In this document: piece after piece, positions 1-64,000 of the stretch | Layout of the letters: the number at the start of each line of letters is the position of its first letter | Position numbering within the stretch: position 1 is the stretch's first letter | DNA from: Nitrosococcus halophilus Nc 4 | GTDB lineage: Bacteria; Pseudomonadota; Gammaproteobacteria; Nitrosococcales; Nitrosococcaceae | Direction of reading: 5' to 3' | DNA length: 64,000 bases | Assembly (NCBI RefSeq): GCF_000024725.1 | Contig: NC_013960.1 | Span: forward strand, 2,342,001 to 2,406,000 | Notes under the pieces: model-generated | The model's database searches: none | What the model saw: the letters and a program-made list of their open reading frames with translations, nothing else | What the model was told of the DNA's origin: nothing | Program-made: the position numbers and the translations under genes

Positions 1-2
1 TG

Positions 3-1147
<1,145 letters not shown>

Positions 1148-1149
1148 GA

Positions 1150-2064
1150 TTATTGCGGTCCACCTACTAGCAATTTTTCTAGCAAGGCCTTTTGGGCATG
1201 GAGGCGATTTTCCGCTTCGTCCCAGACCACGCTTTGCGGGCCATCAATCACCTCTGCGGTGACTTCCTCACCCCGGTGGGCAGGGAGACAGTGCATGAAA
1301 AGGGCATCCTCCTGAGCCAGGGCCATCAGTTTGCTATTGATTTGGTAGTCTGCAAAGTCCTGAAGCCGGCGTAGCTTTTCTTTTTCTTGCCCCATACTGG
1401 TCCAAACATCGGTAACCACCAGGTCAGCTCCTTTGGCCGCCTCCCGTGGGTCTATCATGATTTGCGCCCGTTCCCCCGCCGTTTGCAAAATAGTGGGGTC
1501 GGGTTCATAGCCTACCGGGGTAGCGATCCGCAGCTGGAAATCGAATTGGCAGGCCGCATTAATGTAGGATTGGCACATGTTGTTACCATCCCCTATCCAG
1601 GCGATGGTTCGGCCCTGGATACCTCCCCGGTGCTCGAGGTAGGTTTGAATGTCCGCCAGTAACTGGCAGGGATGATAGCCATCTGTGAGGGCATTGATTA
1701 CGGGTACCCGGGAGTAGGCCGCGAAGCGCTCCAACATCGAGTGGGAAAAGGTGCGGACCATCAAACAATCCACCATCCGGGAGAGGACCCGGGCCGTATC
1801 TTCTATGGGTTCTCCCCGTCCGAGTTGGGTATCCTGGGGTGAGAGGAAGATGGCACTGCCACCCAATTGGGCCATGCCTGCCTCAAAGGAGACGCGGGTA
1901 CGGGTGGAGGATTTCTCGAACAGCATCCCAAGTACTTTGTTTTTCAGGGGCTCGTAGATTTTCCCCTGCCGTTGTAGGGTTTTGAGATCCATGGCCCGCA
2001 GTACTAACTGCCTGAGCTCGTCAGCCGGTAGGTCGAGTAACGTCAGAAAATGTTGTACTGCCAT
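1150..2064 (-). CDS. argF: ornithine carbamoyltransferase
   Basis: A 304-residue cytosolic enzyme that condenses ornithine with carbamoyl phosphate to form citrulline in arginine synthesis. The carbamoyl-phosphate loop SSTRTRVSF (residues 52-60), HPCQ (131-134) and the ornithine-binding HCLPAHR (258-264) are all present, so the active site looks complete. The gene converges with murU, with two bases between their stops, and follows argD on the same strand with a gap of about 27 bases, consistent with an argD-argF operon. Confidence 0.95.
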
Positions 2065-2091
2065 CCCTATCTCCCTTATTATCCATGGGTC

Positions 2092-3273
2092 TCAGCCCTC
2101 TTTGAGAAATGTTCTGATCAGTTTGTCAATCTTTGCCACAATGATATCGGCTTCCCTATCGCTAATAATAAGGGGGGGAAGCAACCGTATGACATTGCCT
2201 GCGGTGACATTAAGCAGTAGCCTTTCCGCTAGGGCTTGCTGCATCAGCTTACCACAGGGGCGATCCAGTGCGATTCCTATCATCAACCCTTGCCCTCGAA
2301 TAGCCTTGACTTCAGGTAGGTCGCGTAATGTTTCCCGGAAGGCCTCGAGCATTCGCTGTCCTAATTGAGCTGCTCGTGCCGCCAGCTGCTGCTGCTCTAA
2401 GGTTTCCAATACCGTTAGGGCGGCCCGACAGGCCAGGGGGTTGCCGCCACAGGTGGAACCGTGACTGCCGGGCTGCAATACTTGGGCGGCTTTGCCCTGG
2501 GCGAGGCAGGCACCAATGGGAATGCCGTTACCTAGGCTTTTGGCAAGGGTGATCACGTCTGGTTGGGATTGGCTGTGCTGGAAGGCAAACCAGCGGCCGG
2601 TACGGCAAAGCCCGGTTTGCACCTCATCCAGCATCATCAACCAGCCTTGGGTATCGCAAATTGCCCGGATCTGGTCGAGATAGGTACTTCCTGGAACTAC
2701 GATACCCCCCTCGCCCTGGATAGGTTCCACCAGGACGGCGACGACTTCTTTACGGGTGGGCTCGGGTAGTTTTTCCAAGGCGGAAGCATCGTTATAAGGC
2801 ACCCGAATAAAATTTTGAACCAGGGGTTCGAAGCCTGCCTGAATCTTGGCATTGCCGGTGGCGCTTAAGGTGGCCAGGGTGCGTCCGTGGAAACTGCCCG
2901 TCATCACGATAACCTGAGGATTATCGATGCCCTGCTCATGCCCATAGCGGCGCGCGATCTTAAGGGCGGCTTCATTGGCCTCGGCCCCGGAATTAGCAAA
3001 AAAGACTCGCTCCATTCCAGCCAAGGTATTGAGCCGGGTGGCTAAGGCTTCCTGGAGGGGAATCTGGTAAAGGTTGGAGGTATGCAGTAGACGCCCTGCC
3101 TGTTCCCTAATCGCCTCGGTAATGGCGGGGTGGGCATGGCCAAGGCCACAAACCGCAATACCGGCTAGGGCATCCAGATATTCATTGCCAGCGGTATCCC
3201 ACAGCCGGGCGCCTTCTCCCCGTTCAAAGGCCACGGGAAGGCGGGCATAGGCAGACATTAACGGTTCGTTCAT
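2092..3273 (-). CDS. argD: acetylornithine aminotransferase
   Basis: A PLP-dependent class-III aminotransferase that makes N-acetylornithine from the semialdehyde (and may also act in lysine synthesis). The frame is open to 3519, but the conserved protein begins at the ATG at 3273 (MNEPLMSAYARLPVAFERGE), giving about 393 residues, the usual ArgD length; the 82 extra upstream codons do not resemble the family. Visible motifs are the cofactor region NSGAEANEAALK, the carboxylate LDEVQTG and the Schiff-base lysine in LAKSLGNG (about residue 245). It lies just upstream of argF on the same strand. Confidence 0.93.
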   Translation of the reverse strand: MNEPLMSAYARLPVAFERGEGARLWDTAGNEYLDALAGIAVCGLGHAHPAITEAIREQAGRLLHTSNLYQIPLQEALATRLNTLAGMERVFFANSGAEANEAALKIARRYGHEQGIDNPQVIVMTGSFHGRTLATLSATGNAKIQAGFEPLVQNFIRVPYNDASALEKLPEPTRKEVVAVLVEPIQGEGGIVVPGSTYLDQIRAICDTQGWLMMLDEVQTGLCRTGRWFAFQHSQSQPDVITLAKSLGNGIPIGACLAQGKAAQVLQPGSHGSTCGGNPLACRAALTVLETLEQQQLAARAAQLGQRMLEAFRETLRDLPEVKAIRGQGLMIGIALDRPCGKLMQQALAERLLLNVTAGNVIRLLPPLIISDREADIIVAKIDKLIRTFLKEG

Positions 3274-3652
3274 TATGGTGCGATCAAACTTAACGGTGAG
3301 TTTTGAATGAAAAAATGGCAGCCCCCCTAGAGGCTGCCATAGGCTAATAGGAGTTTCATCGTGACTAATTTCCATCAGTCCGACAAATTCGCGTTTCTCA
3401 GCGGCCCTCAGGCAGCAGCCCTCGGGGTCTTTACCGCTCCACGCGCTTTGACTTCGGGTCCCCTCGACCCTAGGCTCCGTGAGCGAGAAAATCATAGCGC
3501 CAATTCGGCGCTGAAACAACAGTTAACCGGCCCTCTCCCTCGGCGCGCCGTTTCACTTCGCGACCTGGCTAGAGGGCCGTTTACCATCCAGGGAGAACGT
3601 CAAGGAGTAAGAAAGGAGGGGTGCCCCCTGCTTCCGATGGGGTTAACTCGTC
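3274..3652 (-). other. non-coding stretch between sodB and argD, possible leader or small RNA
   Basis: About 380 bases without a convincing gene. On the minus strand it ends with an intrinsic terminator (3310-3340) only about 40 bases before the argD ATG. Several GC-rich self-complementary blocks are visible upstream. The arrangement fits either an argD leader with premature termination or an independent minus-strand small RNA. I compared it by eye with 6S RNA, SRP RNA, tmRNA and common riboswitch cores and recognised none of them. Confidence 0.4.
3310..3340 (-). terminator. intrinsic terminator upstream of argD
   Basis: Perfect 9-bp stem ATGGCAGCC / GGCTGCCAT (3315-3323 and 3332-3340) with an 8-base loop, followed on the minus strand by a run of six T. 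This is a textbook rho-independent terminator. It stands about 410 bases after the sodB stop start-to-end of the gap is non-coding, and just before argD, so it could stop sodB read-through or attenuate argD. Confidence 0.75.
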
Positions 3653-4234
3653 TTAGCTCGCCAAGTTTTTGGCGACAAAATCCCAGTTTGCCAGATTCCA
3701 GAAGGCTTCCAGGTATTTGGGCCGGGCATTACGGTAATCAATATAGTAAGCATGTTCCCAGACATCGCAGGTCAGTAAGGGAGTTTTGCCCTCTGTCAGA
3801 GGGTTACCGGCGTTACTGGTGCCGACGATATCCAAGGAGCCATCGGGATTTTTGACCAACCAGGCCCAACCGGAACCAAATAGGGTTATGGCTGACTGAC
3901 TGAATTTCTCTTTAAAATCGGCGAAAGAGCCAAAATTTTCCCGGATAGCGTCCATCAGGGCACCATTAGGTTCCTCCCCTCCCTGGGGCGCTAGGCAGTT
4001 CCAATAAAAGGTGTGGTTCCATATTTGAGCGCCATTATTGAAGATTGCACCAGAGGCTTTGGTAATAATTTCCTCTAAAGATGCATTTTCAAACTCGGTT
4101 CCAGGCACAAGCCCATTGAGTTTGTCCACGTAGGTTTGGTGGTGCTTGCCATAATGGTATTCGAGGGTTTCCTGGGAAATATGGGGTTCCAGGGCGTTCA
4201 TAGCGTAAGGGAGTTCTGGTAAGCGATGACTCAT
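3653..4234 (-). CDS. sodB: iron superoxide dismutase
   Basis: A 193-residue cytosolic superoxide dismutase. The metal ligands are H27 (in EYHYGKHH), H74 (IWNHTFYW), D157 and H161 ([12 protein letters not shown]). The context [10 protein letters not shown] is characteristic of the Fe form rather than the Mn form. The start was set at the ATG at 4234 ([20 protein letters not shown]) because the family starts there and an AGGAGA-like site lies a few bases upstream; a TTG two codons earlier is also in frame. Monocistronic, on the minus strand. Confidence 0.95.
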
Positions 4235-4405
4235 GCCCAATCTCCTTTGTCGTGTCGTTGGTTAGGTGTGGTATAAAATGGAATGACTGACTAAAAATAT
4301 CAAGAATAGTCTAAGGGGCTCTTAGTCGTGATTGCAAGGGCAGTAGTTAGCGCGATTCGGGCCCTAGTCACCTTGCTTTAGCAAGGAACCTTTGCGTGAC
4401 AAGTG

Positions 4406-4430
4406 AAGTCTAGTCAAGTCTAGTCAAGTT
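4406..4430. repeat. short tandem repeat before grxD
   Basis: Two exact tandem copies of the 10-mer AAGTCTAGTC (4406-4425) followed by a partial third copy, about 35 bases upstream of the grxD start. It may be part of a promoter or operator, but no known regulator motif was recognised. Confidence 0.5.
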
Positions 4431-4464
4431 TGTTTAAGTATATGACATCTCGGAGGTATATGCT

Positions 4465-4794
4465 GTGGATGTAATGGAACAGATTAAAGAAGCCGTGGAA
4501 TCTAATCGGATCATTTTGTTTATGAAGGGCTCGCCTGAATTACCCCAGTGCGGTTTTTCTAGCCGGGTAGCCCAAGCACTACAGGCTTGTGGCGCGGAAT
4601 TTGCTTACGTGGATGTGCTTGCTAACCCAGAAGTCCGTGCCAATCTACCCCGGTACGCCAATTGGCCCACTTTCCCTCAACTGTATATTAATGGTGAATT
4701 GGTAGGGGGATGTGATATTACCTTAGAGCTGTTTGAAAGCGGGGAACTGCAAAAAATGGTGCAGGAAGCTGCTCCTCATCCCTCGGAAGGGTAG
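4465..4794 (+). CDS. grxD: monothiol glutaredoxin
   Basis: A 109-residue CGFS-type glutaredoxin. The active site CGFS is at residues 29-32, preceded by the MKGSP segment with the conserved lysine (K21) and followed by WPTFPQLYINGELVGGCDI, which binds glutathione. Proteins of this class bind a bridging [2Fe-2S] cluster together with glutathione or BolA and deliver clusters, rather than acting as strong disulfide reductases. A bolA gene occurs elsewhere in this window (44015-44296). The start is a GTG; an ATG three codons later is possible. Confidence 0.93.
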   Translation: MDVMEQIKEAVESNRIILFMKGSPELPQCGFSSRVAQALQACGAEFAYVDVLANPEVRANLPRYANWPTFPQLYINGELVGGCDITLELFESGELQKMVQEAAPHPSEG

Positions 4795-4967
4795 TTTTTA
4801 CAGCCCGGCGGGTAGCGCGCGGCGCGCTTAGGTAAGCGCTTTGCGCGTTTTCCGCCCTTGAACCGGCATCATGGCCTCCTTACTATAGCGACAAGAAATT
4901 CTATAATTGTTAGGGTACCGGTTTTCTCTTTATCGAAAGAGATGGTCAAGAGGAATCGGGTTGGTTT

Positions 4968-5291
4968 ATGGGTAAGATAGATCCAGATGAAGAGAATGAG
5001 GGTGGCTTTGCCGTTGATACGGCAAAGCCAAAGCTCAAGCGACCACCAATGTATAAAGTGGTGATGCTCAATGACGATTACACCCCTATGGAGTTCGTCG
5101 TGGAGGTGTTGCAGACTTTTTTCGCTATGGATAGGGAAAAGGCGACACGGATTATGTGGCAGGTCCATACCGAGGGGAAAGGCATTTGCGGTGTATTTAC
5201 CTATGAGATCGCAGAAACAAAGGTGGCTCAGGTGAACGAGTATTCTCTGAACCACCAGCATCCGCTAAAGTGTGTTTTAGAAAAAGCGTAA
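4968..5291 (+). CDS. clpS: ATP-dependent Clp protease adaptor ClpS
   Basis: A 107-residue N-recognin adaptor. After a divergent acidic N-terminal tail it has the core [20 protein letters not shown], which forms the pocket for N-terminal destabilising residues, and the later [16 protein letters not shown] segment. ClpS binds the N-domain of ClpA and hands N-degron substrates to ClpAP. It lies directly upstream of clpA, the usual arrangement, with a gap of about 140 bases that could hold a separate promoter. Confidence 0.95.
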
Positions 5292-5430
5292 TGGAGTCTG
5301 TAGGGCTTAATTTTATCGGTAGGGTCTTGCAGGTCTTGGCGGGTTGCGGTAGCGTCCTAAGGAAGATTTAAGGTTTTTGATGAGTTTTTTGTCTGTTGGT
5401 ATAGCCCCGCCTGAAGTGAGGTGATTGGCC

Positions 5431-7692
5431 ATGTTGAGCAGGGACCTGGAAACAAGCCTAAACCAGGCCTTTAAAGATGCGCGGGAGAAAATGCATGAGT
5501 TTCTCACCGTGGAGCACCTCTTACTTGCCATGCTGGACAACCCGGCAGCGGCGACTGTGTTACGTGCCTGTGGCGCGAATCTGGAGCAATTGAAGGAAGA
5601 AATAACTGTTTTTCTCAATGAAACTACGCCGTTATTGTCGACCAAAGATGGTCGAGATACCCAGCCGACCCTCGGATTTCAGCGGGTATTGCAGCGGGCG
5701 GTGCTTCAGGTTCAGTCCTCGGGGCAGAAAGAGGTCACCGGCGCTAATGTTCTGGTTGCGATTTATGGCGAGCAGCAGTCTCAAGCGGTCTACTTCCTGA
5801 AACGCCAGCATGTGACTCGCCTGGATGTGGTCAATTACATCTCCCATGGGATTAGCAAGGTTGATCCCCAGGGCAGTAGCGGAGAATCGGCTGGGGCCTC
5901 GGAAGAAGCGGAGGCCACCGGTGTTGAAACCCCTGGGCAGAGCCCCCTGGAAACCTATGCCACCAATCTTAACCGGTTGGCGGCACAGGGAAGAATCGAC
6001 CCCCTGATTGGTCGCCGTATTGAATTGGAGAGAACGATTCAGATTTTGTGCCGGCGGCGTAAGAACAACCCCTTGTTTGTCGGCGAGGCGGGGGTAGGTA
6101 AAACTGCCTTGGCCGAAGGGCTGGCGCGGAAAATTGTTGAAGGGGATATCCCCGATGTGTTGCAAGATTGCACCATTTACAGCTTGGATATGGGCGCCTT
6201 GCTGGCCGGCACCAAGTACCGGGGCGACTTTGAAAAGCGTTTAAAGGGCATCTTGGCCCAGCTTAAAAAGGAAAAAGGCGCTATCCTTTTTATCGACGAG
6301 ATCCATACGGTGATTGGCGCGGGTTCGGCTTCTGGTGGAGTGATGGATGCTTCCAATCTCATCAAGCCCGTGCTGGCCTCCGGTGAGCTTAAGTGTATTG
6401 GTTCCACCACCTATCAGGAATACCGGGGTATTTTTGAGAAGGATCGGGCCTTGGCGCGCCGATTTCAGAAAATCGATATCCCTGAGCCCTCGGTAGAGGA
6501 AACAGTGCAGATCTTGCGGGGGTTGAAATCCCGCTTGGAAGAGCATCATAAGGTTCGATTCTCCCAGGCCGCGCTCCGGACGGCGGCTGAGCTTTCAGCC
6601 CGTTATATTAACGATCGCCATCTCCCGGATAAGGCCATTGATGTGCTTGATGAATGTGGCGCCAGCCAACAGCTGTTAGCGCCCTCCAGGCGCAAAAAGG
6701 TCATTGGGGTACAGGATGTGCAAACGGTGGTCGCTAAGATGGCCCGTATTCCACCTAAGCACGTCTCGACTTCCGATAAGGAAAGCCTGGCTAAGTTGGA
6801 AGCCAATCTTAAGCAGGTGATTTTTGGGCAGGATGAAGCCATTGAGGTGCTGAGTTCGGCCATCAAAATGTCTCGTTCCGGCTTAGGGGATACCGGCCGG
6901 CCGGTGGGCTCGTTCCTTTTCGCGGGTCCTACCGGTGTCGGCAAGACGGAAGTGACTCGTCAATTGGCGTATGTCCTGGGTATTGAACTCATCCGTTTTG
7001 ATATGTCCGAGTACATGGAGCGCCACACGGTCTCTCGCCTAATTGGGGCTCCGCCGGGCTATGTGGGTTACGATCAAGGCGGCTTGCTTACCGAAGCTGT
7101 CTGCAAAACTCCCCATGCGGTTTTGTTACTGGACGAGATTGAAAAGGCTCACCCTGATGTGTTCAATTTGCTCTTGCAAGTGATGGACCATGGTACGCTG
7201 ACGGATAATAACGGGCGCAAGGCGGATTTTCGCAATGTTATCCTGGTCATGACCTCCAATGCGGGGGCCCAAGAGATCAGTCGAACCTCTATAGGTTTTA
7301 CCCCACAAGACCATTCTACTGATGCCATGGAAGTCATTCGGCGGACATTTAGTCCCGAGTTTCGCAACCGACTGGATGCGGTTATCCAATTCAGCGCCCT
7401 GGATGGACCTTCCATTGGTCGAGTCGTCGACAAGTTTGTGCTGGAGTTGGAGCTCCTCCTGCAGGATAAAAATGTAACTCTAGAGGTGAGCGAGATGGCT
7501 CGGGCTTGGTTGGCTGAGCATGGCTATGATGAAAAAATGGGTGCGCGACCCATGGCTCGCCTCATACAGGAGAAGATTAAAAGGCCTTTGGCGGATGAGC
7601 TGCTATTTGGCAAGCTGGCCAACGGGGGGCACGTGGTGGTCGATATGGCCGAAGGCGAACTTCAACTGACTTGTCAAAGTAGCCGCGATTGA
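5431..7692 (+). CDS. clpA: ATP-dependent Clp protease ATP-binding subunit ClpA
   Basis: A 753-residue AAA+ unfoldase of the ClpAP protease. It has an N-terminal double Clp-N repeat (to about residue 145), an acidic linker, a first AAA module with Walker [10 protein letters not shown] (about 219-227) and Walker B FIDEIHT, and a second with [10 protein letters not shown] (about 498-507) and [12 protein letters not shown]. There is no long middle coiled coil, which separates it from ClpB (47624-50221 here). The frame opens at a TTG at 5425, but the ATG at 5431 gives the conserved start [14 protein letters not shown]. Confidence 0.95.
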
Positions 7693-7769
7693 GCTACTGC
7701 CCGTGCGGCGTTGGGTGTCTCCGGCGCATGGACGCTTGTTCTTTTTCCGGCTGTTTTCCCTAGCTTCAA

Positions 7770-7793
7770 AAATTATGTTATAAAGTTACAATT
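7770..7793 (+). promoter_or_regulatory. putative Zur operator
   Basis: The AT-rich, partly palindromic sequence ATTATGTTATAAAGTTACAA lies about 30 bases before the zur GTG. It resembles the GTTATAnnATAAC-type Zur box of gammaproteobacteria, which would give zinc-dependent autoregulation of the zur-znu operon. The match is by eye and imperfect. Confidence 0.5.
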
Positions 7794-7819
7794 GCTAGGT
7801 CCAGTCGGGGTTTTTTTTA

Positions 7820-8311
7820 GTGTCCCATACCAATATTCTTCTCCCCTTCAGGGGGGCCAGCCACAATCACTGGCGCTGTATCCGCGATGCTTTGGCAGTG
7901 GCGGAAAAAAACTGCGCTAACCGGGGCCTACGACTGACCAAGCTGCGGCGCCGGGTTTTAGAGTTAGTGTGGGAACGCCATGCGCCGGTGAAAGCCTACG
8001 ATATTCTCGAGCAGTTGCGCCAAGAGCATCGAGGGGCTGCCCCTCCCACCGTTTATCGAGCCCTGGATTTTCTGCTTCAGGCGGGCCTGATCCATCGCTT
8101 AGAAACCCTCAATGCCTATGTCGGTTGCGGCGATCCCGATCGCCCCCATATCGGACAATTTTTATTATGCCGACAGTGCGGTACGGTCGCCGAATTGGAT
8201 GCTCCTGAGATTACCGGGATTCTAAGCAGAGAAGCGAGAAATTTAGGCTTTCGGGTGGATCGCCAGACCGTAGAAATTAGAGGGTTGTGTCCTCAATGCA
8301 ACGGTATTTAG
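7820..8311 (+). CDS. zur: Fur-family zinc uptake regulator Zur
   Basis: A 163-residue Fur-superfamily repressor. The N-terminal winged helix contains LTKLRRRVLELVWERHAPVKAYDIL and the recognition segment PPTVYRALDFLLQAGLIHRLE; the C-terminal dimerisation domain has two CxxC pairs (about C117/C120 and C157/C160) for structural zinc. Its place directly before znuA-znuC-znuB identifies it as the zinc-responsive member. The start is a GTG; the first 25 or so residues are weakly conserved, so an internal start is possible. Confidence 0.9.
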   Translation: MSHTNILLPFRGASHNHWRCIRDALAVAEKNCANRGLRLTKLRRRVLELVWERHAPVKAYDILEQLRQEHRGAAPPTVYRALDFLLQAGLIHRLETLNAYVGCGDPDRPHIGQFLLCRQCGTVAELDAPEITGILSREARNLGFRVDRQTVEIRGLCPQCNGI

Positions 8312-8313
8312 CT

Positions 8314-8360
8314 GTTGTGTTCTTCGTGCCTTTGTGGTGATCTCATGAATTATCCGGGCT
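8314..8360 (+). repeat. dispersed repeat copy A
   Basis: A segment of about 45 bases containing CTTCGTGCCTTTGTGGTGAT then CTCATGAATTATCC. Very similar copies occur at 13881-13928 and 61799-61850, and an inverted partial copy at 13774-13806. It lies between zur and znuA, at an intergenic spot like the other copies. Confidence 0.8.
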
Positions 8361-8363
8361 AGG

Positions 8364-9257
8364 GTGATGAAATTCGGTCGCCGGGGTGTTCCCGCTTATC
8401 TTGCCAGTCTTTTGGCCATGATGATGGGGTGGTGGAGCAGCTATGCTCATGCCGCAGATCCCCTTTCCGTATTCGTCAGCATCTTGCCCCAGAAATATTT
8501 TGTCGAGCGGATTGGCGGTAACCGAGTGCAGGTATTGGTAATGGTGGGACCGGGCCAGAGCCCGGAAACCTACGAGCCCACCCCCCGGCAAATGGTAAAG
8601 CTATCTCAGGCCAATCTTTATTTTCGTATCGGTGTCCCCTTTGAGAATATCTGGTTGAAGCGGATTATTGCCGCTAACCCAAATATGGAAGTGGTGGATT
8701 GCCGAGAGGGTATCTCTCTCCTGTCTACAGGGGAGGCTCATGGGACTGGTGGAGAAGATGAGGGGCACGGGGCGACAGATCCCCACCTTTGGACCAGTCC
8801 AGTTCTGGTGAAGAAGATGGCCGTCCATATTCGGAATGCCCTAGCCGCAGTAGATCCGGCCTATAGCCACCAATTCGAGGCAAATTACCAGGCATTTGTC
8901 CAAGAGCTGGAGCAACTCGACCGATTTATCCGCCAAACCTTGGCCGAAGTCACTCACCACCGTTTTATGGTCTTTCATCCCGCTTGGCGTTACTTTGCCC
9001 ATGCTTATGGACTGGAAGAGATTGCCATTGAGCAAGCAGGCAAGGAACCTGGCGCCAAATCCCTTGCTGCGCTGATTGAATGGGGACGCAGGGAAGGGGT
9101 CCGGGCCATTTTTGTGCAGAAGCAGTCTAGTCGGGCGAGTGCGGAGGTGGTGGCTCGCGCCATTGGCGCCGAAATCATCACCCTTGATCCCCTTGCGGAA
9201 GACTATGTTAACAACCTGCGTTATGTGGCCACCGTGTTGGCGAGGGTGCTACGGTGA
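8364..9257 (+). CDS. znuA: zinc ABC transporter substrate-binding protein ZnuA
   Basis: A 297-residue periplasmic metal-binding protein of cluster A-I. An N-terminal signal peptide (about 30 residues ending near SYAHA) precedes a mature domain with three conserved metal-ligand regions: the early QSPETYEP segment, the DPHLWTSP segment and the FHPAWRYFAHAYGL segment. A short His/acid-rich loop (EAHGTGGEDEGHGATDPH, about residues 127-144) is typical of zinc rather than manganese binders. The start is one of two adjacent ATGs. The stop overlaps the start of znuC. Confidence 0.92.
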   Translation: MMKFGRRGVPAYLASLLAMMMGWWSSYAHAADPLSVFVSILPQKYFVERIGGNRVQVLVMVGPGQSPETYEPTPRQMVKLSQANLYFRIGVPFENIWLKRIIAANPNMEVVDCREGISLLSTGEAHGTGGEDEGHGATDPHLWTSPVLVKKMAVHIRNALAAVDPAYSHQFEANYQAFVQELEQLDRFIRQTLAEVTHHRFMVFHPAWRYFAHAYGLEEIAIEQAGKEPGAKSLAALIEWGRREGVRAIFVQKQSSRASAEVVARAIGAEIITLDPLAEDYVNNLRYVATVLARVLR

Positions 9258-9991
9258 AGCAGGAGTTGGTTATCTCCATTAAAGAGGTTTGCTTTTCCTA
9301 CATTGGCCCTATGGTGCTGGAGCATATTAACCTCGAGGTGTTCCGCGGAGAGTTTCTAGGCCTGGTGGGCCCCAATGGGGGAGGGAAGAGCACCTTGCTG
9401 AAGATTATGTTAGGGCTGTTGAAGCCCTTATCCGGTCAAGTCTCCGTGCTCGGTTTACCGCCAGAGCGAGGGCGGGCGGGGATTGGTTATGTGCCCCAGC
9501 ATACGGCTTTTGCGGAAGATTTTCCCATCTCAGTAGAGGCTGCTGTCCTCCAAGGACGTTTAGGTAAAACCCGAGTGATTGGCAGCTACACTCGAGAGGA
9601 TCGAATCCTAGCCCGGCGCGCCATGGAGCAAGTGGAAATTCTAGAACTCAGTACTCGCCCCCTAGCCGCCCTCTCGGGAGGGCAACGTCAACGGGTGTTG
9701 ATTGCGCGGGCTTTAGCTGTGGAACCCGAAATTTTGATTCTGGACGAGCCTACCGCCCACGTGGATTTGCGTTTAGAAGAGAATTTTTTTCACTTGCTTA
9801 AGCAATTGAATAAGCAAATGACGATTATCGTGGTTTCCCATGATATAGGCTTTATTTCCCATTATGTCAATCGGGTTGCTTGTCTTAACCAGACTTTAAT
9901 ATGCCATGAGACGGCGGCTGTTAGTGGGGAAGTCATTGAGCAACTCTATGGCGCCAGCGTGCGTATGATTGACCATACCCACTCGCATTAA
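9254..9991 (+). CDS. znuC: zinc ABC transporter ATPase ZnuC
   Basis: A 245-residue ABC ATPase: Walker A GPNGGGKST (residues 39-47), Q-loop YVPQHTAF, signature LSGGQRQR (about 139-146), Walker B ILILDEPTAHVD and the H-loop VVSHDIGF. It energises zinc import through ZnuB. The GTG start overlaps the znuA stop, and znuB begins at the base after the znuC stop, so the three are tightly coupled in one operon. Confidence 0.93.
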   Translation: MKQELVISIKEVCFSYIGPMVLEHINLEVFRGEFLGLVGPNGGGKSTLLKIMLGLLKPLSGQVSVLGLPPERGRAGIGYVPQHTAFAEDFPISVEAAVLQGRLGKTRVIGSYTREDRILARRAMEQVEILELSTRPLAALSGGQRQRVLIARALAVEPEILILDEPTAHVDLRLEENFFHLLKQLNKQMTIIVVSHDIGFISHYVNRVACLNQTLICHETAAVSGEVIEQLYGASVRMIDHTHSH

Positions 9992-10837
9992 ATGGAATTC
10001 TGGGAAACATTAACCCACGCGGTCTTTCTGCAGAATGCCTTGGTCGCCGGAATTTTGGCCAGCCTAGGCTGTGGTATCGTCGGCAGTTTTGTGGTGGTCA
10101 AGCGGATTGGTTTTCTGGCGGGAGGCATTGCCCATACGGTACTGGGGGGTATGGGGATCGCCTATTATTTGGATAAAAACCCTTTTGCCGGGGCTTTGGT
10201 CGCTGCTTTGCTAGCGGCCTTGCTTATTGGTTGGGTGAGCCTGCGGTGGCGGGAGCGGGAGGATACCTTAATTAGCGCGCTTTGGTCCATGGGGATGGCG
10301 GTGGGCATGATCTTTATTTCCCAGACCCCGGGTTACAATGTGGATCTCATGAGCTACTTATTTGGCAATATCCTCATGGTATCCCGGGAAAAACTGTATC
10401 TGATGGGGGCTGTGGATGGGGTCATTGTCCTCACTGTGATATTGTTTTATAAGCAATTCCTGGCCCTTAGTTTTGATGAAGAGTTTGCTCGCCTTAGGGG
10501 AGTCCCGGTAACGTTTTTCTATTTGTTGTTGCTCTGTATGGTGGCGCTTACCGTAGTCCTTTTAATTCAAGTGGTTGGTTTGGTTTTGGTGATTGCCTTG
10601 TTGGTGTTGCCGGCAGCCATTGCGGGCCAATACATGGGATCCCTGGCGGGTATGATGCTGTTAGCCGCTATCCTAGGGAGCGCATTTACCAGCACCGGTT
10701 TAGTGATGTCTTATGAGCCGGATTTACCGGCAGGGTCTACCATTGTACTGGTGACAGGCGCTGCTTATCTCCTTTCTACCCTAGGTACGGGATTGCGGCA
10801 GCGTTGGCGGGTGCGGCGCCAAATTCAAACCCGGTGA
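9992..10837 (+). CDS. znuB: zinc ABC transporter permease ZnuB
   Basis: A 281-residue polytopic membrane protein of the ABC-3 permease family, with roughly eight hydrophobic segments and the family motif around GGIAHTVLGGMGI near residue 47. It forms the inner-membrane channel for zinc delivered by ZnuA. It begins immediately after znuC. Confidence 0.93.
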   Translation: MEFWETLTHAVFLQNALVAGILASLGCGIVGSFVVVKRIGFLAGGIAHTVLGGMGIAYYLDKNPFAGALVAALLAALLIGWVSLRWREREDTLISALWSMGMAVGMIFISQTPGYNVDLMSYLFGNILMVSREKLYLMGAVDGVIVLTVILFYKQFLALSFDEEFARLRGVPVTFFYLLLLCMVALTVVLLIQVVGLVLVIALLVLPAAIAGQYMGSLAGMMLLAAILGSAFTSTGLVMSYEPDLPAGSTIVLVTGAAYLLSTLGTGLRQRWRVRRQIQTR

Positions 10838-10878
10838 GAGAAAGTTGTATTTAAATGCTTAAAACGGGAAATACCCCG

Positions 10879-11325
10879 ATGACGACGCCACGGCACGACC
10901 AGGATTTTTATAGTTGGGCGCTGGAGACCGCCCGAGCTATTCGAACACGGCGTTTCGCAGGGATAGACTGGGATGCGATAGCCGAGGAGCTGGAGGACAT
11001 GGGTCGAAGTGAGGCTAGGGCGTTGGAAAGCCAGTTGATACGGTTGCTGGCCCATTTACTCAAATGGCAGTATCAACCTCGCCAAAGACAACAGTCTGAA
11101 AACAGTTGGCGTGCGACTATCAGGAACGCACGGCGGGAGGTCCGGGATCTTTTGAGAAAAAACCCGGGACTTCAAGCCAACCTGCAAGCACGTTTTCTGG
11201 AATCTTATCCTAAAGGCGTAGACTGGGCCGTTATCGAAACTAACCTGCCTGAGACCACTTTTCCCGCTGAGTGTCCCTGGACTTTTAAACAGGCTATGGA
11301 TGATAATTTTTGGCCTGAAGCTTGA
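10879..11325 (+). CDS. DUF29 family protein
   Basis: A protein of about 148 residues (156 if the upstream ATG at 10855 is used). It matches the DUF29 pattern: an N-terminal DQDFYSWALETARAIR, then IDWDAIAEELEDMGRSEARALESQLIRLLAHLLKWQYQP, and a later SWRATIRNARREVRDLL helix. DUF29 proteins are small, mostly helical and of unknown function, common in cyanobacteria and gammaproteobacteria and often mobile. It follows znuB with a small gap but has no evident link to zinc. Confidence 0.8.
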   Translation: MTTPRHDQDFYSWALETARAIRTRRFAGIDWDAIAEELEDMGRSEARALESQLIRLLAHLLKWQYQPRQRQQSENSWRATIRNARREVRDLLRKNPGLQANLQARFLESYPKGVDWAVIETNLPETTFPAECPWTFKQAMDDNFWPEA

Positions 11326-11347
11326 AATAAGCCTTGAGCAAGTATAT

Positions 11348-11956
11348 TTAAAGCACGGGATCATCGAGAACGGAATACTCGGTTTCTCTCTCATTGACGG
11401 CCCAGCGGATGCCACGGGCTACTTCTTTGCCAATCCCGGGTACGGTCATCAGCTCTTCAAGATGGGCATTGAGGACGGCTTCTACGCTGCCAAAGTGAGC
11501 GAGTAACTGCCGGGCCCGTTCCGGACCTATCCCAGGGAGTCCCTGTAACAGGGTAAGCTGGGTGCGTCGTTTCCCTTTGGGACGGCGCCCCTTCCGCGGC
11601 AGCGCTCCCGTGGCGATGCGGCGCATTTGCTGGGCGGCGTAAATCAGTAACTTGGCGCTCTCTTCAGCGTGGCGGGAGCGAAGCAGGGGAATGCCTAAAA
11701 TCAAAGTCAAAGTGATGATCGCGCCTTGAATGGCCTCCCGGCTCATCTTGTTGCCAGCTAAATTGGCTGTGGTTCCTTCCAGAAGGATAACGGTTCGATA
11801 TTGAGATGCCGCAAGCCGGCACCCTTGGCGAAATAGACGGCCATCCTGAATGGAGGCGATGAGATCGGTCAAGGTCTTACGCTCCGCCAGTAAACGATTA
11901 TCAATCAGATAATCTCCCAGTGGGAGGCGCTGGAATTGGATGGACACCCCCTCCAT
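11348..11956 (-). CDS. ERCC4/XPF-type nuclease with helix-hairpin-helix, 5' end unclear
   Basis: The 202-residue frame carries the core nuclease motif GDYLIDNRLLAERKTLTDLI (GDxn..ERK, residues 13-32), and two C-terminal helix-hairpin-helix elements (LQGLPGIGPERARQLL and LMTVPGIGKEVARGI). Together these make an XPF/Mus81-like structure-specific DNA nuclease. The expected N-terminal strand, IIIDDREANYG, is present in the same frame just upstream (about 11957-12010), but no ATG, GTG or TTG precedes it before the frame runs into non-coding sequence. Either a rare start is used or a frameshift, perhaps in the seven-C run at about 12015, has damaged the gene. Confidence 0.7.
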   Translation of the reverse strand: MEGVSIQFQRLPLGDYLIDNRLLAERKTLTDLIASIQDGRLFRQGCRLAASQYRTVILLEGTTANLAGNKMSREAIQGAIITLTLILGIPLLRSRHAEESAKLLIYAAQQMRRIATGALPRKGRRPKGKRRTQLTLLQGLPGIGPERARQLLAHFGSVEAVLNAHLEELMTVPGIGKEVARGIRWAVNERETEYSVLDDPVL

Positions 11957-12307
11957 TGCTGTTAGGGCGGTCGCCGGCCCGTAATTGGCTTCTCGATCAT
12001 CTATGATGATGGAAAGGGGGGGATTGGTTTCTGGAAATGTCTGGATTGATATTGTAATAACTTCATCCTCCTGAGGGGGGGCTCATCTAATATTTATCGG
12101 TGCTTTTAAATAAGCTAAAGTGCCGGAGAAGTGACTCAGTACTCCAGCCTCTTCGTGCGCACAGCGCACGCTACTTGTACTTGTGGGCTCGGAGGCGGGG
12201 TTGAACAGCACGAAACCGACCGCATTTTTCTCAAAATTTTGCCGAGATACTTAATGTAACCTTGGGTTGTGGTATTTTTTTAAAAAACTGTCTCATTATT
12301 TAGCTTC

Positions 12308-12889
12308 GTGGTTGATAAAGAACGTCATAAGCCGCAAATTGTAGCCACCGAGACAATCGCCAAGACGCGATTATTTCGGGTGGAGAGCGTCGATTTGTAT
12401 TTTTCCAATGGCGTTGAAACCCGTTATGAACGTCTCAAAACGGGGAAGCATGGTGCGGTTTTAGTGGTGCCCCTGCTTGACCGGAATACGGTGCTGCTTA
12501 TCCGAGAATACGCAGTGGGCACTGATCGATATGAATTAGCCCTGCCCAAGGGGCGGGTCGAAGCGGGAGAAGAGCTGCTCGCAGCAGCTAATCGGGAGAT
12601 GATGGAAGAGGTGGGTTATGGCGCCGGTCGCCTTACTTATCTCACTTCTTTGACTGTGGCGCCAGGCTATATGGGGCACACCACCCATGTGATAGTGGCT
12701 GAGGACCTCTATGAAGAGCGCCGCCTGGGGGATGAGCCCGAGGAGATCGAGGTCGTGCCGTGGCGCTTGACGGAATTATCCGCGCTGCTTGCCCGGGAAG
12801 ACTGTACCGAGGCCCGCAGTATTGCAGCCTTGTTTATGGTGAAAGAAAAACTAACCCAAGAGGAAAACATCAATGCCACGAGGAAGTGA
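12308..12889 (+). CDS. nudE: ADP compounds hydrolase NudE
   Basis: A 193-residue Nudix hydrolase. The Nudix box reads GRVEAGEELLAAANREMMEE followed by VGYG (about residues 80-103) and fits Gx5Ex7REUxEExGU. The N-terminal IVATETIAKTRLFRVESVDL and the downstream APGYMGHTTHVIVAEDLYEE are typical of NudE, which hydrolyses ADP-ribose, AMP-containing dinucleotides and NADH. It overlaps cysQ by 17 bases, a coupling also seen in other gammaproteobacteria. The start is a GTG. Confidence 0.88.
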   Translation: MVDKERHKPQIVATETIAKTRLFRVESVDLYFSNGVETRYERLKTGKHGAVLVVPLLDRNTVLLIREYAVGTDRYELALPKGRVEAGEELLAAANREMMEEVGYGAGRLTYLTSLTVAPGYMGHTTHVIVAEDLYEERRLGDEPEEIEVVPWRLTELSALLAREDCTEARSIAALFMVKEKLTQEENINATRK

Positions 12890-13712
12890 TCCAGGAGCAT
12901 TGCTAGCGCCAGTGATGGAGATTGCCGTGGAAGCAGGAGAGCAGATCCTGGCTGTCTATAATACGGCATTTGTGGTAGAGCATAAGGAAGATTGTTCGCC
13001 CCTGACTGAAGCGGATCTCGCTTCCCATAAGACCATCCTGCAGGGATTGGCAACCTTAACCCCCGGAATACCAGTGCTGTCGGAAGAGTCCAAGGAAATA
13101 TCCTTTGCGGAACGTCATACCTGGCAACGTTACTGGTTGGTCGATCCCTTGGATGGAACCCGGGAGTTCGTCAAGCGTAATGGGGAGTTTACGGTCAATA
13201 TCGCCCTCATTGAGGATCACCAACCGGTTTTGGGGGTAGTTTATGTGCCCGTAATGAAAGTGTTGTATTACGCTTCCAGGGGTCAGGGGGCTTACCAGAA
13301 GGAAACGGATAGGGCTTCGACCCCACTCAAAGTGCGTCCTTGGAGGGGAGGCACCGCTCGGGTAGTGGGTAGCCGCTCCCATGCCGGTGAACACCTTAAA
13401 GCTTTTCTAGATAAGGTGGGGGATTATGAGTTGGTCTCCATGGGGAGTTCGTTGAAGATTTGCTTGGTCGCGGAAGGGAAGGCCGATGTTTATCCCCGCT
13501 TTGGATTAACCTCGGAATGGGATACGGCGGCGGCCCAGTGCGTGGTAGAAGAAGCGGGGGGGATGCTCGTTGACTTTAGTAGAGCGCCGCTTCGATATAA
13601 TGCCAAGGAATCGTTGCTCAATCCCTATTTTTTAGTGATTGCCGATCCTGCGGGCCACTGGGAACAGTTTATTCCTGAGTCAGTAAAATCGGATTCCAAT
13701 TCCGGAAATTAA
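12873..13712 (+). CDS. cysQ: 3'(2'),5'-bisphosphate nucleotidase CysQ
   Basis: A 279-residue member of the inositol-monophosphatase superfamily. It has the metal-binding DPLDGTREF (about 90-98), an upstream LSEES motif and the C-terminal WDTAAAQCVVEEAGG. CysQ dephosphorylates PAP, the by-product of sulfate assimilation and of acyl-carrier-protein phosphopantetheinylation. It overlaps the end of nudE. Confidence 0.92.
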   Translation: MPRGSDPGALLAPVMEIAVEAGEQILAVYNTAFVVEHKEDCSPLTEADLASHKTILQGLATLTPGIPVLSEESKEISFAERHTWQRYWLVDPLDGTREFVKRNGEFTVNIALIEDHQPVLGVVYVPVMKVLYYASRGQGAYQKETDRASTPLKVRPWRGGTARVVGSRSHAGEHLKAFLDKVGDYELVSMGSSLKICLVAEGKADVYPRFGLTSEWDTAAAQCVVEEAGGMLVDFSRAPLRYNAKESLLNPYFLVIADPAGHWEQFIPESVKSDSNSGN

Positions 13713-13773
13713 CGTGCTTTTCCCTCCTTTTTCTTAGGAAAGGAGGAGGGTGCGAGAGTATTAGCCTGATTTT

Positions 13774-13806
13774 TTACCACCAAGACACAAAGGACACGAA
13801 GGTGAA
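13774..13806 (-). repeat. dispersed repeat, inverted partial copy
   Basis: TACCACCAAGACACAAAGGA and the bases that follow are the reverse complement of the repeat at 8314, 13881 and 61799. With the forward copy at 13881-13928 it makes an inverted pair about 75 bases apart, a MITE-like layout. Confidence 0.7.
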
Positions 13807-13880
13807 GGAATCTCAGTCAGTTGGGAGAAACTGAGGGAGGTGCTCGCTTCTAATGAAACAAACCATTTTAAGTTTTTGGT

Positions 13881-13928
13881 TTCTTTGTGTCCTTCGTGCC
13901 TTTGTGGTGATCTCATCAATTATCCGGA
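13881..13928 (+). repeat. dispersed repeat copy B
   Basis: Contains CCTTCGTGCCTTTGTGGTGA then TCTCATCAATTATCCGG. Close match to the copies at 8314-8360 and 61799-61850. The small plus-strand open frame across it (starting at 13853) derives from the repeat and is not taken as a gene. The rest of the 13713-14024 gap holds only this pair and a terminator. Confidence 0.8.
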
Positions 13929-13935
13929 GTAATAG

Positions 13936-13971
13936 TAAAAAAGAAAGCCCCATCAAAAAGGGAGATGGGGC
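13936..13971 (-). terminator. intrinsic terminator of the first porin gene
   Basis: On the minus strand the stem GCCCCATC / GATGGGGC (8 bp, loop 9 bases) is followed by a T-rich tail (TTTCTTTTTT). It lies about 55 bases after the stop of the minus-strand porin at 14025. Confidence 0.8.
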
Positions 13972-14024
13972 CGAAGGAGGCGATTTTTTTAAAGCTGAGT
14001 GCGTCAGTGAACTGCAAAATAGGA

Positions 14025-15437
14025 TTAGAAGACGAGTTGGGCTCGTAAAGTATAGATATTGACGCCTTCATCTATGCCTCCTAGTCCGGTTGCTTCGCTG
14101 TTGGGATCCGGCTCAGCACGGACGTAGTTGGCGCGGAATAAGAGGCTGGGGGTGGCCCACCAGTTGAGGCCTACGGTAAAGTTATCTTCCTCTCCCCCCA
14201 AAAAGCCGTTATCTTCCAGATCGATGGTGCTATAGCGGAAAGCAATTTCCCAAGCACCCCAGCCCCCTTGCCCTACAATGCCTTTGGGGATAACCCGGTT
14301 ATAGCGGCCTTTATTCACTTCGTAATTGCGGGATTCGCCGGTGAGAAAATACCCCGCCTGGAGATACCAGCCGTCAAAGTCAGGTTCAGGCAGTCCATTT
14401 TCCCGACCGACTTCGGCCCGAAGATATTCTCCCTGGGCATGGAAGGGACCCCAAACGGTAGAAAGTTCTCCCCCCAGCAATAGGAGCTCATCGGCCTCAG
14501 AAATGACACCGGTATTCACCAGTCTAGTCCCCGCAATATGGGCTTCGGGACGGTTTGAGAAAGCAAGCTCAGGGTCGTGTTCGAAGTTACGGTAGTAGGC
14601 AGCCCCTCCTACATGCACCACCCGAGTGGCTTCGGCGATAGGGGCGAAGGTCACCCGGCCGGCTACTCCCCAGTTTTCATCGGATTTACCCGCGTCATCG
14701 GTGCCTTCACCAAAAAATCCGCCATTGACCGTCCAGTTATTGCCATGGGTACCCACATTAAGGCCTAGGCGGCGGCGACCAATGTCTTCATTGTCGAGAA
14801 AGCCGTCAATCAGTGCTCGCTCCTGGAAGACTTGCCAGTTAGAACTGGTCATGGATTGTAGGCTAATGGGGACTTTCTGGTGGCCCAAAGTGAGGCTGAC
14901 GGGTTTTAGCCCGTTGAATTTGATATAAGCATCATTAATTTCAGTCTCGCCTTCGGCAAAATCGACTTGGAGTTTGTAGTCCCAAACCCTCCACATGGTG
15001 CCTTGGGCCTTGAGGCGGATACGGCGAATTTCTGCGCCGCTTCCCAGGTCGCTTTCATCTTCATCAAAGAAATTCGCATCGGCCTGGATACGCCCCCCCA
15101 CATTGAACTTAAAGTCGCCATCAGCGGACTCCACCGTCAGTCCTTTGTAGTCCGTTTTCACTTTGACTGAATCCTGATTGGCTTCGGCGACTTCTTTCTT
15201 GAGCTGTTTTTGCTTGGCAACGGCTTTTTCTTCATCAGCCATAGCGGCATTCCGTAATATTTCGAATTCGTCCTGACTGATGGTGCCCCGGTCCCGGAGA
15301 ACCTTAAGCAGGTCCAGCAGGGCCTCAGTGCCTCCGTAGACGGGGTTGGCTAGTAAGCCAGTGCAACCTACAACAGCACAATGAATAAGCAGGTTTTTGA
15401 TTACGTATTTCAATTTTTTGTGCTCCCCGTATGTCAA
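14025..15437 (-). CDS. OprO/OprP-like phosphate/polyphosphate porin, copy 1
   Basis: A 470-residue outer-membrane protein. An N-terminal signal peptide ending near NPVYG is followed by a short helical region (TEALLDLLKVLRDRGTISQDEFEIL) and a charged linker. The beta-barrel starts with the family segment FKFNVGGRIQADANF and GAEIRRIRLKAQGTMW, and ends in a terminal F (LRAQLVF), as expected for BAM recognition. OprO/OprP porins form anion channels selective for phosphate or polyphosphate. The position beside phoB and a Pho-box-like site upstream support phosphate regulation. A closely similar paralogue follows at 15750-17225. Confidence 0.88.
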   Translation of the reverse strand: MTYGEHKKLKYVIKNLLIHCAVVGCTGLLANPVYGGTEALLDLLKVLRDRGTISQDEFEILRNAAMADEEKAVAKQKQLKKEVAEANQDSVKVKTDYKGLTVESADGDFKFNVGGRIQADANFFDEDESDLGSGAEIRRIRLKAQGTMWRVWDYKLQVDFAEGETEINDAYIKFNGLKPVSLTLGHQKVPISLQSMTSSNWQVFQERALIDGFLDNEDIGRRRLGLNVGTHGNNWTVNGGFFGEGTDDAGKSDENWGVAGRVTFAPIAEATRVVHVGGAAYYRNFEHDPELAFSNRPEAHIAGTRLVNTGVISEADELLLLGGELSTVWGPFHAQGEYLRAEVGRENGLPEPDFDGWYLQAGYFLTGESRNYEVNKGRYNRVIPKGIVGQGGWGAWEIAFRYSTIDLEDNGFLGGEEDNFTVGLNWWATPSLLFRANYVRAEPDPNSEATGLGGIDEGVNIYTLRAQLVF

Positions 15438-15507
15438 GTTGCTTGAGTTATTCTTTACAACAAGAACCGCATCTCCTTAGAAAGGGAGAAGACTCTAACG
15501 GGGGGGT

Positions 15508-15536
15508 ATGACGAAGATGTGAAAGTAAAGTTACAA
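15508..15536 (-). promoter_or_regulatory. putative Pho box before porin copy 1
   Basis: On the minus strand three 7-base elements spaced 11 bases apart read TTGTAAC, CTTTCAC and TCGTCAT, close to the CTGTCAT repeats bound by PhoB. They lie about 70-100 bases before the porin start. The rest of the 15438-15749 gap shows nothing recognisable. By-eye match only. Confidence 0.5.
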
Positions 15537-15749
15537 AACAATTACAATGAGAGAGGGTTTTAACTTGATCAAATAGTTAGCTATTTACACTAGGATGAAA
15601 GGAAGGCAGAAGGGAATCCTTGGAAAGGAGATAATTTTTAGAAGAGAGCGGGTTGTTCATACCAATTTAGCAAAAGGATGCAATGTATAAAAGCTGTAAG
15701 TATTTGTTTACACTGAGTCCATACAATGCAAAATTACATAAAATTGATA

Positions 15750-17225
15750 TCAGAAAACGATTTGGCCTCGTACGGTATAGATATTGATATCTTCGGCAAT
15801 GCCAACTCCGGCAGCGATGCTGCTAGGGTTGGTCTCTGCATGGATATAATTGGCGCGGAACATGACACTAGGGGTCGCATACCAGTTGAGACCCGCCGTG
15901 AAATTACTCTCTACTCCGCCTAAAATGCCGTTATCTTCCAGATCGATGGTGCTATAGCGGAAAGCGAGTTCCCAGGCCCCCCAACCGCCTTGGCTCACGA
16001 TCCTTTGAGGGATAATCCGGCCATAACGGCCTTTTGCAGGTTCGTAATTGCGGGACTCCCCGGTGAGAAAATACCCAGTCTGGACATACCAGCCGTTAAA
16101 ATTAGGTTCAGGCAGGCTATTTTTACGGCCCACTTTGACATGGAGATATTCACCCTGGGCATGGAATGGACCCCAAACGGTTGAAAGCTCACCCCCCAGC
16201 AATAAGGCGTCTTCGGTCTCTGAAATCACGCCGGTACTCACGAGATTCGGTACTATGTGGGCTTCGGGATGGGCTGAGAAAACCAACTCAGGATCGTGCT
16301 CATAATGGCGGTAATAGGCCCCAGCCCCTAAATGCAGCACCCGAGTAGCCTTGGCGATAGGAGCGAAGGTGACCCGCCCCATGGGTGCCCAGCTTTCGTT
16401 AAATTGGCCCCCATGATCGGCTCCTTCACCAAACAAACCAGCAAGGGCTGTCCAGTTATTTCCATGAGTGCTTATCTTAAGTCCTAGGCGGCGGCGGCCG
16501 ATCGCATCATCTTCGATAAAACTATTAAGGAGAGCCCGCTCTTGGAAGACCTGCCAATTGTTGCTGGTCCATGACTGCAGGGTAAAGGGCAGTTTTTGCT
16601 GGCCCAGAGTAAAGGTGACCGGTTTTAGTCCCTTAAACTTAATATAGGCATCCTTTATTTCAGTTTCTTCTTCCCCAAAATCCATCTGGAACTTGTAGCC
16701 CCAGATTTTCCACATGGTGCCTTCAACCTTAAGACGTGCACGGCGGATTTCCGCGCCGCTTCCTAAGCGGGTTTGATCTTCGTCAGCAAAATTGGCATCG
16801 ATTTGAATTCGCCCCCCCACGTTGAACTTAAAGTCACCGTCGGCGGACTCCACCGTTAACCCTTTGTAATCGGTTTTAATTTTAATGGAATCCTGACGAG
16901 TTACTGCCACTTCTTCCTTGAATTTTTCTCGCCCAGAAATTTCCGTTTTATCATCATTGGGTTGTCTTCGTTCGGAGATTTCCCTCTCTTCATCAGCCTT
17001 AGCGGCATCGCGGAGCATTTCAAATTCATCTTGACTGAGGGTGCCCCGGTCCCGCAATACCTTAAGCAGTTTCAACATTGCCTCAGTGCCGGCATAGGCA
17101 GGGGGGTATAATAAGCTTATGCAACCCAGAATAACGCCATGAATAAGGAGATGTTTGGTTTGAAGTTTCAAAATTCTATTCTCCCGTAAGAAATAGCTTG
17201 AACTATCGTCTATAGGGCTCACCAA
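15750..17225 (-). CDS. OprO/OprP-like phosphate/polyphosphate porin, copy 2
   Basis: A 491-residue paralogue of the neighbouring porin. It shares the helical N-terminal element (LKLLKVLRDRGTLSQDEFEML), the linker, FKFNVGGRIQIDANF, GAEIRRARLKVEGTMW and the C-terminal phenylalanine (VRGQIVF). Compared with copy 1 the linker after the helical element is longer by a charged insertion. The start is uncertain: the GTG/ATG cluster near 17225 gives a long N-terminus before the hydrophobic signal segment, so an internal start nearer the signal peptide is possible. Same strand as copy 1, about 310 bases upstream of it. Confidence 0.87.
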   Translation of the reverse strand: MVSPIDDSSSYFLRENRILKLQTKHLLIHGVILGCISLLYPPAYAGTEAMLKLLKVLRDRGTLSQDEFEMLRDAAKADEEREISERRQPNDDKTEISGREKFKEEVAVTRQDSIKIKTDYKGLTVESADGDFKFNVGGRIQIDANFADEDQTRLGSGAEIRRARLKVEGTMWKIWGYKFQMDFGEEETEIKDAYIKFKGLKPVTFTLGQQKLPFTLQSWTSNNWQVFQERALLNSFIEDDAIGRRRLGLKISTHGNNWTALAGLFGEGADHGGQFNESWAPMGRVTFAPIAKATRVLHLGAGAYYRHYEHDPELVFSAHPEAHIVPNLVSTGVISETEDALLLGGELSTVWGPFHAQGEYLHVKVGRKNSLPEPNFNGWYVQTGYFLTGESRNYEPAKGRYGRIIPQRIVSQGGWGAWELAFRYSTIDLEDNGILGGVESNFTAGLNWYATPSVMFRANYIHAETNPSSIAAGVGIAEDINIYTVRGQIVF

Positions 17226-17543
17226 TATCCTTTAATTAAAAGGGGAGACCATGACGGGAGTTTATGGTGTTAATCTGAAGATAAACTTAATGGGATTTGG
17301 GCAAAAGCGACTTTAAGGCTCGTTAGATTGTTTTTAATATCAATAACATGAAAGAGGCAGTGGTACGTCTAAATTATTGCCAATAGCCACTGGTCGGTTA
17401 GATCAACCGCATGTTGATGAGCTCTGCGGAGCACTGTGAGCTGACTATCGTATCTATGACCCGGAAGATAGCGGCAAAAGTAAGTGTGATCAGGGGTACA
17501 AAATGCTGATGGGCTCGAAACGATTTAGATAGCTTACTGTTGA

Positions 17544-17578
17544 GGTTGTCATAAAGTTGTCATAATTTAAGTGTCATA
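17544..17578 (+). promoter_or_regulatory. Pho box upstream of phoB
   Basis: GTTGTCATAAAGTTGTCATA followed by GTGTCATAA gives three TGTCAT half-sites, the first two 11 bases apart, an almost perfect match to the PhoB consensus CTGTCATAAAGTTGTCA. It ends about 65 bases before the phoB start, so phoBR is probably autoregulated. The remainder of the 17226-17641 gap shows no gene. Confidence 0.88.
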
Positions 17579-17641
17579 ATTTTATATTAAAGAAATGATA
17601 GTTAGGATTTTTTTGAACGGTGTTAAGAAACGAGACTAAAA

Positions 17642-18331
17642 GTGCCTGCAACAATATTGGTCGTTGATGACGAAACTGCAATTCGCGAAATGCTGGGATT
17701 CGTCCTTACCCAGGAAGGCTATAATTATCAGGCGGCGGCTGATGCCGAACAGGCGTGGCAACGGCTCAATGAGTCCCACCCGGATCTCATCTTACTAGAT
17801 TGGATGTTACCGGGGATTAGTGGAGTGGATTTAGCCCGCCGTCTTAAACGAGAACCCAATACCCGCAGTCTTCCCTTGATCATGCTGACCGCTCGCGATG
17901 ATGAGGAGGATAAGGTTCGAGGACTCAATGTGGGAGCCGATGATTATATTACCAAGCCCTTCTCGCCAACGGAACTGATAGCCCGGGTCAAAGCGGTGCT
18001 CCGGCGGAGCGCGCCGCTGCTTAGCCGGGAGGTGGTTGAGGTTGATGGGCTAAAGCTTGATCCGAGCAGTCATCGGCTAAGCATTGGGGGGCTCCCCTTG
18101 GAAATGGGACCCACCGAGTTTCGTCTGTTACACTTCTTTATTACTCATCCCGAAAGAGTTTATAGCCGAGGCCAATTAATCGACCATGTATGGGGGGACA
18201 ATGTTTACGTGGAGGAACGTACGGTGGATGTGCATATCCGCCGGTTACGCAAGTCCTTGGAGCCGAGTGGCCACGACAGGCTCATCCAAACCGTACGGGG
18301 GGTAGGGTACCGCTTTTCTACTCATTCCTAA
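17642..18331 (+). CDS. phoB: phosphate regulon response regulator PhoB
   Basis: A 229-residue OmpR/PhoB-type regulator. The receiver domain has the acidic pair D9-D10, the phosphorylated D53 (ILLDWMLPG) and the conserved lysine in TKPFSP. The C-terminal winged helix has the recognition segment [14 protein letters not shown]. Phosphorylated PhoB activates the Pho regulon. GTG start. It lies 16 bases upstream of phoR. Confidence 0.95.
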
Positions 18332-18347
18332 AGGAGGCTCCTAACCC

Positions 18348-19658
18348 ATGCGTGCAGATCTTTGGCGTTTAGGGTGGGGGCTGTTACTGGCCTTGTGCTT
18401 AGGGCTCCTTTTGGGGCGAGTCTTTTTTTGGCTCTTTCTCTTTGCCTTTGGCTATGCCCTATGGCAACAGCGCCAACTCTATCGTCTTTATCGATGGTTG
18501 CAAAAACCAAAGAAGAGAGCGCCTCCCCGTGAGGTCGGGATAATGGAGGGAATTGTCCGTGAAATTGATTTTATGCGCCAGCGCCACCGTTCTCGCAAGA
18601 GCAAGCTTTCCCACCATCTCAAGCGCTTTCAGAAGGCGACGGCCGCGCTCCCCGATGCCACCATCGTCCTTAACCAAGACGATGAGATTGAATGGGCTAA
18701 CGAGGTTAGCCGACGGCTTTTGGGGCTGAAATCCCCCTGGGATGTGGGCCAACGCATCACCAATCTGATTCGCCATCCGGATTTTGTTGAGTTGATGGCG
18801 CTTGGCCGCAACGTGGCCAGCACCGTTGAGTTGCCTTCGCCTATTAACCCCGAGTTGCATCTCAATATCCGCATGGTTCCCTACGGTCAAGGGCAGCGTC
18901 TGTTGGTAGTGCGGGATATTACTCGACTCCATCGGCTAGAGCGAATGCGGCGTGACTTTGTGGCCAATGTCTCCCATGAGTTGCGGACCCCTTTAACTGT
19001 TCTCCGGGGTTATCTGGAGGTGCTAGAAGGAGGGGGCAATGGCAACCCCGAAGTTTGGGTCCGTTCCTTTAAAACCATGCAGGATCAGGTTGCGCGCATG
19101 CAACACCTTATTGAAGATCTCTTGATGTTGTCCCGACTGGAAAACCGGAATAAAAAGCCGGCTGAGGTTCCGGTTGCGGTTCCGGAGATGTTGGAAGGAA
19201 TCTGTCGGGAGGCCCGGATGCTGAGTGGCGATCGCCAGCATCAGATTCGACTAAAAGCGGAGACCAGCTTGTGGCTACGGGGAGATGAGCGGGAATTGCA
19301 TAGCGCTTTTTCCAACCTGGTCGTCAATGCCATTCGCTATACTCCGGCCCAGGGAAGTATTACCCTTCACTGGTTTAAACAGGCGGATCAGCCTTGCCTG
19401 GAGGTAAGGGACACCGGCGAGGGAATCGCCGCCGAGCATCTTCCCCGCTTGACAGAACGTTTCTATCGGGTTGATAAAGGGCGCTCACGGGAGAAGGGCG
19501 GTACCGGTTTGGGGTTGGCCATTGTCAAGCATGTCCTGAATCACCATGAGGCCCGGTTAGAGGTTGAGAGCGAGTTGGGTAAGGGAAGCGTATTTCGCTG
19601 CCTTTTTCCTGCTGAGCGAAGTCACCGGCCCAGAATACATTTATCCGAGGCAGGCTAG
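18348..19658 (+). CDS. phoR: phosphate regulon sensor kinase PhoR
   Basis: A 436-residue membrane histidine kinase: a hydrophobic N-terminal hairpin (residues about 8-40), a charged juxtamembrane helix, a PAS domain (PDATIVLNQDDEIEWAN), the H-box FVANVSHELRTPLTVLRGYLE with the phosphorylated His near residue 210, and the ATP-binding N-box (LVVNAIRYTP), DTGEGI and GGTGLGLAIVK. PhoR monitors Pst transport through PhoU and sets PhoB phosphorylation. It follows phoB in the same operon. Confidence 0.95.
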   Translation: MRADLWRLGWGLLLALCLGLLLGRVFFWLFLFAFGYALWQQRQLYRLYRWLQKPKKRAPPREVGIMEGIVREIDFMRQRHRSRKSKLSHHLKRFQKATAALPDATIVLNQDDEIEWANEVSRRLLGLKSPWDVGQRITNLIRHPDFVELMALGRNVASTVELPSPINPELHLNIRMVPYGQGQRLLVVRDITRLHRLERMRRDFVANVSHELRTPLTVLRGYLEVLEGGGNGNPEVWVRSFKTMQDQVARMQHLIEDLLMLSRLENRNKKPAEVPVAVPEMLEGICREARMLSGDRQHQIRLKAETSLWLRGDERELHSAFSNLVVNAIRYTPAQGSITLHWFKQADQPCLEVRDTGEGIAAEHLPRLTERFYRVDKGRSREKGGTGLGLAIVKHVLNHHEARLEVESELGKGSVFRCLFPAERSHRPRIHLSEAG

Positions 19659-19672
19659 TAGTTGGTCTTTCG

Positions 19673-19692
19673 GGTCATATAAATGTCATATT
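19673..19692 (+). promoter_or_regulatory. putative Pho box upstream of pstS
   Basis: GGTCATATAAATGTCATATT holds two GTCAT half-sites 11 bases apart, the PhoB spacing, about 140 bases before pstS. It would place the pst operon under PhoB. Confidence 0.65.
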
Positions 19693-19829
19693 ATCGTCGT
19701 ATACTGGTAACGAGCTTGGTGCACCATTTATTTGTGAGATGGTTTTTATCCCTGCATAAAATAAAGCATATCCCATGAATAGAATAATCGTAATAATAAA
19801 GGCGTCCTACGCTGAGGAGAATTGAGTAC

Positions 19830-20810
19830 ATGCAGATTAGATACATCATTGCGGCTCTAGGGTTTGCCTCGGTCGCGCTGTTTTCTAGCCATAGCGTGGC
19901 GGCAGAGCAGGTGGATCCTGATCTTAAGGAATACAGCAAGGCCAGTGGTGTCGCGGGCAATCTATCCAGCGTTGGCTCTGATACTTTGGCTAACCTCATG
20001 ACCCTTTGGGCTGAAGAATTTAAAAAACTCTATCCTAACGTGAATATTCAAATCCAGGCCGCAGGTTCCTCAACGGCGCCACCCGCACTGACCGAGAGCA
20101 CCGCTAATCTCGGTCCTATGAGCCGGAAAATGAAAGACAAGGAGGTGGAAGCCTTTGAAAAGAAATATGGCTATAAGCCGACCCCCGTTCGAGTGGCTAT
20201 CGATGCGCTGGCGGTTTATGTCAACAAGGACAACCCCATTGAGGGAATCACCATCCCGCAAGTGGATGCGGTTTTTTCTGCTACTCGCAAATGTGGCTAT
20301 CCTAAAGATATTACGACGTGGGGCGATCTGGGGCTAGGGGGCGAATGGACCCACCGCAGTCTCCAGCTCTTTGGCCGTAACTCCGTTTCCGGGACTTATG
20401 GTTACTTTAAAAAAGCGGCCCTTTGTAAGGGCGATTTCAAAAATACAGTCAATGAGCAACCGGGTTCTGCCTCGGTGGTTCAGGGAGTGACTAAATCGAT
20501 TAATGGTATCGGTTACTCTGGCATTGGTTACCGGACTTCCGGGGTGCGCGCGGTTCCCCTAGCGACCAAGAAGGATGCCCCTTATGTGGAGGCGACCTCG
20601 GAGAATGCCGTGAAGGGGCAATATCCTCTGGCGCGCTTTCTTTACGTCTATGTTAATAAGCATCCCAACAAACCCTTGCCGCCTTTAGAGCGGGAATTTA
20701 TTAAAATGGTGCTTTCTAAGACGGGCCAAGGCGTGGTGATTAAAGATGGTTATATTCCGTTGCCCGCCCGGGTGGCCGCTAAAGATCTTGCCAAAATTGG
20801 GGGAATGTAA
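19830..20810 (+). CDS. pstS: phosphate ABC transporter substrate-binding protein PstS
   Basis: A 326-residue periplasmic phosphate-binding protein. A signal peptide (ending near SHSVAA) is followed by the phosphate-binding segments [34 protein letters not shown] and [12 protein letters not shown], the SGT(Y/F) motif holding phosphate. It begins the pst operon, and a strong terminator separates it from pstC, which fits the usual need for more PstS than permease. Confidence 0.95.
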
Positions 20811-20854
20811 GGGAAGCCCATTAGCCGTGCCCGAAGCACCCCTATGTACGGGAA

Positions 20855-20882
20855 GCGCCTCGCCCAGCGAGGCGTTTTTTCT
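20855..20882 (+). terminator. intrinsic terminator between pstS and pstC
   Basis: Stem CGCCTCGC / GCGAGGCG with a 3-base loop (20856-20874), then TTTTTTCTTT. It should stop most transcripts after pstS and let a fraction read through into pstCAB. Confidence 0.85.
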
Positions 20883-20915
20883 TTCGCATTTTTGTTGTTT
20901 TTTTCATAGACTGAA

Positions 20916-23201
20916 ATGGTTGCCAGAGTCCCAGAAATTGAAGAACAGGTCGTTCCCCCTCCGAATTCACCGGTGGCCATACGCCGTCGCCGCTGGCGTG
21001 AAATCAAGGACCATCTCGCTCGATATTACATTGCTGCCGGTGGTATCGGCGTTATTATTGCCATTGTTCTGATTTTCTTTTACCTCTTGTATGTGGTTAT
21101 CCCCCTGTTTCGCCCGGCCCATGTGGAGCCAGGGGCTCAGTATTCAGCCCCGGGAGGGGGTACTGAAACCACCCTTCATCTGGCCTTGAATGAATATAAT
21201 AACGTGGGCTTCCGCTTGACTGACCAGGGGCGCGGGATTTTCTTCTCTACCAATAATGGCAAGGTGATTTTGGAATCCCCCCTGCCGTTGCCCGAGGGAG
21301 TCACCGTGACTAGCTTCGGGGCCGGCGATCCTTCCCGTCAAGCAGCCATCTATGGTCTTTCTGATGGCCGCGCCCTGCTGTTGCGCCATGCCTATGACAT
21401 TTCTTATCCCGACGATGTTCGCACCATTACCCCTCGGGTAGAGTACCCTCTTGATAAAGGGCTGTTGGCGGTGGATCCCCAGGGGCAACCCCTACGCCTC
21501 ATTAGCGCCCAATCCGATGAGGACCAGACCACTGTGGCTGCCGTCACCGGGGATGAGCGTCTAGTATTGGTGAACTTTGTTCTGCAGCAGTCCTTTCTTG
21601 ATGATGAAGTGACCATTGAGCGGGTGACCGCATCGCTGGATCTGTCTCCCCTTAAAGTGACTCATCTGGTTCTCGATGGGCAGCAAGAGGAATTGTATTT
21701 GGCTGATTCGGAGGGTTATATCAGCTACTATCAGGTGAGGGATAAGGAGGCGCCACGCTTGGTGCAGCGGGTGAAGGCGGTTCCAGAGGAGGTTGAAATC
21801 ACTGCCTTGTCCTTTCTCACCGGCGGCATTTCCCTCTTGGTAGGAGATTCTTCCGGCCGGATCGCCCAATGGTTTCCGGTGCGGGATGAAAATAATAACT
21901 ATACCTTGGAGCAAATTCGGACTTTCGATTCTCAGCAGGCGCCGATTACGGCCATTGCCTCCGAGCATGCCCGTAAAGGCTTTTTAGCGGCGGATACTTC
22001 AGGCCACGTTGGCATTTACCACACCACGGCACACCAGACATTGCGGGTCACCCGCCTCAGCGAGGCTCCTTTAGCGACGGTGGGGATCTCGCCTAGGGCG
22101 AGCGCGATGCTGGCCAGCGATTCCCAGGGCAATGTGCATTTCTTGAAGATAGATAATGAGCACCCGGAGGTCTCCTGGCAAGCCCTGTGGGGAAAAGTCT
22201 GGTATGAAAGTCGGCAAGAGCCTGAATTTATTTGGCAATCCTCATCGGCGAGTAATGATTTTGAGCCAAAGTTTAGTTTGACTCCCCTGACTTTTGGTAC
22301 CTTCAAGGCGGCTTTCTATGCCATGTTATTTGCCATTCCGCTGGCCATCATGGGGGCGATTTATACGGCCTACTTCATGAGCCCTAAAATGCGAGGGTTG
22401 GTGAAGCCCACCATTGAGATCATGGAAGCACTGCCTACGGTCATTCTCGGTTTTTTGGCCGGTCTCTGGTTGGCCCCCCTGGTTGAAAGCCATCTCCCCG
22501 GGATCTTCGCCCTCTTGTTGTTATTGCCTGTGGGTATCTTTATCGCTGCTTATTTATGGCACCGACTGCCTAGCCGGGTGCGCCATTGGGTTCCGGAAGG
22601 TTGGGAAGCGGCACTGCTTATCCCCGTCGTGGTGGGCATGGGGGCCCTTGCCATGGTGTTGAGTCAGCCGTTGGAAATGGCATTGTTCGGCGGCGACATG
22701 TCTCAGTGGATCACCACTCACTTAGGGATTACCTATGATCAGCGCAATTCCCTCGTGGTAGGGTTCGCTATGGGGTTTGCCGTGATCCCGACGATTTTTT
22801 CAATCTCTGAAGATGCCATTTTCAGTGTCCCCAAGCATCTTACTTTTGGATCCCTGGCTTTAGGCGCCACGCCCTGGCAAACCTTGGTGCGGGTGGTGCT
22901 TTTGACCGCCAGCCCCGGTATTTTTTCTGCCGTGATGATTGGTCTTGGCCGAGCAGTTGGCGAGACTATGATCGTATTGATGGCGACGGGTAATACGCCC
23001 ATTATGGATTTTAATCTTTTCCAAGGCTTCCGGGCCCTTTCTGCAAATATCGCCGTGGAGATGCCGGAGTCTGAAGTCAACAGCACTCACTACCGTATCT
23101 TATTTCTGGCTGCACTGGTTTTATTTATGGCGACTTTTGTTTTTAATACCCTGGCCGAGATCGTGCGCCAGCGGTTACGGAAAAAGTACAGTAGTTTGTA
23201 G
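20916..23201 (+). CDS. pstC: phosphate ABC transporter permease PstC, long form
   Basis: A 761-residue inner-membrane permease, more than twice the length of E. coli PstC. A first transmembrane segment (about residues 40-68) is followed by a periplasmic insertion of some 370 residues with repeated beta-rich blade-like units (for example LVLVNFVLQQ, ISLLVGDSSGRIAQWF and GFLAADTSGHVGIYHT) that look like a beta-propeller. The permease core then starts at LTFGTFKAAFYAMLFAIPLA and contains the EAA-type loop LALGATPWQTL. The long form occurs in several gammaproteobacteria. It follows pstS across a terminator. Confidence 0.92.
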   Translation: MVARVPEIEEQVVPPPNSPVAIRRRRWREIKDHLARYYIAAGGIGVIIAIVLIFFYLLYVVIPLFRPAHVEPGAQYSAPGGGTETTLHLALNEYNNVGFRLTDQGRGIFFSTNNGKVILESPLPLPEGVTVTSFGAGDPSRQAAIYGLSDGRALLLRHAYDISYPDDVRTITPRVEYPLDKGLLAVDPQGQPLRLISAQSDEDQTTVAAVTGDERLVLVNFVLQQSFLDDEVTIERVTASLDLSPLKVTHLVLDGQQEELYLADSEGYISYYQVRDKEAPRLVQRVKAVPEEVEITALSFLTGGISLLVGDSSGRIAQWFPVRDENNNYTLEQIRTFDSQQAPITAIASEHARKGFLAADTSGHVGIYHTTAHQTLRVTRLSEAPLATVGISPRASAMLASDSQGNVHFLKIDNEHPEVSWQALWGKVWYESRQEPEFIWQSSSASNDFEPKFSLTPLTFGTFKAAFYAMLFAIPLAIMGAIYTAYFMSPKMRGLVKPTIEIMEALPTVILGFLAGLWLAPLVESHLPGIFALLLLLPVGIFIAAYLWHRLPSRVRHWVPEGWEAALLIPVVVGMGALAMVLSQPLEMALFGGDMSQWITTHLGITYDQRNSLVVGFAMGFAVIPTIFSISEDAIFSVPKHLTFGSLALGATPWQTLVRVVLLTASPGIFSAVMIGLGRAVGETMIVLMATGNTPIMDFNLFQGFRALSANIAVEMPESEVNSTHYRILFLAALVLFMATFVFNTLAEIVRQRLRKKYSSL

Positions 23202-23240
23202 TGGTTAGAAAAGAATTGGCAAGCAAAGAGCTTAAAACGA

Positions 23241-24893
23241 ATGAAAGAGTGGTTTAAATCGGGTACGCCGTGGGTGTGGTTGAGTGCGGGAGCAGTGAGT
23301 GCCAGTGTGGTCATGGTGGCGGGTTTACTGGTTCTTATCGCGGTCAAGGGATTGGGGCATTTTTGGCCAGCGCAGATTGCGGAGATTGAGTACACTCAGC
23401 GGGACGGGGAAGTCGTACGTTTGATAGGGGAAGTGGTCAACCAAGAGCAGGTTGCCCGCCAGCGCTTGCTGGATAGGGGTTATACGCTGCCCGAGGCTCC
23501 CCCTATTGTGACTCGGAACCTGCTCAAAATCGGCAATCGGGATTTTTTCGGTTTTGATTTTCTATGGATTGTGCAGCCATTGGTCAACAATGAGCGCTAT
23601 CCCAAGGATTTGATGGCGGTTGAGCGGCGGGAATGGGGCCATTTTTATGGCTATCTTCAGTCCGTCAAGGAGCAGGATAGGGTGGTCGCCGAAGGTGAAA
23701 ATGTTTGGGAAGTCTTGCAACAACGCCTGGCTAGGGCCAATGAGCTTCATGTTGAAATTGAGGATATTGAAAAGCATGACATTGGTGCCATCAATTATCA
23801 GTTGGAGCAATTGCGTTTACGCCGTCGGGGGTTGGAACTTGAGGGGGTAACTGATCCCCAGTCCTATGCAGAGGTGGAGGCCGAGGAGGCAGAACTCCGA
23901 AAAGCCTACGCCACTGTTCAAAAAAAGCTCAATGAACTGTATCAGCAAATTAGGCGAGATAGCCTGACAGCGGAGATTGCCGATGGCCGGGTAGTGGAAA
24001 TTCCCTTGGCAAAAGTGGTGCGGGCCTATCGTCCTAACGGCATGGGGATAGGAGACAAGAGTCGTTTTTATTTAGCAAAGCTCAGTGAGTTTGTAACCGA
24101 GGATCCCCGTGAGGCCAATACGGAGGGGGGGATCTTTCCTGCCATCTTTGGGACGGTGATGATGGTCCTCATTATGTCCGTCATCGTCACTCCCTTTGGG
24201 GTGGTGGCAGCGGTCTATTTACGGGAGTATGCTAAACAAGGGCCGCTAATACGCATTATTCGGATTGCAGTCAATAATTTGGCAGGGGTGCCTTCAATCG
24301 TCTATGGGGTATTTGGCCTGGGATTCTTTGTTTATTTTCTGGGAGGGAACGTGGATCGCTGGTTCTTTCCAGAAGCATTGCCGGCACCGACTTTCGGCAC
24401 TCCAGGGTTACTCTGGGCCTCTTTGACTTTGGCTATCCTCACAGTGCCTGTGGTTATTGTGGCGACAGAAGAGGGGTTATCCCGTATTCCCCGTTCCATT
24501 CGGGAGGGGAGTCTGGCATTGGGGGCCACTCGGGCTGAAACTTTATGGCGCACCGTGTTGCCCATGGCCGCTCCCGCCATGATGACCGGGCTTATTTTGG
24601 CCGTGGCGCGGGCTGCCGGCGAAGTCGCGCCACTGATGATGGTGGGGGTAGTGAAATTGGCCCCTTCTTTGCCTTTGGATGGGAATTTTCCATTCTTGCA
24701 TTTGGACCGCAAGTTTATGCACTTGGGTTTCCATATCTATGATGTGGGTTTCCAAAGCCCTAATGTGGAAGCTGCTCGCCCCCTGGTTTATGCCACGGCC
24801 TTGCTGTTAGTCTTGATTATCGTGGGCCTCAATCTCACCGCCATTATGATTCGCAACCGACTTCGAGAAAAATACCGTGCAGCAGAGAGTTAA
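23241..24893 (+). CDS. pstA: phosphate ABC transporter permease PstA, long form
   Basis: A 550-residue permease with an N-terminal membrane segment, a DUF3333-like periplasmic region with a charged helical stretch ([20 protein letters not shown] and onward, a likely coiled coil), and a C-terminal permease core with the EAA loop [18 protein letters not shown]. The extra periplasmic domain parallels the one in PstC, so the two may interact outside the membrane. Its end overlaps the open frame of pstB. Confidence 0.92.
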
Positions 24894-24909
24894 AGAAAAG
24901 GTTAATATC

Positions 24910-25761
24910 ATGAACCGGCAGACTAATGATAAAGCGCCGCAGGCCCATGGGGTTGATATCTCGTTAATCGAGCGCGGCGTTGAAAAGCTTAGACTAGAGG
25001 ATGAAACGCCCTGTCTGCAGGTCAAAGAATTCAATCTCTACTACGATCAAAGTACGCAGGCCCTTAAACACATCAATCTCGTGATTCCGAAGCGGCGAGT
25101 GACCGCTTTTATTGGCCCCAGCGGGTGCGGCAAGTCTACTCTGCTGCGCTGTTTTAACCGTATGAACGATCTGATTGATGGGGTCCGCATCGAAGGGGGA
25201 GTATTCCTCCATGAACAAAATATTTACGACAAAATTGTCAATGTGGCCGATCTGCGGCGCCGTGTTGGCATGGTGTTCCAAAAACCCAATCCCTTCCCCA
25301 AATCTATTTATGAGAATGTCGCCTATGGGCTGCGCTTGCAGGGGATTAAAAACCGCCGCACCTTAGATAAAGTGGTGGAAAAATCCCTCAAAAGGGCCGC
25401 CCTGTGGGATGAGGTCAAAGACCGTCTAGATGACAATGCGGTGGGCCTCTCCGGGGGGCAACAGCAACGGCTGGTGATTGCCAGAGCCGTCGCCATTGAG
25501 CCGGAAGTATTGCTTTTGGATGAGCCCGCTTCCGCCCTGGACCCCATCTCTACCCTCAAAATCGAAGAATTGATCTATGAACTGAAGAATGAGTATACCA
25601 TTGTGATCGTTACCCATAATATGCAGCAAGCCGCACGGGTTTCTGACTATACGGCTTTTATGTATTTGGGGGAATTGATTGAATTTGGCGATACCAGTAC
25701 CTTATTTACTAATCCCAAAAAGAAGCAGACCGAAGATTATATTACCGGGCGCTACGGTTAA
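24910..25761 (+). CDS. pstB: phosphate ABC transporter ATPase PstB
   Basis: A 283-residue ABC ATPase with Walker [10 protein letters not shown], signature LSGGQQQR, Walker [16 protein letters not shown] and the H-loop [13 protein letters not shown]. The frame is open from a GTG at 24877 within pstA, but the ATG at 24910 ([11 protein letters not shown]) is the more likely start, with AAAAGG upstream. It powers phosphate import and takes part in the signalling complex with PhoU and PhoR. Confidence 0.94.
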
Positions 25762-25794
25762 TGATTGTCGGCGCTCTTAAGGCACGAGGAGTGA

Positions 25795-26511
25795 ATGATG
25801 CCCCATAGCACTACGCCCCATACCTACCGGCAGTACGATAAGGAGCTTGAAGATATCAGGAACCGGGTCCTGGCTATGGGCGGACTCGTCGAGCGGCAGA
25901 TCGCCGAAGCCGTGGATGCTTTGGTGAATGGAGATGTGGAAAAGGCCGAAGAAGTGATTAGTAAGGACTACCGGGTCAATGCCATGGATGTGTCCATTGA
26001 CGAGGAGTGCACCCAGATTTTAGCCCGTCGCCAACCCACTGCCGGTGATTTGCGGTTGGTGATGGCGGTAATTAAAACCGTTGCTGATTTGGAACGGATC
26101 GGAGATGGGGCCGAGCGCATAGGCCGGACTACGATTCGTTTATCGGAGCGGGAAAGACCGGCGAATACTTTTGGTTTGATAAGATCCCTCTCTAATCATG
26201 CCCTGGGGATGTTGCGGGATTCTTTAGATACTTTTGCCCGTATGGATCCGGAGGCCGCCCTCAGCGTGGCGGCGCAAGATACCCAGGTAGACGCCCGCTA
26301 CGAGAGTATCCTGCGCCAGTTGATTACCTACATGATGGAAGATCCCCGCAATATTTCCTGGGCAGTGGAACTTATCTGGGTGGCCCGGGCTCTAGAGCGG
26401 ATTGGCGATCATGCCTGCAATATTTGCGAATATGTCATTTATTTGGTCAAGGGCAAGGATGTACGCCATACCAGTTTGGAAAGTATGGAGCAAATTGTCC
26501 ACGAGGAATAA
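25795..26511 (+). CDS. phoU: phosphate signalling protein PhoU
   Basis: A 238-residue all-helical protein with two PhoU repeats. Each has the metal-binding E/DxxxD pattern, seen in VIKTVADLERIGDGAERIGR and in LIWVARALERIGDHACNICEY. PhoU links the Pst transporter to PhoR and lowers Pho signalling when phosphate is plentiful. Placed about 30 bases after pstB, the usual last gene of the operon. Confidence 0.95.
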   Translation: MMPHSTTPHTYRQYDKELEDIRNRVLAMGGLVERQIAEAVDALVNGDVEKAEEVISKDYRVNAMDVSIDEECTQILARRQPTAGDLRLVMAVIKTVADLERIGDGAERIGRTTIRLSERERPANTFGLIRSLSNHALGMLRDSLDTFARMDPEAALSVAAQDTQVDARYESILRQLITYMMEDPRNISWAVELIWVARALERIGDHACNICEYVIYLVKGKDVRHTSLESMEQIVHEE

Positions 26512-26636
26512 ATTTCCTCTCCTCCCAGCCGCCTAGAGACGTACTTTCAGGACTAGAAAGACAAAAGGATTAGACTTGCCCCATAATGTCGTTTTTTTTC
26601 CTGGGGTAAGGTGGGGCTAAATATGGAGTGTGACTT

Positions 26637-28145
26637 GTGTTAAGCCAGCGGCATCCCGATACCCTGGCCGCCATAGACCTGGGGTCCAATAGCTTTCATA
26701 TGATCATTGCCCGCGTAGTGAGAGAAGGTCAGCTACAGGTACTAGACCGCTTGCGGGAGATGGTTCAACTGGCCTCCGGCTTAGATAATGACAAACATTT
26801 GAGCGAGGCGGCCCAGGAGCGGGCTCTGAGTTGTTTAGCTCGCTTTGGGCAACGTTTACGGAACCTCCCTCCTTGGGCAATTCGGGCCGTGGGCACGAAT
26901 ACCCTACGGCAGGCGCGGAATGCCGATGAATTTTTGAAGCGCGCCAGTACCGCCTTGGGCCATCCCATTGAAATTATCGCGGGGGATGAGGAGGCTCGGT
27001 TGATTTATTTAGGGGTTTCCCACGCCTTGGATTTTGATGACGCCCGGCGGTTGGTGGTGGATATTGGCGGAGGAAGCACGGAATTCATTATCGGTGAGGG
27101 TGCTGAGGAGGGGCGTTATCGGGAAAGCATTGAAATGGGTTGCGTCTATTATAGCCGCCGTTTTTTCCCCAAGGGAATCTTAAATGAAGCTTCCATGCAA
27201 CAAGCTGAGATTGGGGCCCGGACGATGTTGCAAGACATTGAGCAGCAATTTCGCCATTTAGGGTGGGAGGAAGCCATAGGGGCCTCGGGAACTATCCGGG
27301 CCGTAGCCCGAGTTGTGGCGGCCCAAGGGTGGTGCGGCAGTGGAACGATTACGGCGGCCTCCCTAAAGGCCCTTGCCCATCTTATGGCGGAGACGGGTCA
27401 TGTTAAACAGCTAAAGCTGGAGGGGCTAAGCCCGGAGCGAGGACCCGTATTTCCCGGTGGCGTGGCGATACTTAAAGGCATTTTTGAGAGTCTGGGTATT
27501 GATCGCATGACAGTATCGGATGGCGCCCTGCGGGAGGGGTTGCTGTATGATCTCATTGGCCGGATTCGCCATGAGGATGTGCGTAGCCGCACTGTTGCTG
27601 ATTTAGCCCAGCGCTATCATGTGGATCAGTCCCATGCCTCTCGGGTTAAAGAGACTGCCCTGGCGTTGTTGGAAGGGGTGGCTTCCACCTGGGAGCTTGA
27701 AGAAGAAGAGCATTTTTTGTCTTTGCAGTGGGCGGCGATACTCCATGAGGTGGGGCTGGCCCTTTCCCATGGCCAATACCATAAGCATGGTGCCTATCTC
27801 TTGGCCTATAGTGACTTGCCTGGTTTTTCCCAACAGGAGCAACAGGTCTTGGCGTTTCTGGTGCGGGGGCATCGCCGCAAGTTGCCAGCCGCCAAATTAA
27901 AGCGGCTTCCCGAAGATCTTCGCCAGCCTACGCTGCGTCTTTGCCTATTGTTGCGGTTGGCGGTGTTGCTTAATCGTAATCGTTCCTCCACTGCGTTGCC
28001 TCATTTGATATTCAAGGTGGATCAGAACACTTTAAAGCTTAAATTTCCTGAAGGGTGGTTGGTTCAACATCCGCTGACTGAGGCCGATCTGGTTCAGGAA
28101 GCCAGCTATGTGAAGGCAGCGGGTTATCGACTGAAAGCCAAGTAG
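26637..28145 (+). CDS. ppx: exopolyphosphatase Ppx
   Basis: A 502-residue member of the Ppx/GppA family with the actin-like ATPase fold: phosphate loop AAIDLGSNSFHMIIARV near the start, the second loop VVDIGGGSTEFIIGE and ASGTIRAVARV. The C-terminal half is an HD-like helical domain (LQWAAILHEVGLALSHGQYHKHG). It cleaves terminal phosphate from polyphosphate (and perhaps pppGpp). GTG start. Its location after the pst operon and across the array from ppk links uptake with polyphosphate turnover. Confidence 0.92.
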   Translation: MLSQRHPDTLAAIDLGSNSFHMIIARVVREGQLQVLDRLREMVQLASGLDNDKHLSEAAQERALSCLARFGQRLRNLPPWAIRAVGTNTLRQARNADEFLKRASTALGHPIEIIAGDEEARLIYLGVSHALDFDDARRLVVDIGGGSTEFIIGEGAEEGRYRESIEMGCVYYSRRFFPKGILNEASMQQAEIGARTMLQDIEQQFRHLGWEEAIGASGTIRAVARVVAAQGWCGSGTITAASLKALAHLMAETGHVKQLKLEGLSPERGPVFPGGVAILKGIFESLGIDRMTVSDGALREGLLYDLIGRIRHEDVRSRTVADLAQRYHVDQSHASRVKETALALLEGVASTWELEEEEHFLSLQWAAILHEVGLALSHGQYHKHGAYLLAYSDLPGFSQQEQQVLAFLVRGHRRKLPAAKLKRLPEDLRQPTLRLCLLLRLAVLLNRNRSSTALPHLIFKVDQNTLKLKFPEGWLVQHPLTEADLVQEASYVKAAGYRLKAK

Positions 28146-28147
28146 TC

Positions 28148-29113
28148 ATGCCTATAGAGAGTGAAATCAAGCTGCGGTTGGCCCCAGCGTACCTGCCCAA
28201 AGTGAGTGAACATTCCCTGGTGAGGAGGCATGGCCATCAGGGGCCGATACGCAAGCACCTGCAAAGCATCTATTTCGATACCCCTGATTTAGGGCTCCTA
28301 AAACAAGGGGTGGGGTTGCGGGTGCGCCGGATAGACCATCGCTGGGTCCAGACCGTCAAAGGCGCCAGTTCTGGGGGAGCTGGACTCCATCGTCGCCAGG
28401 AATGGGAAAGTGAGGTGGAAAATAATAGCCCCAACCTGGAACGGTTAGCGGCAGAAGCCAAGGTGGGGGTGCTTGGAGAGGCGGAGCTCGCCGCCCGGTT
28501 AGTCCCGGTATTTGAAACAGATTTTTGGCGTACCAGTTGGATTTTACGGATAAGGGATGGAAGCACCATTGAGTTGGCTGCGGATGAGGGGCATATTCGT
28601 TCCAATGATCGTACCGAGCCCTTATCCGAACTGGAGCTGGAGCTTAAACAGGGAGAGGATAAGGATCTCTATTGGATGGCTTTGCAGTTGGCCGAGACGT
28701 TTCCCCTTGCCGTGGAACATGCCAGCAAGGCCGAGCGGGGATATCGACTCTACACCCAACAGTTTTCCCTCCTAGCAGCACCAGGGCCCGCTCCCGCCGA
28801 TGCAACCACTGATTTCCAGGGATTGGATTATTGGCTTGCTGACCTGCAATACGGTGAACGGTTATTGCTTGAGAGGCGCGATCCTCAGGGGTGCAGCCAT
28901 TTACAGGCAGCGGCTGAAAATTTGCACAGGGGGTTGATGGCGGCAGGGCAGGGAGTGGAGATTTCCCTTCAAGAGGACCTAGACTGGCTTGTCAGGAGTT
29001 TACAAGAAAGTAAGGATTTTGCTGAAGTTTGTCATGTAGTGGCGGCTCCCCGTTATAGCCGGTTGTTGTTAAGTTTGGGGCGTTACCTGGCAGAATTAGA
29101 AGCAAGGGACTGA
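28148..29113 (+). CDS. CYTH-domain inorganic triphosphatase
   Basis: A 321-residue protein. The CYTH fold begins with the signature EIKLRL (residues 5-10), then IYFDTPDLGLLKQGVGLRVRR, WVQTVKG and SELELELKQGED, lining the triphosphate tunnel. The C-terminal 110 residues (LADLQYGERLLLERRDPQGC and onward) look like a short, degenerate CHAD domain, shorter than in full YgiF-type enzymes. It begins three bases after ppx, so it probably acts on polyphosphate or tripolyphosphate in the same unit. Confidence 0.85.
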   Translation: MPIESEIKLRLAPAYLPKVSEHSLVRRHGHQGPIRKHLQSIYFDTPDLGLLKQGVGLRVRRIDHRWVQTVKGASSGGAGLHRRQEWESEVENNSPNLERLAAEAKVGVLGEAELAARLVPVFETDFWRTSWILRIRDGSTIELAADEGHIRSNDRTEPLSELELELKQGEDKDLYWMALQLAETFPLAVEHASKAERGYRLYTQQFSLLAAPGPAPADATTDFQGLDYWLADLQYGERLLLERRDPQGCSHLQAAAENLHRGLMAAGQGVEISLQEDLDWLVRSLQESKDFAEVCHVVAAPRYSRLLLSLGRYLAELEARD

Positions 29114-29394
29114 CTTTGTTGATGGGAAGAGTAATGGAAGAGGTAAAAGCGATGAAAACCTCATAGGTTCGTTCGCGCCGTCTCTGCCATTGCCAGGCTT
29201 TAAAACCGTGGTCTTATATGGCTCTTGCGCGCATTTAACGTCTCGCCGCAGCCTGTCGGGACGGTGCTCAAGAGCACGAAGCCATGATAAACACGAGGAT
29301 TTAGGCGTGTCAAGGGCGTGGCAAAAACTGATATTTTCAGGGAAAATCATAGATTTAATCAAACAGTTAAGAGCCCCTTTTTGGCTGTCAAAAA

Positions 29395-29418
29395 GCTATT
29401 GGGACATGTCCCAATAGC
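29395..29418. repeat. 24-bp perfect palindrome
   Basis: Arms GCTATTGGGAC and GTCCCAATAGC around AT: a perfect palindrome of 24 bases. It is the first of three hairpins sharing the pattern TTGGGAC/GTCCCAA. Confidence 0.75.
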
Positions 29419-29472
29419 CTGCAGAGTTAGAGAGAAGCATTACCCTAGATTGGAGGGTTTCAAGCCGTACCT

Positions 29473-29490
29473 GTTTGGACACGTCCGAAC
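29473..29490. repeat. second related palindrome
   Basis: Arms GTTTGGAC and GTCCGAAC around AC, with one T-G wobble pair. The flanks (GCCTGC then TTACC about 20 bases on) resemble those of the palindrome at 29395, so the two are diverged direct repeats of a longer unit with period 75 bases. Confidence 0.6.
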
Positions 29491-29583
29491 GCCTGCGCTG
29501 TTGAAGAGGATTACCGGATGTCAGAAAGTCTGAAACTTTAGCCGCTGTCCGAGCGTGCAGGGATAAACTGAGAATTATTCTTA

Positions 29584-29598
29584 TTTGACGGTGTCAAA
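29584..29598. repeat. third, shorter palindrome
   Basis: Arms TTTGAC and GTCAAA with a GGT loop. Resembles the cores of the palindromes at 29395 and 29473 but is weaker. Confidence 0.4.
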
Positions 29599-29757
29599 AT
29601 GGTAAGAGATTGCGGTTTCCTGCCGCTTCTTTGTTTGGGTTAGCTATTATGGTGCCGATATTGCTTTCTGCTTATAGTAGGATGCAAATATATATATTTA
29701 TATATTAAGCTTATTAAGTATTACTAAGAAGCTTCTATTGCAGCCCCGGAGGCTAAC

Positions 29758-30003
29758 ATGTTGATTGGTAAAGAATTACATATAGATGTATTTTGGGATG
29801 AAGAAGCCTGTGTTTGGGTGGCAACCAGCGAGGATGTGCCTGGTCTGGTTACCGAGGCGGATACCCAAGAGGATCTGATGAAAAAGCTAAGAGTGATGCT
29901 CCCGGAGTTGTTAGAATTGAATGGGGTTCACATTGGCAGAGAAATCCCAATTGAGGTTTCCAGCAAGAGAAAAGAGCTTTTACACCTGGCTCTAGCCTGT
30001 TAA
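29758..30003 (+). CDS. hicB: HicB-like antitoxin (DUF1902 type)
   Basis: An 81-residue protein with the DUF1902/HicB pattern: IDVFWDEEACVWVATSEDVPGLVTEADT, a degraded RNase-H-like fold, and LLELNG downstream. Such proteins neutralise HicA mRNA-interferase toxins. A GGAGG ribosome binding site lies about seven bases upstream (CCGGAGGCTAACATG). The stop codon overlaps the hicA ATG (TAATG). Confidence 0.8.
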   Translation: MLIGKELHIDVFWDEEACVWVATSEDVPGLVTEADTQEDLMKKLRVMLPELLELNGVHIGREIPIEVSSKRKELLHLALAC

Positions 30004-30198
30004 TGGGAAGTTTTACTAAAGAGTCTAAAAGACTTACTAAGAGAAAAGGGATGTAGTTTCCATCGTCAAGGTAAGGGTGATCACGAGCTTTGGTATAGCC
30101 CGATCACCGATAAGTTTTTTGTTGTTGACGGTAATATTAAATCAAGGCACACAGCAAACGGAGTGTTAAAACAAGCTGGTTTAGAAAAGCATTTCTAA
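30003..30198 (+). pseudogene. hicA: HicA-like toxin, frameshifted
   Basis: The ATG at 30003 overlaps the hicB stop and begins MGSFTKE, the expected start for HicA of this subtype, but that frame stops after 17 codons at 30056. The rest of the toxin, LLREKGCSFHRQGKGDHELW, then YSPITDKFFVVDG and IKSRHTANGVLKQAGLEKHF, is intact in the frame offset by one base (codons counted from 30004) up to the stop at 30196. That frame has no start codon of its own. The catalytic His (GDHEIW-type segment) is preserved. One extra base between about 30017 and 30030 explains the break; a sequencing error or programmed frameshift is an alternative. Confidence 0.75.
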
Positions 30199-30593
30199 GC
30201 GGGTTCCTTTTGGGTGCTGGTAGCCTGATATGGTTGCCCCCCTTTGCTAACTCACCATTTTCCTCTGCGCCCAAACTGGTAATGTTGCCACTTTCCCTGT
30301 TTAGTAATCCTGCAATGTTGCAGAACTACCCCAAAACCCACCACATATCCACAAAATTTATACGGATACCCGCCCACCCTAAATTTCTACAACTTCATGC
30401 ACCAAGACCGGACGGGCAATCATTTTTTTGCGTCCGCAAAATTAAGTAAGGGGGCATAGGGATAGAACACGCCACCGAAAAGCAAGGGCACCCTTTTCTA
30501 GAGTGCCCCTGCCACAGTTACACCCTGGAAAACCTGGACCAGTGCAAAAGACTTTTTATACCGCGTCTAAGCTATGGCGGCTTAAGCAGCACC
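30199..30593. other. non-coding stretch after hicA
   Basis: No credible gene. A small plus-strand open frame at 30210-30449 has no domain or ribosome binding site. A hairpin GGGCAC / GTGCCC at about 30507-30528 lies downstream of the minus-strand small membrane peptide and may help end its transcript, though it lacks a clean T-run. Confidence 0.4.
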
Positions 30594-30695
30594 TCAACCT
30601 AAGCCAAGCAGGATGAGGACAAACAGCGCATAGAGAATTAGCAAGGAAAAAGTAAGCGGTGAGCTACGAGGTTCAGTCTCTTGTTTCCGTTTCAT
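30594..30695 (-). CDS. 33-residue single-pass membrane peptide
   Basis: A short minus-strand frame starting at the ATG at 30695: a charged head MKRKQETEPRSS followed by a hydrophobic helix (PLTFSLLILYALFVLILLGLG) and a TGA stop. An AAGGAGG ribosome binding site stands nine bases upstream of the ATG, unusually strong for the window, and the layout of basic N-terminus plus one membrane span is that of many real small proteins. No family recognised. It is too short for ordinary gene callers. Confidence 0.6.
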   Translation of the reverse strand: MKRKQETEPRSSPLTFSLLILYALFVLILLGLG

Positions 30696-31456
30696 TTGGA
30701 CATGCCTCCTTGTAGTGTTGTTACAGAGTGTAAGAATAAAGAATGAAACTGAAGGCAAGCTGAAAAATGGGGCTCTTCTGATGAAATTTAAATAGCTAAC
30801 CCTAACCTCTGCTAACTTGTTCAGATTTCACGACAGGGCGCCGAGCAAAAGGTACTCCTGAATGTTATCGATCGCGGGAGCTGCAAGGCATGTTTTTCGA
30901 GATATTTTTGGCTCCTAGAGGCATTGTTATTTTGCCTATGATTTGCGTAGCCTTGGTTTTGTAGGGATAGATATGGGAAATTCTTTCTCCATTTTGAGAG
31001 TTGGCATGCGTCTTATAAGACGTAGGTCGCAAAACGAAAAAGCAAAGTTGATGTGCATGTTTGCCAAAACTAATATGGGCTGACAGAATGAGTAATTCTT
31101 TGATATAAGGGTAGAAATAGGTATTGGCCAGTAGCCGATTGCGTGTAACAAGACGCATCTTAGTCAGGCTATTTCATGTTAGCTGTTGGAATGAGTATTT
31201 GTAGATCGGCACCGCAGAACGGCCAGAGGGGCGCAGTTGATAGACCCGGCCGTGCCACGGGCGTTGGAGCGGCCTCCGGGCGCGGCGCCGATAGCCCAGT
31301 TCCGCGCTGCCACTTCTCGCTTAGCCGTCCGGCGGGCTCGGTGTTTGCTGCGTCAGCCCGGAAAGGCTTCAGTCTCGTCCGGGTCGGTGCCAATCGAGCA
31401 CCGGGGCGGGCTTCGCTCGCCGCCCAGGGTGGCCGAAAGAAGATCGGCCCATCCAC
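30696..31456. other. stretch before the cassette array
   Basis: No supported gene. The minus-strand frame at 30865-31158 has no domain, no ribosome binding site and odd composition. From about 31178 the sequence becomes strongly GC-rich up to the first attC; the overlapping frames there (31176-31514 plus, 31169-31501 minus) look like GC-rich artefacts. A GTTAGCT at 31178-31184 resembles a cassette boundary, so 31178-31540 may be a non-coding cassette. Confidence 0.4.
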
Positions 31457-31543
31457 AGCTAACAAGCCGCTCAAGTTCGTTCCGGCCCTTCGGGCCTCCA
31501 CCGGACGCGGCTAAAGCCGCGCCGCTTAGCTCAGACGTTATGT
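31457..31543 (+). other. attC site 1
   Basis: 87 bases from AGCTAAC to GTTATGT. The inner part is self-complementary (CCGGCCC / GGGCC and GCGGC / GCCGC blocks) and the end GCCGCTTAGCTCAGACGTTA is the standard right half of an attC. Confidence 0.8.
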
Positions 31544-31574
31544 GACCGCTCCGTACTGCCAATAGGGACATATT

Positions 31575-33932
31575 GTGGGTCGAAATAGTAAGTCCAGACG
31601 AGATGCTAAGAAAAGGAAAGCAAAGAAAATCCGCAACCGTCTTAAATCTAACAAGCGCACTGCTGGTAAACAATCTTTCTCTGGACCAGTGATGACAATG
31701 ATGGAAAACCCACTGTCTGGCCTCACTGGTGAACAAAGGAAAGAGTTGATTGTAGAACTAGGAAAGAACGGGAAAGATAAAGTTGCTGAGATATTCGAAT
31801 CGTTGAACGATATTTTGAGGCAGTATGACCCTACCACCTTAATAAGTATTCTCTCAGCCTATGGTTTGACTGTTGGAGCAGGTGATGGTGGAGTCCAATC
31901 AAAAGAATCATCTGGAGGCCTAAATCAGGCACATGTGGAGCTAGTTCAGGCGCTGGCTCTACAAATACCAGAGAACGAACTCGGCGCGCTCCCTGTCACT
32001 CCTGATATAGTTCAGAAGGTATGGGATCGATTAATAGAAATAGGTCACGCCTTTAAATTTAGTAGGATGAATGTAGAGCTATTGGAGTCATCCAATATTG
32101 AAATGGCTATCAATCAGGTCCAAGAGTTTCTACGAAGTCATACACAAATGGTTAGGAATTGGGGTTTTCATTCTCAAGTGGTTGGTATTTCGAAGGAATT
32201 ATATAGTCACTTTGATGGGGAAATCTATAATAAGTTTGGCTTTTCAGCCACAAATGCCATTGATGTTTTTAAGGTTTTGACTGAATCTGTAGAGGAAAAG
32301 CTTTCTAAGAGATTTAATATATTGTCCGATCTAAAGTCCACAAAAGCGCCGTACGACATGCTAGTTAAATATCATGAATTGATTGGGCAAGGGAAAAATG
32401 AGGCTGATAGGTTTTCCGAGAACATTGATATAAAAAAGATGTCGCGAAAGAATCTTTTTGCCATGATTTTATCGCATTTCGATCTGAGAATGCCTGACTA
32501 CTACTTTATCAATAGTCATGAATTGTCGGAGCGGCTAAAAATTGATGAAAGTATTATCGATAATGTTCTAAGTCACTTTTCATACAGATTCGGCGATCTC
32601 AGGGACGAAAAGAAAGAATTTCTCTTTTTGGAAAACCCTGTGTGGAAGAAGCCAGTAATCTCATCCTATAGTGGATACTATTGCGTATTGCCCCAGCTAT
32701 TCTTTAGCTTCGTTCTAGACACGCTAAATGAGATTGTGGAGGGAGTAGATAAGAAGTCTCTTCACGACCGGCGAGCTGATTATCTGGAGTCAAAGATTAA
32801 AGAGGTTGTTAAGACAAGGTTTCCTGAGTCACAAGTAGTTTCTGGGGTTAAATGGAATCAGGGTGAAGCTCAGTATGAAACCGACCTTATTGCATTTATT
32901 GATTCTCATGCAATTATTATTGAGGCGAAATCACAAAGAATATCGAGGCCTGCTTTAAGAGGCGCGCCAGACCGAATAAAGAGGCACCTTGAGGAAGTCC
33001 TGATAGAGCCAGGAATTCAGTCGAATCGATTAGAAAAGAAGCTTAACGATCTTAGGGTTCAGGATGAACCAGACGATTCTCTTTTGAAAGAGATCCCTGT
33101 AGATATAAGATCTATAAATAAAGCGCTTCGGGTTTCAGTATCTCTAGAAGATTTTGCTACTCTTCAGACAAACTTGAGGCTGTTTAATGAAACCGGTTGG
33201 ATTCCGGATGATTTCGCGCCTTGCCCATCAATGAACCTTGCCGATTTCGAAACATTGTTTGATTTTCTCGAACACCCTGTTCAAATCATCCACTATCTTC
33301 TAAGAAGAACTGAGCTTGAAGGAAATTACAAGTTCATGGGGGATGAGCTCGATTTTATGGGGCTATACATTACTAACTTGCTGAATATTGGGAATATGGT
33401 AAGTGATGATGAAGCAGAAGTCATAATATCAGGGATGTCTGAGCCATTAGACAAGTATTATATGTCAAAAGACCAAGGTATATTAATTGATAAGCCTCAA
33501 CCCAAAATATCGCCTTTTTTCAAGAAGATATTTAGTAAACTCGAGGAGCGATCTACTGCGCGTTGGACAGAGATCGGGTGTATACTCAATCGCTTCCCCC
33601 CAGATGATCAGAGAAAGCTAGTTCAGCATATCAAAGACTTATCCAAGGTGGTGCATAGAACATGGCAATCCGACGACCATAATAATATTGTTATATATAA
33701 GCCGCCAGAATCATCAGAGTATGCTTTGGTTGTAGTCCTATTTAAAGACGAGAATCGAGACAAACGCTATGAGTTTATTGATCATGCATCTGCTTTGGGT
33801 CTGGAGCCGAATCATGTTAAGTATTGCTTGATTATTGCAATAAATATAGATAATGACGACTTGCCGTATCATTATATAGCACTTGCAGAGAATCGAGATA
33901 GCGAATCATCACATAACAAGCGCGTCAATTAG
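31575..33932 (+). CDS. large cassette protein with PD-(D/E)XK-like nuclease motif
   Basis: A 785-residue protein, large for an integron cassette. The N-terminus is lysine/arginine-rich (GRNSKSRRDAKKRKAKKIRN), then a long helical region follows. At about residues 436-455 the segment YETDLIAFIDSHAIIIEAKS gives the D...ExK pattern of restriction-endonuclease-fold nucleases, preceded by a conserved-looking GVKWNQGEAQ. The C-terminal 300 residues have no recognised domain. GTG start with AGGGA upstream; the stop lies inside the next attC, as is usual for cassettes. Low GC compared with the host genes. A role in defence or DNA processing is inference; the remainder of the protein is unknown. Confidence 0.7.
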   Translation: MGRNSKSRRDAKKRKAKKIRNRLKSNKRTAGKQSFSGPVMTMMENPLSGLTGEQRKELIVELGKNGKDKVAEIFESLNDILRQYDPTTLISILSAYGLTVGAGDGGVQSKESSGGLNQAHVELVQALALQIPENELGALPVTPDIVQKVWDRLIEIGHAFKFSRMNVELLESSNIEMAINQVQEFLRSHTQMVRNWGFHSQVVGISKELYSHFDGEIYNKFGFSATNAIDVFKVLTESVEEKLSKRFNILSDLKSTKAPYDMLVKYHELIGQGKNEADRFSENIDIKKMSRKNLFAMILSHFDLRMPDYYFINSHELSERLKIDESIIDNVLSHFSYRFGDLRDEKKEFLFLENPVWKKPVISSYSGYYCVLPQLFFSFVLDTLNEIVEGVDKKSLHDRRADYLESKIKEVVKTRFPESQVVSGVKWNQGEAQYETDLIAFIDSHAIIIEAKSQRISRPALRGAPDRIKRHLEEVLIEPGIQSNRLEKKLNDLRVQDEPDDSLLKEIPVDIRSINKALRVSVSLEDFATLQTNLRLFNETGWIPDDFAPCPSMNLADFETLFDFLEHPVQIIHYLLRRTELEGNYKFMGDELDFMGLYITNLLNIGNMVSDDEAEVIISGMSEPLDKYYMSKDQGILIDKPQPKISPFFKKIFSKLEERSTARWTEIGCILNRFPPDDQRKLVQHIKDLSKVVHRTWQSDDHNNIVIYKPPESSEYALVVVLFKDENRDKRYEFIDHASALGLEPNHVKYCLIIAINIDNDDLPYHYIALAENRDSESSHNKRVN

Positions 33933-33971
33933 GACGCTCGCAAGCTCGCGCCTATTACGCGAGCGTTATGT
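33911..33971 (+). other. attC site 2
   Basis: 61 bases from ACATAAC to GTTATGT, with self-complementary arms (ACGCTCGC / GCGAGCGT). It overlaps the last codons of the 785-residue gene. Confidence 0.85.
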
Positions 33972-33988
33972 TTTTTTCTGAGGCATAG

Positions 33989-34306
33989 ATGCACTACTTT
34001 ATCGGAAAATGGCGTATTACCTGGATGGAGACTTGGCCGCAGGAATATGTAGATTTAGAGGAGCCGGGCTACTTTGAATTCACCGAGGACAAAGGCGAAT
34101 TCGTATTTGGCGCTATGCGAGGCTGGCTTGATGTGCGAGTATCAACTCGGGTACCGATGTTGGAATTTACATGGCAGGGTGTCTGGGAGAGAGATGAGTA
34201 CTGCGGCCGGGGTATCTTCGAGTTCCCAGATCCCGATCATGGAGAGGGCATGTTCTTCATCCACTCCGGGGACGAATCGGCGGTGAAGATTGAGCGCAAA
34301 ACATAA
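33989..34306 (+). CDS. small acidic cassette protein, unknown function
   Basis: A 105-residue protein, rich in aromatic and acidic residues: YFIGKWRITWMETWPQEYVD, then FEFTEDKGEFVFGAMRG, and FFIHSGDESAV near the end. I recall similar small proteins as common hypothetical genes in bacteria, often in cassettes, but cannot name a function. It fills a complete cassette of about 400 bases between attC 2 and attC 3, with its stop inside attC 3. The predicted structure is a small beta-rich fold (inference). Confidence 0.75.
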   Translation: MHYFIGKWRITWMETWPQEYVDLEEPGYFEFTEDKGEFVFGAMRGWLDVRVSTRVPMLEFTWQGVWERDEYCGRGIFEFPDPDHGEGMFFIHSGDESAVKIERKT

Positions 34307-34377
34307 CAAATCAATCAACTTCGCGCCTTCGGCGCCGGACGCGTAAAAAGCGCACGCCGGTTATTGAGGCGTTATGC
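34301..34377 (+). other. attC site 3
   Basis: 77 bases from ACATAAC to GTTATGC. Central arms GCGCC TTC GGCGC, then the right half CGGTTATTGAGGCGTTATGC pairs with ATAACAAATCAATCAACTTCG. Confidence 0.85.
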
Positions 34378-34395
34378 CTACGTGGTTTAGGTGCT

Positions 34396-35013
34396 GTGAA
34401 TAGAGAGCTGACATTTGGTAATCACGACACCATTAGCATTCCACCGGGAGCCACCATTTTTTGCGACCTAGATGGAACCTTGGTCGATACCGATTATGCC
34501 AACTATTTGGCTTACAGGCTCGCCGTTTTTGAAGTAACGCAGGGACAGATTGAGCTCAGTTTTGATGAGAAAAGGGCAAACAGGGAGAGCCTGACTAAGC
34601 GCTTACCGACGCTAACTGACACGCAGCTGAAAGAAATAGTCTCGCTCAAGACCGGCTATTTCACACAATTTCTCTCGGTTACACAATTAAATACCATGTT
34701 GGCACGTCTGGTTTCTGAGCACTCTCTCGAGAACACAATAGTATTGTTGACATGCTGTCGAGAAAAAAGAGCCACGGAAATACTTAAATACTACGGATTG
34801 CTCGAGCACTTCAAACGATTGATTTGTTGGGAGGTTTTGTCTAGCAACGACTCGCCTAACAAGTATGAGACTGCTATACGCATCATGGCCGTGCACCAAG
34901 AATCCATTGTTGTCTTTGACAATGATCCTTTCGGTGTTGAAGCTGCCATCAATGCGGGGATTCCCGGACCCAACATCTACAAAATCATTTCTGAGCAGGC
35001 AAACCCCTTATGA
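34396..35013 (+). CDS. HAD-superfamily hydrolase (first gene of a three-gene cassette)
   Basis: A 205-residue haloacid-dehalogenase-fold phosphatase: motif I FCDLDGTLVDTD (nucleophile and acid aspartates, about residues 22-33), motif II VLLTCC, a lysine in NKYETA for motif III and motif IV VVFDNDPFG. A helical cap follows motif I. HAD enzymes mostly remove phosphate from small molecules; the substrate is unknown. GTG start. Its last codons overlap the start of the phosphoribosyltransferase gene (ATGA), so the three genes 34396-36607 are probably translated together. Confidence 0.85.
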   Translation: MNRELTFGNHDTISIPPGATIFCDLDGTLVDTDYANYLAYRLAVFEVTQGQIELSFDEKRANRESLTKRLPTLTDTQLKEIVSLKTGYFTQFLSVTQLNTMLARLVSEHSLENTIVLLTCCREKRATEILKYYGLLEHFKRLICWEVLSSNDSPNKYETAIRIMAVHQESIVVFDNDPFGVEAAINAGIPGPNIYKIISEQANPL

Positions 35014-35633
35014 TCGAGTTTCAGATTAATGCAAACGATCATTTGTCTCAAGATGCATTGGCATTCTATCACGTCCGGTACACAGGAATGGGGAAACCGG
35101 CGAATCCAGACTATCTTAATCATCTAAAGAATACATATAACAGCTTTGCCGATAGGAAGTTGAGGGTTGCAGTACAAGAATTGACCAGCGTCCTTCAGGA
35201 GGACCTGCCGAAGATACATGCAAGGATTGAGTTTACCGAATTGCATGTGTGTGTTGTTCCGAGGGCAAAGGCAGAAAAGGCATATCATAAAAAGCAGCAA
35301 CTCTTTCGAAGTACCGTAAGATCCGTTGTCCGTCGTATTCCCGGCCTCATTGATGGAACGAATTACCTGCGTCGGCATACGAACACCAAAACCACGCACC
35401 TTCGGCAACCAATTCCAAATTATAATAATGACGGTCCGGAGCCTTATCCTGGGATTCTAGAAGACACTTGTGATATCTCACCCGAGGTTAGAGATAACCA
35501 TATTCTACTGATCGACGACATTTATACGCCTGGGGTCAATATAGACGAGGATGCTATTGGTACGCTAATGAGAAGCGGAGTATCTACAGTTACGTTCTAT
35601 GCAGTTGGAAAAGTGGAAAGAGGAGCTTGGTAA
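35010..35633 (+). CDS. phosphoribosyltransferase-fold protein (second gene of the cassette)
   Basis: A 207-residue protein whose C-terminal third carries the PRPP-binding signature ILLIDDIYTPGVNID (about residues 169-183), the hallmark of type-I PRTases, closest in style to ComF-like proteins. The N-terminal half is helical with VCVVPRAKAEKAYHKKQQLF, which could form part of the active site. The start overlaps the HAD stop and the stop overlaps the next ATG by one base (TAATG). ComF/PRTase plus DprA-like pairs occur in competence and in RqlH/RqlI-type modules (established knowledge); the substrate here is unknown. Confidence 0.8.
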   Translation: MIEFQINANDHLSQDALAFYHVRYTGMGKPANPDYLNHLKNTYNSFADRKLRVAVQELTSVLQEDLPKIHARIEFTELHVCVVPRAKAEKAYHKKQQLFRSTVRSVVRRIPGLIDGTNYLRRHTNTKTTHLRQPIPNYNNDGPEPYPGILEDTCDISPEVRDNHILLIDDIYTPGVNIDEDAIGTLMRSGVSTVTFYAVGKVERGAW

Positions 35634-36607
35634 TGAATTTCACAGAAAATGCCTTGAATGTAATGACGGCAAGGACTTACAAAGGCATTGGTAGAGCATG
35701 GATTGCCAAGAACCTATCTACTGTTAAGTCTGACGTCGAGATCGTCAGCCTGTTGAGTAGCTCCGGTAAGGTGAAAAGTGCAATATCAATAGAAGAATTC
35801 AGGAGAAAGAGGTCTGTATTGCAAAAAATTCTGCTCGACTCCGCTGGATCGGTAGATGGCGTTATTGCACTGGGAGACAAAGATTTTCCGCAACATCGAG
35901 GTATCGTTAAGAATAGTGAAAAGCCAATTTTCCTTTTCTATCGTGGCGATTTATCACTGCTAACTGAAAATAGTAAAAATATTGCTGTCATCGGATTACT
36001 GACTCCTGATGAAGATATTGAGTCCGAAGAAAAGGAAGTTGTCGCTGAGCTGGTTCGGAGTGGCGCAGTAATAGTTAGTGGCTTGGCATTCGGTTGCGAT
36101 TCTATTGCGCACAGGCAGGCACTGGATTGTGATGGCCTCACTATCGCAATACTGCCTAGTCCTCTAAATGATGTAATTCCAGCTAGGAATCGCGCATTGG
36201 CAGGGGAGATTGTGGAAAAGGGAGGGCTTTTGATTTCTGAATATTTAACCGTTGCTAAGTCGAAGATGGAAATGAGTGCGCGATATCAAGAAAGGGATCG
36301 GCTTCAAGCGCTTTTTAGTAACTCAATTATCCTATCTGCCAGCTACGCCAAGAATAATTTGGGGAATGATAGCGGATCAAGGTTAGCAATGGGGTATGCG
36401 AAAGATTATTCAATCCCAAGGGTGGTGATTTATGATATGGAAAAATATGTAGAAAATCCGATGTTTGATTTGAATCGACAAATCATGCGTGAAGAACCCG
36501 ATGTAATTGTCATCAATAGTCAGAACAAGGCATTAGTCGTGGATAGAATAATGCGCCTGAGGCCGCCGAGGGCGGATGCACCGTCTATTCAGCCGAGAAT
36601 GATTTAG
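35633..36607 (+). CDS. DprA/Smf-like Rossmann-fold protein (third gene of the cassette)
   Basis: A protein of about 324 residues with the DprA core: GDKDFPQH, IFLFYRGDL, NIAVIGLL, VSGLAFGCDSIAHRQAL, TIAILPSPLNDVIPARNRAL and GGLLISEY in the right order. In DprA these residues form the extended Rossmann fold that binds single-stranded DNA and RecA; other members bind nucleotides. Unlike housekeeping DprA it lacks an N-terminal SAM or C-terminal winged helix that I can see, and the RNR motif is changed to YQERDRL. The ATG at 35633 with GAGGAG eight bases upstream is preferred over a TTG at 35627. It closes the operon before attC 4. Confidence 0.85.
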   Translation: MNFTENALNVMTARTYKGIGRAWIAKNLSTVKSDVEIVSLLSSSGKVKSAISIEEFRRKRSVLQKILLDSAGSVDGVIALGDKDFPQHRGIVKNSEKPIFLFYRGDLSLLTENSKNIAVIGLLTPDEDIESEEKEVVAELVRSGAVIVSGLAFGCDSIAHRQALDCDGLTIAILPSPLNDVIPARNRALAGEIVEKGGLLISEYLTVAKSKMEMSARYQERDRLQALFSNSIILSASYAKNNLGNDSGSRLAMGYAKDYSIPRVVIYDMEKYVENPMFDLNRQIMREEPDVIVINSQNKALVVDRIMRLRPPRADAPSIQPRMI

Positions 36608-36623
36608 CCCTAGGGGCATATGG

Positions 36624-36699
36624 GCATAACAAAAGCGCCAACGCGGATCGCCTTTTCCGCTAGCGCTCCAAAGCCGGCCGGTTACGCTAAACGTTAGGG
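36624..36699 (+). other. attC site 4
   Basis: 76 bases from GCATAAC to GTTAGGG. AAAGCGCCAACGCGGAT and GTTACGCTAAACGTTAGG give the paired arms. Confidence 0.75.
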
Positions 36700-36721
36700 C
36701 TTGACCACAATGAGGTGAATC

Positions 36722-36922
36722 ATGGCGACAGTCCAAAAGATCGAAAAAGAAGTTTCGAATCTTTCCCGTGAAGAGCTTGCTGAATTCCGTGCTTGGTTTG
36801 AGGACTTTGATGCAGCGATTTGGGATAAACAGTTTGAAGAAGATGTGAGATCTGGAAAATTAGATAAACTTGCAGAAGAAGCAATAAAAGATTTCAAAAA
36901 AGGCAAGTTCAAAGAAATATGA
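36722..36922 (+). CDS. antitoxin of a ParE/RelE-type pair
   Basis: A 66-residue, highly charged helical protein (VQKIEKEVSNLSREELAEFR, then WFEDFDAAIWDKQFEEDVRSG and DKLAEEAIKDFKKGKFKEI). This is a common antitoxin partner for short RelE/ParE toxins. The stop overlaps the start of the toxin by four bases (ATGA). ATG start with GAGGTG upstream. Second half of the pair is at 36919-37173; the two fill one cassette. Confidence 0.82.
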   Translation: MATVQKIEKEVSNLSREELAEFRAWFEDFDAAIWDKQFEEDVRSGKLDKLAEEAIKDFKKGKFKEI

Positions 36923-37173
36923 AGCATTTCACAAATCCATCATTCTGGGAATGCTATGACAAACTACCAACAGAAATTAAAGAGCTAGCCGATAAGAATT
37001 ATGAGCTTCTCAAAGAAAATCCAAAACATCCCTCCTTGCATTTCAAGAAAGTGGAAAAATTTTGGTCTGTGAGGGTGGGAAATCGGTATCGAGCAGTAGC
37101 TGTCGAGGTAGAGGATGGGTTGTTGTGGTTTTGGATAGGTACTCATGCCGAATATGATAAGTTGTTGCAATGA
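36919..37173 (+). CDS. ParE/RelE-like toxin
   Basis: An 84-residue protein of the RelE/ParE superfamily: FWECYDKLPTEIKELADKNY helical hairpin, then beta strands with LHFKKVEKFWSVRVGNRYRA and VAVEVEDGLLWFWIGTHAEYDKLL, ending in the usual HaxYdkLL motif. Members cleave ribosome-bound mRNA or poison gyrase; which applies here cannot be told. Toxin-antitoxin cassettes are thought to stabilise integron arrays against loss. Confidence 0.85.
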   Translation: MKHFTNPSFWECYDKLPTEIKELADKNYELLKENPKHPSLHFKKVEKFWSVRVGNRYRAVAVEVEDGLLWFWIGTHAEYDKLLQ

Positions 37174-37179
37174 CGCAAG

Positions 37180-37312
37180 CCCTAACACCACGCTCAACTC
37201 GGACCCGCCGACTTCAGGGGCAAATTTGAGTTTTGTCGTTTTACTAAGCGGCATCGTAGCGTTTCGGTTCGTGCCTTGAACACGGCGGGCCGGTTAGCTT
37301 GGTTCGTTAGAT
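37180..37312 (+). other. attC site 5 (long)
   Basis: 133 bases from CCCTAAC to GTTAGAT, longer than the other sites and of the size seen in Vibrio-type repeats. Outer arms CCGCCGACTTCAG... and ...CACGGCGGGCCGG flank an extended stem. Confidence 0.7.
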
Positions 37313-37326
37313 TAAGAGCTAATTAC

Positions 37327-37653
37327 ATGGGCGACAAAAAAGGTAAAGGTGTTACAGTAAAACTTGCAGGCGTCCAAAGCCAAGGAAAAGTAGGAAGGCT
37401 AGCCGCAAAAGGTGCTGTCCGTAAAAAATCAAGAAAAGGCCGCCGGAAATATGGCTTCGAGTCTCTTAAAGGCAATGAATTTAGTGTGGACGGTCAATTT
37501 ATATATAAAGAACAAATTATTGATAGAGAAAAGGATTTATATAAAAAGCTAGTTATAAATGAAGATACAGGCGAGGTGCTACGGCATGTCGAGCACAAAT
37601 TGTCTGAACACAAGAATCGTGGTTCGGCGAAAACCAAGAAAAATAAAATCTAA
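37327..37653 (+). CDS. small basic cassette protein, unknown
   Basis: A protein of 108 residues from the ATG at 37327 (an upstream in-frame start at 37276 lies inside attC and is unlikely). The N-terminal half is strongly basic (MGDKKGKGVTVKLAGV then KGAVRKKSRKGRRKYGF); the C-terminal half is mixed (IIDREKDLYKKLVINEDTGE, then VLRHVEHKLSEHKNRG). It may bind nucleic acid, but no family was recognised. It fills one cassette and its stop lies in attC 6. Confidence 0.7.
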   Translation: MGDKKGKGVTVKLAGVQSQGKVGRLAAKGAVRKKSRKGRRKYGFESLKGNEFSVDGQFIYKEQIIDREKDLYKKLVINEDTGEVLRHVEHKLSEHKNRGSAKTKKNKI

Positions 37654-37707
37654 CACGGCGCTCAAGCGGATGCTCCTGTCGTCGCACCGCTTAGCTTGGC
37701 GTTAGAC
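37648..37707 (+). other. attC site 6
   Basis: 60 bases from ATCTAAC to GTTAGAC; ACGGCGCTCAAGCGGA pairs with CACCGCTTAGCTTGGCGTT. Confidence 0.88.
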
Positions 37708-37722
37708 TGCTTGGAAAGCTTA

Positions 37723-38229
37723 ATGACAGAATCCACTGAAAAAGACATTGATGAGTTCAGGTTTCACTTCGATTCAATGTATATAGGAGGCATTCCGCGC
37801 CTGCTTGATGAAGCTGGTGCCTTCTTGGCTTTTCTGACCATTCTCACCGCAGTAGACGCGCTGGCGGGTGTTTGGAATCCGAACATGGGATCTGGTGAGC
37901 GCTTCAAGGGATTTGTGGCGGCATATTTTCCTGATAATCTCAAGTCTCGAGCGGAGGACCTATGGCGCTTCCGAAATCTCATGGTGCATGCGTTTAATCC
38001 TGGACCATTCGCCCTCGTTTGCAATCAGTCACGTCTTCATCTGACTCCTCACGGTGAAGTCACAGTTCTAAACGCGCAGGACTTTTATACGGCGTTGGTT
38101 TTGGCATCTCAGAACTATTTTCGAGAGCTGCAGGAAGAAGGGACTTTGCGCGCAAATTTTCGGCGAAGGATCGACGAAAAAGATGGTGGAGCACCCGATA
38201 GCCACATCGGAGCGAGAGTTACCACTTGA
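37723..38229 (+). CDS. HEPN-like cassette protein
   Basis: A protein of about 168 residues from the ATG at 37723. Helical throughout, with the segment LWRFRNLMVHAFNPG around residues 83-97, in which RNLMVH matches the Rx4-6H motif of HEPN RNases (established family pattern). The N-terminal half (IPRLLDEAGAFLAFLTILTAVDALAGV) is typical of HEPN-fold helices. Many HEPN proteins are toxins or defence RNases, but some are inert partners, so activity is not certain. Single gene in a cassette between attC 6 and 7. Confidence 0.6.
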   Translation: MTESTEKDIDEFRFHFDSMYIGGIPRLLDEAGAFLAFLTILTAVDALAGVWNPNMGSGERFKGFVAAYFPDNLKSRAEDLWRFRNLMVHAFNPGPFALVCNQSRLHLTPHGEVTVLNAQDFYTALVLASQNYFRELQEEGTLRANFRRRIDEKDGGAPDSHIGARVTT

Positions 38230-38232
38230 TCC

Positions 38233-38327
38233 GTCTAACAAAACAATATGTTCAAGTTCGCTCCTTTCAGTCGCTGGGACCTCAAAACCGCTGTGCGGCT
38301 TTTCGGCCCCTTAACACAGCGTTAGGC
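38233..38327 (+). other. attC site 7
   Basis: 95 bases from GTCTAAC to GTTAGGC; AACAAAACAATATGTTCAAG is matched by CTTAACACAGCGTTAG and the interior carries GCCGAAAAGCC-like arms. Confidence 0.82.
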
Positions 38328-38368
38328 CGTGACCGAATCTATTCACACCCATAAGGAGATTTCCCGAA

Positions 38369-39115
38369 ATGGACATTCCACGGATCTTCAACATCAGCGA
38401 AAGTGCTCACCGCATCCATAACCCGTTCACACCCGAAAAGCTCGCCACTCTCGGCGCGGCGCTGCGTCTGGAAACGGGGACCCGAGTGCTCGACCTCGGC
38501 AGCGGTTCGGGGGAGATGCTGTGCACCTGGGCACGCGATTACGGAGTCCTCGGCACTGGCATCGACATGAGCCAGTTGTTCACCGAGCAAGCGAAACTCC
38601 GCGCTGAAGAACTCGGCGTCGCCGATCAAGTCAAGTTCATCCATGGCGATGCTACCGGCTACGTCTCGGACGACAAGGCAGGTGTGGCAGCCTGTCTCGG
38701 TGCTACATGGATCGCTGGGGGAGTCATCGGCACTATCGAGCTTCTGGCGCAGAGCCTCCACACCGGAGGGATCATCCTCATCGGCGAGCCCTACTGGCGG
38801 CAGTTACCGCCGACGGAAGATGTTGCCAAGGGGTGTCTTGCCAACTCAATCTCCGACTTTCTCATGCTTCCAGAACTTCTCGCATCTTTCGGCCACCTTG
38901 GCTACGACGTCGTTGAAATGGTTCTGGCTGACCAAGACGGCTGGGACAGATACGAGGCGGCCAAATGGCTCACCATGCGCCGATGGCTTGAAGCCAATCC
39001 CGACGACGAGTTCGCGAAAGATGTTCGAGCCAAACTGACCTCGGAACCCGAGCGATACGCCGCTTACACGCGTGAATACCTGGGCTGGGGGGTGTTCGCG
39101 CTGATGCCGCGGTGA
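38369..39115 (+). CDS. class-I SAM-dependent methyltransferase
   Basis: A 248-residue methyltransferase. Motif I VLDLGSGSGEML (about residues 37-48), acidic motif II GTGIDMSQLF, motif III VKFIHGDATGY and a post-I region LHTGGIILIGEPYW are in the usual order for small-molecule methyltransferases. Substrate unknown. ATG start with AAGGAG seven bases upstream. GC content is higher than in adjacent cassettes. About 140 non-coding bases follow before attC 8. Confidence 0.88.
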   Translation: MDIPRIFNISESAHRIHNPFTPEKLATLGAALRLETGTRVLDLGSGSGEMLCTWARDYGVLGTGIDMSQLFTEQAKLRAEELGVADQVKFIHGDATGYVSDDKAGVAACLGATWIAGGVIGTIELLAQSLHTGGIILIGEPYWRQLPPTEDVAKGCLANSISDFLMLPELLASFGHLGYDVVEMVLADQDGWDRYEAAKWLTMRRWLEANPDDEFAKDVRAKLTSEPERYAAYTREYLGWGVFALMPR

Positions 39116-39252
39116 TTCGTTGGCGTATCCGGCGGATCGTCAACGGCTGTGCCGCGCAACAGCTGGTGGCTCGCCGAGATGTGATTGCGCCTGAATTCAT
39201 TTCTTATGCTCTAGTTATCCGTGCAATCAACAGAAAGGTCTGTCTCAAGCGG

Positions 39253-39311
39253 GCCTAACATTCATTCAAGCCGACGCCGCTTCGCGGCGCGGCTTAATTC
39301 AGGCGTTAGAT
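39253..39311 (+). other. attC site 8
   Basis: 59 bases from GCCTAAC to GTTAGAT with a near-perfect palindrome (CAAGCCGACGCCGC TTCG CGGCGCGGCTT). This is the canonical short attC type seen in class-1 integron cassettes and is the clearest site in the array. Confidence 0.95.
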
Positions 39312-39369
39312 TTCTACGGGGCAGAGAATTTACTCAGTGGGCAGGAATATTGACCTCATCGGTTGCGAT

Positions 39370-39915
39370 ATGAATATTACAGAAGAAGCAAAAAATATAC
39401 TTAGAGGCATACCTGTTAAAATTCTAGATATACCAAATCGAGCTAAAAATATTTTAACAGCTGGTGGAGTTGAAAATGTTCTTGGGGCAATCGAAACCAT
39501 TAAAAGTGGATTCGTAGGGATGTCTGGGATTGGTGCGAAAACCATTTCTGAGAGTGTTGAGAAAGTAGATGATTTGCTTGTAAAAATAGAGAATATAGAA
39601 CCAGATCTTATTCTAAATGTCCTTGATCCTAGGGAATCGTATTTTGAGCATGCCAATGGAAATATGCTTCAAGTATTCTCTCCTATAATAGATTTGTATT
39701 TTGAGAAGAAAGGAGGGAATCATGCTGAAAGAAACAAGGATATTCTGTGCAAGAGATTTAATCTTGAAGGCGAAGGTGAATATACACTAGAAGATATAGG
39801 CATTTATTATGATCTCACGCGTGAGCGCGTTCGACAGATTGAGGCCAAAACTATATCTGATCTAGATTTGCTTCTTTCTGGGAAATTAAAAACCAAAAAA
39901 TGGAGACTGGATTAA
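39370..39915 (+). CDS. RNA polymerase alpha-CTD-like plus sigma-70 region 4-like protein
   Basis: About 181 residues from the ATG at 39370 (an upstream GTG at 39337 is possible). The N-terminal half (PVKILDIPNRAKNILTAGGV then GFVGMSGIGAKTISESVEKV) matches the helix-hairpin-helix DNA-binding domain of RNA polymerase alpha (RpoA CTD). The C-terminal part (YTLEDIGIYYDLTRERVRQI, then EAKTISDL) matches sigma-70 region 4, which recognises -35 elements. Having both on one small protein suggests a promoter-binding regulator or RNA-polymerase decoy (inference). After its stop the same frame continues open with LTDRYLCMKDKLREKDYILS, so the gene may once have been longer. Confidence 0.7.
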   Translation: MNITEEAKNILRGIPVKILDIPNRAKNILTAGGVENVLGAIETIKSGFVGMSGIGAKTISESVEKVDDLLVKIENIEPDLILNVLDPRESYFEHANGNMLQVFSPIIDLYFEKKGGNHAERNKDILCKRFNLEGEGEYTLEDIGIYYDLTRERVRQIEAKTISDLDLLLSGKLKTKKWRLD

Positions 39916-40003
39916 CGGCTTACAGATAGGTATTTGTGCATGAAAGATAAACTCAGAGAGAAGGACTACATTCTATCTACAATTGAGCTGAATTCATTTC
40001 TTA

Positions 40004-40252
40004 ATGACCTGTGAGGAAATTGAAGTAGATGACGATCTGATATCAATTAAATTCAATTGCTTGAAAAGCGCTGCTGATAAAGCTTATCGCTTGCTTTCCT
40101 CAAAAAATAAGCCGCTCCATTACTCAGAGCTGTGTAAAGAAATAAATCTTCTAGAGCAGTCCCTTTCAAAAACATCTAAGCTAATGAATCTCCAATTTTT
40201 AAGACCAGAGATACCAATAAGCGATATAAAGAAGTTTATTGTGACGACTTAA
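40004..40252 (+). CDS. fragment with HARE-HTH-like winged helix
   Basis: An 82-residue frame with AYRLLSSKNKPLHYSELCKE, resembling the start of the HARE-HTH winged helix (also in RNA polymerase delta). The open frame before it and after it lies in a different phase, and its first Met does not have a clear ribosome binding site. It is best read as the middle of a decayed longer gene linking the frames 39370-39915 and 40279-40926. Confidence 0.45.
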   Translation: MTCEEIEVDDDLISIKFNCLKSAADKAYRLLSSKNKPLHYSELCKEINLLEQSLSKTSKLMNLQFLRPEIPISDIKKFIVTT

Positions 40253-40278
40253 ATTACTGTTTAGAAGAATCAGGGCTA

Positions 40279-40926
40279 GTGAGAACCCTATTGAGGGATA
40301 GAGTTCAGAATGAAATACGATCAATATTATATGAGAAACCAAACACCCCAATTAAAAAGGGTGACTTATATAAATTGGTTAATAAAGAGGTTCCTTGCCA
40401 ACGGCCTACATTCTATCAATATTTGGATAAAGCCACCGACATAAAGCAATACAAAGAAGGTAATTTTTATTACGCGGTTTACGAGCATTCTGAGGAAGGA
40501 AGCAGGATAGACATTAACCTCGGCGAATACAACTTGGATTCGATTCTTATGGCCCATCTTATTCGCCCAGTATCAATGCTGGATATAGAAAATGTTGATA
40601 TAGCGTTATTTGAATTGGGACTTATTTTTGAAAATGAGCTAAAAGAGTATTTACTTGAGGCCAGAAATAATTCCACGATTACTGTCGTTCAAAAAGATAT
40701 GAGAAGACTCTCCACCATGATTGATTGCGTTGTTCGAGAGGGTGTTGTTACAAAAGGGCACCATCTAAGCACACTTCGAGAGGAGAGAAATAACAGAGCG
40801 CATGGTAAACAACCGTCGATAGAAGAAAGGGCAGTATTATTCAATAAAGCACATTACTTGGCAGAGTTGTTTATCAGGTATATTGCACATTTTAATAAAC
40901 TTAAGCGGGAAATAATAGAAATCTAA
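40279..40926 (+). CDS. helical cassette protein with HEPN-like motif
   Basis: A 215-residue frame. The N-terminal third looks like a winged helix (VQNEIRSILYEKPNTPIKKG, TFYQYLDKATDIKQYKEGNF). The C-terminal third contains REERNNRAHGKQPSIEERAVLF, in which RNNRAH fits the Rx4H motif of HEPN domains. The start is a GTG within what may be a longer upstream reading (DLNYCLEESGLVRTLL in the same frame). The stop lies in attC 9. Function unknown; an abortive-infection or toxin role is only a guess. Confidence 0.55.
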   Translation: MRTLLRDRVQNEIRSILYEKPNTPIKKGDLYKLVNKEVPCQRPTFYQYLDKATDIKQYKEGNFYYAVYEHSEEGSRIDINLGEYNLDSILMAHLIRPVSMLDIENVDIALFELGLIFENELKEYLLEARNNSTITVVQKDMRRLSTMIDCVVREGVVTKGHHLSTLREERNNRAHGKQPSIEERAVLFNKAHYLAELFIRYIAHFNKLKREIIEI

Positions 40927-41035
40927 CAAAAGGCTCGAGAGGGGCATTATTCCGCGGCTTTGCCCCGTACTCGCGATGCGTTCATCTTGAGCGCCCGCTC
41001 CGCGCGGGGTGCCGCTCAACTTCGACCCGTTAGGT
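40921..41035 (+). other. attC site 9
   Basis: 115 bases from ATCTAAC to GTTAGGT; the interior carries long GC-rich arms (CGCTCCGCGCGGGG) and the right half CGCTCAACTTCGACCCGTTAGG. Confidence 0.8.
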
Positions 41036-41041
41036 TTACAT

Positions 41042-41698
41042 ATGGTTACTGATATTGAATTAATGCTCAACTTGATGGATAGGGCATTACAGGATTTCGA
41101 GCGCGCGATGCCAAATAAGCCGAAATTCGTAAAACTTTCATTTGGTTATGCGTATCGATTTCAAGAAAAAGATATATATCAGGCGATGATTCAAAAGTTA
41201 GCTCGTATCCAAAGCTCTGTACCGCACTGCGCAGCTACTGCTAAACAACGGCTTTGTTCAGGAACAAGCAATTCTTCATCGCGCTATAGATGAAACAAAC
41301 GAAGATATTATGTTTCTTGTTTATGCTGTCACAAACGACAGCATTACCGATCTGCACAAACGCTTTCTTGAGTCCTTCTGGGGAGAGGAAGTTGACAAAT
41401 CTGGAACAATGATAGATTCAGAACAGAAAGGACCAACGATTCCAAGAAAAAGATACATGCTTACTTGGCCAAGATAGAAGGAGTAGAACTAGACCCAAGC
41501 ACATACCAAGAGCCAATAAGAGCGATAAGCAAAGCGTATTCAGGATTTGTGAATGGAGCCTCACCGCACATTATGGGCATGTATGTTGGAAACCCGCCTC
41601 ATTTTCATACCAAGGGAATGTTGGGTACACCCAGAATGGAAGAGCATGCCGATGATTTATGGAATTACGTTTATCGTAGTTTCATTTCACTGCCCTAG
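41042..41698 (+). pseudogene. last cassette gene, broken by two frameshifts
   Basis: The ATG at 41042 starts MVTDIELMLNLMDRALQDFE and runs to about 41215, where the reading continues in another frame as ALYRTAQLLLNNGFVQEQAI ... DKSGTMIDSEQKGPTIPRK (to about 41445) and then in a third frame as KIHAYLAKIEGVELDPSTY ... EEHADDLWNYVYRSFISLP, ending at 41698. Joined, the three parts give one protein of roughly 220 residues, helical, with a GMYVGNPPHFHTKGMLGTPR segment. No domain was named. Two independent frameshifts argue for decay rather than a sequencing error. Confidence 0.65.
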
Positions 41699-41744
41699 AC
41701 GGTGATGGGGATGGCGTGCCGTGTGAGGCGATATGTCGGTAGTT
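41696..41744 (+). pseudogene. remnant of an Excalibur calcium-binding domain
   Basis: Codons just past the last cassette gene read LDGDGDGVPCEAICR then stop. The DxDxDGxxCE pattern is diagnostic of the C-terminal end of Excalibur domains. No start or remaining domain precedes it in frame, so it is a 3' fragment of a gene cut off by the array boundary or a deletion. Confidence 0.5.
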
Positions 41745-41912
41745 AAACAATGTTAGGACTCCCTGAAAATAAGCATTCCTTTCAGGCTGGTAGAGTTAAG
41801 GAGTTAGTATGGCTGGGCGATAACAACTACTATCGATAGTATTGAAAACAGAGCACTTTAAAAGCTTTTGCTGAAGCGCGGACCCAAGAGATTGGGGCTA
41901 AATCCCGCAGCT

Positions 41913-43985
41913 TTAGTCAGCCCGTTTCTCCAGTAATATCTGTTGGGCCGAGCGGGGTTTTTGGTTGCCGGTGGGTTTGAGGCGTTTGTAACTGCCGTCG
42001 GATTGCAGTATCCAGGCCTGGGTGTTATCTGAAAGATAGAGTAACAGCCCTTCTTTCAATAGCCGCTCGGCTAGACGTGGGTCTTCAACAGGAAAGGCGG
42101 TTTCGACGCGGCGAAACATGTTCCGCTCCATCCAATCGGCGCTAGAGCAGTAGATCTCGCTGTGACCATCATTGAGAAAATAATAAATGCGGCTATGTTC
42201 CAGAAAACGGCCGACAATGGAGCGCACCTGAATGTTGTCTGAGACGTTGGGAATACCGGGCCGCAACCGGCAGATCCCGCGGATGATAAGCTCGATTTTT
42301 ACCCCGGCCTGGGAGGCCCGATAAAGGGCTTGGATGAGTTGGGGCTCGGTGAGGGAATTCATCTTGGCAATGAGGTGGGCAGGCTTGCCATCCTTCGCAT
42401 GTTCTGCTTCCCGATCAATGTAGCCGATAAGCTGCTTATGGAGGGTGAAGGGGGATTGCCAGAGTTTCTTGAGCTTTCGGGCTCGGCCGAGCCCCGTCAG
42501 TTGGGAAAAGATCTTATGGGCATCATCGCCTATGTCCTTATCGCAGGTCAGCAAACCAATATCAGTATAAATTCGGCTGGTCCGGGCATGGTAATTGCCA
42601 GTGCTTAGATGGACATAACGCCGCAAGCGCTTCCCCTCCCGGCGTACGACAACCATCACTTTGGCGTGGCTTTTATAGCCCACCACCCCATACACCACTT
42701 GAGCCCCCGCATCCTGTAGGCGGTTGGCCAAATGAATATTTTCTTCTTCGTCGAAGCGGGCGCGCAACTCCACTACCGCCGTGACTTCCTTGCCTGTTTT
42801 GGCGGCTTCCACCAAGGCATCGGCAATGACGGAATCGGGGCCAGTGCGGTAGAGGGTTTGTTTAATCGCCAGCACCTGCGGATCGGCCGCCGCTTTGCGT
42901 AAGAACTCGACTACGGGGGCAAAAGATTCAAAAGGATGGTGTAGTAATACATCACCCCGCTGAATGATTTCAAAGATATCCGTATTGCGGGTCATGCGCA
43001 GGGGAAGACCGGGAGTGAATGGGGGGTACTTGAGATCAGGACGGTCTACCAGGTCGGGGAGGGGCATTAGGCGGTTCAGGTTGACGGGCCCATTCACTTT
43101 ATAGAGGTCGTCTAAAGTGAGGTTGAACTGTTTGAGAAGAAAGTCGGCCATCTCGTCGGGACAGTTGTCTGCGACTTCTAAACGGACGGCATCGCCATAG
43201 CGGCGGGTCGACAGTTCCCCTTCCAGGGCGTGCAATAGGTCGTCGATCTCCTCCTCGTCCACAAATAGATCGCTGTTACGGGTGACCCGGAATTGGTAAC
43301 AACCCGTCGCGGACATGCCGGGGAACAGGTCATCCACATAGGCATGGATAATGGAGGAGAGGAAAATGAACTCATAGGGTCCCTTGGCATAAGCGCGGGG
43401 TACATGGATGAGTCGTGGCAAAGTCCGCGGGGCCATGACCACGGCAATCCCGTTCTCACGGCCAAAGGCATCTTTTCCTTCTAGGGAAACGATAAAATTT
43501 AGACTCTTATTGATAATACGCGGAAAGGGGTGGGCAGGGTCCAAGCCCAGCGGGCTGAGCATGGGTAGCAGCTCGCTATTAAAGTAGCGCTTTACCCATT
43601 GGGCCTGTTTGGGAGTCCATTCTTGGCGCCGGAGAAAGCGGATATTTTCCTTTTCAAGTTGGGGAAACAAGGTTTCCTGTAGGATCCGGTATTGTTCTTC
43701 CACCATGCCGTGGGCATATTCACTGACCCGCTTTAAGGTTTCATGGGGAGTTAAGCCATCCGGACCTGCCTGTACCGAGCCTAGGGCAATCTGCTCCTTA
43801 AGACCGGATACCCGGATTTCGAAGAATTCATCTAGATTGGTGCTGGAGATGCACAGAAAGCGCAATCTTTCCAATAAGGGAATGCTCTCGTCCGTCGCCT
43901 GGGCGAGTACCCGGCTGTGAAATTGCAGCAGGCTAAGCTCGCGATTGATATAAAGATCAGGGTGCTTTAGGTCGGGGGCATCCAT
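41913..43985 (-). CDS. ppk: polyphosphate kinase
   Basis: A 690-residue Ppk1: N-terminal helical domain starting with YINRELSLLQFHSRVLAQA, head domain, then the phosphotransferase half with VVELRARFDEEENIHLANRL and HLSTGNYHARTSRIYTD, which contains the autophosphorylated histidine, and the C-terminal second PLD-like motif. It reversibly makes polyphosphate from ATP. It converges from the other side of the cassette array with ppx, so the array separates the two polyphosphate genes. Confidence 0.95.
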   Translation of the reverse strand: MDAPDLKHPDLYINRELSLLQFHSRVLAQATDESIPLLERLRFLCISSTNLDEFFEIRVSGLKEQIALGSVQAGPDGLTPHETLKRVSEYAHGMVEEQYRILQETLFPQLEKENIRFLRRQEWTPKQAQWVKRYFNSELLPMLSPLGLDPAHPFPRIINKSLNFIVSLEGKDAFGRENGIAVVMAPRTLPRLIHVPRAYAKGPYEFIFLSSIIHAYVDDLFPGMSATGCYQFRVTRNSDLFVDEEEIDDLLHALEGELSTRRYGDAVRLEVADNCPDEMADFLLKQFNLTLDDLYKVNGPVNLNRLMPLPDLVDRPDLKYPPFTPGLPLRMTRNTDIFEIIQRGDVLLHHPFESFAPVVEFLRKAAADPQVLAIKQTLYRTGPDSVIADALVEAAKTGKEVTAVVELRARFDEEENIHLANRLQDAGAQVVYGVVGYKSHAKVMVVVRREGKRLRRYVHLSTGNYHARTSRIYTDIGLLTCDKDIGDDAHKIFSQLTGLGRARKLKKLWQSPFTLHKQLIGYIDREAEHAKDGKPAHLIAKMNSLTEPQLIQALYRASQAGVKIELIIRGICRLRPGIPNVSDNIQVRSIVGRFLEHSRIYYFLNDGHSEIYCSSADWMERNMFRRVETAFPVEDPRLAERLLKEGLLLYLSDNTQAWILQSDGSYKRLKPTGNQKPRSAQQILLEKRAD

Positions 43986-44014
43986 AAGTTGAGTCCCTGG
44001 GAAACGGCGATTAT

Positions 44015-44296
44015 TTAGCCTTCTGGATATTCCTGGGGGGTATAGGCTTTGATGCTGAGGGCGTGGATTTCATTACCCATGGCTTCATCAACAGCGCCAT
44101 AAACCAGGCGATGGCGTTCTATCCGGGATTTCCCAGCAAAGGCTTCAGCCACAATGGTCACTTGGTAATGACCGCCGCCGCCATGACCGCTGTGCCCTGC
44201 ATGGCGAGCGCTTTCGTCTTTGATGGCCACAGAGCGGGGGGAGAGGGCAGCCTCCAGGCGGGTGCGGATGAAAGCCACCCGTTCCTCTGGAGTCAT
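44015..44296 (-). CDS. bolA: BolA-family protein
   Basis: A 93-residue Bol[26 protein letters not shown], an [16 protein letters not shown] loop, then [21 protein letters not shown] and [14 protein letters not shown]. BolA proteins form [2Fe-2S] complexes with monothiol glutaredoxins (a grxD is at 4465-4794) and influence cell shape. The start overlaps the stop of yciI by four bases. Confidence 0.93.
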
Positions 44297-44598
44297 GGCA
44301 GCACCTGTTTGAAGGGCTTGACGGTCACCTGGGCATAGACTCCGGCTGCTACATAGGGATCAGCCTCGGCCCATTGTTCCGCTGCCTCCAGGGAAGGAAA
44401 TTCCGCTATGATTAGGCTGCCCGTAAAGCTTGCTTCGCCGGGGTCCTCGGTATCCATGGCAGGAAAAGGACCTGCCAGCACCAAGCGGCCATTTTCTTGG
44501 AGTTCCTGGATTCGCGCTAGGTGGGCAGAGCGGACTTGGCGGCGGCGTTCTAGGCTGTGTTCAATGTCTTGACCGATAATGGCATAGAGCATGATCAA
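44293..44598 (-). CDS. yciI: YciI-like protein
   Basis: A 101-residue ferredoxin-fold protein of the YCII family with H-x-A..L ([24 protein letters not shown]), the conserved D in MDTEDPG and the C-terminal [23 protein letters not shown]. Biochemical role not established. Overlaps bolA and yciB, in the order yciB-yciI-bolA. Confidence 0.9.
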
Positions 44599-45209
44599 TC
44601 CTCAGACGGGTTGAGGTACCGGGTCAGATAAAAAGCCTGACCGACAACAAATAAAAGTGTCAACCCTAGCATACCAAACAGTTTGAAGTTTACCCAGACA
44701 GCCTCTGTGAACTGATAGGCCACATAGAGATTGGCCAGACCCGAGGCCAGAAAAAATATCACCCAGGCTATATTAAGGCGCTTCCATAGGGAGGTGGGCA
44801 AAGTGATCGCGGTGCTCATCATCCGCTGTACCAGAGGTTTGCGGGTGAATATCTGACTGGCCAGGAAGGCGAGACCGAAGAGCCAATTGACCACCGTCGG
44901 TTTCCACTTAATGAAAGTGGGATCGCGAAACACCAGGGTGGCTCCTCCCAATAGGGTCACTAGGCCTAGGGTAACTAGGTGCATGGGCTCGAAGCGATGG
45001 TGCTTGAAAAAATAGAGGCTGACTTGCAGGGCGGAGGCAAGGATGGCTACGGCCGTTGCAAAAAGAATGGCATCCTCCGAACCACCAGGGGTGAGTTTCA
45101 GGAAGGGGATGCGATTAAGTTCCTCTACGATTTCTGAAGGCAGCTTATCGTAGAATTGATAAGCGCAAAAAAATAAAATAACGGGAAAAAGGTCAAAAAA
45201 TAGCTTCAT
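44595..45209 (-). CDS. yciB: septation protein A / inner-membrane protein YciB
   Basis: A 204-residue membrane protein with about five or six hydrophobic helices, starting [20 protein letters not shown], with the family segments [20 protein letters not shown] and [21 protein letters not shown]. YciB takes part in envelope maintenance and septum formation in E. coli. It is the first gene of the minus-strand yciB-yciI-bolA unit; compared with family members it has a longer hydrophilic loop after the first span. Confidence 0.92.
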
Positions 45210-45283
45210 AGATTCAATAGTTTCATCCTATTATAGCGTAAAAATATCTTACTGTATTTGCCATATGAGGTACACTGTATTAG

Positions 45284-46120
45284 ATGGCAACAGCAATCTA
45301 CGATTTACATACCCATTCAACGGCTTCCGATGGGACTCTTAATCCTACCGCGCTGGTTCAGCGTGCTGCCGCCCAAGGAGTGGCAGTCCTGGCTTTAACC
45401 GACCATGACTGCACTGGGGGTTTGGCTGAGGCTAGCGCCGTCTCTGCAAATTTAGAGCTGGAGTTGGTTTCCGGAGTGGAGATCTCAGTGACCTGGGGCG
45501 GGCGTACTGTGCATATTTTAGGGCTGGGCATTGATCGGGAAAACTTGGAACTGCAAGCCGGCCTACAGCAGCTACGGGCCTATCGGGATGAACGGGCCCG
45601 TGAAATAGCTCAGGGTCTTCAAAAAGCGGGAATTGAGGGTGCCCTGGAGGGGGCCTCATGCTATGCCCAGGGCAATATTCTTAGTCGCACCCACTTTGCC
45701 CGTTTTTTGGTTGAAAAAGGGTATGCCAAGAACACCCAGGATGTCTTTAAGCGCTATCTAGTCCAGGGCAAACCAGGGCATGTTGCGGGTCGTTGGGCGA
45801 CCTTGGAAGAGGCTGTAACCTGGATCCGTCATGCTGGCGGGTTCCCAGTAGTGGCCCATCCAGCCCGCTACCGATTGACCCGTAGTAAATTGATGCAACT
45901 GCTGGGTGAATTTAAGGAATGGGGGGGAGTTGCCCTTGAAGTGGTTTCAGGCAGCCAGCCCCCCGAGGCGACGGCCCTTTTGCTTCGTCTTGCCCGGGAG
46001 ATGGATCTTTTGGGGTCGTGTGGTTCCGACTATCATGGACCAGAGAATACCTGGATTGAACTGGGCCGGACTCCCCCTTTGCCTGGCGGCTGCACGCCGG
46101 TGTGGAGTCTATGGCAGTAA
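45284..46120 (+). CDS. rnm: PHP-domain phosphoesterase (RNase AM type)
   Basis: A 278-residue PHP protein. The metal-binding motifs are YDLHTHSTASDGTL (about residues 6-19), ALTDHDCTGG, VSGVEIS and the C-terminal GSDYHGP. E. coli YciV/RNase AM shortens 5' ends of rRNA precursors and also hydrolyses 3',5'-bisphosphates. It diverges from yciB and is followed by the YciO-like gene, the same neighbours as in other gammaproteobacteria. Confidence 0.88.
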   Translation: MATAIYDLHTHSTASDGTLNPTALVQRAAAQGVAVLALTDHDCTGGLAEASAVSANLELELVSGVEISVTWGGRTVHILGLGIDRENLELQAGLQQLRAYRDERAREIAQGLQKAGIEGALEGASCYAQGNILSRTHFARFLVEKGYAKNTQDVFKRYLVQGKPGHVAGRWATLEEAVTWIRHAGGFPVVAHPARYRLTRSKLMQLLGEFKEWGGVALEVVSGSQPPEATALLLRLAREMDLLGSCGSDYHGPENTWIELGRTPPLPGGCTPVWSLWQ

Positions 46121-46138
46121 CCGCAAAGATAGTATCCC

Positions 46139-46768
46139 ATGAGCCAGTACTTTAGGATCCATCCCACTCATCCCCAACAGCGCCTGCTTAATCAAGCAGT
46201 GACTATCCTCCGGCAGGAAGGGTTGATCGTCTACCCTACTGATTCTGGCTATGCTTTGGGGTGTCAAGTTGGCAACAAGGCAGCGGCGGATCGCATTCGC
46301 CACCTTCGAGGTTTAGGCACTCGCCACGAATTTAGTTTGGTTGGCCGGGATCTTTCGGAACTCTCCCTTTATGCCAGAGTCGGGAATAGTGCCTTTCGGC
46401 TGTTAAAAGCCCTCACCCCGGGGGCATATACCTTTATCTTCAAAGCCACCCGAGAGGTTCCTCGGCGCTTGCAAGATCCCAAACGGCGCACTATCGGGAT
46501 TCGAATTCCGGATAATAGTATTACCCAAGCATTATTAGCGGCCTTGGGCGAACCCCTGATAAGCTCTACTTTGATTCTGCCCGGGGAGGAGATGCCTCTT
46601 ACCGATCCAGAAGGGATCCGGGATCGGATTGGTAGCCAGGTGGACCTTGTCATTGATGGGGGGTATTGCGGCTTTGAGCCGACGACCGTGGTTGATTTGG
46701 TCGAAGATATACCAAAGATTATTCGTGAGGGTAAAGGGGATACAACGCCTTTCAGGGTTGAACCTTAA
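46139..46768 (+). CDS. YciO/Sua5-family protein
   Basis: A 209-residue protein of the Sua5/YrdC/YciO fold with the nucleotide- and RNA-binding segment GLIVYPTDSGYALGC (about residues 29-43), ALTPGAYTFIFKATREVP and the T/S-rich ISSTLILPGEE. True TsaC/Sua5 make threonylcarbamoyl-AMP for tRNA t6A; this member is closer in layout to YciO, whose role is less clear. It follows rnm by 18 bases. Confidence 0.88.
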   Translation: MSQYFRIHPTHPQQRLLNQAVTILRQEGLIVYPTDSGYALGCQVGNKAAADRIRHLRGLGTRHEFSLVGRDLSELSLYARVGNSAFRLLKALTPGAYTFIFKATREVPRRLQDPKRRTIGIRIPDNSITQALLAALGEPLISSTLILPGEEMPLTDPEGIRDRIGSQVDLVIDGGYCGFEPTTVVDLVEDIPKIIREGKGDTTPFRVEP

Positions 46769-46833
46769 GCCGATAGGTAAAGTACTGGCCATTATTTTGC
46801 CATAACCGTCAAAGTTCTTAGGTAATTTTACGT

Positions 46834-47559
46834 ATGCTTGCTGAGATTGGGCTGTGGCCCTTCCTCATCGGGATTGCTGCGGCAGGCTGGTGGGGGTGGA
46901 GACAGGGCCTTCGCGCTTGCGAGGCCGCCAATGAGGTCGATTGGGGGGGGCGCTGGCTGAACCGTCTAGATGGCTTGAATCGCCTCTATTGCCGCCGTTT
47001 CCATCGCCTCGACTCTGACTTATTGCCTTTACCCTCTCAAGGGGGGGGGTTGGTAGTGGCTAACCATATCTCCGGGCTAGATCCCCTGCTTTTAGTGGCG
47101 GCGAGCCCTCGGCCACTGCGGTTTTTGATTGCTCGCGATCAATATCGGCGCTTTGGATTTCAGTGGTTGTTCCGCGCTATGAAGTGTATCCCGGTTGATC
47201 GGGATAGGCGACCAGAAAAAGCCCTCCGGGAAGCTTTGCTAGCCTTGCATGCGGGGGAGGTGGTGGCTCTTTTCCCCCAGGGAGGGATTCATTTGGATAC
47301 GGATCCGCCCCGTCCCCTGAAAAAAGGGGTGGCTTGGCTGGCGATACGGTCAAATGCGCCTATCTATGGGCTTCGTATCGAGGGCGTTGAAGGTCAAGGC
47401 CAAATTCTTGGGGCTTTGCTGCTTCGCAGCCGGGTTTCCCTTCACTATAGTCCGCCGATTGCTTGTGCTTCCCTGTCGAGAGAGGAATGTTTATCGGAGG
47501 TGGCCCAAATCATAGAAGGCCGAAAGTGGAGGAGCCCCCAGGTATTGCAGGGGGTTTAA
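46834..47559 (+). CDS. 1-acyl-sn-glycerol-3-phosphate acyltransferase-like protein
   Basis: A 241-residue PlsC-family acyltransferase. An N-terminal membrane segment (LWPFLIGIAAAGWWGW) precedes the catalytic NHISGLD (HX4D, about residues 77-83) and the FPQGGIH block that stands in for the usual FPEGTRS. It probably acylates lysophosphatidate or a related lipid at the inner membrane. It sits between a YciO-like gene and clpB with no operon evidence. Confidence 0.8.
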   Translation: MLAEIGLWPFLIGIAAAGWWGWRQGLRACEAANEVDWGGRWLNRLDGLNRLYCRRFHRLDSDLLPLPSQGGGLVVANHISGLDPLLLVAASPRPLRFLIARDQYRRFGFQWLFRAMKCIPVDRDRRPEKALREALLALHAGEVVALFPQGGIHLDTDPPRPLKKGVAWLAIRSNAPIYGLRIEGVEGQGQILGALLLRSRVSLHYSPPIACASLSREECLSEVAQIIEGRKWRSPQVLQGV

Positions 47560-47623
47560 TTTCGCTGGCTAAGCCCCCATCTCTGTCTATAAGAAGAGAT
47601 TTTAAGTACCAGAGGGTTTACCC

Positions 47624-50221
47624 ATGCGACAGGACAAGTTAACCACCAAGTTTCAGGAGGCCCTGGCTGATGCCCAAAGCCTGGCTGTGGGGCAGGACCA
47701 TCAATTTCTGGAACCGCTGCATGTAATGTTTGCCCTGCTAGAACAGCAAGGCGGGACCGCAGCCCCCTTATTGATGCAGGCAGGAGTGAATGTCAACAAT
47801 TTCCATGCCCAGCTCAGCGAGGCTCTGAAACGGCTTCCCCAAGTACAGGGCGTTCCGGGAGAGATACATATCTCTCAAGATTTGATGCGGTTGCTCAATG
47901 TGACCGATAAGCTGGCCCAGCAGCGCCATGATCAATATATCTCCAGTGAATTATTCATGCTTGCCGCTGTGGAGGATAGGGGCCAGGTGGGCGAGTTGTT
48001 GCGTAAAAATGGCGCCACTAAGGCGAGTATAGAGGCGGCTATCAATACCATCCGTGGGGGGCGACAAGTGAATGAACCGGGGGCCGAGGACCAACGCCAG
48101 GCCCTAGAGCGCTATACCATCGATCTCACGGAGCGGGCCGAGCAGGGTAAATTAGATCCGGTCATTGGCCGTGATGATGAGATACGCCGCACTATTCAGG
48201 TGCTGCAACGCCGGACTAAAAATAATCCCGTGCTGATTGGTGAACCGGGGGTGGGTAAAACTGCCATTGTCGAGGGATTAGCCCAGCGTATTGTCAACAG
48301 CGAGGTCCCAGAAGGACTCAAGCATAGGCGTTTGCTTGCGCTGGATATGGGGGCCCTGATTGCCGGTGCCAAGTTCCGGGGCGAGTTTGAGGAGCGCCTT
48401 AAGGCGGTGCTCAAGGACATCAGCAAGGCAGAAGGGAATATTATTTTATTTATTGACGAACTCCATACAGTGGTGGGGGCGGGTAAGGCGGAAGGAGCCA
48501 TGGATGCCAGTAACATGCTCAAACCGGCCTTGGCTCGCGGTGAACTTCACTGCATTGGGGCAACGACCCTGGATGAGTATCGTCAATACATAGAAAAAGA
48601 CGCGGCTTTGGAACGGCGTTTCCAAAAGGTGCTGGTGGATGAGCCAAGCTTAGAAGATACCATTGCTATCCTGCGGGGCTTGAATGAGCGCTATGAAGTC
48701 CATCATGGGGTGGAGATCACCGATCCTGCCATTGTGGCGGCAGCCACTTTATCCCACCGTTATATTACCGATCGCAAACTTCCAGACAAGGCCATTGATC
48801 TCATCGACGAGGCTGCCAGCCGCATTCGGATGGAGATCGATTCCAAGCCGGAGCCCATGGACCGGATGGAAAGACGCTTGGTTCAATTGAAAATTGAGCG
48901 GGAAGCTTTACGGAAGGAAACTGACGAAGCCTCTAAAAAGCGTCTGGAGACTTTGGAAACCGAGATTAACCATTTGGAAAAAGAATATGCCGATCTAGAA
49001 GAGATTTGGAAGGCGGAGAAAGCCGCCCTAAGCGGTGCCCAGGGGATCAAGGAAAAACTGGAACAGGCTCGATTGGAGCTGGACTCCGCCCGCCGTGCCG
49101 GAGATTTAACTCGGATGTCGGAGTTACAGTATGGCCAGATCCCGGAACTCCAAAAACAGCTCGATGCGGCCACCGCGGCTGAACAGCAGGATTTTAAATT
49201 ACTGCGCAACAAGGTGACTGAGGAAGAAATTGCCGAGGTGGTTTCCAAATGGACGGGAATTCCGGTTTCCAAAATGCTGGAAGGAGAGCGGGAGAAATTA
49301 TTAAAAATGGAAGAGGCGTTGCATCGGCGAGTGGTGGGCCAGGAAGAAGCCATCGAAGTGGTAAGTAACGCGATTCGCCGTTCCCGGGCCGGGCTAGCTG
49401 ATCCTAACCGGCCGAATGGTTCCTTCCTCTTTCTCGGGCCTACGGGGGTAGGAAAGACTGAGCTTTGTAAGGCCCTGGCGGCTTTCTTGTTTGATACGGA
49501 GGAAGCCATGGTTCGCATCGACATGTCCGAGTTTATGGAGAGGCACTCCGTGGCCCGGCTCATCGGGGCTCCTCCCGGTTATGTGGGGTTTGAAGAGGGG
49601 GGCTACCTCACCGAGGCGGTACGCCGCAAGCCCTATTCGGTCATCTTGCTCGACGAGGTGGAGAAGGCCCACCCGGATGTATTTAATATTTTGCTCCAAG
49701 TTTTGGATGATGGACGGCTGACAGATGGCCACGGTCGCACGGTAGATTTTCGCAATACAGTGGTGGTCATGACTTCTAACCTCGGTTCCCATGTGATTCA
49801 GGAAATGGCCGGGGAGGAACATTACCAGGAAATGAAAAATGCGGTAATGGAGATTGTCGGGCAGCATTTCCGTCCGGAATTTATTAACCGAGTGGACGAT
49901 GTGGTGGTGTTCCATCCCCTGTTGAAAGGGCAGATCCGGGCGATTGCCAAACTTCAGATTGGCCATCTCCAGCAGCGACTGCGAGAGCGGGATATGGATT
50001 TAGCCGTGTCCGAAACTGCTCTGGATAAATTGGCAGAAGTGGGTTTCGATCCGGTTTATGGAGCTAGGCCCCTCAAGCGGGCGATTCAGCAACAAATCGA
50101 GAACCCCCTAGCCCAGGAAATCCTAGGGGGAAAATTTGAGCCTGGGGATCTGATTGAAGTGGGAGTTGAAGGCGAACATTTCGTTTTCGAGCGCAAAGCA
50201 AGGGCAGCTTCTGCCGCCTAG
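47624..50221 (+). CDS. clpB: chaperone ClpB
   Basis: An 865-residue AAA+ disaggregase: Clp-N domain, first AAA with GEPGVGKTA (about residues 206-214) and LFIDELHT, the long middle coiled coil (residues about 405-530, with [19 protein letters not shown] and [11 protein letters not shown]), second AAA with GPTGVGKTE and [12 protein letters not shown]. ClpB works with DnaK to rescue aggregated proteins. Start ATG with AGAGGG upstream. Confidence 0.95.
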
Positions 50222-50226
50222 GCATA

Positions 50227-50258
50227 CGCCGGATGCGCTGCGCTTATCCGGCCTACGG
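50227..50258 (+). repeat. REP-like element, forward copy
   Basis: GCCGGATGCGCTGCGCTTAT then CCGGCCTACGG, palindromic and the same type as the enterobacterial REP consensus. It lies immediately after the clpB stop and is paired with an inverted copy at 50287-50321. Confidence 0.75.
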
Positions 50259-50286
50259 TTTAGCTTTGATGAAAGTGAGCCATTGG

Positions 50287-50321
50287 TAGGTCGGATAAGG
50301 CGCTTCGCACCGCATCCGGCA
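50287..50321 (-). repeat. REP-like element, inverted copy
   Basis: TAGGTCGGATAAGGCGCTTC then GCACCGCATCCGGCA, the reverse complement of the REP type at 50227. The two form a BIME-like inverted pair between the convergent clpB and the FmdB-type gene. Confidence 0.75.
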
Positions 50322-50326
50322 AAATT

Positions 50327-50563
50327 CTAATGAGAATGACAACCACGAGGGCGGCCGCAGCCACAAGTCCGTGGATTTTCATCCTGAAGGGATTGCATGG
50401 CCGCTTCACGCCCTCTTGCCTTATAGCCATGTATTGCTGGTGCGGACAAGCGTTGTTTGACTGCCCCTCCGCAAGCAGGACAGTAGGGCGCGGGCTCGTT
50501 CATGCCATGATAGGCTTCAAAATCCTGGTTGCAAGCCAAACAATGGTACTCATAAGTGGGCAT
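50327..50563 (-). CDS. FmdB-type zinc-ribbon protein
   Basis: A protein of about 78 residues starting MPTYEYHCLACNQDFEAYHG. CxxC pairs at YEYHCLAC and APYCPACGG form the FmdB zinc ribbon; the C-terminus is rich in Cys, His and Arg (CGCGRPRGCHSH), an extra potential metal site. Such proteins are usually putative regulators of unknown target. The start at 50563 is preferred over a Met one codon earlier. Confidence 0.85.
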   Translation of the reverse strand: MPTYEYHCLACNQDFEAYHGMNEPAPYCPACGGAVKQRLSAPAIHGYKARGREAAMQSLQDENPRTCGCGRPRGCHSH

Positions 50564-50587
50564 CATCTTCTCCTTAAGATATCACGA

Positions 50588-51187
50588 TTACTTAGCGCCC
50601 ATTTCCCTGCTGGTATTAACCTTATCGCTCACCGCGCCATGGGGAGGTCGCAGGTGGCTTGTCTCTACCTCCCAAATCCAACCACTGACAGTCACATGAT
50701 TAGGAATCAAGGGATGATTCCGGACATATTCAACCTGTTTAGCGCAAATATCATCCACGTTGTCGAAGAGGCGAATCCATTTGCCAAAGGCGCCTGCATC
50801 AAGCTTTAGCTCAGGCAGTGAAGGATCAACTGGGATATTGTCCAGATCAATGCCTTGATCCTTGAGGGCGTTGACCAGGGTATCCGTATGGGCAGACATC
50901 ATGCCACACTCGGTATGATTAATGATGACGATTTCTTGGGTTCCAAAAAACTGACAGGTGAGCATCGCTGAGCGAATTGCATCATCCGTAATGAGACCTC
51001 CGGCGTTGCGGAAGACGTGGGCATCGCCACGATCGCCTCGAATTCCCAATGCTTCATCGACAGGCAAGCGTTCATCCATACAGGCACAGACCCAAAGACG
51101 GCGATTGTTGGGAATACCCAATTGGCGTCGTAGGGCCCAATTTTTGCGTTGGGTATAATCGGCTTCTAACTGCTGTTTCAAGCTCAT
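50588..51187 (-). CDS. beta-class carbonic anhydrase
   Basis: A 199-residue beta-carbonic anhydrase. Zinc ligands are C36 (CACMDER, with D38 and R40 as the catalytic dyad), H91 and C94 (NHTECGM). It interconverts CO2 and bicarbonate in the cytosol. Sequence style is that of the short prokaryotic type. It is about 22 bases after the FmdB-type gene on the same strand (upstream in transcription). Confidence 0.92.
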   Translation of the reverse strand: MSLKQQLEADYTQRKNWALRRQLGIPNNRRLWVCACMDERLPVDEALGIRGDRGDAHVFRNAGGLITDDAIRSAMLTCQFFGTQEIVIINHTECGMMSAHTDTLVNALKDQGIDLDNIPVDPSLPELKLDAGAFGKWIRLFDNVDDICAKQVEYVRNHPLIPNHVTVSGWIWEVETSHLRPPHGAVSDKVNTSREMGAK

Positions 51188-51239
51188 CTTATTAGTCCTC
51201 CCATGGAATACAAAAAAGGGTTAATGGGCAAACATAAGT

Positions 51240-53462
51240 TTAGGCCAAGGCTTTTTCTGTCTGCAGCAGTTTTTGCTCTGCCCATTGTTGGGAGGTTGCA
51301 TAATCTATTTTGCCACTAGCAAGGAGCGGGACTTCTTCTACCACGAGAATCCGGCGGGGTACACTAAGTTCGCTGAGTCCCTCCGCCTTTGCCTGTGCCA
51401 ACAGGGGGCGTCGTTCGGCGTCTCTCTGTTCTGTGAGCAGTACCAATTCTTCCCCCTTTTTAGCATCTGGCAGGGAAACGACGGCATGGCGCACATCTGG
51501 CCAGACGCTGGAAGCCAATGCTTCCGCTGTGGTCAAGGAGACCATCTCGCCGGCAATCTTGGCAAAGCGCTTGGCACGACCCTGGATAGTAAGATAACCC
51601 TCTTCGTTAATGCTGACGATATCGCCGGTGTCGTACCACCCTCTGCCACGGGGCGTATGGGGGGGGTGTAACTGTCCGGGGGCGTGATGTAATAAATAAC
51701 CTAGCATGACATTGGGTCCGCGAACTTCTAAGCGCCCCCCCTGGTGGATGCCTTCCACGGGCTCAAGATGGTATTCAATTCCGGGGACCAGTCGCCCCAC
51801 CGTGCCTGAACGGTGATCGATGGGGGTATTAACGGCCAATACCGGGCTGGTCTCAGTCACCCCATAGCCCTCGAAAATACGGATTCCAAACTTCTCGACC
51901 CATAGCCGGCGGGTGGGTTCCTGCAACTTTTCCGCCCCTGCAAATACATAGCGTATGCTATGAAAGTCATAGGGGTGGGCATGTTGGGCATAGCCGGCTA
52001 GGAAAGTATTGGTGCCAAATAAAATAGTGGCGTTGACATGGTAGGCGACTTCGGGAACCATCCGATAATGCAGCGGTGAGGGGTATAAGAATAGAGGAAC
52101 GCCGGAAAGGAGGGGTAACAGGGTGCCCACCGTTAACCCAAAGGCGTGGAAGACGGGCAAGGCATTAAGGACCAAGTCCTCTCGCGTGAAATCGATACGG
52201 CTTGCGACTTGCTGAATATTGGCCAGAAGGTTGGCATGTGACAGGACTACCCCCTTGGGCGTTCCTTCAGAGCCAGAGGTAAATAAAACCACGGCCGGAT
52301 CGTCAGGGGTAGCTTGGGGGACGGTGTGGCAATAAGCGGCACGGGCAAAACGAGAACGTATTGTGGCTTGCAGGAGCTTCCAGGGACCGATGTGTTGGCG
52401 TAAATCTTCTAAATAAATTAACCGAACCTTGCGGGCCAGGGTCTTCGCCACGGCCTGTAATTCGGCCGCTTCGATAAAACGCCGTGAAGTATATACGGTG
52501 CCAATGCCGCCCGCTTCGATAGCAGCAGAAAGGCCACCGGCACCGGTGGTGAAATTCAACATGGCGGGTACTCGGCCCTGGCTGTGCAAAGCGAAAAAGA
52601 GGACCGCGGTGCTTAAAGCATTAGGCAATAATACGCCGACGTATTCTCCTGGCTGAGTCTCTCGTGCCAGCACCGAACCTAACAGAAAGGCTCGCTGCAC
52701 CAGCCGGTTATAGCGTATGGGCTGGCGGTCTAAGTCCTGGGCGATTGGGAGGTTCCCGCCATGCTTTTGGCGGGCATCTAGCAAAGCCTCGAAGACTGTG
52801 CGGCGATAATGGCTGTTGGAGAACTTTATCTCCGTGATGGTCTCCTGTAGCCGTGCTTCCGCCTGTCTGCGTCGTTCCCGGCTGGGCAGTTGCGGCGGTA
52901 GGGTAAAGTCCTGGGGCGGTAATAGGGTAATGGTAATGGGAGGAAACCATCTGCGGCGGCTGCGCATGCAGGAAAAGGGGGTGTCTTCAGCCCCTTCAAT
53001 CCGTACGGGTAGCACTGTAGCTCCGGATTTACAGGCGGCCCATCCTGGAGCGTGGTAAATTTTCATTATCGAACCTGTCGCGCTGATCCGCCCCTCGGGA
53101 AAGAGGACCACCTGACGGTGCTCGTTAAGGTGCCGAAGTAACACTTGGGGGGCAGAGGGATCCGTAAGGTCTAAAGGGAAAGTAGGGAATAGTTTGAGCC
53201 AGGGGCGTAGCCAACGGTTTTGGGCCAACTGGGGAGGGATAGCGAAGACCGTGTCCTGGGGAAGAAATGTCGCCAGGAGCAAGGGATCGAGAAAAGAGAT
53301 ATGGTTGGCGATTAGTAATACCCGATGGCCGGCCTTTGGGTAATGTTCCAAGCCTTTGACCCGGATCCGGTAAAAGTTCTTGAGGGAATATCGAAGCAAG
53401 GTTGCCAGCGGTTGAATCCGTGGGCTGTTTTCCTTCGTTGGTCGTGTTGTTTGGGGTTCCAT
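51240..53462 (-). CDS. Aas-like fused acyltransferase / acyl-ACP synthetase
   Basis: About 740 residues from the ATG at 53462 (MEPQTTRPTKEN); a GTG/ATG six codons upstream is also in frame. The N-terminal third is a PlsC domain (NHISFLDPLLL, FPEGRISATG). The C-terminal two-thirds is an AMP-forming ligase with LFTSGSEGTPKGVVLSHANL, EGYGVTETSPVLAVN, GWYDTGDIV and GRAKRFAKIAGEMVS, plus the catalytic lysine in SGKIDYA near the end. Aas re-acylates lysophosphatidylethanolamine using acyl-ACP. The flippase domain (LplT) found fused in some species is absent. Confidence 0.88.
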   Translation of the reverse strand: MEPQTTRPTKENSPRIQPLATLLRYSLKNFYRIRVKGLEHYPKAGHRVLLIANHISFLDPLLLATFLPQDTVFAIPPQLAQNRWLRPWLKLFPTFPLDLTDPSAPQVLLRHLNEHRQVVLFPEGRISATGSIMKIYHAPGWAACKSGATVLPVRIEGAEDTPFSCMRSRRRWFPPITITLLPPQDFTLPPQLPSRERRRQAEARLQETITEIKFSNSHYRRTVFEALLDARQKHGGNLPIAQDLDRQPIRYNRLVQRAFLLGSVLARETQPGEYVGVLLPNALSTAVLFFALHSQGRVPAMLNFTTGAGGLSAAIEAGGIGTVYTSRRFIEAAELQAVAKTLARKVRLIYLEDLRQHIGPWKLLQATIRSRFARAAYCHTVPQATPDDPAVVLFTSGSEGTPKGVVLSHANLLANIQQVASRIDFTREDLVLNALPVFHAFGLTVGTLLPLLSGVPLFLYPSPLHYRMVPEVAYHVNATILFGTNTFLAGYAQHAHPYDFHSIRYVFAGAEKLQEPTRRLWVEKFGIRIFEGYGVTETSPVLAVNTPIDHRSGTVGRLVPGIEYHLEPVEGIHQGGRLEVRGPNVMLGYLLHHAPGQLHPPHTPRGRGWYDTGDIVSINEEGYLTIQGRAKRFAKIAGEMVSLTTAEALASSVWPDVRHAVVSLPDAKKGEELVLLTEQRDAERRPLLAQAKAEGLSELSVPRRILVVEEVPLLASGKIDYATSQQWAEQKLLQTEKALA

Positions 53463-53678
53463 GGCATTATCTTCGTGCAATTAAAAATTGAAGAGGCGCC
53501 TGTAGAACTAAGTACCTCGGCAGAAATCTTTGAATGTTGTCAGGATAACAGGGTATGTAGGTCGGGTGGAGCCTAAATGCAAGCAGGTTCTTGCAGATTT
53601 TATTTCAATTTCCCGCCAGCTCGCCCTGGGATATTACATACTTATTCTGTACATAAGTATTTAGGATAAGATAGCAGT

Positions 53679-54062
53679 ATGACTTTATACCTCACGCTTA
53701 AATATATCCACCTCACTAGTGTAGCGACCACTTTGGTACTGTTCATTGGGCGCGGCTTGTGGATGCTGTTTTCTCCCCAGTATTTGCAGCGGCGCTGGGT
53801 CCGTATTGTCCCCCATATTGTGGATACGGTGTTATTGACGAGCGCTATTGGTTTAACGCTTATTTTGCATCAATATCCGTTCGTGGATGATTGGCTTACG
53901 GCAAAGGTCCTGGCACTGATAGGTTATATCGTTTTCGGTAGTATTGCTTTGAAGCGTGGTCGGACTAAGCCCATTCGGATCACTGCAGGGTGTGTGGCCC
54001 TGGCCCTATTTGGTTATATGGTTTGGGTCGCCCGCGGCAAGGTTCCTTTTCCATGGGGTTAA
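53679..54062 (+). CDS. SirB-family membrane protein
   Basis: A 127-residue protein with four predicted membrane helices (YIHLTSVATTLVLFIGRGLW, VDTVLLTSAIGLTLIL, VLALIGYIVFGSIAL and GCVALALFGYMVWVA). It matches the SirB2 family, whose members are small inner-membrane proteins of unclear role, linked to invasion-gene expression in Salmonella only by genetic evidence. Convergent with the SDR gene at 54107. Confidence 0.85.
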   Translation: MTLYLTLKYIHLTSVATTLVLFIGRGLWMLFSPQYLQRRWVRIVPHIVDTVLLTSAIGLTLILHQYPFVDDWLTAKVLALIGYIVFGSIALKRGRTKPIRITAGCVALALFGYMVWVARGKVPFPWG

Positions 54063-54106
54063 TGGGTTTGAAGGTTTCCTGTGCGGGGCATCCAATGGCG
54101 CCATAG

Positions 54107-54964
54107 TTATCGGTTTTCGTTATGAGAAACTCGGTGAAGTACCCAGTCCATGGCGGTATGGGGAAGCAGGCGTTTCAGGGCGGCAAAAACATGAGTAGGA
54201 ACAGTGACATAATAGCGTGCTCGGGGCCGCGGTGATTCTAGAGCATGGATGACTTTTTTGAGTACGGACTCAGGGGGAAGGGTAAAGGGGACGGCGGGCC
54301 CGCGTTTTTTTAGGCGTTGCTCCATAGCGCGATAGGTTTGGCGGTGAGCGCTGTGTTCAGGGTCGATGTTTTCCAGGTACTTCCGGTATGAGTTGTGGCG
54401 GAATTGGCTGCTGATGGGTCCGGGCTCAATAACAGAGACCCTAATTCCGCTTCCATAAAGCTCTAGGCGAAGGGTGTCTGCTAAGGCTTCCAAAGCATAT
54501 TTGCTGGCGTTATAAGCTCCGCGAAAGGGCAAGGCGATAAAGCCGAGCACAGAACTGTTATAAATGATGCGGCCCGCACCTTGATTGCGCATGGCGGGGA
54601 TCAGGCGGTTGGTCAATTCCTGAGTCCCTAGGGTATTGGTTTCTAATTGGGCCCGCAATACTTCCCGGCGTAAATCTTCCACGGCACCCGGCTGGCCGTA
54701 AGCTGCATTATTGAACAGGGCATAAAGTTGTCCCTCCGTTCGTTCCAGAACGGTGTCCACTGTATTAGCAATGGAGGCATCATCGCTGAGTTCAAGGGGA
54801 ATGGCTTCTAGGCCCTCAGCCGTGAGTTCTTCAAGATCTTGGGTTTGGCGTGCCGTGGCGAAGACACGATAACCGCGGGTTTGTAATCCCTTGGCAACGC
54901 AGCGACCAATGCCGCTAGAGCAACCCGTCACCAACACGGATTTAGAAGCAAAATTCTGGATCAT
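54107..54964 (-). CDS. short-chain dehydrogenase/reductase
   Basis: A 285-residue classical SDR. The NAD(P)-binding motif VTGCSSGIGRCVAKGL is at residues 12-27, ALFNNAAYG follows and the active-site YNASKYALEAL provides the YxxxK pair, with the serine in SSVLGF upstream. The adjacent context gives no hint of the substrate, and the length and internal segments (PGPISSQFRHNSYRKYL) are typical of the DltE/YqjQ-like or 'oxidoreductase' subgroup. Confidence 0.88.
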   Translation of the reverse strand: MIQNFASKSVLVTGCSSGIGRCVAKGLQTRGYRVFATARQTQDLEELTAEGLEAIPLELSDDASIANTVDTVLERTEGQLYALFNNAAYGQPGAVEDLRREVLRAQLETNTLGTQELTNRLIPAMRNQGAGRIIYNSSVLGFIALPFRGAYNASKYALEALADTLRLELYGSGIRVSVIEPGPISSQFRHNSYRKYLENIDPEHSAHRQTYRAMEQRLKKRGPAVPFTLPPESVLKKVIHALESPRPRARYYVTVPTHVFAALKRLLPHTAMDWVLHRVSHNENR

Positions 54965-55216
54965 AAGTGCTTACAGCGTAGTTTTTCTTGTATGTTAACT
55001 TAATCGTCGCTTGCAACCTAGTCTGCGCCATTACGTCCACCTCACCAGAGGCAAACTGCACCCATCTCAACCCGGTCTCTGGGGCCCAGGCAACAAAGTA
55101 TGCCAGGATGACAAGGCAAGCGCTATTGCCGCCTGCGGCAATTATTTGCCGGGTGAGGGTAGCCTGTCGGTAAGCCTTTAGTTTCTATCTATCTGATTTT
55201 TAGCACTACTCCTAGG

Positions 55217-55231
55217 TGGCATAACCCTTGC
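55217..55231 (+). promoter_or_regulatory. putative sigma-54 promoter of the flgB operon
   Basis: TGGCATAACCCTTGC has GG and GC elements separated by exactly 10 bases, as in the sigma-54 -24/-12 consensus, about 45 bases before the flgB start. This fits class-II flagellar genes of Pseudomonas-like regulation. The rest of the gap between the SDR gene and flgB shows nothing else. Confidence 0.7.
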
Positions 55232-55275
55232 CTATCTTTAGGGTAATTCAGTTTATTGATTGCCGGGAGTGAGTT

Positions 55276-55677
55276 ATGTCTATTTCCTTTGATTCGGCAT
55301 TGGGAATTCATCCTTATGCTTTGAGCCTTTGGTCTCGGCGCGCCGAATTATTGGCAGCCAATCTCGCTAATGCTGATACGCCGGGCTATAAGGCAAGGGA
55401 TATCGATTTTAAAACGGCCCTGCAGCAGGCTCAGGGCCAGGGAGCAGCCCTGCCACTGCAAGTCACCCATGGGAGGCATTTGCCTTCTGCGGCAGGGCAT
55501 CCCCCTGGAGGAGAGGCCCTTTATCGCCTTCCCCTGCAAGCTTCCATCGACGGCAATACGGTGGATAGCCAGGTGGAGCACGGAAAATTCATGCAGAATG
55601 CGCTCCAATATCAAGCCAGCCTCCACTTCCTGAGTGGCAGCTTTAAAGGATTGCAGTCGGCCCTGAAGGGAGAGTAG
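55276..55677 (+). CDS. flgB: flagellar basal-body rod protein FlgB
   Basis: A 133-residue rod protein with the N-terminal SRRAELLAANLANADTPGYKARDIDF motif and the C-terminal amphipathic helix (FMQNALQYQASLHFLSGSF). First gene of the flg run behind a sigma-54-type promoter; FlgB forms the proximal rod inside the MS ring. Confidence 0.95.
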   Translation: MSISFDSALGIHPYALSLWSRRAELLAANLANADTPGYKARDIDFKTALQQAQGQGAALPLQVTHGRHLPSAAGHPPGGEALYRLPLQASIDGNTVDSQVEHGKFMQNALQYQASLHFLSGSFKGLQSALKGE

Positions 55678-55681
55678 CGCC

Positions 55682-56095
55682 ATGTCGTTGTTCAACATCA
55701 TCGATATTTCGGGCACTGCGATGAGTGCCCAAACCTTGCGGCTGAATACTACCGCCAGCAATCTCGCCAATGCCGATAGTGTCAGCAGTAGCGTAAATCA
55801 GACTTATCGGGCCCGCCATCCGGTATTTGCTACTGTGTTGAATGATTTTAATCAAGAGGAGGCTACAGGAGGGGTGCAAGTGTTGGGAGTGGTGGAGAGC
55901 AAGGCTCCGCTACAGCAGGAGTATGCTCCTGATCACCCCATGGCCAACGAGGCAGGATACATTTTTCATCCTAATGTGAATCCCATTGAGGAAATGGCCA
56001 ATATGATTTCGGCTTCACGCAGTTATCAGAACAGCGTGGAGGTTGCCAATACTTCCAAACAGTTACTGTTACGCACCCTGCAATTGGGTGAATAG
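55682..56095 (+). CDS. flgC: flagellar basal-body rod protein FlgC
   Basis: A 137-residue rod protein: DISGTAMSAQTLRLNTTASNLANADSVSS near the start and NMISASRSYQNSVEVANTSKQLLLRTLQL at the end. It starts about four bases after flgB and forms the rod together with FlgB, FlgF and FlgG. Confidence 0.95.
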   Translation: MSLFNIIDISGTAMSAQTLRLNTTASNLANADSVSSSVNQTYRARHPVFATVLNDFNQEEATGGVQVLGVVESKAPLQQEYAPDHPMANEAGYIFHPNVNPIEEMANMISASRSYQNSVEVANTSKQLLLRTLQLGE

Positions 56096-56117
56096 CGGAT
56101 AGGGAAAGCATCAAATA

Positions 56118-56798
56118 ATGGTTACCGCCACCCATTCCAACCTGGATATTTATAAAGAATTAGGGCTGACCCGACCACCCGATAAAAAGCCTCAAAACAC
56201 CGAATTGGGGTTAGAGCAATTTCTGAAATTAATGACCACCCAGCTTAATCATCAGGACCCTTTTGAGCCCATGGATAATAGCACCTTCCTTGGCCAGATG
56301 GCTCAGTTTGGGACGGTGAGTGGAATTCAAGATCTACAAAACTCCTTTAAAGAACTCAGCGGTTCCATGCAGTCCAATCAAGCGCTGCAAGCTTCGGGTT
56401 TAGTTGGCCGCTCGGTATTAGTGCCTTCGGAGTTCGGTGCGCTGGAGGCGGAGGGCTCTTTGCGGGGAGCTGTCAAGTTGCCTTCAGAAGCAAGCAGCCT
56501 GCAATTGAAAATTTTTGATCAATCCGGCCAGTTGGTCCGGTCCTTAGATCTGGGAGCAGGCCAAAGCGGAACCGTTCACTTTGCCTGGGATGGCTTCAAG
56601 GAGGATGGGACCTCAGCCGCGCCTGGGCTTTATCAATTCAAGGTGGAAGGAGTGGTCGATGGCAGCCCCCAAGCCTTGCCTTCATTTACGGTAGCGCGGG
56701 TGGACAGCGTGGTTATCGGGGAAGGGGGCGAGGGGTTGACGCTCAATCTGGCGGGGCAGGGGTCGGTGCCTTTTGGTCAAGTGGAACAAATTTTATAG
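56118..56798 (+). CDS. flgD: flagellar hook-assembly scaffold FlgD
   Basis: A 226-residue hook-cap protein with the conserved FLKLMTTQLNHQDPFEPMDN (about residues 33-52), FLGQMAQFGTVSGIQDL, and a C-terminal Ig-like/Tudor-like region (VHFAWDGFKEDGTSAAPGLY). FlgD caps the growing hook and is later removed. Confidence 0.94.
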   Translation: MVTATHSNLDIYKELGLTRPPDKKPQNTELGLEQFLKLMTTQLNHQDPFEPMDNSTFLGQMAQFGTVSGIQDLQNSFKELSGSMQSNQALQASGLVGRSVLVPSEFGALEAEGSLRGAVKLPSEASSLQLKIFDQSGQLVRSLDLGAGQSGTVHFAWDGFKEDGTSAAPGLYQFKVEGVVDGSPQALPSFTVARVDSVVIGEGGEGLTLNLAGQGSVPFGQVEQIL

Positions 56799-56822
56799 GG
56801 TCTTGGGCCGAGGAGAAATGTT

Positions 56823-58100
56823 ATGTCGTTTAATACTTCGCTTAGTGGTCTGAATGCCGCATCCTCTGATCTGGATGTGGTCTCAAATAATATCGCCAAT
56901 GCCAACACTACGGGTTTTAAAAGGTCGCGGGCCGAATTTGCCGATATTTTTGCCGTTTCCTCTTTCGGTAGCCCGAAGACGGCGGTGGGCAGTGGTGTTC
57001 TGCTCAACCGGGCAGCCCAGCAGTTTGATCAGGGAAATTTAGACTTCACGCAAAACATTCTGGATCTGGCGGTTAGTGGTCGGGGGTTTTTTGCTTTGTC
57101 CCCCAACTTAACCAACAATGAATTGGTCTATTCCCGGGCAGGTGCCTTTAGTATCAATAAGGATGGCTATGTGGTTAATGGCGCGGGTCAGTTTTTGCGC
57201 ACTTATCCCGTCAACCAGGACGGCACCGTTACCGCATCGAGTTTGGAAAGCTCCCAGCCGGTGCGGCTTCCCACCTCGGCGGGTACTCCCCAAGCAACCA
57301 GCCAAGTTAGTATAGGGGCTAATCTGCCTGCGGATGCGGCTTCTCTGGACCCGGCCAATTTCGATCCTTTGGATGCCGATACCTTCACCGCTTCCACGTC
57401 GACGACGGTCTTTGATTCCCTGGGCAATAGCCACATCTCTACCTTGTATTTCGTGAAGGACACCAATAGTCCCAATCAGTGGGCCGTTTATAACGCCTTG
57501 GATGGGGCCCTCGTCAACGTCAGTGGAGGGACTGCCGGCGCGGGTGGTATCCAGTATGGGACCCTTAATTTCGATTCGTCAGGCGGCTTGATGGGGACTA
57601 CGCCTAGTCCTTTGGTGACTGATCCTATTGTTCTCGGCAATGGCGCCAATGATATGACCTTGACGCTGAATTTTCCCTCCACCAACACTACCCAGGTGGC
57701 TTCGCCATTTAATGTGACTGCACTGGATCAAGATGGATTTACTTCGGGCCGTCTTACCGGATTGGATATCAGTGAAACGGGTGTCATTCGGGCCAACTTC
57801 AGCAATGGGCAAAACCTAGCCCTAGGGAAGGTAGCGTTGGCTCAATTCCCCAACGAGCAAGGGTTGCGTCAGTTAGGGAACAATTCCTGGGCGGGCACCA
57901 TCGACTCAGGAGCCGCCATAGCAGGTGAGGCGGGGAATGGCAGTTTTGGTTTGATCCAGGGGGGCGCCTTGGAGAGTTCCAACGTGGATCTCACTGCGGA
58001 ATTGGTGCACCTGATTACCGCCCAGCGTAACTTCCAAGCCAATGCCAGGGCCATTGAGACAGCCAGTACCCTCACGGATAGTATTCTTAATATTCGTTAA
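56823..58100 (+). CDS. flgE: flagellar hook protein FlgE
   Basis: A 425-residue hook subunit. N-terminal MSFNTSLSGLNAASSDLDVVSNNIANANTTGFKRSRAEF, then LDLAVSGRGFFALS, and the C-terminal LVHLITAQRNFQANARAIETASTL, both ends of the axial-protein family. The middle holds the surface domains exposed on the hook. An AGGAGA-like ribosome binding site (GAGGAGAAATG) precedes the start. Confidence 0.95.
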   Translation: MSFNTSLSGLNAASSDLDVVSNNIANANTTGFKRSRAEFADIFAVSSFGSPKTAVGSGVLLNRAAQQFDQGNLDFTQNILDLAVSGRGFFALSPNLTNNELVYSRAGAFSINKDGYVVNGAGQFLRTYPVNQDGTVTASSLESSQPVRLPTSAGTPQATSQVSIGANLPADAASLDPANFDPLDADTFTASTSTTVFDSLGNSHISTLYFVKDTNSPNQWAVYNALDGALVNVSGGTAGAGGIQYGTLNFDSSGGLMGTTPSPLVTDPIVLGNGANDMTLTLNFPSTNTTQVASPFNVTALDQDGFTSGRLTGLDISETGVIRANFSNGQNLALGKVALAQFPNEQGLRQLGNNSWAGTIDSGAAIAGEAGNGSFGLIQGGALESSNVDLTAELVHLITAQRNFQANARAIETASTLTDSILNIR

Positions 58101-58127
58101 GCATTAGCAGCGGGGGGGTGAGTCAAG

Positions 58128-58868
58128 ATGGATCGAATGCTTTATGTGGCAATGACGGGGGCCCAGCAGATGATGCAGGCCACTGCCGCTAATAATCACA
58201 ATTTAGCCAATCTCAATACCACAGGATTTCGAGCTGATTTATCCCAGTTCCGCAGTATGCCTGTGTTTGGTGAAGGTTATCCTACCCGGGTCTATGCCAT
58301 GGCGGAACGCCCTGGCGTGGATTTCACCCTGGGGGCTCTCCAAAGCACTGGCCGGGAATTAGATGTGGCGGTCCAGGGAGAGGGCCTGATTGCTGTGCAG
58401 GCTTTCGATGGAACCGAAGCCTATACTCGGGCAGGCAATCTTAAAATTTCCAGCAATGGGATTTTGACCACAGGGGCAGGCCAGCCGGTCCTGGGGGAAG
58501 GTGGACCGGTGGCTGTTCCGCCGGCAGAAACGGTGGAAATCGGAACCGATGGCACCATTTCCATCCGCCCCCTCGGGCAAGAGGCCAATACCTTAGCTGT
58601 ATTAGATCGGATCAAGCTGGTGAATCCTCCCTTGGCCCAGTTAAAAAAAGGCGAGGACGGTTTGTTGCGGCTAGCGGAGGGTGCTGTAGCTCCGGCAGAG
58701 GCCTCAGTGTCTCTAGCCTCAGGGATGTTGGAAGCTAGCAATGTCAATGGAGTGGACGCCATGGTGGAAATGATCGCCCTAGCTCGCCAGTATGAAATGC
58801 AGGTCAAGATGATGCAGGCAGCAGAGGATCTAGATGCCTCTTCAGCCCAAATGCTTCGAATGGGTTAA
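58128..58868 (+). CDS. flgF: flagellar basal-body rod protein FlgF
   Basis: A 246-residue axial protein: [31 protein letters not shown] at the N-terminus, [14 protein letters not shown], and [31 protein letters not shown] at the C-terminus. It forms the middle of the rod between FlgC and FlgG. Confidence 0.95.
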
Positions 58869-58912
58869 AAAGACGAGACGGTTTAAATTTTAAAATAAAG
58901 AGGGAATGGGCC

Positions 58913-59698
58913 ATGAATCAAGCTTTATGGATTGCCAAGACCGGCCTTGATGCGCAACAGACCCGCATGGCGGTCATCTCCAATAACCTTGCCAATGTCA
59001 ATACCACCGGTTTTAAACGCGGCCGGGCCGTATTCGAAGACTTGCTTTATCAAACGGTACGCCAGCCGGGGGCCCAGTCTTCCCAGAACACCCAGTTACC
59101 TTCAGGGCTAATGCTAGGTACGGGAGTACGTACTGTCGCCACTGAGAAACTCTTTTCTCAAGGGGGCATTGCTCAGACTGAAAACCCCCTTGATCTGGCT
59201 ATTCAGGGGCGGGGTTTTTTTCAGATCCTCATGCCTGATGGCAGTCTAGCTTATACCCGTGACGGTACCTTCCAAGTGGACGCCGATGGCCAGTTGGTGA
59301 CTTCCAGCGGTTATCCCGTGGAGCCCCGGATTACTATTCCCGAAGGCGCCCTCTCTGTCACCGTCGGCTCTGACGGTATCGTGTCGGTATTGGTGGCGGG
59401 GGACACTGCGCCTACTCAACTGGGAAATGTTCAATTGGCCGATTTTATCAATCCGGCTGGATTGCAGCCCATCGGTAACAACCTCTTCAAGGAAACCGCC
59501 TCTAGCGGTGTCGCCCAAACGGGAATTCCAGGGCTTACCGGCTTTGGAACCTTGGTCCAAGGCGCTTTAGAGGGCGCTAATGTGAATGTGGTGGAAGAGT
59601 TGGTCAATATGATTGAAACCCAACGGGCCTACGAAATGAATTCTAAAGCAATTGCGGGTACGGATGAGATGCTCCAATTTGCCACCCAGACTCTTTAA
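58913..59698 (+). CDS. flgG: flagellar basal-body rod protein FlgG
   Basis: A 261-residue distal-rod protein with [39 protein letters not shown] at the start, [13 protein letters not shown] and [30 protein letters not shown] at the end. High sequence identity style of FlgG across proteobacteria. Confidence 0.96.
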
Positions 59699-59703
59699 AA
59701 ATT

Positions 59704-60612
59704 ATGAAACTCAGGGGCGGCAAAACCGGTAATGCTTCAAGCATGAGCATCAATATCTCGACAAAAGCTTTGAGGTATTGGAGCGAAGGGGTGGTGTGGA
59801 GCCAGGGGACAGGGATGTCTCTACAAACCCTTTTTTCAGGGAGGAAAAACGGGTTTGCAAAGCATTACCCCCTCGCTCCTAAACATTCCCCATATTTTAT
59901 TCATAGATACTTAAAAAACATCATTATCAGCGTGGTGGGCATTGCCCTTATTACGGGCTGTGCGGCCCAGGCACCCAAACCGGATCCCAATTTCGCGGCA
60001 ACCCGTCCTGGGGCAACGCCACCACCTCAGCATCACAACGGGGCGATTTATCACGCTGGGTATGAGATCTCATTATTTACCGATTACCGGGCGCGGCAGG
60101 CCGGTGATGTGCTGACTATTGTGCTGGAGGAGCGCACCGATGCGGAGAAAGAAAGTGACACCGCCATCGACAAGGAAACCAGTTATTCTCTAACTAATCC
60201 CACCTTGCTGGGTTCTGCCGTCCAATTCGATACCCCTAAATGGTTTCCTTTAGCCAGTAACAAGAACAATTCCCTGGAAATGGCCGCTGCGGTTGAAGGT
60301 GCCTTCTCCGGAAGTGGAGATAGCAGCCAGAATAACCGCCTCGATGGCCATATTACTGTCACTGTCGCTGAAGTGTTGCCAAACGGCAATCTTATCGTCC
60401 AAGGGGAGAAGGTCATTACTATCAACCAGGGCAACGAATATCTGCGAATCTCCGGTATTGTCAGTCCCCGGGATATCCAGCCGGACAATACGGTGTCTTC
60501 TTTAAGGCTTGCGGATGTCCGTCTCGCCTATGTGGGCGATGGCGCAACCCAGGATGCCAATCGAATGGGTTGGCTCACCCGGCTTTTCTTTAGCAAATTT
60601 ATGCCTTTTTAA
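59704..60612 (+). CDS. flgH: flagellar L-ring protein FlgH
   Basis: A lipoprotein of the outer-membrane L ring. The lipobox ALITGC lies at about residue 83 of the frame, followed by the mature part with [39 protein letters not shown] and [14 protein letters not shown]. No start codon is close to the membrane helix ([15 protein letters not shown]), so the N-terminus is unusually long; possible starts are ATGs at 59704, 59743 and 59815. The exact start is unresolved. Confidence 0.85.
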
Positions 60613-60672
60613 GTGATTTCACCTGGCCCCCTATCCCCGGCTAACGGCGGAGGTTTCCCACGGAGTTTTGCT

Positions 60673-61776
60673 GTGAAAATAACTCAGACCCTCTTCCTAG
60701 TGGTTTTGCTTTGTTTAAGTCAGGCGGCCCAAGCTGAGCGGGTAAAGGATCTGGCCGCCATCGCTGGGGTTCGCAGCAACCAACTGGTGGGTTACGGCCT
60801 GGTGGTGGGGTTGGATGGCACGGGAGACCAGGTGACTCAGGTGCCCTATACCACCCAAAGCCTCAGAAACATGCTGCGGGAGTTTGGGATCAATTTACCC
60901 CCCGGTGTTAACCCTCAGCCTAAAAATGTGGCGGCAGTTTCTGTTCATGCCCAATTGCCTCCCTTTGCTAAGCCTGGTCAGCAGATTGATATTACCGTCT
61001 CCTCACTGGGTAACGCCAAGAGTCTGCGTGGCGGAAGTCTGTTGTTGACTCCCCTCAAGGGCGCTGACGGCAGAGTCTATGCCATGGCCCAGGGCAATCT
61101 GGTGGTAGGGGGATTTGGTATCGAAGGAAATGATGGTTCCCGGGTGACCGTCAATGTACCCAGCACCGGACGTATCCCCAACGGAGCTACGGTGGAGCGG
61201 CATGTGGTTAATCCCTTTAATGATGGCGACCATATTGTCCTTAACCTCCATACCTCGGATTTCACTACCGCTAACCGGGTTGCCGTGACTATCAACCAGG
61301 CGATCGGTGCCGGCACTGCCCGTCCCTTAGACGGGACATCGATCCAGGTTAACGCACCTCCTGCTCCGGCCCAGCGGGTCAGCTTTGTCTCCTTGCTGGA
61401 GAACTTAGAGGTCGAACCCGGTGAGGCCGCGGCGAAGGTGGTTATCAATTCTCGCACCGGGACCGTGGTGATCGGCCAGCATGTGCGGGTGCAACCTGTG
61501 GCCGTCTCTCACGGCAGCCTGACGGTGACCATCACGGCCAATCCGGCGATTAGCCAGCCCCCTCCCTTGTCTGGTGGACAGACAGCGGTGGTGCCGCGCA
61601 CGGACATTGAGGTAAAGGAAGAGGGTAGCCGGATGTTTTTATTTGCCCCTGGAGTGTCACTCGGTGATATTGTGCGGGCGGTGAACCAGGTGGGGGCAGC
61701 GCCAGGAGATTTAGTGGCGATCCTCGAAGCACTGAAGCAGGCTGACGCCCTGCGAGCAGAATTAGTCATTCTTTGA
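60673..61776 (+). CDS. flgI: flagellar P-ring protein FlgI
   Basis: About 367 residues from the GTG at 60673, which gives a clean signal peptide ([21 protein letters not shown]) with GGAG a few bases upstream; the frame is open from 60613, next to the flgH stop. The mature protein begins [26 protein letters not shown] and contains [19 protein letters not shown] and [17 protein letters not shown]. It forms the peptidoglycan ring. Confidence 0.93.
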
Positions 61777-61798
61777 AAGCGCCTTGTGACCGGTTGAT

Positions 61799-61850
61799 TT
61801 CTTTGTGTTCTTCGTGTCTTTGTGGTGATCTCATGAATTATCCAAGCTAA
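61799..61850 (+). repeat. dispersed repeat copy C
   Basis: Contains TTCTTCGTGTCTTTGTGGTG then ATCTCATGAATTATCC; near-identical to the copies at 8314-8360 and 13881-13928. It fills the short gap between flgI and flgJ. Confidence 0.8.
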
Positions 61851-61854
61851 ACCC

Positions 61855-62772
61855 ATGGCCCCATCAACCACTCCACTCTACACCCATTTTGATAGCTTCA
61901 CCGAGCTTCGCCAGACCGCACGACAAGCGCCGCAAGACCCCGAGACGTTGCGCCAAGTCGGGGCCCAATTTGAGTCTTTTTTTATCCAGATAATGCTAAA
62001 AAATATGCGGGAAGCCAGCCAGGGGGAAGGACTTCTGGATAGTCAGCAGGTTCAATTTTATCAAGGGCTTTTTGACCAGCAGATTTCCCTTGAGTTGGCT
62101 CGTAAGGGAGGATTGGGGTTGGCGGAGATGATTGCTTCCCAGTTGGGAAACAAAGTCCCGGGGAAAGAATCCCTGCCTTCAGTCCAGAAAACCGCCATTT
62201 CCCGTGCTCCAATAGAGAGAATAGAGAGAGTCACGGTCACCGAGAAGCCGGAACCCGCCTTGGCAACGCCGGCTGAATTTGCCCAAACCCTTTGGCCTTA
62301 TGCCCAGGAGGCGGCACGTGCTCTTCAGGCCGATCCCCGGGTGCTTCTTGCTCAAGCCGCTCTAGAAACGGGATGGGGGCGGCAGATCCTCCGCACTGAG
62401 ACCCAGGAGAGTAGCTACAATCTGTTTAATATCAAGGCTGACGGTCAGTGGCAGGGCCCAGTGACTCAGGTAGGTACCCTCGAATACCGGGAGGGGGTTG
62501 CGGTGCGTGAGCAAGCCCGTTTCCGAGTCTATGAATCCTTTGGGGAGAGTTTTGAGGATTACGTCACATTTTTGCAGCAGCAGCCCCGCTATCATCATGC
62601 CTTAAGCCATACTCGCAATCCTGAGAGCTTTATCCAAGCCTTAGCCGAGGCTGGCTACGCGACGGATCCTGCCTATGCAGACAAAGTATTAGGGGTTTTA
62701 AGGAGTGAGGCGTTAGGACAGGCTTTGGAGGAGATAATCAACTACCTCGGCCCTCAAGGCGGGAGTTTGTGA
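61855..62772 (+). CDS. flgJ: flagellar protein FlgJ (rod cap and peptidoglycan hydrolase)
   Basis: A 305-residue two-domain protein. The N-terminal part (QVGAQFESFFIQIMLKNMREA, about residues 30-50) is the rod-binding domain; the C-terminal part (RALQADPRVLLAQAALETGWGRQIL, then YNLFNIKADGQW and ESFGESFEDYVTFLQ) is an N-acetylglucosaminidase with the catalytic Glu in ALETGWG. It opens the peptidoglycan for the rod. Next gene is flgK. Confidence 0.94.
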   Translation: MAPSTTPLYTHFDSFTELRQTARQAPQDPETLRQVGAQFESFFIQIMLKNMREASQGEGLLDSQQVQFYQGLFDQQISLELARKGGLGLAEMIASQLGNKVPGKESLPSVQKTAISRAPIERIERVTVTEKPEPALATPAEFAQTLWPYAQEAARALQADPRVLLAQAALETGWGRQILRTETQESSYNLFNIKADGQWQGPVTQVGTLEYREGVAVREQARFRVYESFGESFEDYVTFLQQQPRYHHALSHTRNPESFIQALAEAGYATDPAYADKVLGVLRSEALGQALEEIINYLGPQGGSL

Positions 62773-62876
62773 AAGCTCAGATTGACCCTGGAGGGGGTAA
62801 TGAGGGTGAGGGTAATGAAGAGGTGCGCTTAGGGGAATTTCATCCCCGTTAGATTGTAGGCAAAGCGAAATTTACC

Positions 62877-64000
62877 ATGGCAACAGGCGATCCACTGAGT
62901 ATAGGCCTTTCCGGGCTCTTAGCCATGCAGCGGTCCTTGGCGACCACCAGTCATAACATTGCGAATGTTAATACCCCCGGTTTTTCTCGGCAGCGCACGG
63001 AATTAAGCGCTTCCTTGCCGGAGTCTACAGCTAAGGGATTTATTGGTACCGGGGTTAATGTTGCCACGGTGCGTCGCGCCTATGATGCCTTCTTAACCGA
63101 ACAGGTACAAGGCTATACTTCTGAGTACGCCCAATTCGAAACCTTTCATGATTTGGCGGCTCAGATTGACAATCTTTTTGCGGACCCTGAGGCCGGCTTA
63201 TCCTCCTCCTTGCAGCAATTTTTTAATTCAATGCAAGAGATGGCTGATGACCCCTCTGCGCTGGCAGCTCGCCAGACATTGCTCACTGAAGGTGAAGTGT
63301 TGGCTGCCCGTTTTCATTTTCTCGATGGCCGCCTGCGTGATCTCCATGATTCGGTGAATACTCAACTTCGGGACACAGTGGTGGAAGTCAACACTCTTAC
63401 CTCCTCTATTGCGAAGCTTAACCAACGTATCTTTGAATCTCATGGGCAAAATGGCAGCCAGTCGGCTAATGATTTTTTGGATCAACGGGACCAGCTCATC
63501 GGGGAGCTTGCCCAGAAAGTGGCAGTGACGGTACTTCCCCAAGATAATGGGATGCTCAATGTGCTTATTGGCAATGGCCAGCCCATGGTCGTCGGTAACC
63601 ACAATAGCAAGCTAGCGATTCTTAGCGATCCCTACGATAGCTCCCGGTTAGATATCGGTTATACTACTGGTAGTGACGCTCTGAATATCTCCAACCATAT
63701 CACGGGGGGGGAGCTAGGCGCTTTACTCTCCTTCCGGGACCAAGCACTGGAACCATCCCGCAATCAATTGGGTCAATTGGCGCTTGGAATTACCCAAACC
63801 TTTAATGCTCAGCATCACCTAGGAATGGATCTCAAGGGAGAGCTAGGGCGCGATTTTTTTTCCCCCATTGATTCCAGCGCTCCGGTTTCCTTGCCTCGGG
63901 CGGATAATACCGGCGATGGCGTGGTGGAGATCACTGTCAGCGATGCTAGCAAACTCACTGACAGTGATTATCGGTTGGAGCGAGATGGTGTGAGCTACAC
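62877..64000 (+). CDS. flgK: flagellar hook-associated protein FlgK, 5' part
   Basis: The gene starts at the ATG at 62877 and stays open to the window edge. The N-terminus (LSIGLSGLLAMQRSLATTSHNIANVNTPGFSRQRTELS) and GTGVNVATVRRAYDAFLTEQV are typical of FlgK (HAP1), and the later FLDQRDQLIGELAQKVAVTV is conserved. It forms the hook-filament junction. The C-terminal part lies beyond the window. Confidence 0.93.
   Translation, partial: MATGDPLSIGLSGLLAMQRSLATTSHNIANVNTPGFSRQRTELSASLPESTAKGFIGTGVNVATVRRAYDAFLTEQVQGYTSEYAQFETFHDLAAQIDNLFADPEAGLSSSLQQFFNSMQEMADDPSALAARQTLLTEGEVLAARFHFLDGRLRDLHDSVNTQLRDTVVEVNTLTSSIAKLNQRIFESHGQNGSQSANDFLDQRDQLIGELAQKVAVTVLPQDNGMLNVLIGNGQPMVVGNHNSKLAILSDPYDSSRLDIGYTTGSDALNISNHITGGELGALLSFRDQALEPSRNQLGQLALGITQTFNAQHHLGMDLKGELGRDFFSPIDSSAPVSLPRADNTGDGVVEITVSDASKLTDSDYRLERDGVSY

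Follow-up and report, generated by a model that had tools for sequence, protein, structure and literature searches.

Three overlapping genes of Nitrosococcus halophilus Nc 4 encode a HAD phosphatase-like protein, a phosphoribosyltransferase (PRTase) and a DprA-like protein, and raise the question of whether this trio is a conserved module and, if so, whether it belongs to a described kind of system. We analyzed it within a stretch of 64,000 nucleotides (the window; positions 2,342,001 to 2,406,000 of contig NC_013960.1), with the following features, numbered from the first letter of the window:

34301..34377, + strand: attC-like site, upstream cassette boundary (ACATAAC ... GTTATGC; core-box scan and bottom-strand fold)
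34396..35013, + strand: HAD-IA phosphatase-like protein, 205 aa, GTG start (Pfam HAD_2, PDB profiles, AF2/Foldseek, catalytic columns)
35010..35633, + strand: ComF/ShosT-like PRTase, probable toxin, 207 aa, ILLIDDIYTPGVNIDED motif (PADLOC ShosT, AF2 model compared with ComFC/ShosT)
35633..36607, + strand: DprA-like (SLOG) protein, probable antitoxin/sensor, 324 aa, RDRLQALF motif (Pfam, PDB profile, tree, motif)
36623..36699, + strand: attC-like site, downstream cassette boundary (GGCATAAC ... GTTAGGG; sequence and recurrence in congeners)

All three open reading frames were found where an earlier reading of the sequence alone (the sequence-only reading) had placed them, with the stop of the HAD gene overlapping the PRTase start in an ATGA (35010) and a TAATG junction between the PRTase and DprA genes. 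We preferred ATG 35633 to TTG 35627 as the DprA start because homologues open with M[KN][YF]T. The identities proposed in that reading were also borne out, by Pfam for the first and third genes and by PADLOC together with the AF2 fold for the second. Inspection of Pfam matches and open reading frames showed no helicase in the cassette, and the 207-aa PRTase protein has no helicase domain.

The three genes together form a single integron cassette bounded by attC-like sites. The array carries attC-like sites at 31458, 34301, 36623, 37648, 38233, 39253 and 40920, and since folding was significant for only some of these, the recurrence of the sites elsewhere is the stronger evidence for a cassette. 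One congener has a similar copy of the upstream site without the trio genes, another genome of the same order has the first 42 bases of that site, and near-identical copies of the downstream site (90% and 89%), again without the trio genes, were found in two congeners; the fold of this downstream site is by itself not significant (z 0.03). When the DNA of the whole cassette was used as a query, only the boundary sites matched in two congeners and one further genome of the order (77–90% identity), and the trio genes themselves had no match in these three genomes. There is no integron integrase adjoining the array (C2:2377000), the two in the genome being located >1 Mb away at C2:136734 and C2:1272442. 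Attempts to find attC-like sites at the borders of the trio in six relatives (L004, L005, L006, L007, L013 and L016) were negative, so the status of integron cassette is established for the window copy only.

Several other features of the array were also recorded. The neighbouring cassette (window 31575–33932) encodes a 785-aa protein with a weak match to the antiphage protein GapS1 (NCBIfam NF047931, E 5e-4, far under the cut-off) and no PADLOC match. In the cassette that follows the trio (36722–37173) there are two small paired genes, probably a toxin–antitoxin pair, the second of which encodes a ParE-like protein (4.5e-7). Further downstream, a 192-aa cassette protein (39337–39915) contains a sigma-70 region 4 domain (4.8e-10), which is unusual for a cassette. 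The array is flanked by genes for a Ppx/GppA phosphatase (26637–28145) and a polyphosphate kinase (41913–43985), two polyphosphate genes that its insertion may have separated.

The order HAD–PRTase–DprA is kept in 15 further loci beyond the window, retrieved by DprA- or PRTase-led searches and belonging to five phyla (Pseudomonadota, Nitrospinota, Bacteroidota, Cloacimonadota and Cyanobacteriota); the trio is therefore a conserved module rather than an oddity of one lineage, and the restriction to a single lineage that would have counted against the sequence-only reading does not hold. Identity to the window proteins among these relatives was 25–49% for the HAD, 43–67% for the PRTase and 50–68% for the DprA. 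A DprA-led scan of genome contigs returned 12 loci with HAD and PRTase genes directly upstream in 12/12, including one where the HAD gene is cut by the contig end (L007) and one where the PRTase gene is broken by a frameshift or an error (L012); a HAD query against genome contigs gave no match. The PRTase retrieved the same trio by tblastn on the Synechocystis plasmid pSYLB, and an independent PRTase-led search of 395 Bacteroidota genomes added two more trios, both complete (G420 and G423). A PRTase-led search of 397 other Pseudomonadota genomes yielded no trio beyond that of the window. The hosts include Nitrospinota, Alcaligenaceae, Aliidiomarina, Bacteroidales, Flavobacterium, Tannerella, Cloacimonadota and a cyanobacterium, several of the loci being contigs of metagenome-assembled genomes (MAGs). 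The trio is rare (2/394 other Bacteroidota genomes and 0/397 other Pseudomonadota genomes) and sporadic, and is found on mobile elements.

The genomic context of the relatives agrees with the proposal of a defence setting. While the window copy lies in an integron, relatives were found on a plasmid (pSYLB), in or near CRISPR genes and beside AbiD, each of these defence neighbours being a single example. Inside a type III CRISPR locus of an Alcaligenaceae MAG (L091, 3606–8640), the trio and a second, diverged PRTase copy (6748–7371) stand between Csx1/Card1 and a group made up of a CARF protein, Cas10 and Csm3. In an Alteromonadales MAG the trio is near Cas1 and Cas2, and in Synechocystis it is preceded by an AbiD gene. 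Because viral contigs gave no relative in the DprA alignment and one (L085) in the PRTase alignment, the trio is not mainly phage-borne; PRTase relatives were not found in phage records either. The viral contig L085 encodes a HAD and a PRTase followed by an unrelated integrase-like open reading frame at the place where DprA would be, and its HAD (3399–4835) has a 300-aa N-terminal extension that opens in a CxxC-type zinc-finger-like stretch.

The first protein of the trio matched Pfam HAD_2 (1e-6, better than the Pfam cut-off) and the PDB profile of a phosphatase of phosphorylated carbohydrates (3kbb, 4e-15), and the Foldseek matches of its AF2 model (pLDDT 89.4) were HAD-IA proteins. Among solved structures it is closest to phosphatases of the sugar-phosphate and beta-phosphoglucomutase types, which by analogy would fit a phosphoribosyl or nucleotide product as the substrate. 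The window protein keeps D24, D26, T28, T119 and K156, with a motif IV of D-N-D. Across the 13 rows of the trio HAD alignment, D24, D26, T28 and K156 are present in 13/13 and T119 in 12/13, with Ser in the remaining row. Motif IV is acidic (E-N-E or D-N-D), with Asn in 12/13 rows at the position of D170 in beta-phosphoglucomutase (beta-PGM), a Mg-binding Asp there. Judging from these residues, the Asn may weaken catalysis.

The second protein had no Pfam match and a weak match to PADLOC ShosT (5.1e-5, 21 bits). A profile search against PDB sequences gave chance matches only, and its identity was settled by a fold search. The AF2 model (pLDDT 83.6) was closest in VIA-align to ComFC of Helicobacter pylori (7p0h, Z 12.9) and second closest to ShosT with PRPP-Mg (8zvc, Z 11.1 over 171 residues, covering ShosT 168–366), with HPRTs behind at about Z 8; hhalign likewise aligned the PRTase with ShosT (E 5.9e-5, probability 65). 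The PRTase alignment contains 40 invariant columns, among them a DD pair. The loop after this pair departs from that of ShosT (DDIYTxxVNIDED versus DD[FI][CL]T[EQR]G), so PRPP binding may differ from that in ShosT.

The third protein matched Pfam DNA_processg_A (4.5e-34) and PADLOC ShosA (5.5e-45), and its best PDB profile match was ShosA (9vzo, 2.8e-21). The PADLOC ShosA model (PDLC03961) was tried and rejected as a census tool: it also matches housekeeping DprA, at E <= 1e-20 in 374/398 genomes, so ShosTA calls need a ShosT partner. Phylogenetic analysis grouped the window protein with HAD-linked rows only, in a 16-row clade with a support of 100/100; HAD linkage requires at least two changes on the tree, although long branches leave the wider placement unsure. 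A motif, R[ND]R[IL]Q[AS], is common to the trio DprA, long ShosA, RqlI-type proteins and several plasmid DprA, whereas housekeeping DprA has I or V in place of its Q in 28/28. The short ShosA of Escherichia coli is without this motif. The Nc 4 genome also encodes a housekeeping-type DprA of its own.

As the PRTase match starts at residue 168 of ShosT, we examined the ShosT N-terminus. The solved ShosT is a protein of 432 aa from a P2-like phage (P2_4C9 type; PDB 8zvb, 8zvc, 8zvd, 9w2p and 9w2q, with ShosA as 9vzo); a 415-aa homologue aligns with it end to end (E 7e-85), and the P2-phage ShosT is identical to the solved chain in the part compared. The N-terminal parts matched Pfam HAD_2 and Hydrolase in 7/7 (best 2.8e-8), their HAD-like nature resting on the Pfam matches of individual members, and their motif I reads VIFS or VIFG, with Ser or Gly in place of the nucleophile Asp in 7/7. 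Based on these matches, ShosTA already has a HAD-like, a PRTase and a DprA-like part, distributed over two genes. The sequence-only reading knew of no system with such a composition, but the solved ShosT (8zvb) joins a HAD-like domain to a PRTase and has the DprA-like ShosA as its partner. A listing in PADLOC, which would have counted against that reading, holds in half: the system type is listed, and genes 2 and 3 match its models (ShosT 5e-5, ShosA 5.5e-45), but the PADLOC models searched do not cover a three-gene form whose HAD stands apart, and the HAD itself had no match among them. The trio HAD and the HAD-like domain of ShosT likely go back to a common ancestor through gene splitting or fusion; an hhalign comparison of the trio HAD with the ShosT N-termini was not significant (E 0.099), and independent recruitment is possible.

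The same families occur together in other arrangements. In Sinorhizobium meliloti pHRB800 the order is PRTase–DprA–HAD, with a separate HAD downstream; Psychrobacter pA3H5 carries a HAD–PRTase–zinc ribbon fusion together with DprA; and Deinococcus pDrdI has a HAD–DprA fusion whose neighbours are a coiled-coil protein and a helicase, and beside which no PRTase was recognised in the part read. PRTase–DprA pairs with no recognised HAD also occur. Five layouts of the HAD were seen: a PRTase fusion that has lost motif I, a PRTase fusion that retains it, a DprA fusion, and a gene of its own standing either first or last. This recurrence suggests that HAD function is integral to many PRTase–DprA defence modules. 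Two Rhizobiaceae plasmids (L114 and L118, 1020–4812) have two DprA genes side by side, one belonging to a long-form ShosTA and the other facing that system and overlapped by a hypothetical gene.

Taking gene content and order, cassette boundaries, folds, catalytic residues, the defence neighbours of some relatives and the HAD-like domain of ShosT, all observed directly, with the ShosTA literature, we consider that the cassette is probably a three-gene ShosTA-like toxin–antitoxin or abortive-infection module, in which by analogy the PRTase would be the toxin, the DprA-like protein the antitoxin/sensor and the HAD a phosphatase. The toxicity of the PRTase, the effect on the nucleotide pool, the binding of DNA by ShosA and the defence against phages come from that literature: the P2-phage DprA–PRTase system (ShosTA) blocks T7 and lambda (PMC9122126), and a passage in PMC12593503, citing Pu et al. 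2025, describes ShosT as both a PRTase and a pyrophosphatase, with a disturbing effect on purine metabolism, and ShosA as a DNA-binding protein. In the related RqlH, toxicity depends on residues of the PRPP pocket and is relieved by RqlI (PMC4670107). Being homologous, the trio should act like ShosTA and RqlHI, with a HAD activity added. We infer the carry-over of the ShosTA roles to the trio, as well as the substrate of the HAD and the direction of its effect. The PRTase would act on PRPP or a nucleotide and, once released, upset the nucleotide pool, while the DprA-like protein would bind DNA, restrain the PRTase and sense when phages disturb DNA metabolism. The HAD would correspond, as a protein in its own right, to the HAD-like N-terminal domain of ShosT and might remove a phosphate from what the PRTase makes or from a phosphoribosyl compound, which would either complete the toxic effect or limit it. 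Points against a ShosTA-like reading are the weak ShosT match, the non-discriminating ShosA model, the non-significant HAD alignment, the different gene order and the unusual PRPP loop.

A more tentative idea, possible but rather improbable in our view, is that the separate HAD is a working enzyme which converts what the PRTase makes into a nucleoside-like molecule, diffusible and either toxic or signalling. The trio would then represent a three-component, small-molecule-producing branch of the PRTase–DprA defence modules, and ShosT a fused form derived from it in which the HAD was later inactivated. It is unlikely that the genes form a nucleotide-signalling or nucleoside biosynthesis pathway free of any toxin–antitoxin pairing, in which the PRTase would join PRPP and a base into an unusual nucleotide, the HAD would strip its phosphate and the DprA/SLOG protein would sense or use the product. 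A PRTase and a HAD are plausible as a two-step pathway, PRTases of the Ter system have been proposed as nucleotide makers (PMC5512222), the HAD residues D24, D26, T28 and K156 are kept in all 13 aligned rows, and the departure of the PRPP loop from that of ShosT leaves room for a new reaction; however, PRTase–DprA pairs without a HAD are common and are toxin–antitoxin or defence pairs where tested (PMC9122126, PMC4670107), and the motif IV Asn, in place of the Mg-binding Asp in all but one row, may weaken catalysis. The resemblance of the PRTase model to H. pylori ComFC and the homology of the third protein to DprA recall natural transformation, where a ComF-like PRTase and DprA would handle incoming single-stranded DNA in competence or repair, but the genome has its separate housekeeping-type DprA, and the sporadic occurrence of the trio on an integron, on a plasmid and beside CRISPR genes, together with its absence from congeners, is unlike that of core competence genes, which makes this explanation very unlikely. 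Least probable of all is that the integron happened to capture an ordinary metabolic or housekeeping operon that plays no part in conflict, since the HAD-IA and PRTase folds, though common in metabolism, are found here in a rare, sporadic and mobile distribution that keeps a fixed order across five phyla, with the same three parts recurrently fused and with defence-island neighbours.

Returning to the ShosTA-like module, the trio enlarges the pool of integron cassettes by a candidate defence system of three genes and offers an annotation route for a HAD that PADLOC models do not cover. The HAD-like domain in the solved ShosT has lost its nucleophile; the HAD of the trio keeps motifs I–III intact in a gene of its own, and its role is therefore open to gene removal and active-site mutation.

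Compared with known systems, the trio shares with long-form ShosTA a HAD-like domain, a ComF/HPRT-type PRTase and a DprA-like partner encoded side by side, as well as the RxRxQA motif of the long-form ShosA. Long-form ShosTA, however, consists of two genes with DprA first and the HAD-like domain fused N-terminally to the PRTase, its nucleophile lost, whereas the trio has three genes with the HAD first and separate and its DxDGT kept, and the PRPP loop and DprA clade of the two are distant. Short-form ShosTA of E. coli (ShosT of about 208–216 aa; PDLC03962/PDLC03961) resembles the trio in having a PRTase of similar length and a DprA-like partner, but has no Pfam HAD domain and no adjoining HAD gene, and its DprA lies upstream of the PRTase. 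The plasmid modules of pHRB800, pA3H5 and pDrdI draw on the same families with HAD motif I intact, and differ in their order or fusions, in short HADs with a motif IV of the GDxxxD kind and in a DprA outside the trio clade. RqlH/RqlI and PsyrTA likewise pair a PRTase with a DprA-like partner, the RqlI-type motif RDRIQA being of the same kind as that of the trio, but their PRTase is fused to a RecQ-like helicase; the kinship with RqlH/RqlI suggested in the sequence-only reading is thus one of kind, the closest relative being ShosTA. The trio is a variant of the ShosTA kind and not a new kind of system.
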